Shown here: piece by piece, positions 1-32,687 of the stretch
Layout: each line of letters begins with the position of its first letter
Position numbering within the stretch: the first letter of the stretch is position 1
Virus record (IMG/VR): IMGVR_UViG_3300036835_000650
Span: 1-32,687 of that record
Origin: a virus
Length of the DNA stretch: 32,687 bases
Strand: one strand, 5' to 3'
Translations under genes and position numbers: made by a program
The notes under the pieces: generated by a model
Told to the model about the DNA's origin: nothing
Databases searched by the model: none
Seen by the model: the letters and a program-made list of their open reading frames with translations, nothing else

Positions 1-127
1 GGGGCAGTAGCAGCGGCATGAGCTGGGCCAGGGCGTCACCGAGCACGCCGACGATGGTGTTGATGACCGGCATCAGGGCTTGGAGGACCGAGCCGATGGT
101 CCCGACCAGCGACTGCAGGATCGGCGC
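1..127. repeat. Terminal direct repeat, left copy (circular contig join)
   Basis: These 127 bases are identical to 32561-32687, and the reading frame of the tape-measure gene is continuous across the join. An exact 127-base overlap is what a de Bruijn assembler with a k-mer of 127 leaves when it closes a circle. It is more likely an assembly signature than a biological terminal repeat. The unique sequence is therefore about 32,560 bp. Confidence 0.95.
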
Positions 128-1516
128 GAGGCCGGTGAACACCTGGCCGATGGACCCCGCCAGGTTGGTCAGCATCGGCATCATCGTCTGGATCACGCCA
201 CCGAGGGTGGAGACGATCGTGGTGATCACGGGTACCAGCGCCCCGGTCAGGGCCTGGACGACGCCCATGATCGGGTTGACCAGCTGGCCCAAGGTGCCGA
301 GCAGGGTGCCGAGGGTGTCCCGGAACTGCGGCATGGTCAGCACCATCGAGGCGAGCAGGCCGCCGAAGGGACCGAGCGCCCCGGTCACGGCCTGGATAGC
401 GGGACCGAGCGGCCCGAAGGCTCCGGCCAGGTTGGCTCCGCCCACCTTCAGCAGCAGGCCGCCGATGACGCCGAGGGCGGGGGCGAGCTGCTGGAGGTTG
501 CCCATCAGTGAGCTGATGCCCTCGCCGCCCCGAGCGCCGAACGCCGACACGGCGTCACCGATGCGCTGGAACATGGGCGTGATCGCCCCCAGGATCGGAG
601 CGAGCTGAGTGGTCAGGGAGTTGACGATGGGCAGGACCAGCGGCTCGATCTTGCGCAGCAGGTCGGCGAAGGCGTTGGCCCACTCCAGGGCCATGCCGCC
701 GCCACCCTTGGAGATGAACGGCTCAACGATGGCCGAGCCGATGTCACGCATGGCCCCCTTCACCCGGTCCGATGCCCCCGCCCAGGTGTTCTTCACGTTG
801 GCCGCCGCCCCACCGAAGGTGGACTCCATCTGTTGGGTGAGCGTGGTCAGGGCGGTACCGGCGTCGAGCGCCCCGGAGCTGATGTCGTCGCGCACCTGCT
901 GGGCGGTCTTGTTCATGCCCTGCCCGATGAGCTTGGCGGCGTCGATGCCTCGGTAGCCGAGCTGGTTCAGGGTCTCGGCCGTGACCTTGCCGGTGCTCTG
1001 GACCTTCGAGAGGATGTCGGCGACCTCGCCGATCTGCTGCGCTCCGCCTCCGGCGGCGGCCACCGCGTCCTGGATCGCCCCCAGGGTGGGCACGACGTCC
1101 TTGGCGGCGAAGCCGAAGGCCAGCATCTCCTGGGTGGCGCTGATGAACGCTTGCCGAGGGAAGGGCGAGGTCTTGGCGAAGGCCGAGACCTCATCCATCA
1201 TCTGCTTGGCCGCCTCCTGTGAGCCGAGCACGGTCTTCATGGCCGCGGTGGAGGTCTGGACCAAGGTGTTGTAGCTCTTGCCGCTGGCCACGGTGGCAGC
1301 GGTGAAGGCAGCCGCCGCGCCGGCCGCCACGGTGAAGCCGGTGGCGATGACGTTGCCGACCGCCTTGGCCGCGCCGGTGACGCCCGAGGTCAGGCGCTCG
1401 CCGATGGAGCGGGCGGCGCTGTCACCGGCCGAGCTGGCTGCCCCGGCGATCTGCGCCGCCATCTCCCGCGTGTTGGCGGTGACAAGGACCTGGAGGGCCG
1501 AGTAGTCACCCGCCAC
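1..1516 (-). CDS. Tail tape measure protein, N-terminal part (gene continues at 32560-31047)
   Basis: The tape measure sets tail length and is threaded through the tail tube. This half starts at GTG 1516, which overlaps the chaperone T stop at 1506-1508 by 11 bases. The protein runs off the contig edge and resumes in the same frame at the other end, giving about 1009 residues in all. The N-terminus is Ala/Ser-rich and amphipathic, followed by a TP901-like block (KTSPFPRQAFISATQEML, then LNQLGYRGIDAAKLIG) typical of actinophage tape measures. From about residue 230 it becomes a chain of hydrophobic segments with regularly spaced prolines. It follows the frameshifted chaperones and precedes the distal tail gene, as is usual in siphoviruses. 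Identification is firm. The exact start is inferred from the overlap. Confidence 0.93.
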   Translation of the reverse strand, partial: MAGDYSALQVLVTANTREMAAQIAGAASSAGDSAARSIGERLTSGVTGAAKAVGNVIATGFTVAAGAAAAFTAATVASGKSYNTLVQTSTAAMKTVLGSQEAAKQMMDEVSAFAKTSPFPRQAFISATQEMLAFGFAAKDVVPTLGAIQDAVAAAGGGAQQIGEVADILSKVQSTGKVTAETLNQLGYRGIDAAKLIGQGMNKTAQQVRDDISSGALDAGTALTTLTQQMESTFGGAAANVKNTWAGASDRVKGAMRDIGSAIVEPFISKGGGGMALEWANAFADLLRKIEPLVLPIVNSLTTQLAPILGAITPMFQRIGDAVSAFGARGGEGISSLMGNLQQLAPALGVIGGLLLKVGGANLAGAFGPLGPAIQAVTGALGPFGGLLASMVLTMPQFRDTLGTLLGTLGQLVNPIMGVVQALTGALVPVITTIVSTLGGVIQTMMPMLTNLAGSIGQVFTGLAPILQSLVGTIGSVLQALMPVINTIVGVLGDALAQLMPLLLP

Positions 1517-1832
1517 TGGTGGCCCCAGCGTTGCCGAGGGCGGAGGCGAGGTCGCCCCACGCCAACTTCGGTCGTCGGTCCGCCGCCCGAGCCTTGCCCG
1601 GCCGGGTCATCGGCTTGGGCTTGGACGCCTTCGATCCGTTGACCCGCAGCGTGATCCACGTCAGCACGTCGATGGCGTCGTTGAGGCGGGCCAGCAGGTG
1701 GGCCTCGGTGCTCCAGGCTCCGGCGTGGTCGGCCGCGGGCAGGGAGCCTGGCGGCAAACGGGTCGCCAGGACATGGACCCGTCGCAGGCTCACGGCGGGA
1801 TCGAGCACGTCCACGCCGTAGACGGCGAGCAT
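1506..1832 (-). CDS. Tail assembly chaperone, T-type (probably made as a G-T frameshift fusion)
   Basis: The 108 residues from ATG 1832 include the signature of actinophage second chaperones: a W-x-HLLA-x-L-x-DA-IDVL-x-W stretch followed by a Lys/Pro basic tail (KASKPKPMTRPGKA). In this family the protein is usually made as a C-terminal extension of the G protein by a -1 ribosomal frameshift, and it helps polymerise tail tube protein around the tape measure. The frame is open well upstream of the ATG and encodes plausible protein (LIAAARARFDPDVEAAM) through the end of the G gene, which supports a fusion. A weak ribosome-binding site (gaggcgg) before ATG 1832 means independent translation cannot be excluded. 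It overlaps the tape-measure start. Confidence 0.82.
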   Translation of the reverse strand: MLAVYGVDVLDPAVSLRRVHVLATRLPPGSLPAADHAGAWSTEAHLLARLNDAIDVLTWITLRVNGSKASKPKPMTRPGKARAADRRPKLAWGDLASALGNAGATSGG

Positions 1833-1840
1833 GGCCGCCT

Positions 1841-2191
1841 CTACGTCGGGGTCGAAGCGCGCTCGGGCGGCGGCGATAAGCCCGGCAGGTCGGTGCCCGC
1901 CTGCGCCTTGCTTATCTCCGTCATCAACACCGGCATGGCACTCAGCGGGACCGTGTTCGTGAAGCGGTCGTAGTCCGCTCCGATGATCTGCTCGAGTAGG
2001 GCCAGGACGTGGGCGGGTTCGATGTCCTCCACTGGCTGGTCAGCCAGCTTGGCGAACCCGGCGGCGATGGCCAGCGGCCAGGAGCCGATCGGCGCGATCG
2101 AGAAGTGCTCCTGGCCCCAGTCGAACTCAAACGGGGCGCGTTCGGCCTCCGTCTCGGCCGCCGCCGTGGCGGCCTTCAGGTCGAAGGCCAC
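1841..2191 (-). CDS. Tail assembly chaperone, G-type
   Basis: A 116-residue acidic protein starting at GTG 2191, four bases after the major tail protein stop. It contains FDWGQEHFSIAPIGSWPLAIAAGF and VEDIEPAHVLALLEQIIG, a pattern typical of the first tail assembly chaperone in actinophages. It sits between the major tail protein and the tape measure, the invariant position of the lambda G analogue. It is thought to chaperone tail assembly and is normally absent from virions. Its last 15 or so codons (Pro/Ser/Thr-rich) are lower in quality than the alternative -1 frame, which is expected if many ribosomes shift into the T frame before the TAG at 1841. Confidence 0.85.
   Translation of the reverse strand: MAFDLKAATAAAETEAERAPFEFDWGQEHFSIAPIGSWPLAIAAGFAKLADQPVEDIEPAHVLALLEQIIGADYDRFTNTVPLSAMPVLMTEISKAQAGTDLPGLSPPPERASTPT
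1877..1883 (-). promoter_or_regulatory. Candidate -1 frameshift site in tail chaperone G
   Basis: On the minus strand the G frame reads GGC TTA here (heptamer G GGC TTA), and the -1 frame (GGG CTT) stays open into the T protein with family-like sequence. The heptamer does not fit the canonical X XXY YYZ rule. TTA is a very rare codon in a genome this rich in GC and could make the ribosome pause. A fusion shifting here would have about 105 residues of G plus about 123 of T. The exact slip position is an inference. Confidence 0.4.
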
Positions 2192-2194
2192 CGA

Positions 2195-2806
2195 TCACGC
2201 CGCCGGTTCTTCGACGGGGGCTTCGACGGGGGCTTCGAGCAAGCCTGCGCCGCCCGTGCCCTGCATGATGTGAGCCAGCACCCCGGAGTCGTCCAGCGCC
2301 GAGAGGGTCACGTCCCAGCCGATGGCCGAGCCGCGGGCGATGGTGACGTCGCCGGTGTCAGACAGCTGGGCACGAGGGAACACGACCCGCGTGATCAGGC
2401 CCTGGTCCTGGATGTCGAGGCCGACCGAGTAGAGCTGGCCGCCCTGGTCCGAGCGCACGTCAAACTCCAGCGCCGCGGGCGGCGTCGGGTCGGCGGGCTT
2501 GGTGACGTCGAACCACAGCGCCATCGACTGGGCGTTCGTCTGCCACATCACGAATTGCAGCGTCAACTCCTTGCCGGTGATGACGGTGCGGATGGGGGCG
2601 GTGGATTGCCACGGCGTCAGGGTGTCGCTGGAGGTCGAGGACCCCAGCGTCACGCCGTCGTCGCTGAGGTAGCCCAGCGGCTCCCAGGGCGTGGCCCACG
2701 CCGTCGTGACGTCATCGGGCGGGGCGGTGCCGGCGGGGGCCAGGTAGATGCCGGGGCCGTTGTTGAGACCGAGCAGGATTTCGCTCGGGTCGAGGGTGGT
2801 GGACAT
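2195..2806 (-). CDS. Major tail (tube) protein
   Basis: A 203-residue protein starting at ATG 2806 behind a strong ribosome-binding site (aggaggtcaccc). It begins STTLDPSEILLGLNNGPGI and contains WEPLGYLSDDGVTL near residues 42-55, the common start of actinophage tail-tube proteins. Beta-rich segments follow (LTLQFVMWQT, ALEFDVRSDQG) and a Glu/Ala/Pro tail ends the protein. It forms the stacked hexameric rings of the tail tube. It lies between the tail terminator and chaperone G. The strong RBS fits a highly expressed structural gene. Confidence 0.88.
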   Translation of the reverse strand: MSTTLDPSEILLGLNNGPGIYLAPAGTAPPDDVTTAWATPWEPLGYLSDDGVTLGSSTSSDTLTPWQSTAPIRTVITGKELTLQFVMWQTNAQSMALWFDVTKPADPTPPAALEFDVRSDQGGQLYSVGLDIQDQGLITRVVFPRAQLSDTGDVTIARGSAIGWDVTLSALDDSGVLAHIMQGTGGAGLLEAPVEAPVEEPAA

Positions 2807-2834
2807 TGGGTGACCTCCTGGGTCGGATGCCGCC

Positions 2835-3257
2835 TCAGGGGCGGATGGGATGGACCCGCAGCTCGTAGCGGGCGCTGTAGCGGGGCGTGCCGTCAGGGTC
2901 GTCGGGCAGCCAGAAGGGGCCTTCGGTGACGGACGCGTAGGTGATCTGGCCGTCGCCCCAGGGGACGTCGGGCAGGCCGAGGACGATCCGGCGCACCTGC
3001 TCGGCGAGGTCTCGGGCCGCCTTCTTGCGTCGAGCGCGGCAGTCGACCTGGATGCCGGTTCGGGTCTGCCAGCCGGGCCAGTCGGTGATACCGGTGTACG
3101 CGAAGCTGGTCACGCCGTGGAGCTGGCTGACGTTGGTCCACACCCACGCCTCGACGTCAGGCTGCACCGGCACGGGGACTGGCATCGGAGGCGGGGGCGG
3201 AGGCGTGGGAAGCGGACCGAACCCGGTCGAGTAGCCGGGGTCGAAGGGGCTGCTCAT
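2835..3257 (-). CDS. Tail terminator protein (putative)
   Basis: The 140 residues start at ATG 3257, overlapping the preceding gene by four bases. After a proline-rich N-terminus (residues 15-33) comes a compact domain: VEAWVWTNVSQL, then GIQVDCRARRKKAARDLAEQVRRIVLGLP, then TPRYSARYELRVHP. The order of strand, helix with paired Arg/Lys, and a final RY-x-RYELRVHP-type strand is typical of tail terminators, which cap the tail tube and join it to the head. Its place directly before the major tail protein agrees. The proline-rich leader is unusual. Family assignment comes from pattern and synteny only. Confidence 0.7.
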   Translation of the reverse strand: MSSPFDPGYSTGFGPLPTPPPPPPMPVPVPVQPDVEAWVWTNVSQLHGVTSFAYTGITDWPGWQTRTGIQVDCRARRKKAARDLAEQVRRIVLGLPDVPWGDGQITYASVTEGPFWLPDDPDGTPRYSARYELRVHPIRP

Positions 3258-3697
3258 GTCGCCAACACCATGAACAGCGAGGTCATCGGATCGTTGTTCG
3301 GCGGAGGCCCACCAGCGAACTCGATGACCTGAATCGGCACCGAGCGAAAGCCGCCCTGGTCGGTTGACGGACCCGTCGTGTCGAGCTTCAAGTGACCGCC
3401 GGAGGCGGGGTAGAAGATCAGCCGGATCGGCCCAGCGTCGATGGCCGTGAACGAGAGCGTCCCGCCCTCGGCTGTCCTCTCCGACAGGTTCATGGTGGTC
3501 GAGAACGTCTGCCAGCCCTGATTGAGTGACACTTTCCCGGCGGCGGGCGTCTGATCGTCGGTCCAGTCGTAGGTGGACGTAGACCCGATTGTGTGAGCGG
3601 CGTTGTAGAGGTCGGTGACGATGGCTCGGAGGTCGGCCGGGCTGATGTCCCCGGCCGTGTTGTCGGGTAGCAGCGCGAGCATCTCGTCGAGGGTCAC
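3254..3697 (-). CDS. Putative minor structural protein of the neck/tail region
   Basis: The 147 residues begin at GTG 3697, whose GTGA overlaps the stop of the gp10-like gene. The N-terminus (LDEMLALLPDNTAGDISPADLRAIVTDLYNA) is a short helical motif that recurs at the start of phage virion proteins. The rest is beta-rich, with a Gly/Pro tail. It may be a small fibre, decoration or neck-attached protein. The location inside the connector cluster and the translational coupling support a virion role. The specific function is not recognisable. No catalytic motif is seen. Confidence 0.55.
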   Translation of the reverse strand: MTLDEMLALLPDNTAGDISPADLRAIVTDLYNAAHTIGSTSTYDWTDDQTPAAGKVSLNQGWQTFSTTMNLSERTAEGGTLSFTAIDAGPIRLIFYPASGGHLKLDTTGPSTDQGGFRSVPIQVIEFAGGPPPNNDPMTSLFMVLAT

Positions 3698-3996
3698 CGG
3701 GACACCTGCGCTCGAACCTGGGCGATCACCTGTCCGAACACGGGACGGGCCGGCATCGACCGGGTGCCGTATTCGACGTAGCGGCCGTAGGGGACGTCAT
3801 TGGCGACGAGGTACACGGACGGGTTGAGGCGGGTGACGTGCCAGCCCCCGGCGAGTGCGCCGGTGCGGTGCGGTTGCTGGGACATGACGGCGTCGCGGAT
3901 CCCGTTCGCGACTCGGGCCACGACCGCGTCGGTGGCCTGGCGGGGCAGCGTCGAGTCGAGCACCCGGTACTCCGACGACCCGGAGACAGCGCTCAT
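3694..3996 (-). CDS. HK97 gp10-like neck / tail completion protein
   Basis: Exactly 100 residues from ATG 3996, with ATGA overlapping the stop of the previous connector. The central helix (AVVARVANGIRDAVMSQQ) is followed by HRTGALAGGWHVT and then YGRYVEYGTRSMPARPVFG. The last motif (Y-x-x-x-VEYGT...P-ARP) is the hallmark of the HK97 gp10-like family, which sits at the head-tail joining region. Its length and position between the head-tail connector and the tail genes fit the family well. Confidence 0.8.
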   Translation of the reverse strand: MSAVSGSSEYRVLDSTLPRQATDAVVARVANGIRDAVMSQQPHRTGALAGGWHVTRLNPSVYLVANDVPYGRYVEYGTRSMPARPVFGQVIAQVRAQVSR

Positions 3997-4412
3997 CGGG
4001 CGTTCTTCGTATCTTGATACGCCGTTGGGGTGCCGCCGTCGGGCCAAGTGTCGACGCTGGTCGCGGTCGCGGCCCAGCACGTCAGTTCGCCGGCGACGCC
4101 GCCGACCGGGTCGGCGACGAGCCGCACCTGGGACAGGACGTAGCGGCGGCCCCGCACCTCCGCGGTTGATCCCTCGAGCAGGACGACGTCGGCGGGGACG
4201 AACAGCGAACCGAGCTGGTCTCGGGCGGGCCCGTAGGGACCTCGCCCACCGCCGGACGCGGCCTGCGGGTTGCTGAGCCCGGGACCCAGCTGGAGGTTCC
4301 CGATTCCCGACCAGTACGGGGTGTCGAGGTCGGGGAGCCGCCACCCGTGCTCGTCGACGTCGGCCGACGGCGGGTACAGGACGACGTCGTCGGCACCGAG
4401 GAGGAGACTCAC
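3993..4412 (-). CDS. Head-tail connector (stopper-like) protein
   Basis: The 139 residues begin at GTG 4412, with GTGA overlapping the upstream stop. The protein contains LPDLDTPYWSGIGNLQLGPGLSNPQA, a loop rich in Gly/Pro, then two beta strands (DQLGSLFVPADVVLL and RRYVLSQVRLVADPVG). This resembles small beta-barrel head completion/stopper proteins. Position between the adaptor and the gp10-like gene supports this role in sealing the portal after packaging. A longer in-frame extension to 4766 exists, but it overlaps the upstream gene out of frame and has shadow-like Arg/Gly composition, so the coupled start was chosen. Confidence 0.6.
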   Translation of the reverse strand: MSLLLGADDVVLYPPSADVDEHGWRLPDLDTPYWSGIGNLQLGPGLSNPQAASGGGRGPYGPARDQLGSLFVPADVVLLEGSTAEVRGRRYVLSQVRLVADPVGGVAGELTCWAATATSVDTWPDGGTPTAYQDTKNAR

Positions 4413-4792
4413 GGGTCGATCCACCAGCTCATGTCGGCCAATGGCCCGCAGCGAATGTCGCCGGCGACCACGAGCGGAACCGAGACGAGCTCGCCGTCGA
4501 CGAAGGAGCGGTGCCACGCCGCTCGGCTGAGCGCGGTGCCGTAGTCGCCCGATGGTGCCGCCGGGCTGTACGCCACCGACTGGACTCCGGTCGACACCGA
4601 TGACACCGACGGGGTCGGCGGGAGCATGGCCGCGTAGTACTCCCACTGGAGGGCCGCGGTCAGGTGCGGGTTGTCGGGCCAGTACAACGCCGCGATCCCG
4701 GCGGCCACGTCGTAGGGCACGCCGCCCGCGGTGGGCGGGTCGAGGGGCGGCGCCCACGCCACCCACAGCGGGTCGGTCGTGCCGTTCGACAT
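4409..4792 (-). CDS. Head-tail adaptor / connector protein (putative)
   Basis: The 127 residues start at ATG 4792, seven bases after the major capsid stop. The sequence has WVAWAPPLDPPTAGGVPYDVAAGIAALYWPDNPHLTAALQWEYYAAML. The segment resembles small adaptor proteins that bind the portal ring, but no diagnostic motif is present. The gene is the first after the major capsid gene, where the adaptor normally lies, and it is translationally coupled to the stopper-like gene by GTGA. Function is inferred mainly from synteny. Confidence 0.55.
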   Translation of the reverse strand: MSNGTTDPLWVAWAPPLDPPTAGGVPYDVAAGIAALYWPDNPHLTAALQWEYYAAMLPPTPSVSSVSTGVQSVAYSPAAPSGDYGTALSRAAWHRSFVDGELVSVPLVVAGDIRCGPLADMSWWIDP

Positions 4793-4799
4793 GCAGGGG

Positions 4800-5732
4800 T
4801 CAGGCCGTCGACTTGGCGGCTGCCTTGGCCGGTGCCGCGGCTGGTGCCACCTCCGGAGCGAGGTCGGCGACGGCGAACGGCTGGGTCGGGCCTCGCGGTC
4901 CGACCGGCTTGGCGAGCACGCACCCGAGCCGCATGTACACCCGCATCAGCACCTGGTCGTCCTGGAAGGCGGACACGATGACCTTGCCGGCGGAATCGGC
5001 GATGACACCGTCGTTGGACAGGTCGTAGCGGATGTCCTGGCGGACCCCGATGATCAGCTTCGTCCAGTCGCCGGTGATGAAGTCGATCACGTCGTCATCG
5101 AGGAGCTGCCACACGATCGGGACGCCGTACAAGGTCGGCACGTTGACGTTGTTGACCTGATCGAAGCCCAACAGGAGCGCCCCGTTGGCGTCGCGTACGC
5201 CTCGCAGCACTGACTTGACGACGAGGTCGGCGGCGTGACCGGTGACCGGCAGCCCGGACGCTTCTACTTCGGCCATGGCGGCGTTGACGGTGGCGACCGC
5301 GTCGGTGCCGGCCGCGACGGGGGTGAGACCGGCGACGATCCCGCCGGCCGGGAACGACGCCGGCGCGCCGACCCCGAACAGCACGGCGTTGTCGATAGCT
5401 CGGCCGATGGCGGCGCCGAGCTCGGGACGGACCGCGTCCCATAGGTTGATGCCGGAGTCGTCCAGGTACGCCTGCGGGATGCTGACGGTGGCGCCGACCT
5501 CCTCGGCCTTCAGCACCGGGTTGGAGAATCCCATGTCGGTCCACGGCTTGCGGGCGCCGGCGCCGATGAACCCGGCGTCGGGGAGCGCCCCCAGGATCGG
5601 CACCGACGCCGCGCCGGTCGGCATCGGCTGGCGCCGGGCCAGGGTCAGGACGGCGGACTGAGTGACCGCGGCGGACACCAGTTGGGCGGACTGGGTGACG
5701 GGAATGAGACCGGATGCGTCGATCGACGGCAC
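4800..5732 (-). CDS. Major capsid protein (HK97 fold)
   Basis: The 310-residue protein starts at GTG 5732, because ggagg lies five bases upstream. A GTG two codons earlier overlaps that motif. The N-terminal PSIDASGLIPVTQSAQLV segment is typical of HK97-fold capsids of actinophages. It is followed by PILGALPDAGFIGAGARKPWTDMGFSN and IDNAVLFGVGAPASFPAGGI (A-domain region), and ends with FAVADLAPE plus an Ala/Pro/Lys tail. It forms the icosahedral shell. It lies downstream of the scaffold after a 219-bp gap carrying a promoter-like sequence, which fits high expression. Assignment is by domain pattern and position. Confidence 0.9.
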   Translation of the reverse strand: MPSIDASGLIPVTQSAQLVSAAVTQSAVLTLARRQPMPTGAASVPILGALPDAGFIGAGARKPWTDMGFSNPVLKAEEVGATVSIPQAYLDDSGINLWDAVRPELGAAIGRAIDNAVLFGVGAPASFPAGGIVAGLTPVAAGTDAVATVNAAMAEVEASGLPVTGHAADLVVKSVLRGVRDANGALLLGFDQVNNVNVPTLYGVPIVWQLLDDDVIDFITGDWTKLIIGVRQDIRYDLSNDGVIADSAGKVIVSAFQDDQVLMRVYMRLGCVLAKPVGPRGPTQPFAVADLAPEVAPAAAPAKAAAKSTA

Positions 5733-5784
5733 GACCACCTCCAAGAGCGATGGGAACCATGGGGTTGCCACCACGCTTGGGGTC

Positions 5785-5801
5785 GCATCACGCCGCACCC
5801 C
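5785..5801. repeat. 17-bp direct repeat, copy 1 (upstream of capsid gene)
   Basis: gcatcacgccgcacccc occurs here and again, identically, at 5861-5877, 76 bases away. Both copies lie in the non-coding leader between scaffold and major capsid genes. They could be protein-binding sites or parts of a structured RNA leader. No function can be assigned. Confidence 0.6.
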
Positions 5802-5860
5802 CGGCGGGCTGGGGACTCACTCCCCTTCGGCTCAACCTCGACGGGTTGTCTCCCGGGGCC

Positions 5861-5877
5861 GCATCACGCCGCACCCC
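5861..5877. repeat. 17-bp direct repeat, copy 2 (upstream of capsid gene)
   Basis: Second exact copy of the 17-mer found at 5785-5801. It begins about 11 bases on the transcript side of the candidate -10 element (5889-5894), so it would fall at or just after a transcription start for the capsid gene. Confidence 0.6.
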
Positions 5878-5888
5878 GGTCGAGCGTC

Positions 5889-5918
5889 AGTATGCGACCG
5901 CCGACACCCGCAGGGCAA
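5889..5918 (-). promoter_or_regulatory. Candidate promoter for the major capsid operon
   Basis: On the minus strand TTGCCC (5918-5913) is followed after 18 bases by CATACT (5894-5889), a fair match to sigma-70-type -35 and -10 boxes. It lies in the only long gap of the head module and points at the major capsid gene 160 bases downstream. The leader would include both 17-bp repeats. Prediction is by consensus only. Confidence 0.35.
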
Positions 5919-5932
5919 GCATCCGCCGCCGC

Positions 5933-5953
5933 AACAAATTTCTGAAATTTGTT
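5933..5953. promoter_or_regulatory. AT-rich perfect inverted repeat at the scaffold stop codon
   Basis: Ten-base arms (aacaaatttc / gaaatttgtt) are separated by one base and form a near-palindrome that is strikingly AT-rich for this genome. It overlaps the TAA stop of the scaffold gene. It lies 15 bases upstream of the candidate capsid promoter. A one-base spacer suits a dimeric DNA-binding protein better than an RNA hairpin, and no T-tract follows, so an operator is favoured over a terminator. Confidence 0.5.
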
Positions 5954-6494
5954 AGGCGTGACCTGCCGCGGCGCGGATGAAGTCGGTGTCAGGGTCCGCG
6001 GTGCGCGCCCCGGGCGGCACCTTCCCGGGGGGCGGTGGCGGCAACGCCGCGGCGAGACGCTCGACGAGCCCGGTGATTGCCTTGGTGTCCGGTTCGCCGT
6101 CGTCCCCGACGAACTTGCCCAGATCGAGGACCTCGAGCGCGGCGCTGGGGTCGGTGATCTTGCCGGCCGCGGCGGCACGGAACTCGGCGGCCGCCAATCG
6201 TTTCCCGGCGGTGAGGATGGCCTCGTTGCGGCCTGCCTCCTTCGCCTCGGCGATCGCCTTGTCCGTCTCGGTCATGTGTTCCCGCTCGAGCTTGTCGAGC
6301 TTCGACTGCAACTCACGGCGCAGCTTGCGCTCATCGCCGAGCGCGGCCTGCAGCTGATCAACCGACTCCTTGGTCTCCTTGCCCGTCCCGTCGCCGGACT
6401 TGGCGTCACTCTTGTCGTCGGGCTTGTCGGGCTTGTCCGACTGCCCGCCCTGGTCGTCCTGCCCGTCGTCGGCCGAGCCCTGCTGGTCGCTCAC
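5952..6494 (-). CDS. Capsid scaffolding protein
   Basis: The 180-residue protein starts at GTG 6494 (GTGA overlap with the upstream gene). Residues 1-45 are a disordered Asp/Gln/Lys-rich segment. Residues 45-105 form a charged coiled coil (ERKLRRELQSKLDKLEREHMTE). The C-terminal half includes GRNEAILTAGKRLAAAEFRAAAAGKITDPSAALEVLDLGKFV, a pattern seen in actinophage scaffolds, and a Pro-rich linker to a final helix. Scaffolds direct procapsid assembly and then leave. The position immediately before the major capsid gene is diagnostic. In-frame sequence upstream of GTG 6494 reads as Arg/Pro-rich shadow and was not included. Confidence 0.85.
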   Translation of the reverse strand: MSDQQGSADDGQDDQGGQSDKPDKPDDKSDAKSGDGTGKETKESVDQLQAALGDERKLRRELQSKLDKLEREHMTETDKAIAEAKEAGRNEAILTAGKRLAAAEFRAAAAGKITDPSAALEVLDLGKFVGDDGEPDTKAITGLVERLAAALPPPPPGKVPPGARTADPDTDFIRAAAGHA

Positions 6495-6757
6495 GACAGC
6501 CCGGCGTCGTGGTAGTTGCGCCACTGCTCGAACAGGTCGCGCTTGGCGGGGTCGAGCTCGAACGGGTCCTCGCCGGCGATCGAAGTGAGGTGGGATTCGC
6601 CCCACAGGATGATGTCCTCGGGGATCCCGTCGGGGAACGACGTGCACGTCGGGGTTTCGCCCGTGGGGTCGATGAGCCGAGCGCATGCGTCGCACAGGTT
6701 GGGGACGTGGATCTCGCCGCCGGTGCGGTCGGTTGGCCTGAGCGCTGGTTCAGTCAT
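6491..6757 (-). CDS. Conserved small protein with Cys motif, head module
   Basis: The 88 residues start at ATG 6757, whose ATGA overlaps the MuF-gene stop. The protein has LCDACARLI, then TCTSFPDGIPEDIILWGESH, then FELDPAKRDLFEQW. The combination of a CxxC knuckle with C-x-x-FPDGIP-x-x-I is known to me from small uncharacterised actinobacterial and phage proteins. The cysteines may bind zinc. Its place between the MuF protein and the scaffold and its tight coupling suggest a role in head assembly, but none is known. Confidence 0.7.
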   Translation of the reverse strand: MTEPALRPTDRTGGEIHVPNLCDACARLIDPTGETPTCTSFPDGIPEDIILWGESHLTSIAGEDPFELDPAKRDLFEQWRNYHDAGLS

Positions 6758-8109
6758 GAGAGGAACCGCATGAGGGTATCGCCGATGGCCTTCGCGACGG
6801 GGCGAGGGTTGGGGGCGAGCTTGTATTCGGCCCACGCTTCGGCGATGGCCTCGTTGCGGTTGGTCGTTGCGTAGCCGCTGATCTGTCGGGCGGCGGACGC
6901 GAAGCGGTCTGTGGCCGGTTGCCGGGCCTTCCAGTCGCCGGCGGCAGCGACGTCCTCGGCGACACGGTAGAGCTCGATGCGTTGTTGGGCGGTGAGCTGG
7001 TGGTCAAGAAAGTGGCCCATCTCGTGGGTGACGACGTACTGAAGACCGGATTCCGGTTCGGCGTTCGGAACGAAGTGGGTCAGAGTGCCGCTGCGCGACG
7101 CCCGTTGGGCTTGGGCGACAGCGTCGTTGGCCTTGGGCGCGAAGGTCGACTGGCGGATGGTCATGTCGTTGTAGGCCGGGGTGAACCAGGCGAGCGCCCG
7201 GTTGGACACCCGCTTGTCGCGCGGGTACTTCGACGGGGACGCGATGCGGACTTCGGAGAGCCGCCCGGCGACGTCGGAGCGGATGCCGGTGAGGTTGTCG
7301 GCGATGATCGATCGGACCTCGTGGGCTCGCTGTTTGGGCGCGCCTTGATCGAACCCCGTGAACGGCACGGTGTCCGCCGCTGACGATCCTGCCGGTCGTG
7401 CTGCCCCGGTGGCGCGGCTCGGGGGGAGCGGTTGGCCGGCGCGGGCCTGACGGCCGCGGCGGATCCCCGCCCGCGACCGGACATGGGATGAGATCTCCGG
7501 AGCGGGCGTGCAGCGGCAGTTCGCGTGGGCGGCGAACCCGGCGTGGGCGGGGATGTAGCCACGGTCGGCGATCGCCACACAGAACGGGCAAGCACCGGCG
7601 CTGGTGATCCGCACGACCCGACCGGTGAACCGGTCGTCGTCGTCGGCGTTGCGTACCGTCGTCTCGTTCGCGGCCCGGTAGGGCTCCGACGACGCCACCC
7701 GGTTGAGCCACGCGAGGCTGGCGGCCGCCGCCATCGATTCGGACTGGCCGACGCCGCGCCGGGCCCAGTACACGGCGGGCGCTTGGCCGGTGAGCCCGAC
7801 GACGGTGGTGCCGTTCGCGGCCGAGCCGACCAGGCCGGCCGGGGCGGCGAACGGGTCGACCTGGGCGAGGGGTTGGCCAGTGCCGGCGGCGACGAGGGCT
7901 GCGAGGTAGGTGGTGGTCTCGTCGACAGCGGCCGCCTGGAGGCCAGTTGTCCATGACCCGACGACCGCTCCGATGATCGCGAGCGAACCGTTGGGGTCGG
8001 ACGGATTGAACTGTTGGGCCCACAGAGCGCGCACGCGCAGCAGCAGCCCAGCGGTAGCGGTCGACAGGCGGGCCCGGTAGAGGCCGGTTACCTGCTCAGC
8101 TATTGCCAC
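6754..8109 (-). CDS. MuF-like minor capsid protein fused to a zincin metallopeptidase-like domain
   Basis: The 451 residues start at GTG 8109, overlapping the portal gene by 14 bases. Residues 1-205 are a MuF/minor-head region ending in the family's cysteine motif: CPFC at 174-177, DRGYIP, H195 and CRC at 198-200. After an Arg-rich linker, residues 255-451 form a second domain. It contains THEMGHFLDH (HExxH at 362-366) and a downstream NRNEAIAEAWAEY with E420 or E424 as possible third ligand, the layout of a gluzincin-like metallopeptidase. MuF proteins are packaged in capsids and often carry variable C-terminal enzymatic domains, so this domain may be a maturation protease or an ejected effector. 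The MuF call is secure. The peptidase call rests on the motif. Confidence 0.85.
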   Translation of the reverse strand: MAIAEQVTGLYRARLSTATAGLLLRVRALWAQQFNPSDPNGSLAIIGAVVGSWTTGLQAAAVDETTTYLAALVAAGTGQPLAQVDPFAAPAGLVGSAANGTTVVGLTGQAPAVYWARRGVGQSESMAAAASLAWLNRVASSEPYRAANETTVRNADDDDRFTGRVVRITSAGACPFCVAIADRGYIPAHAGFAAHANCRCTPAPEISSHVRSRAGIRRGRQARAGQPLPPSRATGAARPAGSSAADTVPFTGFDQGAPKQRAHEVRSIIADNLTGIRSDVAGRLSEVRIASPSKYPRDKRVSNRALAWFTPAYNDMTIRQSTFAPKANDAVAQAQRASRSGTLTHFVPNAEPESGLQYVVTHEMGHFLDHQLTAQQRIELYRVAEDVAAAGDWKARQPATDRFASAARQISGYATTNRNEAIAEAWAEYKLAPNPRPVAKAIGDTLMRFLS

Positions 8110-9487
8110 CGGCGCCGCCGGCGAGCAGCTGGGCGAACGGGTCCGCAGCGCCGAGAGCGGCGGCTTGGGCGGCGGCCGTCGTCGCCGTGGCGGTGGTCTG
8201 CATCTGCTTCCACTGTTCGATCTCCTGGGGTGTCGCCCCCCACCGTTGCCACAGCACCTCGGTCGGCACGCCGAGAGTGGACATCTTCACCAGCGCATCG
8301 ACGCGCTGGCCTTCGGAGCGGGTCTCGAAGTCCTTCCAGATGACCTCGGCGCCCACGTCAACCGCGGCGGGGTCACCGACGAAGCCGAGCGCGATCCGCA
8401 TGACCTCCTCCCACGCCTCGCCGATGTGCAGCGCCCGCCGCGACACCTTGGCCACCAGGCCGGTCTCAGCCGCCTTGATGGCGTCGGCGGACAGGTTCAC
8501 CATCTCGCCCAACAGGTAGTGCGGCGGTGTCTGGGTGACGGCGGCAAGCTGCTGGACGTCCTGGGCGACCGAGTTGAGGTAGCCGGCCAGGGTCGACTCG
8601 GGGAACGACCCGAACCGACCCTCGGGGTTCTCGTTGGCCAGGAGCCGGTTGGCGCCCACGTCATACGGCTTGACCAGCTCGGTGACCGGTGTCCCGTCGT
8701 CGTCGGTGGCGATGATCTTGCGGGCCATCTTCACGCCGGTCGCCCAGATCTGACGGAACGCGCCGTAGTCGGTGGCGACCATCCGGTTGAAGATGGTGGT
8801 GTTGATCCGGTCCTGGAACGTGATGGCGGGGCCGAGCTCGGAACGGGGCGCGCCGATCGTGCGCGGTTGCGGGCGGATCTCGACGAGCGGCACGAACCCG
8901 CTGTCGGTGACCTGCAGGGCCGGGTTGGGGGCGACGTCGGGTTGTTGGTCGCCGGGCTGCCAGGTGGCGATCACGTCAGGGAGGATCAGCACCTCGACCG
9001 TGGCGCCGTCGTCGTCCGCGAACCGCTTGTAGCCGGCCGTGCGCCGGCGCCTCCGGCCAGGCTCGTACAGCACGGTCGCCTCGAACGGTGACTCGCCGGT
9101 GATCTCCACGCCCGTCGGGTTCGTGTCCTCGGGCTGCACCAGCACGAACGACGACGAGCACACCAGCGCGTCGGTCTGCGCGAGCTCGCCGTCGGCGTCC
9201 ATGCTCGACGCCTGCCAGATCGTCCAGGCCCGTTCGCCGCTGTCAGCACCGAACCGGAACCCAACCACTTGCAGCCGTTCCGCGACGGCGTTGACGACGA
9301 GCTCGCACCAGTTCGCTTTCGACTCCCGCAGGAACTTGCGGAACGTCTGGCGCTCTTCGGTGTTCAGCAGCGCAGTGATGGCGTGCTCGCCGTCGTAGTA
9401 GTGCTGGTACAGCAGCGCCCGGGCCGCCTGCTTGTCGAGCTTGTTGGCTGCTCGTTCCCGCCACTCCTGCAGGCTCAGCTCGCCCAT
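8096..9487 (-). CDS. Portal protein
   Basis: A 463-residue portal of the SPP1 gp6-like type, counted from ATG 9487 (MGELSLQEW). A GTG at 9499 is a weaker alternative. It shows LLYQHYYDGEHAI near the N-terminus, then WCELVVNAVAERLQVVGFRF, GFVPLVEIRPQPR, FQDRINTTIFNRMVATDYGAFRQIW and YLLGEMVNLSADAIKAAETGLVAKV, all characteristic of actinophage portals. The Thr/Ala-rich C-terminus is usual. The portal forms the dodecameric ring through which DNA enters and leaves. It sits between the large terminase and MuF genes, the expected order. Confidence 0.93.
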   Translation of the reverse strand: MGELSLQEWRERAANKLDKQAARALLYQHYYDGEHAITALLNTEERQTFRKFLRESKANWCELVVNAVAERLQVVGFRFGADSGERAWTIWQASSMDADGELAQTDALVCSSSFVLVQPEDTNPTGVEITGESPFEATVLYEPGRRRRRTAGYKRFADDDGATVEVLILPDVIATWQPGDQQPDVAPNPALQVTDSGFVPLVEIRPQPRTIGAPRSELGPAITFQDRINTTIFNRMVATDYGAFRQIWATGVKMARKIIATDDDGTPVTELVKPYDVGANRLLANENPEGRFGSFPESTLAGYLNSVAQDVQQLAAVTQTPPHYLLGEMVNLSADAIKAAETGLVAKVSRRALHIGEAWEEVMRIALGFVGDPAAVDVGAEVIWKDFETRSEGQRVDALVKMSTLGVPTEVLWQRWGATPQEIEQWKQMQTTATATTAAAQAAALGAADPFAQLLAGGAGGNS

Positions 9488-9508
9488 ACGTCGCACCACC
9501 TTCGGGGT

Positions 9509-11074
9509 CTAGAAACCTGCCGCTTCGTAGTCATTGTTCTGCGCCGTCAGCGCGCCCGCGGCGATGGCGTCACGGCGCGCTTCCCACGCCAACACCAACG
9601 CCACCGCGCCGTCCATCTTCAACCTCGAGCTGCGATGTTCCTTGGCCAGGACGTGCATCGTCCCGCCGGTTTCCGGGTCGCGGATCGTCGTCGGCCGGCG
9701 GCGCGCGTTGGCGACATGGCGGGCCAGGACGCTGGACCCGTCGTGGGTGAGCTCACCCGCCCGGATCGCGTTCTCCACTGCCCGGACCGCCCACACCATC
9801 CGGTGGTACCGGTTCGTCGGGAAGCGGTACACCCGGTCAGGCCACTGGCCAGCCCACGTGTCCACCTGGGTCTCCCACCACGGCGGGTCGGCGTAGAAGC
9901 GCACCACCCGGTAGCGGTCCATCGTGTTCGCCACCGCCGTGTCGACCTCGCCGGCCGGGACCTCCCATTCCCCATCGACGGCGTCAGGCGGCTGCTCCCA
10001 CACCGCCACCGGCCAACAATGCCCGAGCCGAACATGGCACGCGAGCAGCGCCGTGGAGTCGCGGGTGCGGGCACCGTCGAAACCGAGCGTGATCGGCTCG
10101 CCGTCGCCGACCACCACCGACGGCTCGGCGCGGGCGTCCCACTCGCCCGGACCCAGCCATGTGCCTTGGCCCCGCTCCGGCCGGTTGAGGTAGTAGCGCA
10201 CCGCGTCGGCGAACTCGACCCGAGGGTCGCGGAACTGGTTGACGATGATCCGATCGATCCCCACCCACGTCGCCGCGTCGCCGTAGCACGCTCGCAGCGC
10301 CCGGCGCAGCTCGTCGTCGTCGTCGACGTTCGCGGGCATTGGCCCCTGACGGTGATCGACCAGCAGCCGTCCGGTGCCGGCCTCGCCCGCCAGATGCGTC
10401 GACTCCGCCACCGACCCCTGCCCCGGCCCGTACATCGTCGACACCTGCAGCAGATGCGGTTCCGCCAACGGCCGCTTCGTCAAGTTCCGCTTCACCGTGG
10501 CGTACATGTCCTGCAGTACCCGAGCCGTGTACAGATGGGTCTCTTCGGCCAGCACGAAGCTTTCCTTGCCGCCGTCCTTGGACACCGCGCTCGCGCCCGA
10601 CGGACGCACCTCGCCCCCACCGGGCAGGAACGTGCGCGTCAAGCCGATGTCGAGACCGGAGTACTCGCCCGAATGCCGCGCCGCGATGTGCTCGAACTGG
10701 AAGCGGGCCGTGTTGTACGCCGTCTCGGTCGCCTGGCCCTCCTCGGTCGCCAACACCCGCACGAACGGGAACGTCACCCGCCGGCCCACCGGCGCGCGCC
10801 CCCGACCCCAGCGCTCGAACCGGCACGGGCCCAACGCCTCGAAGCAGATCACCGCCCCCGCCAGATCCGTCTTCCGTCGACCCTTCGCCCTCGAGTACAG
10901 CTCCTCGTCGAACAGCCGCCGCCCCGACCCGTCGAGCGCGTACATGCGCAACAGCAGCCGGCACTCCTCGTCGTCGAGGTCGAACGGTTCGCCCTGCACG
11001 TCGCCGGGCCCGTGCGGCACCCACCGGTGGATCCACTCGATCGCCGCCCACCCCAACGTCGGCTGCTGCGCCAC
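9509..11074 (-). CDS. Terminase large subunit
   Basis: A 521-residue packaging ATPase/nuclease. GTG 11074 was chosen because it directly follows the small-subunit stop (11079-11081) with gggagg upstream. A longer in-frame ORF to 11182 would overlap the small subunit by 104 bases. The Walker A region is SRAKGRRKTDLAG (about residues 61-73), degenerate as usual in this group. Walker B-like FVLAEETH lies at about 173-180 and the coupling motif STMYGPGQGS near 212-221. The nuclease domain begins ITLGFDGARTRDSTAL (about 328-343), with DPPWW and a C-terminal LKMDGAVALVLAW supplying acidic metal ligands. It translocates DNA into the prohead and cuts it. Confidence 0.94.
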   Translation of the reverse strand: MAQQPTLGWAAIEWIHRWVPHGPGDVQGEPFDLDDEECRLLLRMYALDGSGRRLFDEELYSRAKGRRKTDLAGAVICFEALGPCRFERWGRGRAPVGRRVTFPFVRVLATEEGQATETAYNTARFQFEHIAARHSGEYSGLDIGLTRTFLPGGGEVRPSGASAVSKDGGKESFVLAEETHLYTARVLQDMYATVKRNLTKRPLAEPHLLQVSTMYGPGQGSVAESTHLAGEAGTGRLLVDHRQGPMPANVDDDDELRRALRACYGDAATWVGIDRIIVNQFRDPRVEFADAVRYYLNRPERGQGTWLGPGEWDARAEPSVVVGDGEPITLGFDGARTRDSTALLACHVRLGHCWPVAVWEQPPDAVDGEWEVPAGEVDTAVANTMDRYRVVRFYADPPWWETQVDTWAGQWPDRVYRFPTNRYHRMVWAVRAVENAIRAGELTHDGSSVLARHVANARRRPTTIRDPETGGTMHVLAKEHRSSRLKMDGAVALVLAWEARRDAIAAGALTAQNNDYEAAGF

Positions 11075-11078
11075 CGCC

Positions 11079-11537
11079 TTACGACGCCTCCCGCAGCAAC
11101 CGTCGCCGGCGAGCGGCGGGCAGAGACGATTCCCCAGCACCCGGCGTGGAGTCCGGTCCCGCTGCCACCCCCTCGAGATCACCGGGGTCAGCGATCCGCC
11201 ACCGCAGCTGCAGCATCGCCCGAGGATTCAGCCCGTGCCGGTCCTCGATCTGTCGCAACTCGGCCGACAGCGGCGCCAACGCGCTCTCACCCCGCACGAT
11301 CGCCTCGTACAACCGCGCTGCTGTCCGCAACGACAACCCCGTCGGATCCCACATCACCGCCTGCGGCCGCCGCCACAACACACGCCACCACTGTCGGGTC
11401 TCCGCGCTCCACTTCCCAGTCGGCAGCGCCGGCATCTTCACCCGCGGCTTGGGCGCCAACACCGTCCACCCGAACGTCGGCACATTGGCCCGCCGGCGTT
11501 CGCCATCGGGCTTCGGTGATGGACCCCTACCGGGCAT
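11079..11537 (-). CDS. Terminase small subunit
   Basis: The 152 residues start at ATG 11537. The protein opens PGRGPSPKPDGERRRANVPTFGWTVLAPKPRVKMPALP, then WSAETRQWWRVLWRRPQAVMWDPTGLSL, a helical LYEAIVRGESALAPLSAELRQIEDRHGLNPRAMLQLRWRI, and a basic tail. Arg-rich start, PALP, paired Trp residues and the DRHGL-x-P-x-A-x-x-x-LRW helix are typical of actinophage small terminases. It would recognise the packaging site and load the large subunit encoded next to it. No helix-turn-helix is obvious by eye. Confidence 0.85.
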   Translation of the reverse strand: MPGRGPSPKPDGERRRANVPTFGWTVLAPKPRVKMPALPTGKWSAETRQWWRVLWRRPQAVMWDPTGLSLRTAARLYEAIVRGESALAPLSAELRQIEDRHGLNPRAMLQLRWRIADPGDLEGVAAGPDSTPGAGESSLPAARRRRLLREAS

Positions 11538-11712
11538 CAGCCCGAATCAGAGCACGAAAGCCGGTGACCCGTACACACAGCGAGCAGCAGTGCGGCCCGC
11601 TGGTGGACGACGCGCAACAAGGGGTCCTACCCCAGGGGGGACCCGCGGCGAATCGACGGCCCCCCATCAGAGCGTGGACCTGGTCAGGGTCGCGGTAGGG
11701 GTTCGTCGGCAT
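11527..11712 (-). CDS. Hypothetical 61-residue protein upstream of terminase (doubtful)
   Basis: An ATG-started frame (MPTNPYRDPDQVHALMGG) bridges the gap between the 50-residue protein and the small terminase, overlapping both. It is Cys/Arg-rich (CC, CCSLC) with no recognised domain. The overlap with its upstream neighbour is 29 bases, longer than the 4- to 14-base overlaps typical here, so it may be a chance frame. The underlying DNA (11537-11684) contains GC-rich inverted repeats, for example GGGTCC at 11622-11627 with GGACCC at 11639-11644. It could instead hold the cos or packaging site. Confidence 0.3.
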   Translation of the reverse strand: MPTNPYRDPDQVHALMGGRRFAAGPPWGRTPCCASSTSGPHCCSLCVRVTGFRALIRADAR

Positions 11713-11836
11713 GGTCGTCGGCCAAGTAGGCGTCGAGTGCGAAGCCGATGCGGCTCAGCAGCAGTCGGATGTCGCTCACCCACTCGTCGACCTGGGTTCG
11801 GTCGACCTGTACGACAAGCGGTTCGTTCGGTGGCAT
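11684..11836 (-). CDS. Small acidic hypothetical protein, first gene of the packaging operon
   Basis: The 50 residues from ATG 11836 read PPNEPLVVQVDRTQVDEWV, then DIRLLLSRIGFALDAYLADDHADEPLPRP, a predicted amphipathic helix with an acidic end. The composition looks like real coding sequence rather than a shadow. It is divergent from the plus-strand membrane-protein gene at 11931, and the 94 bases between them carry two inverted repeats. No function is recognised. It may be a cofactor in packaging or simply filler upstream of terminase. Confidence 0.55.
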   Translation of the reverse strand: MPPNEPLVVQVDRTQVDEWVSDIRLLLSRIGFALDAYLADDHADEPLPRP

Positions 11837-11845
11837 TGCAGCCCA

Positions 11846-11880
11846 GAGCGTACGCTCCCGGTCGCGACGGGCACCGGGAG
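11846..11880. promoter_or_regulatory. Two overlapping inverted repeats in a divergent intergenic region
   Basis: A perfect 12-bp palindrome (GAGCGTACGCTC, 11846-11857) is followed by an inverted repeat with eight-base arms (CTCCCGGT 11855-11862 / ACCGGGAG 11873-11880, ten-base loop). They share three bases, so only one can form at a time. They lie between divergent genes at 11836 (minus) and 11931 (plus). An operator, a terminator for read-through, or part of a packaging site are all possible. Confidence 0.45.
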
Positions 11881-11930
11881 CCAGCCGGTCCCCGCCGCGT
11901 CGGCAACTCTCCGAGTGAGCGGAGGCGCCC

Positions 11931-12350
11931 ATGAGCGAGTATCCCACTCCACCATCGTCGGCCGGCGGTGTGCCGCCCGGCGAGACGTCGTCGAGCGAGT
12001 CGGCCCCGGCGGATGACGGGACGTTCACGTTCAAGCCGATCGGGTTCGGTCAGGGCAGTGACCGGGTGACGGTCGGCCCCGGTGGTGTGCAGTACCAGCA
12101 GCGGTATGCGAACTGGTTGACGTGGACGCTGGTCGTCTTCACGGTCGGGTTGGCGGCGTTGGCGTGGCGGTGGATCCGTTTCGGGAAACGGGCCGAGATG
12201 CTGCCCCGGTCGCAGATCACGTCGGTCACGTACTCGAACGCGGGGCGGGGCGTGCAGCTCGCGTTCGGGACGCCGACCGGGGTGGTGGGGTTCCGTACCA
12301 ACAAGGCCACGGCGGAGCGGGCGCAGAAGACGTTGATGGCCGGCGGCTAG
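11931..12350 (+). CDS. Single-pass membrane protein with PH-like C-terminal segment (accessory gene)
   Basis: The 139-residue protein starts at ATG 11931 behind gcggagg. Residues 1-45 are a disordered Ser/Pro/Glu segment. A short strand region (FKPIGFGQGSDRVTVGPGGVQYQQR) leads to one TM helix (about 62-83, WLTWTLVVFTVGLAALAWRWI). Residues 85-139 (MLPRSQITSVTYSNAGRGVQLAFGTPTGVVGFRTNKATAERAQKTL) resemble a bacterial PH-like fold that ends in a helix. It is the only plus-strand gene within 10 kb, lies between HNH and terminase, and its TAG overlaps the HNH stop tail to tail. It is probably an independently transcribed accessory (moron) gene, possibly envelope-acting in lysogens. Function is unknown. 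Confidence 0.75.
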   Translation: MSEYPTPPSSAGGVPPGETSSSESAPADDGTFTFKPIGFGQGSDRVTVGPGGVQYQQRYANWLTWTLVVFTVGLAALAWRWIRFGKRAEMLPRSQITSVTYSNAGRGVQLAFGTPTGVVGFRTNKATAERAQKTLMAGG

Positions 12351-12694
12351 CGGCGCCGGGCAGCGGCGGCTTCGGCTTGGGTCTTGGCTTGATGGCAGGC
12401 GTGGCAGACGCCTTGGAGGTTGGCGTCGTGGTCGCCGGCGCCTCGCGTGATGTGGTCGACTTCGGTGCTGCGGATGGTGCAGCCGGGTCCGGCGATGCGG
12501 CAGATGGGGTCTCGTCGGAGGATGCGGGCTCGGGTTGATTGCCAGCGGGCGGGCATGGCGCGGCCGTGCTGGCCTGTGGCCCAGCGGTCGGCTCGGGCTC
12601 GGGCGTGGAGGGCGCAGCGGCCCCGGTCGACGGCTGGCTGGGGGCAGCCCGGCTCGGCGCACACGCTCGGTGCGCGCACGCGACGCGAAGTCAT
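12347..12694 (-). CDS. HNH endonuclease
   Basis: The 115 residues start at ATG 12694. The N-terminal zinc knuckle is C12, C17, C27, H30 (CAEPGCPQPAV then RCALH). The HNH core follows: RWQSTRARILRRDPIC (C65), C72, EVDHI (D80-H81), N92, then CHAC-H (97-101) and K104. HNH proteins beside terminase are known to take part in DNA packaging and cos cleavage in several phages, so the place next to the terminase operon is meaningful. It ends the long early operon. Part of its 5' end is duplicated at 13930-13988. Confidence 0.9.
   Translation of the reverse strand: MTSRRVRAPSVCAEPGCPQPAVDRGRCALHARARADRWATGQHGRAMPARWQSTRARILRRDPICRIAGPGCTIRSTEVDHITRGAGDHDANLQGVCHACHQAKTQAEAAAARRR
12628..12686. repeat. 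Duplicated segment, copy A (5' end of HNH gene)
   Basis: This segment encodes the first zinc-knuckle residues of the HNH protein. It matches 13930-13988 at 55 of 59 positions by manual alignment, in the same orientation 1.3 kb away. Confidence 0.85.
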
Positions 12695-12706
12695 GGACCG
12701 CCCATG

Positions 12707-13090
12707 TCAGCTATCGGTGTCGTCCCGGCGCCAGTAGAACTGCCGGTGGCTCTCGACGGTGACCTTCTCGATGGCGCCGTTTCGAGCGAGGCCGTGGAGC
12801 AGCGGGCGGACATCCTCGGCGTGGTAGGGGCGCCACACCGGCTCGCGGTGGTAGCAGTGGCACCGGCAGCACAAGGCGCGCCCTGTCACGCCTGGGTCCT
12901 TGACGTCGTCGGGCCAGCACGCTGGCCGGTCGGGCCGTTGGTTCCGGTGGTACGACACGAGCCGGTCGCCGAGAGCGCCGGCGATCTGGCCGGTGGATAG
13001 CGGGAAGCCTTCGGCGTCGCGGAGCACGGCCACGAACTGGTCGACCAGTGCCTGACGCTTCGGGGAGAGCCGCTTCGGGTGGCGGGTCAT
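12707..13090 (-). CDS. Putative winged-helix regulatory protein with Cys/His motif
   Basis: The 127 residues start at ATG 13090 (ATGA overlap with the upstream TM protein). The N-terminus is basic (RHPKRLSPKRQALVDQFVAVLRD), followed by an HTH-like FPLSTGQIAGALGD. A Cys/His cluster CCRCHCYHREPVWRPYH and a second helix-strand unit (VRPLLHGLARNGAIEKVTVESHRQFYWR) close the protein. The last part reads like a wing of a winged helix. It may be a DNA-binding regulator controlling the switch to the adjacent late genes, but this is inference. It is the second-last gene of the early operon. Confidence 0.6.
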   Translation of the reverse strand: MTRHPKRLSPKRQALVDQFVAVLRDAEGFPLSTGQIAGALGDRLVSYHRNQRPDRPACWPDDVKDPGVTGRALCCRCHCYHREPVWRPYHAEDVRPLLHGLARNGAIEKVTVESHRQFYWRRDDTDS

Positions 13091-13233
13091 GGGTGGTCTT
13101 CTCGCTCCAACAGGGCGGCGTACTTCCTCATGTACGTGAGTGCTGTCGTTGTGGCCTCATCAGCCCACCGGTAGAGCATCACGTTCACGAAGACGGAGCA
13201 GCCGAGCGCAATCAACAACACCCAGTCGCTCAT
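13087..13233 (-). CDS. Small single-TM protein (48 residues)
   Basis: It starts at ATG 13233 (ATGA overlap) and its stop TGA overlaps the next ATG, so coupling on both sides supports it as real. Residues 3-21 (DWVLLIALGCSVFVNVMLY) are a hydrophobic segment, followed by a charged helix WADEATTTALTYMRKYAALLERED. A single N-terminal anchor with a cytoplasmic helical tail is likely. No family is recognised. Confidence 0.65.
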   Translation of the reverse strand: MSDWVLLIALGCSVFVNVMLYRWADEATTTALTYMRKYAALLEREDHP

Positions 13234-13385
13234 CTGTCATCACCGTCTGTCGGTGGCGACGTGTATTCCGTGCACGCCGACGCGCAGACGAACCCGCCGC
13301 GGCATGCGCCCTCGTGGTAGATGTGCCATGCCATCGGGTGGCCGCACGTCCCGCAAAGGTCGTCACCCTTTGTCGGTGAGCTCAC
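13230..13385 (-). CDS. Small zinc-knuckle protein (51 residues)
   Basis: GTG 13385 overlaps the upstream stop as GTGA. The sequence has LCGTCGHPMAWHIYHEGACRGG and then FVCASACTEY, which gives two CxxC-like pairs plus histidines, a CGxCGHP-x-x-WH motif seen in many small actinophage proteins. Probably a structural zinc site. It may bind nucleic acid or host protein, but the role is unknown. An in-frame extension upstream to 13439 is Arg/Pro-rich shadow and was rejected. Confidence 0.72.
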   Translation of the reverse strand: MSSPTKGDDLCGTCGHPMAWHIYHEGACRGGFVCASACTEYTSPPTDGDDR

Positions 13386-13603
13386 GTCTGGCTCGGGTGG
13401 TTGGGGACGGCCTCGGCGAAGGCGATGCGCACGCTCCACAGCAGCATCAGCCGCTCGGCCAGGACAGCACGATTCTCGGGGGCTGTGGCGACCGTGAGCA
13501 TGCTCTCGGTGGCGATGACGGCATTCTCGATGGCATCCCGGATCGCTTCGGCCTCTTCGACGGTGAAGTGAGGGAGCGTGACGAAGGACGGCAGGTCAGC
13601 CAC
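13382..13603 (-). CDS. Small helical protein with LPxFTxEEAxAI motif
   Basis: The 73 residues start at GTG 13603 and overlap the upstream gene by eight bases. The protein is predicted to be all helical (EEAEAIRDAIENAVIATESMLTVATAPENRAVLAERLMLL). Residues 10-40 match residues 107-136 of the protein at 23527-23973, with about half the positions identical, so the genome carries two versions of this module. Function is unknown. Confidence 0.7.
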   Translation of the reverse strand: MADLPSFVTLPHFTVEEAEAIRDAIENAVIATESMLTVATAPENRAVLAERLMLLWSVRIAFAEAVPNHPSQT

Positions 13604-13859
13604 GGTCGTAGCCCCGCACCCGCCGCGCCCACCGCGCTCCTTTTTCGGGTCCGTGCATGATCCGCATGGCGTCGTAGATCGCTAGGTCCTCGATCACCCT
13701 GGCGAGAAGCGACACCGACTCGGCGGCCCTCGGCGGGCGCCACTTCTTACGCCAAGCCACAGCCCACTGGGTGCAGCCCTCCACCATGCACATTCGAGCG
13801 GTGCGTGGCGCGACCGAGCGGGCATCGCCCCACCGGTGGTCGTGCGGGTCAGTCGCCAT
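13596..13859 (-). CDS. Hypothetical 87-residue basic protein
   Basis: It starts at ATG 13859, overlapping the 47-residue gene by 11 bases. The N-terminus (ATDPHDHRWGDARSV) contains a possible zinc-binding MCMVEGCTQW segment with neighbouring basic residues. The C-terminal helix is VSLLARVIEDLAIYDAMRIM and is followed by an Arg-rich end. Two cysteines and two histidines could form a small zinc site. The in-frame upstream stretch to 13964 belongs to shadow sequence over the duplicated segment. No family is recognised. Confidence 0.6.
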   Translation of the reverse strand: MATDPHDHRWGDARSVAPRTARMCMVEGCTQWAVAWRKKWRPPRAAESVSLLARVIEDLAIYDAMRIMHGPEKGARWARRVRGYDRG

Positions 13860-13992
13860 CCGGAGAACTCCCGCGAAGTACGCGGTCGATGGTTGCGATC
13901 GCATCCACGACGCGACGGTCCTGACCCGCCGACGGCTGGGTGGGGGCAGCCTGGTTCGGCGCACACGCTCGGTGCGCGCGCGCGACGCTCAT
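13849..13992 (-). CDS. Hypothetical 47-residue protein built on a duplicated HNH segment
   Basis: ATG 13992 overlaps the upstream stop as ATGA, and the end overlaps the next start by 11 bases, so coupling supports translation. Its first 20 or so codons lie in DNA duplicated from the HNH gene but are read in another frame (ARAHRACAPNQAAPTQPS instead of the CAEPGCPxPAV knuckle). The rest is an amphipathic helix (RRVVDAIATIDRVLRGSS). It looks like a gene start replaced by, or born from, the duplicated segment. Confidence 0.5.
   Translation of the reverse strand: MSVARAHRACAPNQAAPTQPSAGQDRRVVDAIATIDRVLRGSSPDGD
13930..13988. repeat. Duplicated segment, copy B
   Basis: It matches 12628-12686 at 55 of 59 positions by manual alignment. 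In the HNH-equivalent frame it still reads CAEPGCPHPAV, but that frame has no coupled start here. The coupled start at 13992 uses a different frame. Confidence 0.85.
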
Positions 13993-14249
13993 GCGCTGTC
14001 CTCCTCGATCCGGCGCCGAGCGACGTCGAGCAGTCCCAGCGCCCGATGGTTCTGCAAGTGGCCGCTCGGGAAGGCGAGCCCGTACACCATGCGGTCGTCC
14101 GAGTCCGGAAGCACGGCGGCGTACACGACCAGCCAGTCTGTGATCAGCTCGCCGGCGTAGTCGTCCTCGACGGCTAGGAGTAGGCGGATCGCTTCGTCGA
14201 GGTTCCGGGCGGCGGACTCGGCCGACTGCGGCGGCGGGTCAGTCGGCAT
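13989..14249 (-). CDS. Conserved actinophage-type hypothetical protein (86 residues)
   Basis: It starts at ATG 14249 (MPTDPPPQSAESAARNLDEAIRLLLA) and overlaps the upstream gene by 11 bases. It contains a helix, then ITDWLVVYAAVLPDSDDRMVYGLAFPSG and a final helix GLLDVARRRIEEDSA. The W-x-VVY-x-x-x followed by a strand-turn-strand and GLL-x-x-A helix is, to my knowledge, frequent in small early proteins of actinophages. Function is unknown. Confidence 0.65.
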   Translation of the reverse strand: MPTDPPPQSAESAARNLDEAIRLLLAVEDDYAGELITDWLVVYAAVLPDSDDRMVYGLAFPSGHLQNHRALGLLDVARRRIEEDSA

Positions 14250-14376
14250 CAGGCGAACCCTCGACCAGCGGAGTGAGCAGGCCATCAGGGTCCGAACACG
14301 CCACCTGATAGCGAGCGAAGTACGAGCACCGCGGACAGACCTCAGCTTTCCGGTCACACATCTGCGGCTCGGTCAC
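14239..14376 (-). CDS. Small Cys-rich protein (45 residues)
   Basis: GTG 14376 overlaps the upstream stop as GTGA. Cysteines occur as C7, CPRC at 14-17 and C27, with the pattern MCDRKAEVCPRCSYFARYQVAC. This could bind a zinc ion. No family recognised. Confidence 0.6.
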   Translation of the reverse strand: MTEPQMCDRKAEVCPRCSYFARYQVACSDPDGLLTPLVEGSPDAD

Positions 14377-14552
14377 CTCGGCCGGATGCGCTTCCAGTAG
14401 TCGAGGCTGGTGGTGTTCTCGAACGACGGCGCTGGCCAGTCCTTCGACGGCGGGCTGGTCCAGTCATGGCAGGCGGTGCAGTAGCCCTCGCGAATGTCCA
14501 CGGGGTGGTACGTGGTGCGTCCACACCGCGGGCAGGTCAGCGAGTCAGGCAC
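14373..14552 (-). CDS. Zinc-ribbon protein (59 residues)
   Basis: GTG 14552 was chosen because it overlaps the upstream stop by eight bases. A longer frame to 14603 would lie inside the upstream gene. The core is TCPRCGRTTYHPVDIREGYC followed by TACHDWTS: two CxxC pairs about 15 residues apart form a treble-clef or zinc-ribbon knuckle. This motif (CPRCGR-x-x-YHP-D-x-x-x-GYC-x-x-CH) is very common among early proteins of actinophages. A nucleic-acid-binding role is possible but unproven. Confidence 0.78.
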   Translation of the reverse strand: MPDSLTCPRCGRTTYHPVDIREGYCTACHDWTSPPSKDWPAPSFENTTSLDYWKRIRPR

Positions 14553-15066
14553 GGTGCTCGCCGAGGTCTGCGACGACGGCGCGTGCTCGCTGGTCGTCGA
14601 CACCGATGAGCTTGGTGAGCAACCGGTGGTAGATGCGGTCGAGCTCGGCGACCTGGATCACCTCGAGCACGTGCAGAGCATGCGAGCGTGCCGCGTCAAG
14701 CTCGAGCTGCCCGACGGGTTCGCTGCGCTTGACGAGCGTGAGGAACCCGCGTCCGTCGCGGTGCGACACGCCCGGTTGGAACACGATCGGCCACGTTGCC
14801 TCGTCGTCGATCGACGGGCGCTTGTGTCGCAGGTCGGTGAGCACTTGGCCGACGACGTCGAGTCCCATGCCGATCGACGTCATTTGATGGACGACGGCGG
14901 CGTCGTATTCGGCGGCTGCTACCGCGGCGAGCACCGTGGTGGCGTACCGGATCGCAGCAGTCCGGTCGAGGGCACGGCTCTCGTCATCGCTGAACTCGAC
15001 GACCGCAATGTAGTTGCCGTCAGGCGCGACATCTGAGCGGACCCAGAGGCCGTCGGTCTCGGTCAT
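14545..15066 (-). CDS. Conserved actinophage-type hypothetical protein (173 residues)
   Basis: It starts at ATG 15066, whose ATGA overlaps the stop of the Cys-rich 51-residue protein. The N-terminus MTETDGLWVRSDVAPDGNYIAVVEFSDDESRALDR leads into a helical stretch (AAIRYATTVLAAVAAAEYDAAVVHQM). PIVFQPGVSHRDGRGFLTLVKRSEPVGQLELDAARSHALHVLEVIQVAELDRIYHRLL follows. This strand-rich centre with a long terminal helix pair is known from other actinophage early regions, always without function. It is the largest protein in this stretch of tiny genes. Confidence 0.7.
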   Translation of the reverse strand: MTETDGLWVRSDVAPDGNYIAVVEFSDDESRALDRTAAIRYATTVLAAVAAAEYDAAVVHQMTSIGMGLDVVGQVLTDLRHKRPSIDDEATWPIVFQPGVSHRDGRGFLTLVKRSEPVGQLELDAARSHALHVLEVIQVAELDRIYHRLLTKLIGVDDQRARAVVADLGEHRA

Positions 15067-15218
15067 TCTGCGTGGAGACTCCGCGGTGAGTGGAGTGGGC
15101 ACTCCGGGTCGTTGAAGTCCCTGCAGCCGTCGCTGTCCTCTGGGCACGTGCAGTCGCCGTGGACGGGGCACCAAGACGCGGCAACTCCGGTGCAACGGGC
15201 TCGCCCAGTGACGGTCAC
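15063..15218 (-). CDS. Cys/His-rich mini-protein with CPVHGDCTC motif
   Basis: The 51 residues start at GTG 15218 (GTGA overlap) and end overlapping the next ATG. Cysteines at 9, 17, 23, 25, 32 and 40 and histidines at 20 and 43 form WCPVHGDCTCPE and ECPLHSPRSLH. Paired C-P-x-H-GDC-x-C and CPLH-S motifs recur in tiny proteins of actinophages and probably bind zinc. It may act as a nucleic-acid or host-protein adaptor. Too short for confident family naming. Confidence 0.72.
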   Translation of the reverse strand: MTVTGRARCTGVAASWCPVHGDCTCPEDSDGCRDFNDPECPLHSPRSLHAE

Positions 15219-15310
15219 GTGCCGGGTCCGAGCTCGCCGGCGGCGGCGCGCATGTATTGCGGGTCACCCAACGGTCCGAGGGCTTGGCCGCAACGCGAGC
15301 ACTGCGTCAT
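15215..15310 (-). CDS. Tiny CxxC protein (31 residues)
   Basis: ATG 15310 overlaps the upstream stop (ATGA), and the gene ends overlapping the next GTG. The peptide is MTQCSRCGQALGPLGDPQYM plus a short tail. A single zinc knuckle is possible. It is held as a gene because of coupling on both sides. Confidence 0.55.
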   Translation of the reverse strand: MTQCSRCGQALGPLGDPQYMRAAAGELGPGT

Positions 15311-15618
15311 GGTTCCTCCGTGAGCGAGCTGGCGTCGTCGGGTACGGCGACGAACTGCAGGTCCTTGCCGTTGGCGCGGAACATCGCCCGCAGGTGCACG
15401 AACAGGTCCGTGATCGCTTCCCAGTCGTCGCCGCCGTAGCCGTGCAGGACCAGTCCACCTCGACGGCCGTCGTCGAGGAACACGATGCACTTGTCGCCGT
15501 CGCGGTGTTCAGGGTGCGCGTCGAACGCTTTGGTCATGTCGTCGCAGATGCGCGTGAGCCGACTGTGCGGCTGGTCCTGAGTGCGCTGCACATCATCCGT
15601 GCCGCTGTCGTCGGTCAC
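15307..15618 (-). CDS. Conserved actinophage-type hypothetical protein (103 residues)
   Basis: GTG 15618 overlaps the upstream stop as GTGA. The core reads DDMTKAFDAHPEHRDGDKCIVFLDDGRRGGLVLHGYGGDDWEAITDLFVHLRAMFRANGKDL. The HPE-x-x-x-GDKCIV-x-L-DD motif followed by GGL-x-x-x-GY-x-DD-x-EA-x-x-DL-x-x-HL is a pattern I know from many early proteins of actinophages. Alpha/beta composition suggests a compact soluble domain. Function unknown. Confidence 0.75.
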   Translation of the reverse strand: MTDDSGTDDVQRTQDQPHSRLTRICDDMTKAFDAHPEHRDGDKCIVFLDDGRRGGLVLHGYGGDDWEAITDLFVHLRAMFRANGKDLQFVAVPDDASSLTEEP

Positions 15619-15785
15619 GAGTTCGCCTCGGCGGCGGCACGTTCGGCAGCGTGGGCCATGAGGACGTCGGTTACGACTTCTTGGTCGGGGCATGGTCCCC
15701 ATGTCCACCCGCACGTGCACCGAGCGGTCACGAACCCGTCGTCGTCGGGTTCCATCGGGTCGGACTGGTGCGCGATCTCGATCAC
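15615..15785 (-). CDS. Small CxCGW protein (56 residues)
   Basis: It starts at GTG 15785 and overlaps its neighbours at both ends. The acidic N-terminus (HQSDPMEPDDDGFVTA) leads to RCTCGWTWGPCPD and a helix VVTDVLMAHAAERAAAEAN. CxCGW plus a histidine in the following helix resembles the 63-residue protein at 19310-19501 (CQCGWISE...ERHMH). The two look like members of one small zinc-site family in this phage. Confidence 0.65.
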   Translation of the reverse strand: MIEIAHQSDPMEPDDDGFVTARCTCGWTWGPCPDQEVVTDVLMAHAAERAAAEANS

Positions 15786-15832
15786 GTCGATCCCCCCATA
15801 TCGGTCGGTTCCGTCACGATCGAATCCGTCAC
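15782..15832 (-). CDS. Possible 16-residue peptide (leader or spurious)
   Basis: GTG 15832 follows aaggaggg, a strong ribosome-binding site that would otherwise serve no gene, at a short spacing. The frame ends with TGA overlapping the next GTG. It may be a leader peptide that couples translation of the 56-residue gene. Too short for certainty. Confidence 0.3.
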   Translation of the reverse strand: MTDSIVTEPTDMGGST

Positions 15833-15842
15833 ATGCCCTCCT

Positions 15843-16070
15843 TCACGGTTTACGCCGGGCGGGCCGGCGCGTAGTGCCGTTGAGATCTCGCCACCCCCCG
15901 GGCACGACCTGGACGACGCCTTCTTGTTCGGTAGTCACGACCTCACCCCGAGCGAGCGCGACGCCGGCGTATTCGGGGCTGACCCGGTGGAGCAGGCGTC
16001 CGTGCTCGTCGAGGACGAGAATCCGCACGTGACCCGGGCGGGCGCTAATAACCGGACGCTGCGAGCTCAC
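15843..16070 (-). CDS. Hypothetical basic protein (75 residues)
   Basis: GTG 16070 overlaps the stop of the 24-residue TM peptide. The protein contains HVRILVLDEHGRLLHRVSPEYAGVALARGEVVTTEQEGVVQVVPGGWRD and a basic tail. The ILVLD-x-x-G-x-LLxx-S-x-x-x-A-x-x-L-x-x-GE pattern resembles the short module that precedes HNH domains in some nucleases. The HNH part is absent, so it is either a free-standing relative or a coincidental resemblance. Confidence 0.55.
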   Translation of the reverse strand: MSSQRPVISARPGHVRILVLDEHGRLLHRVSPEYAGVALARGEVVTTEQEGVVQVVPGGWRDLNGTTRRPARRKP

Positions 16071-16141
16071 AGCTTCACCATGAGCAGGACGAATAGCAGG
16101 ATCGTCGCGACGGTCAGCAGCGTCCACGCTTCCTTGCTCAT
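16067..16141 (-). CDS. 24-residue transmembrane peptide
   Basis: ATG 16141 overlaps the upstream stop as ATGA, and the TGA overlaps the next GTG. The peptide MSKEAWTLLTVATILLFVLL plus four residues is almost wholly a TM helix. The tight coupling on both sides makes translation likely. Function unknown. Confidence 0.5.
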   Translation of the reverse strand: MSKEAWTLLTVATILLFVLLMVKL

Positions 16142-16356
16142 TGCACGCTCGATTCGGGCTGCGCCTGGACGGCTTCGCCGTTGCCGGGGCGCACGAGCGA
16201 GAACTTGGTGAGATCGATGCGTTCGAGGCCTTCTTCACACAGCTTGCAGACGAGCCAGTTCAAGCTGACCATCAGCTCGTCACTGGTCTCCTTCAACGCT
16301 TCGTGCAACGGCGGGTCGAACCGGATCGCGGTGGTCACTCGATGCGGGCGCGGCAT
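16138..16356 (-). CDS. Ribbon-helix-helix DNA-binding protein
   Basis: The 72 residues start at ATG 16356, overlapping the upstream stop by one base (TGATG). RVTTAIRFDPPLHEALKETSDELMVSLNWLVCKLCEEGLERI shows the ribbon-helix-helix plan: a short strand (TTAIRFD), a first helix, a turn, and a second helix with SLNWLV. These proteins bind DNA as dimers through the strand and often autoregulate. It may act as an early-operon repressor. A free-standing antitoxin is possible, but no toxin partner is recognised next to it. Confidence 0.8.
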   Translation of the reverse strand: MPRPHRVTTAIRFDPPLHEALKETSDELMVSLNWLVCKLCEEGLERIDLTKFSLVRPGNGEAVQAQPESSVQ

Positions 16357-16532
16357 CAGTCGATCTCCGACACCGGGATGCCGGCATCGGCGAACAGACG
16401 CCGGGCCGCGTTCCTGAGACGCTCACGGTTCTCCGGCGTGTCCTCGAAGCCGTTGTCCTCGAGGATTTCGGCGAGGTCGAGATGCATAACGCCGGCGCCG
16501 TCGTCGTACACCCCAGGTGCGATGCGTCTCAT
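16356..16532 (-). CDS. Small acidic helical protein (58 residues)
   Basis: ATG 16532 overlaps the upstream stop (ATGA). The protein reads RRIAPGVYDDGAGVMHLDLAEILEDNGF, then ENRERLRNAARRLFADAGI, with two helices separated by a turn. It is directly coupled to the ribbon-helix-helix gene, so a partnership is possible. Function unknown. Longer in-frame sequence to 16589 lies inside the upstream gene and was rejected. Confidence 0.62.
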   Translation of the reverse strand: MRRIAPGVYDDGAGVMHLDLAEILEDNGFEDTPENRERLRNAARRLFADAGIPVSEID

Positions 16533-16852
16533 CGCGCCCGAAGCTCGGTGTAGAACACCTCGGCGTAGTAGTTGCCCAGGGCCGCCCACACCGCGTGCGG
16601 GCCGTGCGACAGGAACGCCTCGAGGACGGGCTCAGCGGCCAACCCGGAGCCCTCGTAGTAGCAGTACCCGTCCGGCAGGAAATCGCAGTCCATGCGCTGC
16701 TGTTCGCCGTAGCGTGGCACGCGGGCGTGGTAGCCGAGGTCGGTGGCCCAACCGTCGCCGATCATCGGGTGCGGAATGGGCACGAGCGACACGTCGTCGG
16801 TAGCACCGACGATGCCCATCCGGTCGATGTTGCCGGGGTACCAGTTCGTCAT
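16529..16852 (-). CDS. Conserved phage protein (107 residues), YYEGSGLxAEP family type
   Basis: ATG 16852 overlaps the upstream stop as ATGA. The sequence starts MTNWYPGNIDRMGIVGATDD and contains DLGYHARVPRYGEQQRMDCDFLPDGYCYYEGSGLAAEPVLEAFLSHGPHAVWAALGNYYAEVF. The block C-D-x-L...C-YY-x-GSGL-x-AEP...F-x-x-x-G-x-x-x-VW-x-x-L-x-x-YY is, to my knowledge, widespread among uncharacterised phage proteins of varied hosts. The early-operon location suggests a role in DNA metabolism or host takeover. No catalytic residues are evident. Confidence 0.7.
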   Translation of the reverse strand: MTNWYPGNIDRMGIVGATDDVSLVPIPHPMIGDGWATDLGYHARVPRYGEQQRMDCDFLPDGYCYYEGSGLAAEPVLEAFLSHGPHAVWAALGNYYAEVFYTELRAR

Positions 16853-17073
16853 GTTGACGACCCACTGCACCGCGCGCCATGGGGGCCGATGAGCACGAAC
16901 CGCAGGTTCATGCCGTGACGGCCGTGACCGCCGCCGCCGCACGCTTCGGGGTGGGCGGTGTGGTTGTCGATCCGCTCGACGAGGGCGCAGTCGTTGTTGG
17001 CGCGCTCGCGACGCTCAAGATCAGCCTTGCAAGGGTTTGTCGCCTGCACGTCGGTCACGGGTCGATCGATCAA
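16849..17073 (-). CDS. Hypothetical 74-residue protein with TTG start
   Basis: TTG 17073 was chosen because ggagg lies nine bases upstream. GTG five codons on is the alternative. The protein includes TNPCKADLERRERANNDCALVERIDNHTAHPEACGGGG and a basic C-terminal tail. A few Cys/His residues could bind a metal, but no clear domain is visible. It is coupled to the next gene by ATGA. Confidence 0.55.
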   Translation of the reverse strand: MIDRPVTDVQATNPCKADLERRERANNDCALVERIDNHTAHPEACGGGGHGRHGMNLRFVLIGPHGARCSGSST

Positions 17074-17076
17074 CGG

Positions 17077-17430
17077 TCAGGACCTCCGAGCGAGGAGGTG
17101 GGCGATGTCATCGAGGTCGGCGGGCCGCCAGACGTGGGTCTCGATCCCGGCCGCCGCCAGCGAGTCGAGAACCTCCTCCTGCTCGCCTGTGACCCGACCG
17201 TCGTCGGATTTCAGCTCGGCGGCGATGCAACGGCCGGGCTTCCACAGGAACAGGTCGGGCCATCCGACGATCGATGTGGTCGTCTGCCACCGGTGTCCTT
17301 TGCCGATCGAGCGGCGCACGTGGAGGCAACGCCACCCGGTCAAGCGGGCCAGCTCAACGACGCTGGTTTGCAGCTCCGCCTCGGTCATGGCGACGGTGAC
17401 CGTCGCCGCCAGATGCGCGCCATCGCTCAT
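17077..17430 (-). CDS. VRR-NUC domain nuclease
   Basis: The 117 residues start at ATG 17430 (ATGA overlap). MTEAELQTSVVELARLTGWRCLHVRRSI leads to GWPDLFLWKPGRCIAAELKSDDGRVTGEQEEVLDSLAAAGIETHVWRP. GWPD (56-59) and AELKSD with E72 and K74 supply the PD-(D/E)xK catalytic residues, and E17/E19 may complete the site. The length of about 100 residues is typical of stand-alone phage VRR-NUC enzymes, which act as structure-specific or Holliday-junction nucleases. With RecT and the RecB-like nuclease it forms a recombination/replication set in this operon. Confidence 0.88.
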   Translation of the reverse strand: MSDGAHLAATVTVAMTEAELQTSVVELARLTGWRCLHVRRSIGKGHRWQTTTSIVGWPDLFLWKPGRCIAAELKSDDGRVTGEQEEVLDSLAAAGIETHVWRPADLDDIAHLLARRS

Positions 17431-17546
17431 CGGCGTCGTGTCCTGCGACTCAGGTACCAACGGTCCACCGCGGCCGTCAGCGCCACCGCGACCACCGCTA
17501 TCACGACACCCGCAACGATCGGCACAACCACGGTGTTCGTGCTCAC
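17427..17546 (-). CDS. 39-residue transmembrane protein
   Basis: GTG 17546 overlaps the upstream stop (GTGA) and the TGA overlaps the next ATG. VVVPIVAGVVIAVVAVALTAAV is a clear TM helix, followed by WYLSRRTRRRR-like basic residues that would keep the C-terminus inside. Coupling on both sides supports it. No family recognised. Confidence 0.6.
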   Translation of the reverse strand: MSTNTVVVPIVAGVVIAVVAVALTAAVDRWYLSRRTRRR

Positions 17547-17875
17547 TCGTGATCGTCGTTGAGCGGGAGTCGTTCGATGCCCTTCGCCTTCTCGATGCGG
17601 CGGCGCTGATCGTCGAGCGCTTTCGTCACGACTTTCGATTCCACGATCGTCGCCGTCCCGGCCTTGAGCGTGTGGATCCGTGTCAACGCCTCAGTGTCCG
17701 CCACCGGCTCGAACCGCACCTTGTCGACCGAGCACTCGAGGACCACGACCACCGTCGTGCCCAAGTCGAGCTCGTCGGGTTCGATCTCCATCGCTTTCGA
17801 CAGGCCGTCACCAGCGCGAGTGATCGCCACCTTCGTCGCGATCACGTCCCGTCCCTCAAACGGTGTCAGTCCCAT
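17543..17875 (-). CDS. Conserved hypothetical protein (110 residues), early operon
   Basis: ATG 17875 follows a good ribosome-binding site (ggaggtgacctg). The sequence is beta-rich: FEGRDVIATKVAITRAGDGLSKAMEIEPDELDLGTTVVVVLECSVDKVRFEPV, then a helix-turn region LTRIHTLKAGTATIVESKVVTKALDDQRRRIEKAKG. This plan (short gene, paired strands with I-T-x-A-GDGL-x-x-AM and a long basic helix at the end) is found in many actinophage early regions without assigned function. Its own RBS after a 60-base gap suggests a translation restart inside the operon. Confidence 0.72.
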   Translation of the reverse strand: MGLTPFEGRDVIATKVAITRAGDGLSKAMEIEPDELDLGTTVVVVLECSVDKVRFEPVADTEALTRIHTLKAGTATIVESKVVTKALDDQRRRIEKAKGIERLPLNDDHE

Positions 17876-17935
17876 CAGGTCACCTCCGGTGCTGTCGCTT
17901 CGCGCGTCGGCGAAACGAACATGGTTGGTTTCCGA

Positions 17936-18262
17936 TCACAGCAAGCCCTTGTCACTGCTCGACCGTCCGATACTCGAGCTGCTCGGCGGACGCGGCGTTG
18001 CGGACGTCGATCTCTGGGCCTCGAACTCCTCGAGCAGCTCGCTGGTCGACGCCAACCCGAGCAACGCTTCGTCTGCGGCCGCTTCGAGCGCAGGGCACCG
18101 CGGCAGGCTTTCCATGCGCTCGATCGTGTAGTGGGCTATGTCGGGTGGGTGACTCAGCCAGAACGCGCACCCGGGCTCGTGGCATTCATCGCCGAGGCCC
18201 TGGATGCACAGAGCGCAGACCAGCATCGTCACCCGGTAGAGCGCATTGTCAGGGAGCGGCAT
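17936..18262 (-). CDS. Small zinc-binding protein (108 residues)
   Basis: ATG 18262 comes one base after the upstream stop (TGAgATG). The sequence VCALCIQGLGDECHEPGCAFWLSHPPD holds a CxxC pair (C16, C19), C27 and C32, a likely zinc knuckle, a pattern I know from other actinophages. The rest is helical (ALEAAADEALLGLASTSELLEEFEAQ) with a Ser/Pro tail. In-frame sequence upstream to 18457 overlaps the neighbouring gene and was rejected. Function unknown. Confidence 0.7.
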   Translation of the reverse strand: MPLPDNALYRVTMLVCALCIQGLGDECHEPGCAFWLSHPPDIAHYTIERMESLPRCPALEAAADEALLGLASTSELLEEFEAQRSTSATPRPPSSSSIGRSSSDKGLL

Positions 18263-18263
18263 C

Positions 18264-18524
18264 TCAGGGCCCGGTGCCCGGTTCAGTCGGTCCGGGCGCA
18301 GTCCTGCGTGCCGTCGCCTCAGAACGCAGATAGTCCGCCACGGCGTCGAGGAGATCGAGGAGCGGAAGCTCCCAGTGCAATTCGACGTCGAGACGTTCGA
18401 GGTTCCGGCGGGCGCAGTCGAGGCAAACGGCGGACGCCTCCAGCCGGCTGGCGTCACGGTTCGAGGCCGGCGGGGGTGTCCCGTTTTCCACGCTGGCTAA
18501 CGGACGCGGGTCCAGGTCACCCAT
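18264..18524 (-). CDS. Hypothetical 86-residue protein
   Basis: ATG 18524 overlaps the upstream gene by eight bases. A disordered start precedes SAVCLDCARRNLERLDVELHWELPLLDLLDAVADYLRSE, with a CxxC near residue 34 and a long amphipathic helix. The C-terminus is Pro/Gly/Thr-rich. No family recognised. Position between the replication gene and the zinc-binding gene suggests a link with replication. Confidence 0.6.
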   Translation of the reverse strand: MGDLDPRPLASVENGTPPPASNRDASRLEASAVCLDCARRNLERLDVELHWELPLLDLLDAVADYLRSEATARRTAPGPTEPGTGP

Positions 18525-18729
18525 CGCCGGCCCCGAGATCTACCCGGCGGGCTTGCTTCAGTACGGCGCGCGCTCCGGTCACGCCCGCGAGGTTGATGTC
18601 GACCTGTCGGGAGCCGTGAGGTTCGGATTGGCGCTGCTGCGAGTCGTCGGCGGCGATGCCGTCGGCTTCGGCGGCGCCGCCGAGAGGCAGTGAGGTCGAG
18701 CCCGCGCCGGGGATGGACCGAACGCTCAC
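18517..18729 (-). CDS. Hypothetical 70-residue protein
   Basis: GTG 18729 overlaps the replication-protein stop as GTGA. The sequence is low in predicted structure at the N-terminus (IPGAGSTSLPLGGAAEADGI), with an Arg/Lys-containing helix near the end (LAGVTGARAVLKQARRVDLG). Only the overlap and conserved operon spacing support it. Confidence 0.5.
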   Translation of the reverse strand: MSVRSIPGAGSTSLPLGGAAEADGIAADDSQQRQSEPHGSRQVDINLAGVTGARAVLKQARRVDLGAGDG

Positions 18730-19313
18730 GTGTCGTCGGCTTCCACTGGGGGGGCGATCCAACCGCGCCCGCAGTCGGGGCAGCGGACGACTCCGTCTTC
18801 GCCGACGTCGGGATCCGCGCATCGCAGGCACGGCTCCGTCGAGGGCGCCGCCGCCCCCTGGGGCGACGCGGCGGCGCCGCCTGTGGATGACGAAAACTCC
18901 CGCGCGCGCCGCTTTCTAACGCTTTCAATTGCTTTTGGCACCGCCTGGCGGTGGGGTTGGAGGGGTCTGGCGGTGGGGTTGGAGGGGTCTGGCGGTGGGG
19001 TACGAGTGTTCGCCCCAGCGTTAGGCGGTGGGGCTGTGGATAAAGTGACGGGCAGTTCCGGCAGCCAAAAGATGGCCGGTTTGCCGTCCTGTTCCCACCG
19101 CTCGACGAAGCCAGCGCCCTCGAGCTCGCGCAACGCGTAACGAACCGCGGTCTTCCCGAACCCAGTGTCCGCAGCCAGCGTCGGGACCCCCGGCCTCGAG
19201 GTCCGGTTACGGTCCAGATGGTCGTCCAGGACCCGGTAAACCGCGCGCGCGATCCCACTCAAGTCGGCTTCGACAGCCTGAGCGGCGAACACGCGACCGT
19301 CGGGCCGGTTCAC
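18726..19313 (-). CDS. Replication initiator-like HTH protein
   Basis: The 195 residues start at GTG 19313 (GTGA overlap). Residues 15-85 look like a winged helix: LSGIARAVYRVLDDHLDRN, TLAADTGFGKTAVRYALRELEGAGFVERW and GKPAIFWLPE. This is the plan of phage replication proteins that bind their own origin. Residues 105-130 are a Pro-rich linker whose DNA consists of tandem repeats. The C-terminus has a zinc ribbon (CLRC near 162-165, CPDC near 178-181). The repeats inside the gene make a lambda O-like arrangement likely. No helicase is encoded nearby, so host replication proteins must be recruited. Confidence 0.7.
   Translation of the reverse strand: MNRPDGRVFAAQAVEADLSGIARAVYRVLDDHLDRNRTSRPGVPTLAADTGFGKTAVRYALRELEGAGFVERWEQDGKPAIFWLPELPVTLSTAPPPNAGANTRTPPPDPSNPTARPLQPHRQAVPKAIESVRKRRAREFSSSTGGAAASPQGAAAPSTEPCLRCADPDVGEDGVVRCPDCGRGWIAPPVEADDT
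18911..19000. other. Candidate replication origin: iteron-like repeats plus AT-rich tract inside the replication gene
   Basis: A 22-bp unit (ctggcggtggggttggaggg plus gt) occurs twice exactly at 18945-18966 and 18967-18988, followed by its first 12 bases at 18989-19000. A related ggcggtgggg appears near 19025-19034. Next to the array, 18911-18940 is unusually AT-rich (ctttctaacgctttcaattg). Since 22 is not a multiple of three, successive copies are read in different frames. DNA-level selection, not protein repetition, is therefore suggested. The iterons-then-AT layout inside the initiator gene parallels lambda ori. Confidence 0.6.
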
Positions 19314-19501
19314 GTGCCGCGCCGATGGCCACTCAGGCCAGCAACGGCGCGGTCTTCGCGGTGCATGTGACGTTCCCACGCTCGTCGAGCTTCTCCTCTC
19401 GATCGGTGCCTCTCGCTGATCCATCCGCACTGGCAGACCACGTTGACTGGCCACCAGCCCCGGTAGTAGGCGGCACACGCCGGCCGCCGACTACGGGTCA
19501 C
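19310..19501 (-). CDS. Small CQCGW protein (63 residues)
   Basis: GTG 19501 overlaps the RecT stop (GTGA) and the end overlaps the next GTG. VVCQCGWISERHRSRGEARRAWERHMH offers a CxC pair plus histidines in a following basic helix, a compact zinc-site motif frequent in tiny actinophage proteins. It resembles the 56-residue protein at 15615-15785. It sits between RecT and the replication protein, so a nucleic-acid role is plausible. Confidence 0.68.
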   Translation of the reverse strand: MTRSRRPACAAYYRGWWPVNVVCQCGWISERHRSRGEARRAWERHMHREDRAVAGLSGHRRGT

Positions 19502-20631
19502 CGGTTCTCGGTCCGGACCGACCAGCGGTCGGTGTCGGTCGCGGGCGGGGTGACGATGGCGTTACGGCTGGGGCTGGAGAACACGATGGTTCCGTCCGGT
19601 TCGACGGCGGCGAGAACGGCGCCGGTGCGGATCTCGACGAGGCGGTTGGACAGGTGGATTCGCTCGACGTCGGTGAGGTCGCCGAAGTGGATGGTGGGCC
19701 CGTCGGCCCGTTCGCGGGTGACGAGCGCGGTGAGGGCGTGGCGGAACGTTTCCCGTTCGCGTTGGGGCATGTTGGGGAACGCGTCGCGTGCCGCGGCGAA
19801 GATGCGGCGCCGTTCCAGCTCGGATCCATCCCGTTCCTCGCTGACGGTGTCGGTGTCGGCCTGGTCGTCGGTGCCGGAACCCAGCGGGAGCGGCTCTTCC
19901 TCGCGCGGTTTGCCGGCCGGTTCGTCGGCGAGGTCGTAGCCCGCCTCGCCGGGCAGGGGCGGCGCCGACCCGTCAATGGGAGAACCATCGGCCGGCACCG
20001 CCCCCGGGGGGTTGACCTCCAGTTGCCGAGGAGGCGACGACGGGAGGCCCCGCGATCGTCGCACAGGCTCCAACCCCTGCTCGGGTTTCGCCTCCAGCGG
20101 GTAGCCGTCGGCGAGCTCCTCGTCGGTCGCGATACCGGCGACCACGTCAGCGAAGATCAGCCGGCACAGCTCCGTTGTCGCCCGGGCCGTCAACATGGCC
20201 CTCGGGTACGACTTCCACACCTGGTTCCTCAACAGGCCGGCCTTCTCCGCCTGGCGGATCGTCCACGTGACCGACGTCGACGCGTCCGACCCTTTGCGGC
20301 GGCCGGTGGCTGTGACCCGGTCGTCTTCGAGCTCGGTGAAGGACAGCTCGTGACCGGCGGCCAACACCAGCGCCCGCATCGCCTCCGCCGACAGTCCGAC
20401 CCGGCCGTTGATGACATGCATCGACCGCAGCGACCACATCGGTCCCCGGCCCAACTCGGCGCCGGTGAGGATGGCGGACATGATCGCTTCGGCCCGGTTC
20501 ACGAACGCGTCGGGAACGAACTCCTTGGCCCGCTCCAGCCGTCGGGCGAGTTGCCACGCCGGTTCGAGCATCTCGACCCACCCGGGGCCAGTGGCGGCAC
20601 CGTTGGACTCGTAGACCGCTAGGTCGGTCAC
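19498..20631 (-). CDS. RecT-like single-strand annealing protein
   Basis: The 377 residues start at GTG 20631 (GTGA overlap with the nuclease gene). Residues 15-170 hold the RecT-type core: LEPAWQLARRLERAKEFVPDAFVNRAEAIMSAILTGAELGRGPMWSLRSMHVINGRVGLSAEAMRALVLAAGHEL, then SVTWTIRQAEKAGLLRNQVWKSYPRAMLTARATTELCRLIFADVVAGI. The GAELG-P-x-x-S-x-x-x-x-x-VI-GR and WKS-YPRAML-ARA motifs are typical. The C-terminal 200 residues are acidic and Pro-rich, ending in a separate folded segment. It anneals single strands made by the neighbouring nuclease in phage recombination and replication. Confidence 0.85.
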   Translation of the reverse strand: MTDLAVYESNGAATGPGWVEMLEPAWQLARRLERAKEFVPDAFVNRAEAIMSAILTGAELGRGPMWSLRSMHVINGRVGLSAEAMRALVLAAGHELSFTELEDDRVTATGRRKGSDASTSVTWTIRQAEKAGLLRNQVWKSYPRAMLTARATTELCRLIFADVVAGIATDEELADGYPLEAKPEQGLEPVRRSRGLPSSPPRQLEVNPPGAVPADGSPIDGSAPPLPGEAGYDLADEPAGKPREEEPLPLGSGTDDQADTDTVSEERDGSELERRRIFAAARDAFPNMPQRERETFRHALTALVTRERADGPTIHFGDLTDVERIHLSNRLVEIRTGAVLAAVEPDGTIVFSSPSRNAIVTPPATDTDRWSVRTENR

Positions 20632-21422
20632 AGCGGGTCCCCGACGTACGCCGACCGGTCGGCGCGCGTGACCTTCGCGACCTCCGCCACGTACAGGAAC
20701 GCCCGGAACGTCGCCGGCGTCGTGTCGACCGGGATCAACTCGTACCGGTCCGGCCGTAACCACACCACCGCGCACAGATCGATCTCGTCCGGGTCCGGCG
20801 CCGACACCGTCGACCCATCCTCGCCCGCCCACCACTCCGCATACCGGTACGCCGCCAACTGCAACGCCGCCTCGTGATACGGCGCCGAGTTCCCCGTCTT
20901 GTAATCGATCAACGCCCGCCCACGCTTCGTGTCCGCCAACAGATCGAACCGGCCCGCATACCAGTACACGGCCGACGCCACCAGCTGCTCGGACCGAAGA
21001 ACCTGAACCTCCTCGACGTCCAAGAACCGCAGACACGCATCGACATGACCCACCGCGTCCGCGGGAACGTCGACCTCGCCGCCCGCCGCCAACGTCTCCG
21101 CCATCCGATGCACGTCACTACCGAACGCCTTGGCCCGATCCGTCGTCTCGAACCGGCCCTTCCGCCACCGGTCATACGTCTTGAACCGGCCCAACTTGTC
21201 GACCTGATCCAAATGCTCGAGCGCATACCGGGCCGTCTCATCCGCGGCCCACTGCACCAGCCCCGGCTTCGGGAACCCCTGATCCAACACCGTCGTCACA
21301 CCCGGAACCGGCCGCCCATCAATCGCGTACGACCGCCCCCGGCCCGACCGCGTCGCCGTGAAACGCGGCCCCGAACCGACCTCCCGCGCTACCGCGGCCG
21401 CTGCTCTCGCTGGCGAACTCAC
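20628..21422 (-). CDS. RecB/Cas4-type PD-(D/E)xK exonuclease
   Basis: GTG 21422 (GTGA overlap) gives 264 residues. Upstream in-frame sequence is shadow of the excisionase gene. The protein shows SYAIDGRPVPGVTTVLDQGFPKPGLVQWAADETARYAL, then FGSDVHRMAETL with H105. YAGRFDLLAD follows with D160, LIDYKTG with D173 and K175, and ALQLAAYRYAEWW with Q188/Y192. H, D, DxK and QxxxY are the RecB-nuclease/Cas4 motifs. Residues 78-102 include basic patches. Paired with RecT it forms a two-component recombination system, supplying resected ends to the annealing protein. No CRISPR features are present, so a Cas4 role is excluded. Confidence 0.88.
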   Translation of the reverse strand: MSSPARAAAAVAREVGSGPRFTATRSGRGRSYAIDGRPVPGVTTVLDQGFPKPGLVQWAADETARYALEHLDQVDKLGRFKTYDRWRKGRFETTDRAKAFGSDVHRMAETLAAGGEVDVPADAVGHVDACLRFLDVEEVQVLRSEQLVASAVYWYAGRFDLLADTKRGRALIDYKTGNSAPYHEAALQLAAYRYAEWWAGEDGSTVSAPDPDEIDLCAVVWLRPDRYELIPVDTTPATFRAFLYVAEVAKVTRADRSAYVGDPL

Positions 21423-21664
21423 GACGCCCGACGACGGCCACGCCGCGGCAACGGCGCCAACCGCGGTGGCGCGGACTCCTGCACGTTGGATTCGACCCAC
21501 GCCGCGACATCGGACGGGCGATACCGGACCGCGTTGCCGACCTTCACGAACCGCGGGCCCGGCAATCGGCGAGCCCGCCAGTCCTTCACCGTCGCCGGGG
21601 CGACATCCAAGAACGCCGCCACCTCATCGGTCGTCAACAACCGATCGTCGGGGTCGCCCGTCAC
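21419..21664 (-). CDS. xis: Excisionase-like MerR/HTH_17 DNA-binding protein
   Basis: The 81 residues start at GTG 21664 (GTGA overlap with the XRE gene). RLLTTDEVAAFLDVAPATVKDWRARRLPGPRFVKVGNAVRYRPSDVAAWVES is the compact winged HTH of phage excisionases and related helix-turn-helix proteins (DEVAxxL-x-V-x-x-x-TV-x-x-WR). A basic tail follows. It likely promotes prophage excision with the integrase on the other strand or regulates the early operon. It is the second gene of the early operon, ready for expression on induction. Confidence 0.78.
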   Translation of the reverse strand: MTGDPDDRLLTTDEVAAFLDVAPATVKDWRARRLPGPRFVKVGNAVRYRPSDVAAWVESNVQESAPPRLAPLPRRGRRRAS

Positions 21665-21927
21665 CGCAGGTCATCCGGGTATGGGAAGAGCAGCCAGACC
21701 GTTGTCTTGAGGATGCGAGCCAATGCGGTTTTCTGCGCGTCGGTTGGTGGGCGAACACCTCGCTCGATCTTCGATACGTAGGACTGGTCGAGTTTCTGAC
21801 CGGTCGCGCGCGCCAACCGTTCGGCGAGCTCAACCTGCGACAGGTCCTGCTCCTTTCGGTAGCGGGTCAGTCGTCGACCCCACTCCGGCAGATCGGGCTC
21901 GAGCGGCAGCACAGTCGTCTTGCTCAT
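21661..21927 (-). CDS. XRE-family (Cro-like) regulator
   Basis: The 88 residues start at ATG 21927 behind cggagg. The centre, WGRRLTRYRKEQDLSQVELAERLARATGQKLDQSYVSKIERGVRPPTDAQKTALARIL, is a classic lambda-repressor-like HTH (QVELAERLARATG, then QSYVSKIERG). It is the first gene of the minus-strand early operon and divergent from a second HTH gene at 22023. This is the usual Cro/CI arrangement, and as the lytic-side member it is probably the Cro analogue. Functional direction is inferred from the map only. Confidence 0.8.
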   Translation of the reverse strand: MSKTTVLPLEPDLPEWGRRLTRYRKEQDLSQVELAERLARATGQKLDQSYVSKIERGVRPPTDAQKTALARILKTTVWLLFPYPDDLR

Positions 21928-22022
21928 CGGACGAACCTCCGATATCAGGCCGCTGTGAACCTAGAACTTTGCGCGTCTGGCTGCTACCCCTCTGATCGAA
22001 ATAGGTTCCTGGCGTCCTGTAG
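21928..22022. promoter_or_regulatory. Divergent immunity/early control region with inverted repeats
   Basis: This 95-bp gap separates two diverging HTH regulator genes. It contains a perfect inverted pair GAACCTA (21957-21963) and TAGGTTC (22002-22008), and two related elements ccgatatcag (minus: CTGATATCGG) and CTGATCGAAA. These are plausible operators for one or both regulators. Promoters for both directions must lie here. No strong -35/-10 pair could be fixed by eye. Confidence 0.5.
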
Positions 22023-22733
22023 GTGTGTGGTGAGGACGGCAGGCTGTTGTCTGAGACCGAGGGGCAAGAGGCGGCGGGTCCTCCGGCGAAGGCGTTGGGC
22101 GACGCGATCCGGCGTCGACGCGTCGAGATCCACATTTCGCAGGGCGTGGCGGGTAGCCGCGCGAGCATGGAACAGTCCCAGTGGGGCCGTTACGAGCGGG
22201 GCGAACGGTTCCCGGACTGGTCGACTCTGGAGCGCATCGCATACGCCCTCGAGATCAAGGTCGGCGCGTTATTGGCGTCAGCGCGGCTCATCGAGTGGCC
22301 CGAGTCCTTCCCGGAGTGGGCCGACGGCGATCCGAGCTTGTCGGCTGAAACCCGGGACTTCGAAGAGGACGTCCTCGCAAAACAGGTTCATAGAGTCCTA
22401 CTCTGCAGGACATGGCAAGCATCGACAGGCGACCGAATCGTAAGGACAAGCCGTGGCGGGTGCGGTGGCGGGAGTATCCGGGGGGACCTCAGAAGACGCG
22501 GCACTTCGCCCGGAAGACGGACGCGCAGCGGTTCGGGGCAGTGGTGGAGGCGGACTTGGTGCGGGGCACGTACATCGACCCGTCGCTCGAGCGGCAACGG
22601 TGGGTGGACTACGCGGATGAGTGGGCGGCCGTCCAGGATTGGGAGTGGGGCACCTGGTCGTCGTGGGAGGTGTGTCGCAAACGACTCGTCGGCGTTTTGG
22701 GGGACGTGCCGGTGGGTGCAGTCGATCGGCTGA
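22023..22733 (+). CDS. HTH repressor candidate whose frame runs into the integrase gene
   Basis: A plus-strand frame of up to 236 residues starting at GTG 22023. Other GTG/TTG starts follow within 35 bases. Residues about 20-95 (LGDAIRRRRVEIHISQGVAGSR, EQSQWGRYERGERFPDWSTLERIAYAL) form a credible XRE-type HTH. After about residue 130 the frame overlaps the integrase gene by 322 bases. There it turns Arg/Gly/Ser/Trp-rich, the look of out-of-frame sequence, with no stop near a natural end. It is the probable immunity repressor by position beside int. The absent stop could reflect an integration-dependent design, an assembly error or simple overlap. The 3' end is therefore unreliable. Confidence 0.6.
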   Translation: MCGEDGRLLSETEGQEAAGPPAKALGDAIRRRRVEIHISQGVAGSRASMEQSQWGRYERGERFPDWSTLERIAYALEIKVGALLASARLIEWPESFPEWADGDPSLSAETRDFEEDVLAKQVHRVLLCRTWQASTGDRIVRTSRGGCGGGSIRGDLRRRGTSPGRRTRSGSGQWWRRTWCGARTSTRRSSGNGGWTTRMSGRPSRIGSGAPGRRGRCVANDSSAFWGTCRWVQSIG

Positions 22734-23530
22734 GGTTGCAGCACTGCCAGAAGACGCTGGGCGAGCGTCACAAGCGGTCCACGGTCGTGACGACGATGGA
22801 GTTTGCTCGGGCGGTGATGCGGGCCGCTTACGCCGACGGGCGGATCGGTCGCGACCCGACCGTCGGCCTGCGGATGCCGCGGGCCCGTAACGGCGACGGT
22901 CGCAGCGTGGGTCCGGAACAGGTGCCGACCCGGTCCGAAGCGTTGGCCATCCTCGCTGGCGCGCCGGCGCGGTTCCGTGCCGCGGTGGCGTTGGGTCTCG
23001 CTGGGCTCCGCATCGGGGAAGTCCTCGGGCTCACCGCGGACCGGGTCACGCTGGAGACACGGCAGGTCACCATCGACCGGCAGCTGAAACGGGTGGAGTC
23101 CGAGCGCGTGCTGGCGGAGTCGACGAAGAACGAGAAGGTCCGGACGATCGCGGTCCCGGGGATCGTTGCGGTCGAGCTGCGCCGTCACCTGCGTGATGTG
23201 GCCGGGTCGGGGTTGCTGTTCACCGGGGAACGGACTGGTGAGTCGATGTGGGCGAACACCTTCTACCGGATCGGGTGGCGGCCGGCGCTGGTGGCGGCCG
23301 GCTTCGCGCCGGATCGGTTCAAGTTCCACGCGCTGCGTCACTTCTGCGCGTCGAACCTGTTGGCGGAGGGCGCGCCGATCACGGCGGTTGCCGGGTATCT
23401 CGGCGACGCAGTGCCAACGGTGACCCGGACGTACGCGCACTGGTTGCGCGATGACCGCGAGGTCCCCGCCGCGGTGTTGGACCGCGTTCTCGCGCCGCCG
23501 GCTTCGGATGAAGCCGAGGTGGCGCGATGA
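22412..23530 (+). CDS. int: Tyrosine integrase
   Basis: The 372 residues start at ATG 22412 and contain an N-terminal arm-binding type region (RVRWREYPGGPQKTRHFARKTDAQRF) and a core-binding SAM-like domain (about 65-155). The catalytic domain has R200 in GLAGLRIGEVLGL, K239 in STKNEKV, H306-x-x-R309-H310 in HALRHF and the nucleophile Y341 in TRTYAHW. The usual LGH position reads YLGDAV, with Asp at 332 in place of His. It catalyses phage integration and excision with a partner excisionase. It is followed by a coupled small gene and then the attP candidate. The Asp substitution needs comparison with other actinobacterial integrases. Confidence 0.93.
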   Translation: MASIDRRPNRKDKPWRVRWREYPGGPQKTRHFARKTDAQRFGAVVEADLVRGTYIDPSLERQRWVDYADEWAAVQDWEWGTWSSWEVCRKRLVGVLGDVPVGAVDRLRLQHCQKTLGERHKRSTVVTTMEFARAVMRAAYADGRIGRDPTVGLRMPRARNGDGRSVGPEQVPTRSEALAILAGAPARFRAAVALGLAGLRIGEVLGLTADRVTLETRQVTIDRQLKRVESERVLAESTKNEKVRTIAVPGIVAVELRRHLRDVAGSGLLFTGERTGESMWANTFYRIGWRPALVAAGFAPDRFKFHALRHFCASNLLAEGAPITAVAGYLGDAVPTVTRTYAHWLRDDREVPAAVLDRVLAPPASDEAEVAR

Positions 23531-23973
23531 CGGACCTAGAGCACGTCGACTTCCGCGTCTACGTCGGCGGAGCGCTGGTCGACTCCGTGCGCATCACCTT
23601 CGACGACGATGACACGTGGGGTCGCATGGTCGAGCACGCCGCACGACAGGCCGATCTGTGCCACGCGGCGGGCGTGCGCGGCGTGCCGTGGATGGTCGAG
23701 GTCATCTTCTGGGACGGCGAGCACGTCCGATGGGGCACCGACGTCGACGGCATGGTCGTCCCCGTCGAGATCGGCTTCAGCGAGTTGCTCGACGTGATCA
23801 AATCGACGGCGCGGCGCGTTCGGATGACCGACCCGTTCTTGGCTCTTCCGCAGTTCACCTCGGAAGAGGGTGTAGCGATCTCGGACGCCGTCAAGAGCGC
23901 GATCGCGGTGTACGAGGGCATGCTCAACCTGGCGCAGTTGCTGATCCTCTACAGCTGCAGTTCGACGAGCTGA
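23527..23973 (+). CDS. Hypothetical two-part protein coupled to the integrase
   Basis: The 148 residues start at ATG 23527, whose ATGA overlaps the integrase stop. Residues 1-98 are a mixed alpha/beta domain (HVDFRVYVGGALVDSVRITFDDDDTWGRMVEHA, WMVEVIFWDGEHVRWGTD). Residues 100-148 (MTDPFLALPQFTSEEGVAISDAVKSAIAVYEGMLNLA) match the 73-residue early protein at 13382-13603, with about half the residues identical over 30. The last ten residues are hydrophobic and short compared with the paralogue. The stop lies inside the first attP repeat, so the end seems truncated by that region. An internal ATG at M100 could give a separate product. Function unknown. Confidence 0.7.
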   Translation: MTDLEHVDFRVYVGGALVDSVRITFDDDDTWGRMVEHAARQADLCHAAGVRGVPWMVEVIFWDGEHVRWGTDVDGMVVPVEIGFSELLDVIKSTARRVRMTDPFLALPQFTSEEGVAISDAVKSAIAVYEGMLNLAQLLILYSCSSTS

Positions 23974-24199
23974 GGACCAGCTGAGGACCAGTCCAGTCGG
24001 GCGAGAGCTGAAAGTGCTGGTCAGAGGCGTGAAAAAAGCGTGGTTGTATTCGTCACGCAACTTAATCAGGCGATTTCGTGACCTGCGGCTTTGGCCGGAA
24101 AACCGTCGCTGACCAGCCAAATCACGATGGTAGGGGATGGAGGCCGATGGGCCGAACTGGCTTCGATTGAGGACCAGCTGAGGACCAGCTGAGGAACTG
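23970..24199. other. Candidate attP region with integrase arm-type repeats
   Basis: The 11-mer ctgaggaccag occurs in tandem at 23970-23980 and 23981-23991. On the far side ttgaggaccag, ctgaggaccag and ctgaggaactg follow at 24167-24177, 24178-24188 and 24189-24199. Between them are inverted pairs GCTGGTCAG/CTGACCAGC (24016-24024, 24109-24117) and GTCACG/CGTGAC (24052-24057, 24077-24082) around an AT-rich centre. Two direct-repeat clusters flanking an inverted-repeat core is the layout of tyrosine-integrase attP sites. The position just 3' of the integrase operon agrees. No coding sequence is visible, and no tRNA-like core was recognised. Confidence 0.62.
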
Positions 24200-24203
24200 C
24201 ACG

Positions 24204-24245
24204 TCAGGCCGGCCTGGTGTCTTGGTGTAGGGCAGGCAGGCCTGA
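24204..24245. terminator. Possible bidirectional hairpin between convergent genes
   Basis: TCAGGCC (24204-24210) pairs with GGCCTGA (24239-24245), and the left arm is also part of the perfect palindrome CAGGCCGGCCTG (24205-24216). A second palindrome CAGGCCTG is at 24237-24244. The site lies between the integrase operon and convergent minus-strand genes, where a terminator is needed. There is no T-tract, so intrinsic termination is uncertain. The rest of 24246-24295 shows nothing recognisable. Confidence 0.35.
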
Positions 24246-24295
24246 TCGCGCGCATTGGTCGCGGATGGCCGTCGTCTGTCTCCGGGTCGCGCTGT

Positions 24296-24445
24296 TTACA
24301 GCGTGAAGACGGTGCCTCCGCTGGAGATGTCGCCGCGGACGCGGAGCTCCTGCTGTGGGTTGGCCTGGTGGCGGGTACGAGGCCGGCGGCGGTGGGGTGG
24401 GGGTGGGGTGTCGGTGGATGCTGGTCCGTCAGGGGTGTCGGTCAT
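24296..24445 (-). CDS. Hypothetical basic 49-residue protein
   Basis: ATG 24445 follows a purine-rich gaggggg about ten bases upstream. The protein starts MTDTPDGPASTDTPPPPHRR and continues with basic residues into ELRVRGDISSGGTVFTL. An unstructured Pro/Arg half is followed by a short strand-forming end. It is the last gene of a three-gene minus-strand unit. Size and low complexity limit confidence. Confidence 0.45.
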   Translation of the reverse strand: MTDTPDGPASTDTPPPPHRRRPRTRHQANPQQELRVRGDISSGGTVFTL

Positions 24446-24490
24446 CGTTCGCCTGCCCCCTCGATTCAGTTGTCGCCGTAGACGCTGGTC

Positions 24491-24703
24491 CTATCCGGTG
24501 GCGCTGGCATCACCCTGACCGGGTCTTTGTCGGTCCATTCGCGGGTCTGCTTTGGGGTCGAGCCAGGAGAAGTCGTCGGGGACGGGCAGGCGGCCAGCTG
24601 TTTCCTTGGCCACGAGCTCGAAGTGGGCCCGGAGCTCGGGATCGGCGAAAACCGCTTCGGCCATCTGGCGGGATGCCAGTTGGGTGGGCGTTGGTTCAGG
24701 CAT
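24491..24703 (-). CDS. Hypothetical acidic 70-residue protein
   Basis: ATG 24703 overlaps the upstream gene by eight bases. TQLASRQMAEAVFADPELRAHFELVAKETAGRLPVPDDFSWLDPKAD forms a helical segment with an acidic loop, followed by an Arg/Gly/Gln tail. FADPELRAHFELVAKE resembles short phage and actinobacterial helical proteins, without known function. It belongs to the small minus-strand unit next to attP. Confidence 0.6.
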   Translation of the reverse strand: MPEPTPTQLASRQMAEAVFADPELRAHFELVAKETAGRLPVPDDFSWLDPKADPRMDRQRPGQGDASATG

Positions 24704-24902
24704 CGGCTGCTCGGACCGAGTCGGCGGGCCAGGGCGTGGGTTCGAAGTCGCCCGAGACGAGGGGTCGGTTGACCCACACGAGGGGGAAGGCGTGGCCTTT
24801 CTCTTCGATGCCCGTGAGCGCAGTCGCTTCGTGGTCGACGCCTTCGGCGTCGGTGATGATGACTGGGGTGCCGGCCTCGATTGTCGTCGTCGCCATGGCC
24901 AC
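24696..24902 (-). CDS. Hypothetical 68-residue protein, first gene of the attP-proximal minus unit
   Basis: ATG 24902 or the ATG two codons later starts a small beta protein: TTTIEAGTPVIITDAEGVDHEATALTGIEEKGHAFPLVWVNRPLVSGDFEP. Its SH3- or OB-like strand pattern (PVIITDAEG, HEATALTG, FPLVWVNRP) looks genuine and resembles small conserved actinophage proteins. A promoter-like sequence (TTGCAT-17-CATTCT on the minus strand, 24930-24908 or so) ends about eight bases before the ATG. Transcripts may therefore be leaderless. Function unknown. Confidence 0.65.
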   Translation of the reverse strand: MAMATTTIEAGTPVIITDAEGVDHEATALTGIEEKGHAFPLVWVNRPLVSGDFEPTPWPADSVRAADA

Positions 24903-25030
24903 TCAGAATGATCCCCCAGTGTGGTAAATGCAATAGGTCTGCCTGAAGATCTGGCAGAATCCTCGTCTGCATGGTAGACATGCCTAGGTTTGTCCTGCCA
25001 TAGTGTGCAGGTAGCCAGAGGAGGATGCGC
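24903..25030. promoter_or_regulatory. Divergent promoter region between the minus unit and the DUF5343 operon
   Basis: This 128-bp gap is the least GC-rich stretch nearby. Plus-strand candidate boxes are TAGACA (24975-24980) and CATAGT (24999-25004), 18 bases apart, leading to the RBS gaggagg. A minus-strand TTGCAT-17-CATTCT faces the other way. Short inverted repeats occur: TCTGCC/GGCAGA near 24937-24957, GCATG/CATGC near 24969-24983, CCTGC/GCAGG near 24994-25011. They could be operators that keep one direction active in lysogens. Confidence 0.45.
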
Positions 25031-25738
25031 ATGCCTGAGGACCTGGACCTCGAGAAACCGCCGTACCTGTCGCTGACGACGCTCAATCACTTCTTCGATC
25101 GATGGGGTGAGGGTCCGGTTCCGCCGCGGATCGACAAGAGCGCCTTGGACAAGTACAGCGGGGGGACGCAAGCCGTGTTGATGAGCACCCTGCGCTTGAT
25201 GAGCCTCGTCGACGGCGACGGCGTCGTGCTGCCCGCGCTGCGTTCGGCGGTGGCCAGCGAAGCCGACCGTAAGGCAATCCTCCGAGAGTGGGCCAGCCAA
25301 TTCTATGCCGAGCAGGTGCAGTTGGCAGAGCAGAACGCGACGGCTCAGATGCTGCACGAGTCGTTCGCAAAATATGGGTATAGCGGGTCGACGCTCCGCA
25401 AGGCAGTGGTGTTCTACCTGCAGTTGGTCGAGTACGTGGGCCTTCCGAACAGTCCGCTGTTCCGGGCACCGAAGCAGTCCGTGACGTCGAGCACAAAGCG
25501 TCGGCCTCGCGCTGCGGCTCCGATGGCCCCGGCCACCGGCACCGCGCACGGGCATGAGCTCCAGAGTCCAGCAGCGCCGAAGGGCGAAACCACGGTCGTG
25601 CACATCAACGGCCTCGCGACCATCACGGTCATCGTGGATGCTCAGTGGATGAAGCTGCCGGTGGAGACCATCACATCGATGCGCAAAGCGATTGCCGAGC
25701 TCGAGGCGCTCGACACCGGGGCGCCAGCGCAGCCGTGA
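25031..25738 (+). CDS. DUF5343-like protein, first gene of an accessory plus-strand operon
   Basis: The 235 residues start at the second of two ATGs (25031), because gaggagg abuts the first and is correctly spaced for the second. Residues 9-75 (KPPYLSLTTLNHFFDRWGEGPVPPRIDKSALDKYSGGTQAVLMSTLRLMSLVDGDG) and 75-145 (ILREWASQFYAEQVQ, MLHESFAKYGYSGSTLRKAVVFYLQLVEYVGL) match my memory of DUF5343, a winged-helix-like family of unknown function. After a basic Pro/Ala linker comes a C-terminal module (ATITVIVDAQWMKLPVETITSMRKAIAELEAL). It is coupled by GTGA to the next gene. As cargo next to attP it may act in lysogenic conversion or immunity. Confidence 0.7.
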   Translation: MPEDLDLEKPPYLSLTTLNHFFDRWGEGPVPPRIDKSALDKYSGGTQAVLMSTLRLMSLVDGDGVVLPALRSAVASEADRKAILREWASQFYAEQVQLAEQNATAQMLHESFAKYGYSGSTLRKAVVFYLQLVEYVGLPNSPLFRAPKQSVTSSTKRRPRAAAPMAPATGTAHGHELQSPAAPKGETTVVHINGLATITVIVDAQWMKLPVETITSMRKAIAELEALDTGAPAQP

Positions 25739-26013
25739 ACTATCGCTTCTTCGATTTCCACGAGCGTTACGACCAGTGGGTCGACGCCGACGGCCCTTCC
25801 GTCGACTTCCGGTTCTGGGTGATGGCTTGGCTGTTCCGGCTTCAGGACGATCCAAGGGTCGATGCCGCACCAGCTGACGAGCTGGGCGAGCCGTGGTGGT
25901 TTGCTCGCATCCCACACGCCGAGGACGACGCCTTCGCCATCGTCTGCCTCTACGCGATCGACGGCGAAGAGGTTCGTTGCAGCTGCTTCACGACGTTGCG
26001 GAAGCCGATCTGA
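25735..26013 (+). CDS. Unrecognised 92-residue protein coupled to the DUF5343-like gene
   Basis: GTG 25735 overlaps the upstream TGA as GTGA. The protein reads NYRFFDFHERYDQWVDADGPSVDFRFWVMAWLFRLQDDPR, then EPWWFARIPHAEDDAFAIVCLYAIDGEEVRCSCFTTLRKPI. A helical first half is followed by three or four strands ending in C-S-C-F-x-T-L, a plan loosely like small RelE/ParE-type toxins. No catalytic motif confirms this. Tight coupling to the upstream gene suggests the two products work together. Family unknown. Confidence 0.65.
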   Translation: MNYRFFDFHERYDQWVDADGPSVDFRFWVMAWLFRLQDDPRVDAAPADELGEPWWFARIPHAEDDAFAIVCLYAIDGEEVRCSCFTTLRKPI

Positions 26014-26035
26014 CTGCCGCTCATCAACGCGGTCG

Positions 26036-26055
26036 GTGCGCGCGATCGCGCGCAC
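26036..26055. promoter_or_regulatory. Perfect 20-bp palindrome
   Basis: The half-site is GTGCGCGCGA, perfectly mirrored (26036-26045 / 26046-26055). It lies 22 bases after the 92-residue gene stop and 52 bases before the next plus-strand start. The 11-mer gatcgcgcgca recurs at 24244-24254 on the far side of the accessory block. A dimeric regulator site or a transcript end is possible. Confidence 0.45.
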
Positions 26056-26107
26056 GTGCTCGGAGTATCCGTTTCTCGTGGCGCGGGATGGGGCATCCTC
26101 GCTGACT

Positions 26108-26230
26108 ATGAGCGAGCAGACCGACCCGAACCAAGAGCCCAAGGCTCCGGACACCGAGCCTTCCAAGGACCCGGACGAGGATGACAGCGGCGCTGGCCAT
26201 GAGGGGCCCGCGGCTCCCCCCGGCAGCTGA
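26108..26230 (+). CDS. Small acidic disordered protein (40 residues)
   Basis: ATG 26108 begins a peptide rich in Asp, Glu, Pro and Ser (SEQTDPNQEPKAPDTEPSKD) with no hydrophobic core. It ends two bases from the stop of the convergent minus-strand lysis gene. Composition is unlike neighbouring shadow frames, which are Arg-rich, supporting a real gene. ggatgggg lies 13-20 bases upstream as a poor RBS. Similar acidic tails occur in phage DNA-mimic and anti-restriction peptides, but that is speculation. Confidence 0.4.
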   Translation: MSEQTDPNQEPKAPDTEPSKDPDEDDSGAGHEGPAAPPGS

Positions 26231-26231
26231 T

Positions 26232-26381
26232 TTAGCGGTCGGCGTCTGGGTCGAAGCTGAGGTGCCAGTCGATGCGCAGCATCCGGTGACGCCAGCGCAG
26301 TAGCCGGGCCATGACCGCCCTGGCGGCTAGCCCGGCGAGGAAGCCGCCTGCGCCTGCTTCCCATTCGCTACTGATCGGCAC
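26232..26381 (-). CDS. Small amphipathic basic protein downstream of holin (49 residues)
   Basis: GTG 26381 overlaps the holin end by 14 bases. ISSEWEAGAGGFLAGLAARAVMARLLRWRHRMLRIDWHLSFDPDADR contains a Gly/Ala-rich hydrophobic helix with many Arg residues and a soluble acidic end. It is probably membrane-associated. Its place right after the holin suggests an antiholin, second holin or other lysis accessory. Confidence 0.55.
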   Translation of the reverse strand: MPISSEWEAGAGGFLAGLAARAVMARLLRWRHRMLRIDWHLSFDPDADR

Positions 26382-26646
26382 CGTCTCGGTCCAGGATCTG
26401 GCGTTCGGCCGCCAGCCGGTCGGCGTGGGCCGCTCCGGCGCGGTAGCCGATGTAGCTGCCGAGCACGCCGATCATTCCGCCGAAGGCGGTGGTGAGGACC
26501 TGGGTGGCGTTCTCGGATAGTCCGGGCCCAGCGGAGCGGACTGCGTCCCACAGCACTGCGATGGTGATGAAGTTGACGGCGCTGGCGAGCCCGACGGCTA
26601 GGACCACGGCGACGGCGGTGTGGCCGCGGTGGGCGTTGCCGTTCAC
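26368..26646 (-). CDS. Putative holin, two TM helices
   Basis: The 92 residues from GTG 26646 include TM1 (about 10-33, VAVVLAVGLASAVNFITIAVLW) and TM2 (about 47-69, TQVLTTAFGGMIGVLGSYIGYRAG), then a charged helix (ADRLAAERQILDRDG). Two TM segments, small size, an Asn/Asp-poor core and a charged cytoplasmic tail are the holin pattern. It lies downstream of the endolysin in the lysis module. It would time release or activation of the amidase through the inner membrane. Identification is by topology and synteny, not motif. Confidence 0.7.
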   Translation of the reverse strand: MNGNAHRGHTAVAVVLAVGLASAVNFITIAVLWDAVRSAGPGLSENATQVLTTAFGGMIGVLGSYIGYRAGAAHADRLAAERQILDRDGADQ

Positions 26647-26650
26647 TGTC

Positions 26651-26722
26651 TCAGCTCGGTTGCGGCGGTTCGCCCCTGGGCGGTGGTTCGTCGCGGTCGT
26701 CGTCGAGCATCCAGTGATCGAC
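26651..26722 (-). other. In-frame continuation of the 22-residue TM protein beyond an amber codon
   Basis: Directly after the TAG at 26723-26725 the same frame continues for 23 codons (VDHWMLDDDRDEPPPRGEPP...) to TGA 26651-26653. The sequence is acidic and proline-rich, as expected for a soluble tail. An internal ATG at 26710 could start a separate 19-residue peptide. Either the tail is lost by the amber codon, made by read-through, or coincidental. Confidence 0.35.
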
Positions 26723-26791
26723 CTACGGTCGTGCGAACAGCCCGGCCACGAACGCGACGACGGCGACGATGATGAGCAGGGCGAGAGTCAC
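26723..26791 (-). CDS. 22-residue transmembrane peptide in lysis cassette
   Basis: GTG 26791 overlaps the endolysin stop (GTGA). The peptide (TLALLIIVAVVAFVAGLFAR) is nearly one TM helix and ends at TAG. Coupling and composition make translation likely. It may be part of a multi-component holin or spanin-like set. The frame continues open beyond the amber codon. Confidence 0.5.
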   Translation of the reverse strand: MTLALLIIVAVVAFVAGLFARP

Positions 26792-27639
26792 GGTGTGGCG
26801 GCCGCGTGTGCGGTCACCTGGTTGAGCCAGTCTGCGTCGACGGCGATGGGCCCGGCCACGCTGCCGTCATCGGCCCGGTTGCACACGAGACCGTCGACGC
26901 CTGCCATCTGCCGGAGGAACCAGTCGATGTTGTTGGCATCGGCGAGGGTGTCGACGGGACGGGAGTCGGTGCGCATGTTGGTGACCCACCAGCGCCCGTC
27001 GTCGCCTCGATCGGGGCAGAGCAATAGGTAGGGCATGTCCTGGTCCTCTTTCTTCTTGGGGGGCTGTGTGCCGGTGGCGGCGGCCACGATCCGGTCGAGG
27101 TCGATGTCGCCTGCGTCCCAGTGGTCGTTGTTGGGCACCGAGGCGTGCACGCAAAGGCCGGCCCACCGCTGCCAGGTGCCCTGGTCGAAGCGGACCGCTC
27201 CGTCGTCGCCCGCGCCGTCCGAGCCGGTGGTGGCTGCCAGCTCGGTGAGGTCGATGGGCCAGCCCGCGGCCAGGATCGGGGCCACGACGTCGGTGCCGAG
27301 GTTGTCGAGCTGGTAGGTCCAGCTCCAGGTGTCGGCAGCGAAGCCGAACACTTCGACCTGGATCGCTCCCGCTTTGTTGGTCTCGGGTGTGCCCGAGGGA
27401 TGAGCGAGGGCGTAGCTCGAGCGGTCGAGGGGCAGGCCCTGGCCGAGCCAGCGCAGCTCGGGGTGGTACCACAGCTGGGGCGGCTCGGTGTGGCTCTCGG
27501 CCGTGTCGCGGCACCCGTTGATGGTGCCGGGGTCGCCCTCGGTCGTGTGGATCACGATGCGGTAGGGCGAGCCGTCGTAGGTGCCGCCGCCTTTGGTGCA
27601 GCTGATGATTTCGGCGTTGCCGAGCCAGGGGTTAGCCAT
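26788..27639 (-). CDS. Endolysin, N-acetylmuramoyl-L-alanine amidase (amidase_2 type)
   Basis: The 283 residues start at ATG 27639, overlapping the upstream gene by eight bases. RIVIHTTEG with H31, HPELRWLGQGLPLDRSSYALAH, GAIQVEVFGFA, AGWPID, and HASVPNNDHWDAG with H165, H173 and D175 form the zinc amidase core (about residues 1-185). The motif VPxxxHxDxG is well kept. After a KKKED linker comes a C-terminal domain from residue 202 (MPYLLLCPDRGDDGRWWVTNMRTDSRPVDTLADANNIDWFLRQMAG), probably a cell-wall or regulatory module. It cleaves the bond between muramic acid and the stem peptide in host lysis, with holin-dependent access. Confidence 0.9.
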   Translation of the reverse strand: MANPWLGNAEIISCTKGGGTYDGSPYRIVIHTTEGDPGTINGCRDTAESHTEPPQLWYHPELRWLGQGLPLDRSSYALAHPSGTPETNKAGAIQVEVFGFAADTWSWTYQLDNLGTDVVAPILAAGWPIDLTELAATTGSDGAGDDGAVRFDQGTWQRWAGLCVHASVPNNDHWDAGDIDLDRIVAAATGTQPPKKKEDQDMPYLLLCPDRGDDGRWWVTNMRTDSRPVDTLADANNIDWFLRQMAGVDGLVCNRADDGSVAGPIAVDADWLNQVTAHAAATP

Positions 27640-27829
27640 CGTCGCCGTCCTCGCGGTCGCGCCGGTGCTCGCGCATCCGCTTCAACAGGCCGGGGCGGTC
27701 GGGCGGATCGTGGCCGGGGCCGATGTCGTTCTCGTCGCGGGGCCGTTCCTCGGCCGCGTGGCGTAACCGGTTCCAGTCGTCGTCGCTCTGCAGTTCCCGC
27801 CGCCGCTGTATGAGGTCTGTGAGGTTCAT
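27632..27829 (-). CDS. Small charged protein (65 residues) upstream of endolysin
   Basis: ATG 27829 is preceded by a strong RBS (aaggaggacctgaagcac). The protein MNLTDLIQRRRELQSDDDWN continues highly charged (RLRHAAEERPRDENDIGPGHD, then KRMREHRRDREDGDDG). No TM or catalytic motif. It lies between the minor tail gene and the endolysin, so it may act in lysis or be a short tail-associated factor. Strong RBS and good spacing support a real gene. Confidence 0.6.
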   Translation of the reverse strand: MNLTDLIQRRRELQSDDDWNRLRHAAEERPRDENDIGPGHDPPDRPGLLKRMREHRRDREDGDDG

Positions 27830-27847
27830 GTGCTTCAGGTCCTCCTT

Positions 27848-28855
27848 CTAGATCGGTCCGACGTCGCGCAGCTGCAGCCAGCACGGCGATGTGGGAGTTG
27901 CTTGCAGGGTGGCGTTGTTGGATTGGCCTTCCAGGGTGACGCACACCTGCAACGGTGACGCGGGATTGTTGAGCGGGCGGGCGAGTACGCCACCGTTTCC
28001 GGCCTGGGTCGAGTTGGCGGGTACCTGGACCCCTACGAGCTCGGCTCCGGCGACGGTGGTCCCCTGCCGGATGCGCAGGAAAGAGTTGGTGTTGGGCGCG
28101 CTTGTGTTGATGCCCCGGAAGCCGCATTCGACCATGATGCGGCGGTTGGGTGGCACCACGATCGAGGGGGTGTTCATGAAGGCCGCCTCGACGCCCTGAG
28201 GGCCGGCGTTGCTCTGGCGGTCCACGTAGCCGATCACCGCGAAGGGCGTGTACCACATGCCGGAGATGCGCTGGTAGAAGGTGTTGGTGGCGGTGACGAC
28301 GCACGTCGCCCCGTCGGGCGGATTGGGCCAGGCCGCGTCGCGGGCGGCGGTGGTGGCGAACACTGCGCCCGAGTAGGCCGGGACCGCGAGCGCGCCGGGG
28401 CGGCGGTCGGTGATGTTGCCCGCTGTCACTGAGGCTGACCCGCCGGGCACGTAGATCTGGGCGAGGGCGACGGCGTTGTTGGGGGTGGCGGGGATGGCCG
28501 GGCTCGAAGCTGCGACCCCGGTGACGGTGGTGAAGATGAAGTCGTTGTTGGCGCCGCCGTCGAGGTCGTTGCCGCGGGCCTGGCAGGTCACCAGGTCATA
28601 ACGGTTCGAGCCCGAGCCGGGCGCGGCGGCGAGGGTGACCTGCTCGACGGCATCGCTGGAGCACAGCAGCGAACCGGTGGAGTTGGCCGAGGGGACCGCC
28701 ACCTGGCCTGGGGCGATGTTGACGGTCATGCCCGACGCCGCTGTCACGGCGCAGCCCGTCGAGGCAGGCGTAGGCCACAGCGCGCCGATGAGACGGCGGT
28801 CGACGCTGGCGGCGTAGAGGCCCGACTGGAGCCACTGGGGAGTGAAGCGGGTCAT
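27848..28855 (-). CDS. Minor tail protein, putative receptor-binding or upper-baseplate component
   Basis: The 335 residues start at ATG 28855 behind caggagatagcaa. The N-terminal 150 residues (LQSGLYAASVDRRLIGALWP, MTVNIAPGQVAVP, SNRYDLVTCQARGNDLDGG, PATPNNAVALAQIYVPGGSASVTAGNITDRRPG) match the attachment domain typical of actinophage tail-tip proteins (YAA-x-x-DR...V-x-PG...SNRYD...PATPN-A...ITDRR). The second half is beta-rich without recognisable motif and may bind host carbohydrate. As the last structural gene before lysis it is a probable host-range determinant. Confidence 0.78.
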   Translation of the reverse strand: MTRFTPQWLQSGLYAASVDRRLIGALWPTPASTGCAVTAASGMTVNIAPGQVAVPSANSTGSLLCSSDAVEQVTLAAAPGSGSNRYDLVTCQARGNDLDGGANNDFIFTTVTGVAASSPAIPATPNNAVALAQIYVPGGSASVTAGNITDRRPGALAVPAYSGAVFATTAARDAAWPNPPDGATCVVTATNTFYQRISGMWYTPFAVIGYVDRQSNAGPQGVEAAFMNTPSIVVPPNRRIMVECGFRGINTSAPNTNSFLRIRQGTTVAGAELVGVQVPANSTQAGNGGVLARPLNNPASPLQVCVTLEGQSNNATLQATPTSPCWLQLRDVGPI

Positions 28856-28858
28856 TTG

Positions 28859-30121
28859 CTATCTCCTGGCGAGGGCGTCGATGTCGTTGGCTCCTGCGGT
28901 CAGCAGGCGGACCAGGTTGGGCGCGGGGCGGCCGAGGGTGACGCCGACGTTCTCGTCGCCGTCCTCGCCGATGTCGAAGCTGAGGCCGACCATTCGGACG
29001 AGCGTGTTCACGTTGAGGCGGCCCTCCTGGATGATGAGGGGCACGGTGTCGCCCATGTTCGGGGTGCCGTAGGTGTAGGCGCCGGGACGGAGTTTGACGG
29101 TGTAGGAGGGCACGATGAGCCCAGCGGTGGCCAAGTCGCCCTGGGCTTTCTCGTTGAGGGTGGTCTGGAGCGACACGTCGGATGCGTTCTCGACGGTCAT
29201 CCACGTTCCGATCGGGTTGACGGTGATGTTGTTGGCGTCGTTGTTCCACGCTTCGGCGAACAGCTGGGGTGCGTTGGCGTCGCTCGATGCCTTGTTCCCG
29301 ATGACGCGCACGTAGTTGGCGTAGTCGCCGCTCGACACCGTGCGGGTCAGCGATGAGACGTTGATGCCGTACACCAGCTCGGCGTCGTCGCGGGTGACGC
29401 CCTGCTGGGGGTAATAGACGGCGAGGGCATCGGCCTGGTACTGGGGCCCGTAGGGGCGGGCGGCGTAGTCGAATCCGTTGATGACGGCGGCGAGGTTGTC
29501 GATGGCTTCGCCGATGTTCTGGCCGGGCTGGTAGTTGCGGTCCCGTAGCACACCGGAGTACGCCCTCCCGACACCGGACGGGTCCACTTGGCTGATGGCG
29601 AGGGGCAGGTAGGACCCCGGCGAGAACGACACGTTGGTGCTCGATGCCGCGGCGCGGGCGGAGTTGAGGAGTTGGGCGACGATGGCGTCCTGGTCCCATT
29701 GGGCGAAGTTCATGTACTGGCTGGCGGCGCTGGTCAGGAGCCGACGGTTCAGCATGGCGAGGTAGTCGTGGGCGGTGAAGGTGACGACGGCGGACTGTTC
29801 GGTGATCTGATCCTCGGAGTGGTCGATCAGGCCCCGGAACATGGCCACGTCCCGGCCCTGGCGGTCGTCCCAGCGGTAGGCGATGACGTCGGTGGCGAGC
29901 TCGAGGAGCTGGGCGGCGGAGGGGTCGTGGCCGTCGATGGTGAAGGTCAACGAGGCCGGCTCGTTGAGCTTCTGTTCGAGGCGTCGGCCGCGGGCGGTGT
30001 TCAGTTCGCCGACGGCGACGGGCAGGGCGGTGGAGAACTGCCGCCGGTAGGCGACGAGCCGCCATCGGCCTCGTCCCGTGGGGAGGTTGACTGGCGCGCC
30101 GAGCAGAGCGGGAATGGTCAT
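28859..30121 (-). CDS. Gp37-like minor tail / baseplate hub protein
   Basis: The 420 residues start at ATG 30121 (ATGA overlap). GRGRWRLVAYRRQFSTALPVAVGELNTARGRRLEQKLNEPASLTFTIDGHDPSA begins a siphovirus Gp37-like architecture. It continues with YRWDDRQGRDVAMFRGLIDHSEDQI, VTFTAHDYLAMLNRRLL, GEAIDNLAAVINGFDY and GDTVPLIIQEGRLNVNTLVRMVGLSFDIGEDGDENVGVTLG. These segments correspond to hub domains of tail-associated proteins. It lies after the distal tail gene and before the minor tail protein. In-frame sequence upstream of 30121 belongs to a shadow and was excluded. Confidence 0.82.
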   Translation of the reverse strand: MTIPALLGAPVNLPTGRGRWRLVAYRRQFSTALPVAVGELNTARGRRLEQKLNEPASLTFTIDGHDPSAAQLLELATDVIAYRWDDRQGRDVAMFRGLIDHSEDQITEQSAVVTFTAHDYLAMLNRRLLTSAASQYMNFAQWDQDAIVAQLLNSARAAASSTNVSFSPGSYLPLAISQVDPSGVGRAYSGVLRDRNYQPGQNIGEAIDNLAAVINGFDYAARPYGPQYQADALAVYYPQQGVTRDDAELVYGINVSSLTRTVSSGDYANYVRVIGNKASSDANAPQLFAEAWNNDANNITVNPIGTWMTVENASDVSLQTTLNEKAQGDLATAGLIVPSYTVKLRPGAYTYGTPNMGDTVPLIIQEGRLNVNTLVRMVGLSFDIGEDGDENVGVTLGRPAPNLVRLLTAGANDIDALARR

Positions 30122-31050
30122 GCCAGGTACGCGTCCCGCCACATGGCCTGGACCTGGGTCGTGCCCGACATGGCTCCCGACCCGAGCAGGCTCATGTCGG
30201 TGTAGGGGATGCCCGCCCCGGTCGGGTTGGGGGGCAGGACCGGCCAGACGGTCGAGGCGAAGTTGATGCTGGAGAACACCGATTGGGTGGGGTCGCTCTG
30301 GCGGTAGGCGGTCTTGGCGTTGGTGTCCACATCGACCCATTCGTTGACGCCGAGCACGAACCCGGTCACGAACTGGACGTAGGCGTTGACCTGGGTGGCG
30401 GCCGCGGGATGGATGGCGAAGTACACCCGAGGGGCGGTGATCGGGCCGTAGATGCGCAGCAGCGGGGCGACACCAAGGTCGCCGCGGGGCCGGATCCGCC
30501 CGGTGACGGGCGTCCCCCCGCCGGTGGGGTAGGTGCGGTCGAAGCTGAGGTCGTAGGCCCGGCCGCTGGCCGTCGACGACCCCGCCCAGGCGGTCACGGT
30601 GTTGACGACCCCGCCGTAAGCGGTCGGGTCGGGGGCGACCCAGGACAGCTGGAACGCCCGGGTCGGTTTGCTGTCGAGCACCGACGCGGTCTTGGTGGCC
30701 CGCAACGTTAGGATGCGCTCGATGCCGTCGCCCACGAGGTAGTGGAGCTGGGGACGGATCGACGGGTCGAGGTACGGGGCGAACAGGCGCACGGCCTGGT
30801 CGGCGTTGAGCGTGCCGCCGAAGGCGACCATGCTGGCAGTGACGACCCGCGACCCCACGAGGCTGGTGCGGTCATCGACGCCGTTCTGGTCGGGCCGGTT
30901 GTTCACGACGTCGCGGACGTCGGGGAAACCCAGGTCTAGTTCCAGGCAGGCGTACCCGGCGGCGAAGTCATCCAGCGCCAAGATTCCGGTTCCGTCGGCG
31001 AAGGTCAGCCACGCTGACCGCTGGGGCCGGGCGTCGGCGGCGATGGTCAT
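30118..31050 (-). CDS. Distal tail (Dit-like) protein
   Basis: The 310 residues start at ATG 31050, with ATGA overlapping the tape-measure stop. TFADGTGILALDDFAAGYACLELDLGFPDVRDVVNNRPDQNGVDDRTSLVGSRVVTASMVAF and LFAPYLDPSIRPQLHYLVGDGIERILTLRA describe a beta-sandwich with the actinophage Dit pattern (DVR-x-VV-x-x-RPDQ-G-DRT-LVG-R-V). VNEWVDVDTNAKTAYRQSD follows. It would form the ring that connects the tail tube to the baseplate. Position after the tape measure is the rule in siphoviruses. Confidence 0.85.
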   Translation of the reverse strand: MTIAADARPQRSAWLTFADGTGILALDDFAAGYACLELDLGFPDVRDVVNNRPDQNGVDDRTSLVGSRVVTASMVAFGGTLNADQAVRLFAPYLDPSIRPQLHYLVGDGIERILTLRATKTASVLDSKPTRAFQLSWVAPDPTAYGGVVNTVTAWAGSSTASGRAYDLSFDRTYPTGGGTPVTGRIRPRGDLGVAPLLRIYGPITAPRVYFAIHPAAATQVNAYVQFVTGFVLGVNEWVDVDTNAKTAYRQSDPTQSVFSSINFASTVWPVLPPNPTGAGIPYTDMSLLGSGAMSGTTQVQAMWRDAYLA

Positions 31051-32687
31051 ACTCGCTGGGTCTGCGCGACCCACGCCGCTTGGCGCATGAACGCCTCCAC
31101 GTCGAGCTCGGTGGCGAAGTTGGCGTTCTCCACCACGACGGCGGGGCCTCCCGCGCCGGCCGCCGGGGTCGGCACCGCACTCGGCGTGAGGCCACCGAAG
31201 CTGGTGGGAGCGTTGACGTCGAGCAGGTTGTTGAGAGCGGCGTCCACCGCCGGCTGCGACGACGTGATGCCCTCGGCGATCCCCTCACCGATGTTGGCTC
31301 CGCCTTCCTCGGGCGGATGGGTGTGCAGCGGCCCCTCCTTGGCGGGCGACCACGGCAGGAAGTCGGTGATCGAGCCCACGATGTCGCCGATCTTGTCCTT
31401 CACCGCCCCGATCATCGAACCCATGCCGTCGATGAGGCCCTGAATGATGTTCTTCCCGGCGTTGAAGAGGGTGCTGGCCAGGTCGCCGACGGCGCCGAGA
31501 ATCTTGCCCGGCAGCGTCGAGAGCCAGCTCCACAGCCCCTCGGCCCCCGAGACCACGCCGTTGATGAGGCCACTGAGCAGCTCCCGGCCTTTGATGATGA
31601 GCATCATCGGGAAGGCGACGAGCCACAGCAGGATCTGGCCCGGCAGCGACGAGAACCAGCTGAGCACCGTCGAGCCGATCGACTGGATCACGCTCCACAT
31701 GCCGCTCATGGCCGCCGTGAAGATGCCCAGGATCATCGACGGCAGGCCGCTCAGGGCACCCCAGATGATGCCGGGGAGGTCGGAGAAGTTCTTCTCGACC
31801 CAGGTGATCGCCCCCACCACGTAGGTCAGCAGCTGGGTGGCGAAGGTGACGATGACGGCGGTGAAGTTGGCGACCAGGGTGATGAGCTGGGTCAGCGGCG
31901 GGATGATGAGCATGAGCAGCTGCACGATGGGCGGCAGCAGCGCGGCTACCAGCTGCACGATGGGCGGCAGCAGCGGCAGGATGGCCTGGAGCAGCTGGAG
32001 GACGAGGTTGATGATCGGAGGCAGGATCGGCATCAGGGCCGCCAGCACCTGACCGACGAGCTGCAGCAGGGCGTCGATCACCGGCATCAACGCCACGAAC
32101 ACCTGCTGGAGCACTCCCGCCAGCTCGTTGATGATGGGGATCAGGATCGGCAGGGCCTGGGCCAGCACCCCCGCCAGCAGGTTCGCCAGCGTCGTGATGA
32201 TGGGCAGCAGGGCCTTCATGGCCCCGTTGAGCACGGTGCCGAGCACCTTGGCCAGGGTGGCGATGAGCGGCACCAGGGCGGGCAGCACCGCCGCCAGGGT
32301 CGAGGCGATGACCTCGGCCAGAGTCTGGATGGCGGGCAGGATGGCCGACAGCGCCCCCGACAGCACGTCGCCGATGACCTTGGCCAGCTGGCCCACGACG
32401 GGCATCAGGGCCTTGAGGACTCCGCCCAGGGTGGTCAGGATCGACATGACCGAGGGCAGCACGGCGGCGAGGGCGTCGCCGATGATCGAGGCCAGGGTCT
32501 GCACGAAGGGGGCGAGGGCCTGGAACGCCCCCACCAGGGCCGAGCCGATGATGTTGACCAGGGGCAGTAGCAGCGGCATGAGCTGGGCCAGGGCGTCACC
32601 GAGCACGCCGACGATGGTGTTGATGACCGGCATCAGGGCTTGGAGGACCGAGCCGATGGTCCCGACCAGCGACTGCAGGATCGGCGC
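31047..32687 (-). CDS. Tail tape measure protein, C-terminal part (gene begins at 1516, crosses the contig join)
   Basis: Continuation of the gene that starts at GTG 1516. The bases 32561-32687 repeat 1-127, so the unique part here is 31047-32560. Codon phase is identical on both sides of the join. The first half is a series of about 18-24-residue hydrophobic segments, each headed by L-x-P (LMPVINTIVGVLGDALAQ, LPAIQTLAEVIASTLAAV and similar). A tail domain follows with TLPGKILGAVGDLAS, KNIIQGLIDGMGSMIGAVKDKI and DFLPWSPAKEGPLHTHPPEEGG, where SPAKEGPL is a frequent tape-measure motif. No lysozyme or peptidase motif was found. The gene ends with ATGA overlap to the distal tail gene. Confidence 0.93.
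   Translation of the reverse strand, partial: APILQSLVGTIGSVLQALMPVINTIVGVLGDALAQLMPLLLPLVNIIGSALVGAFQALAPFVQTLASIIGDALAAVLPSVMSILTTLGGVLKALMPVVGQLAKVIGDVLSGALSAILPAIQTLAEVIASTLAAVLPALVPLIATLAKVLGTVLNGAMKALLPIITTLANLLAGVLAQALPILIPIINELAGVLQQVFVALMPVIDALLQLVGQVLAALMPILPPIINLVLQLLQAILPLLPPIVQLVAALLPPIVQLLMLIIPPLTQLITLVANFTAVIVTFATQLLTYVVGAITWVEKNFSDLPGIIWGALSGLPSMILGIFTAAMSGMWSVIQSIGSTVLSWFSSLPGQILLWLVAFPMMLIIKGRELLSGLINGVVSGAEGLWSWLSTLPGKILGAVGDLASTLFNAGKNIIQGLIDGMGSMIGAVKDKIGDIVGSITDFLPWSPAKEGPLHTHPPEEGGANIGEGIAEGITSSQPAVDAALNNLLDVNAPTSFGGLTPSAVPTPAAGAGGPAVVVENANFATELDVEAFMRQAAWVAQTQRV
32561..32687. repeat. Terminal direct repeat, right copy
   Basis: Exact copy of 1-127. See the left copy for the interpretation as an assembly overlap of a circular molecule. 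Confidence 0.95.

What the first reader, a model, noticed from the sequence alone, without database searches (positions are those of the whole stretch)
24903..26055. Candidate undescribed two-gene system: DUF5343-like protein plus a coupled 92-residue protein
A dedicated promoter region, strong RBS, GTGA coupling and a terminal palindrome mark an independent plus-strand operon among minus-strand genes. It lies between the attP candidate and the lysis genes. Once integrated, it would be at a prophage end, a typical site for immunity, toxin-antitoxin or defence genes. DUF5343 has no assigned function that I know of, and the 92-residue partner is unrecognised, with a helix-then-sheet plan loosely like small RelE/ParE toxins.
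Basis: inference. Interest (0 to 1): 0.7.

Follow-up and report, generated by a model that had tools for sequence, protein, structure and literature searches.

The report
Phage two-gene module, DUF5343-like plus ORFan
A phage of actinobacteria carries a two-gene accessory cassette whose first gene is a distant relative of the first gene of a predicted, still untested anti-phage system, and whose second gene is a small protein seen nowhere else we searched.

Summary
The operon is real: two overlapping plus-strand genes (A, 25031-25738, 235 aa; B, 25735-26013, 92 aa) with coding-type codon composition, a ribosome-binding site and a promoter-like site. The 20-nt palindrome exists but is not terminator-like. 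The window is a complete circular phage genome of 32,560 bp.

Gene A is a divergent DUF5343-like protein. Only its first ~85 residues match (15.6 bits; best of 2000 shuffles 6.3; best unrelated ORF 4.0), and the model is winged-helix-like there. It stays below Pfam's cut-off; its C-terminus does not match.

DUF5343 is not blank: it is gene A of PADLOC's candidate defence system PDC-M34. In my survey 14 of 17 DUF5343 genes had a coupled or fused HEPN-type partner; one had a bSEFIR partner. Gene B is neither; it has no detectable relatives and only a twilight resemblance to ParE/RelE toxins.

Relatives of this phage lack both genes. Best reading: an accessory module, regulator/sensor plus small effector, working like a toxin-antitoxin or abortive-infection pair. 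Function was not tested. Membership in PDC-M34 or the RelE family is not established.

The parts
24903..25030 (+). intergenic leader between a divergent minus-strand gene and gene A; five short dyads (arms of 5, spacer up to 12)
   Evidence: 5 dyads against 1.55 expected, 37 of 1000 shuffles reach 5 (weak); possible operator, inferred
24975..25004 (+). promoter-like site TAGACA-18-CATAGT with TG before the second hexamer
   Evidence: 9 of 12 consensus positions; 2 sites found in the region against 0.2 in shuffles
25017..25024 (+). Shine-Dalgarno AGAGGAGG, 6 nt before ATG 25031
   Evidence: sequence
25031..25738 (+). gene A: 235-aa divergent DUF5343-like protein (alternative start 25025)
25070..25276 (+). 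residues 14-82 of A: winged-helix-like region, the only part that matches DUF5343 by profile (residues 9-87)
   Evidence: alignment; pLDDT 74-86; winged-helix regulators at Z 2.3-3.4 (low)
25448..25585 (+). residues about 140-185 of A: Pro/Ala/Arg-rich linker, predicted disordered
   Evidence: pLDDT about 30-38
25586..25717 (+). C-terminal segment of A (strand-like stretch then helix 211-229); same plan as canonical DUF5343 C-terminus but no sequence match
   Evidence: -0.7 bits, 242 of 2000 shuffles as good
25735..25738 (+). GTGA overlap of A stop and B start (translational coupling, inferred)
   Evidence: sequence
25735..26013 (+). gene B: 92-aa protein with no detectable relatives; predicted helix-helix-strand-strand-strand (low confidence)
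26036..26055 (.). 20-nt perfect palindrome GTGCGCGCGATCGCGCGCAC; role unknown, not terminator-like

Best explanation
A and B form an accessory module that the prophage would express from its own promoter. A is a winged-helix-type regulator or sensor that keeps the small effector B in check and probably represses its own promoter; B is the effector, which harms or stalls the cell when A's hold is lost, for example when another phage infects. In kind this works like a type II toxin-antitoxin or abortive-infection pair, with the same plan as DUF5343-HEPN (PDC-M34) but with a different, unrecognised effector. Shown: two coupled real genes, N-terminal DUF5343-like homology of A, DUF5343 genes usually heading coupled pairs with exchangeable second genes (HEPN-type proteins of more than one kind, one bSEFIR), and absence of the module from related phages. 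Inferred: expression in lysogeny, contact between A and B, DNA binding by A, toxicity of B, defence function.
For: A matches a DUF5343 profile at 15.6 bits; best of 2000 shuffles 6.3, best of about 870 unrelated ORFs 4.0; BLASTP with one DUF5343 protein E 2e-4 as a single comparison. DUF5343 proteins score as PADLOC PDC-M34A (E 1e-10 to 2e-51), and their downstream genes as PDC-M34B / HEPN_Swt1 with the HEPN Rx4-6H-type motif. Partners are coupled (26-nt overlap to 4-nt gap) or fused: 14 of 17 loci HEPN-type, one bSEFIR (E 7e-19), one without partner, one cut off. All 7 viral-contig loci carry the HEPN pair: in L040 beside a CI-type repressor and a KilAC antirepressor gene (L041 is laid out almost identically), in L087 beside Drt5, in L090 beside a terminase. 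Order and coupling in the window are the same. The module is missing from four phages with the same structural genes (portal 68-70%) and from a phage with a related integrase: an accessory slot. GC dips to 0.60-0.65 here against about 0.70 around. Prophage defence genes near the prophage ends are known in mycobacteriophages (PMC6426596).
Against: A is below Pfam's cut-off, has no PADLOC hit, and its C-terminus does not match the family. B has no relatives, so co-occurrence of A and B beyond this one genome cannot be shown. B has no established fold (pLDDT 46). PDC-M34 itself is a prediction; I found no paper that tests it. Defence is inferred from company kept.
Confidence: 0.45

Rival explanations
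1. A and B are phage housekeeping regulators: A is a winged-helix transcription regulator of the lysis-lysogeny or late-gene circuit and B a small co-regulator or antirepressor-like partner, without any defence role.
For: A's N-terminus models as a winged helix; the pair lies between integration and lysis genes, where regulators also sit; the leader has a slight excess of dyads.
Against: The phage already has two HTH genes (21661-21927 and 22023-22733) at its immunity region; related phages with the same structural genes lack A and B, so the pair is dispensable.
Confidence: 0.25
2. A classical type II toxin-antitoxin pair: B is a very divergent ParE/RelE-superfamily toxin and A an unusual antitoxin that is also the autorepressor.
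For: Predicted order of elements helix-helix-three strands (low confidence); ParE profile 8.3 bits, 0 of 3000 shuffles as good; hhalign E 0.0015 for the single comparison over residues 28-81; antitoxin-first order with overlap.
Against: Pfam, PHROGs and PDB sequence searches do not find RelE; a HigB/Gp49 profile gives -0.5 bits, no better than shuffles; HHalign probability only 17%; a few unrelated ORFs among about 1600 score as high or higher with the ParE profile, while true ParE members left out of the profile score 24-83 bits.
Confidence: 0.18
3. B is an unrelated ORFan that merely sits downstream of A (co-transcribed moron); the two do not work together.
For: B has no relatives and no recognisable family; phage genes often overlap by 4 bases (general knowledge).
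Against: DUF5343 genes in 15 of 16 complete cases have a coupled or fused partner (and the ORF lists), so a working partner is the family habit; B shows coding-type composition like A.
Confidence: 0.12

Closest known systems
PDC-M34 (PADLOC-DB 2.0 phage defence candidate): M34A = DUF5343, M34B = HEPN_Swt1
   Same: A-first two-gene order, overlapping or nearly overlapping genes, DUF5343-like N-terminus in A, linker then short C-terminal strand-helix plan, carried by temperate phages as an accessory module
   Different: A is far below the family cut-off and its C-terminus does not match; B is 92 aa, not a ~190-aa HEPN protein, and lacks a HEPN motif at the usual place
DUF5343 + bSEFIR pair
   Same: shows that a DUF5343 gene can head a pair with a non-HEPN second gene
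   Different: the second gene there is a SEFIR/TIR-type protein; B resembles neither; the DUF5343 reading frame there has an apparent frameshift
ParE/RelE/HigB toxins (type II toxin-antitoxin)
   Same: small protein, predicted helix-helix-strands plan, coupled second gene
   Different: no significant sequence match; A is not like any antitoxin of these toxins that I know of
Lysogenically expressed defence genes near prophage ends of mycobacteriophages (for example Sbash, PMC6426596)
   Same: position near the integration region at the prospective prophage end, variable between related phages
   Different: different genes; no experiment here

Membership tests
DUF5343 (PF17278) | Pfam gathering score of 27 bits over a ~140-residue domain | tested here: not met
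   12.3 bits, E 0.22, residues 13-114 against profile 1-106 of 140
DUF5343 (PF17278) | N-terminal similarity above chance | tested here: met
   15.6 bits with a 13-sequence profile; shuffles at most 6.3; unrelated ORFs at most 4.0
DUF5343 (PF17278) | C-terminal motif INLxLP..D..VF.AIF.SL.E.LL seen in my survey set (not part of the Pfam model) | tested here: not met
   -0.7 bits, 242 of 2000 shuffles as good
PDC-M34 | A gene recognised by PADLOC PDC-M34A models | tested here: not met
   no hit for gene A up to E 10, while canonical DUF5343 proteins hit
PDC-M34 | B gene is a HEPN_Swt1 protein (PDC-M34B) | tested here: not met
   gene B: no Pfam or PADLOC hit; 92 aa; its only Rx4-6H stretch is R4-H9 at the N-terminus, unlike the C-terminal RGPIAH-type motif of the family
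PDC-M34 | two coupled genes, A first | tested here: met
   GTGA overlap at 25735-25738; survey partners overlap or lie within 4 nt
PDC-M34 | anti-phage activity | not testable with these tools
   needs an experiment; no paper in the library names DUF5343 or PDC-M34
ParE/RelE superfamily | significant profile match of B | tested here: inconclusive
   8.3 bits with a ParE profile, above 3000 shuffles but within reach of unrelated ORFs; HigB/Gp49 profile negative
ParE/RelE superfamily | RelE fold | tested here: inconclusive
   model pLDDT 46, order HHEEE; structural matches carry no weight, one HigB2 row at Z 2.8 among many unrelated
Type II toxin-antitoxin system | B toxic, A neutralises B and represses the promoter | not testable with these tools
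   experiment needed; only a slight excess of dyads in the leader

The most novel reading that the evidence does not exclude
DUF5343-type winged-helix proteins are a general chassis for two-gene immunity modules with exchangeable effectors (HEPN-type proteins, SEFIR), and gene B is the first member of a new, very small effector class on that chassis, carried by a phage to protect its lysogen.
Probability: 0.3. Interest if true: 0.65.

Novelty: new variant of a known kind. Interest (0 to 1): 0.45.

Why it matters
If right, it ties a domain of unknown function to an effector-swapping immunity architecture and gives a compact (about 1 kb) two-gene unit that can be tested directly. It would also add a small effector with no known relatives. 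The survey result, that DUF5343 genes head coupled pairs with HEPN-type proteins of more than one kind and once with bSEFIR, is useful whatever gene B turns out to be.

Tried and rejected
Single-sequence searches for relatives of A and B in viral contigs, phages, plasmids and bacterial/archaeal genomes: none (hits lie mostly in the low-complexity linker, and a FadR-like gene, L006, was a false lead). HigB/Gp49 identity of B: not supported by profile score. PDB phmmer hits of B to MBT repeats (E 0.08) are chance-level over 24 residues. HEPN identity of B: no Pfam or PADLOC match, and the motif is not where it should be. Foldseek with the model of A: no match at E 0.001, the disordered linker dominates; the VIA-align second look gave winged-helix regulators over residues 14-82 but only at Z 2.3-3.4. 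Terminator reading of the palindrome: not supported. A first three-sequence alignment of A (A3) was plainly wrong and not used. PDC-M34 and DUF5343 in the paper library: no papers.

Full report
What the window is. The record is a virus contig of 32,687 bases with an exact 127-base repeat at its two ends; dropping one copy lets the tape-measure gene read through, so it is a complete circular genome of 32,560 bases. The large terminase is closest to those of actinobacterial phages (39.8% to Streptomyces phage Samy at best), and the only genome-contig relative found was in a Solirubrobacteraceae MAG. Portal and capsid are recognised by Pfam. A tyrosine integrase (22412-23530), two HTH genes, a PD-(D/E)XK exonuclease and a weak RecT match complete a temperate phage layout.

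The observation. Two plus-strand genes are there. A most likely starts at ATG 25031, because the earlier ATG 25025 touches the AGAGGAGG ribosome-binding site. A ends at 25738; B starts at GTG 25735 and ends at 26013. GC by codon position is coding-like in frame for both. A promoter-like site lies at 24975-25004. The 20-nt palindrome at 26036-26055 is real, but as long a one occurs in 5 of 30 shuffles of the window; it has no T-run and does not fold better than chance. The region is lower in GC (0.60-0.65) than its surroundings.

What A is. Pfam's DUF5343 is the only family that comes up, at E 0.22 and 12.3 bits, below the cut-off of 27. I built a profile from 13 DUF5343 proteins found here. 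A scores 15.6 bits; the best of 2000 shuffled copies scores 6.3 and the best of about 870 unrelated ORFs scores 4.0. The match covers residues 9-87 only. The C-terminal strand-helix motif that the other members share is not recognisable in A, though A has the same plan: N-terminal domain, disordered Pro/Ala/Arg linker, C-terminal helix. The AlphaFold model of residues 11-90 has pLDDT 74-86, and the solved structures that align to residues 14-82 are mostly winged-helix proteins (GntR-, DtxR- and MarR-type regulators), at low Z of 2.3-3.4. I take A as a divergent DUF5343-like, probably winged-helix, protein. It is not a member by Pfam's rule.

What DUF5343 keeps company with. In 396 genomes spread over the phylum, 5 had a DUF5343 gene; in 395 genomes of one class, 6. 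PADLOC models name canonical DUF5343 proteins PDC-M34A, a phage-defence candidate, and their downstream genes PDC-M34B with a Swt1-type HEPN domain. Of 17 distinct loci, six genome loci have a separate coupled HEPN-type gene (L035, L036, L037, L042, L043, L044; in L036, L037 and L044 the Pfam support is weak or absent and the call rests on the R-H motif and their mutual likeness, which is my reading). One has a HEPN-like region fused to DUF5343 (L045), one a bSEFIR gene (L046, PADLOC E 7e-19, with a frame break in the DUF5343 gene), one no partner (L038), and one is cut off (L039). All seven viral-contig loci (L085-L091) have the Swt1-type HEPN partner (three of them confirmed by Pfam and PADLOC). 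In L040 the pair sits between a CI-type repressor and a KilAC antirepressor gene, in L087 next to Drt5, in L090 near a terminase small subunit, and L036 lies near a restriction-type nuclease. HEPN partners carry the Rx4-6H motif that marks RNase-type HEPN proteins (PMC3710099). So DUF5343 heads coupled pairs with exchangeable, toxin-like second genes.

What B is. B has no match in Pfam, PADLOC or NCBIfam, a chance-level one in PHROGs (E 0.66), and nothing in the PDB sequences, phages, plasmids, viral contigs or 396 genomes that bears on it. It is not HEPN or SEFIR by these tests. A single-sequence model is poor (pLDDT 46) but has the order helix, helix, three strands. Against a ParE/RelE profile from 19 sequences B scores 8.3 bits, above all 3000 shuffles, and hhalign gives E 0.0015 with probability 17% over residues 28-81. 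But a few unrelated ORFs of about 1600 reach the same score, true members left out of the profile score 24-83 bits, and a HigB/Gp49 profile gives nothing. I call this a lead only.

Is the pair accessory? Phages that share the structural genes (portal 68-70%, capsid 54-59%: G760, G762, G765, G771) have no detectable A or B; their stretch between tail and replication genes holds other genes and a serine-type recombinase (the recombinase call is mine from sequence). A phage with a related integrase and HTH gene (L004) has another plus-strand gene between integrase and amidase and no A or B. Both searches would miss very distant forms. The pair therefore behaves as cargo in a variable slot, as do lysogenically expressed defence genes near prophage ends in mycobacteriophages (PMC6426596).

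Mechanism I commit to (about 0.45): A restrains B and probably its own promoter through the winged-helix region; loss of restraint on infection by another phage frees B to stop the cell. The first part rests on family company and gene order; toxicity, binding and defence are inference. Rivals are a purely regulatory pair, a classical ParE/RelE-type toxin-antitoxin pair, and an unrelated passenger gene B.

Verdict. Real operon, partly right interpretation, not fully undescribed: a new variant on a catalogued but untested candidate system, with an unknown second gene. Interest is moderate.

Noticed in passing
window 1-127 and 32561-32687: Exact 127-bp direct repeat at the contig ends; the tape-measure gene reads through once one copy is dropped, so the genome is complete and circular at 32,560 bp.
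   Followed up: yes
window 23964-23998 and 24161-24195: Two clusters of an 11-bp repeat (GACCAGCTGAG) about 200 bp apart after the integrase gene; possible integrase arm sites around attP.
   Followed up: no
window 26108-26230 (+): 40-aa acidic, Pro-rich ORF directly after the palindrome on the same strand; could be a third gene of the operon.
   Followed up: no
L087 3001-5866: DUF5343-HEPN pair directly followed by a Drt5 reverse transcriptase gene in a viral contig: a small defence island.
   Followed up: partly
L046 1312-2961: DUF5343 gene (frame-broken in this assembly) overlapping a bSEFIR gene, a second gene unlike the HEPN partner of PDC-M34.
   Followed up: partly
L045 1012-2349 (-): DUF5343 domain and a HEPN-like region fused in one reading frame.
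   Followed up: partly
L004 about 5760-6693 (+): A ~315-aa plus-strand protein right after the integrase of a related phage (possible winged-helix start, Pro/Glu repeats, coiled coil), in the slot that holds genes A and B in the window; no Pfam match.
   Followed up: partly
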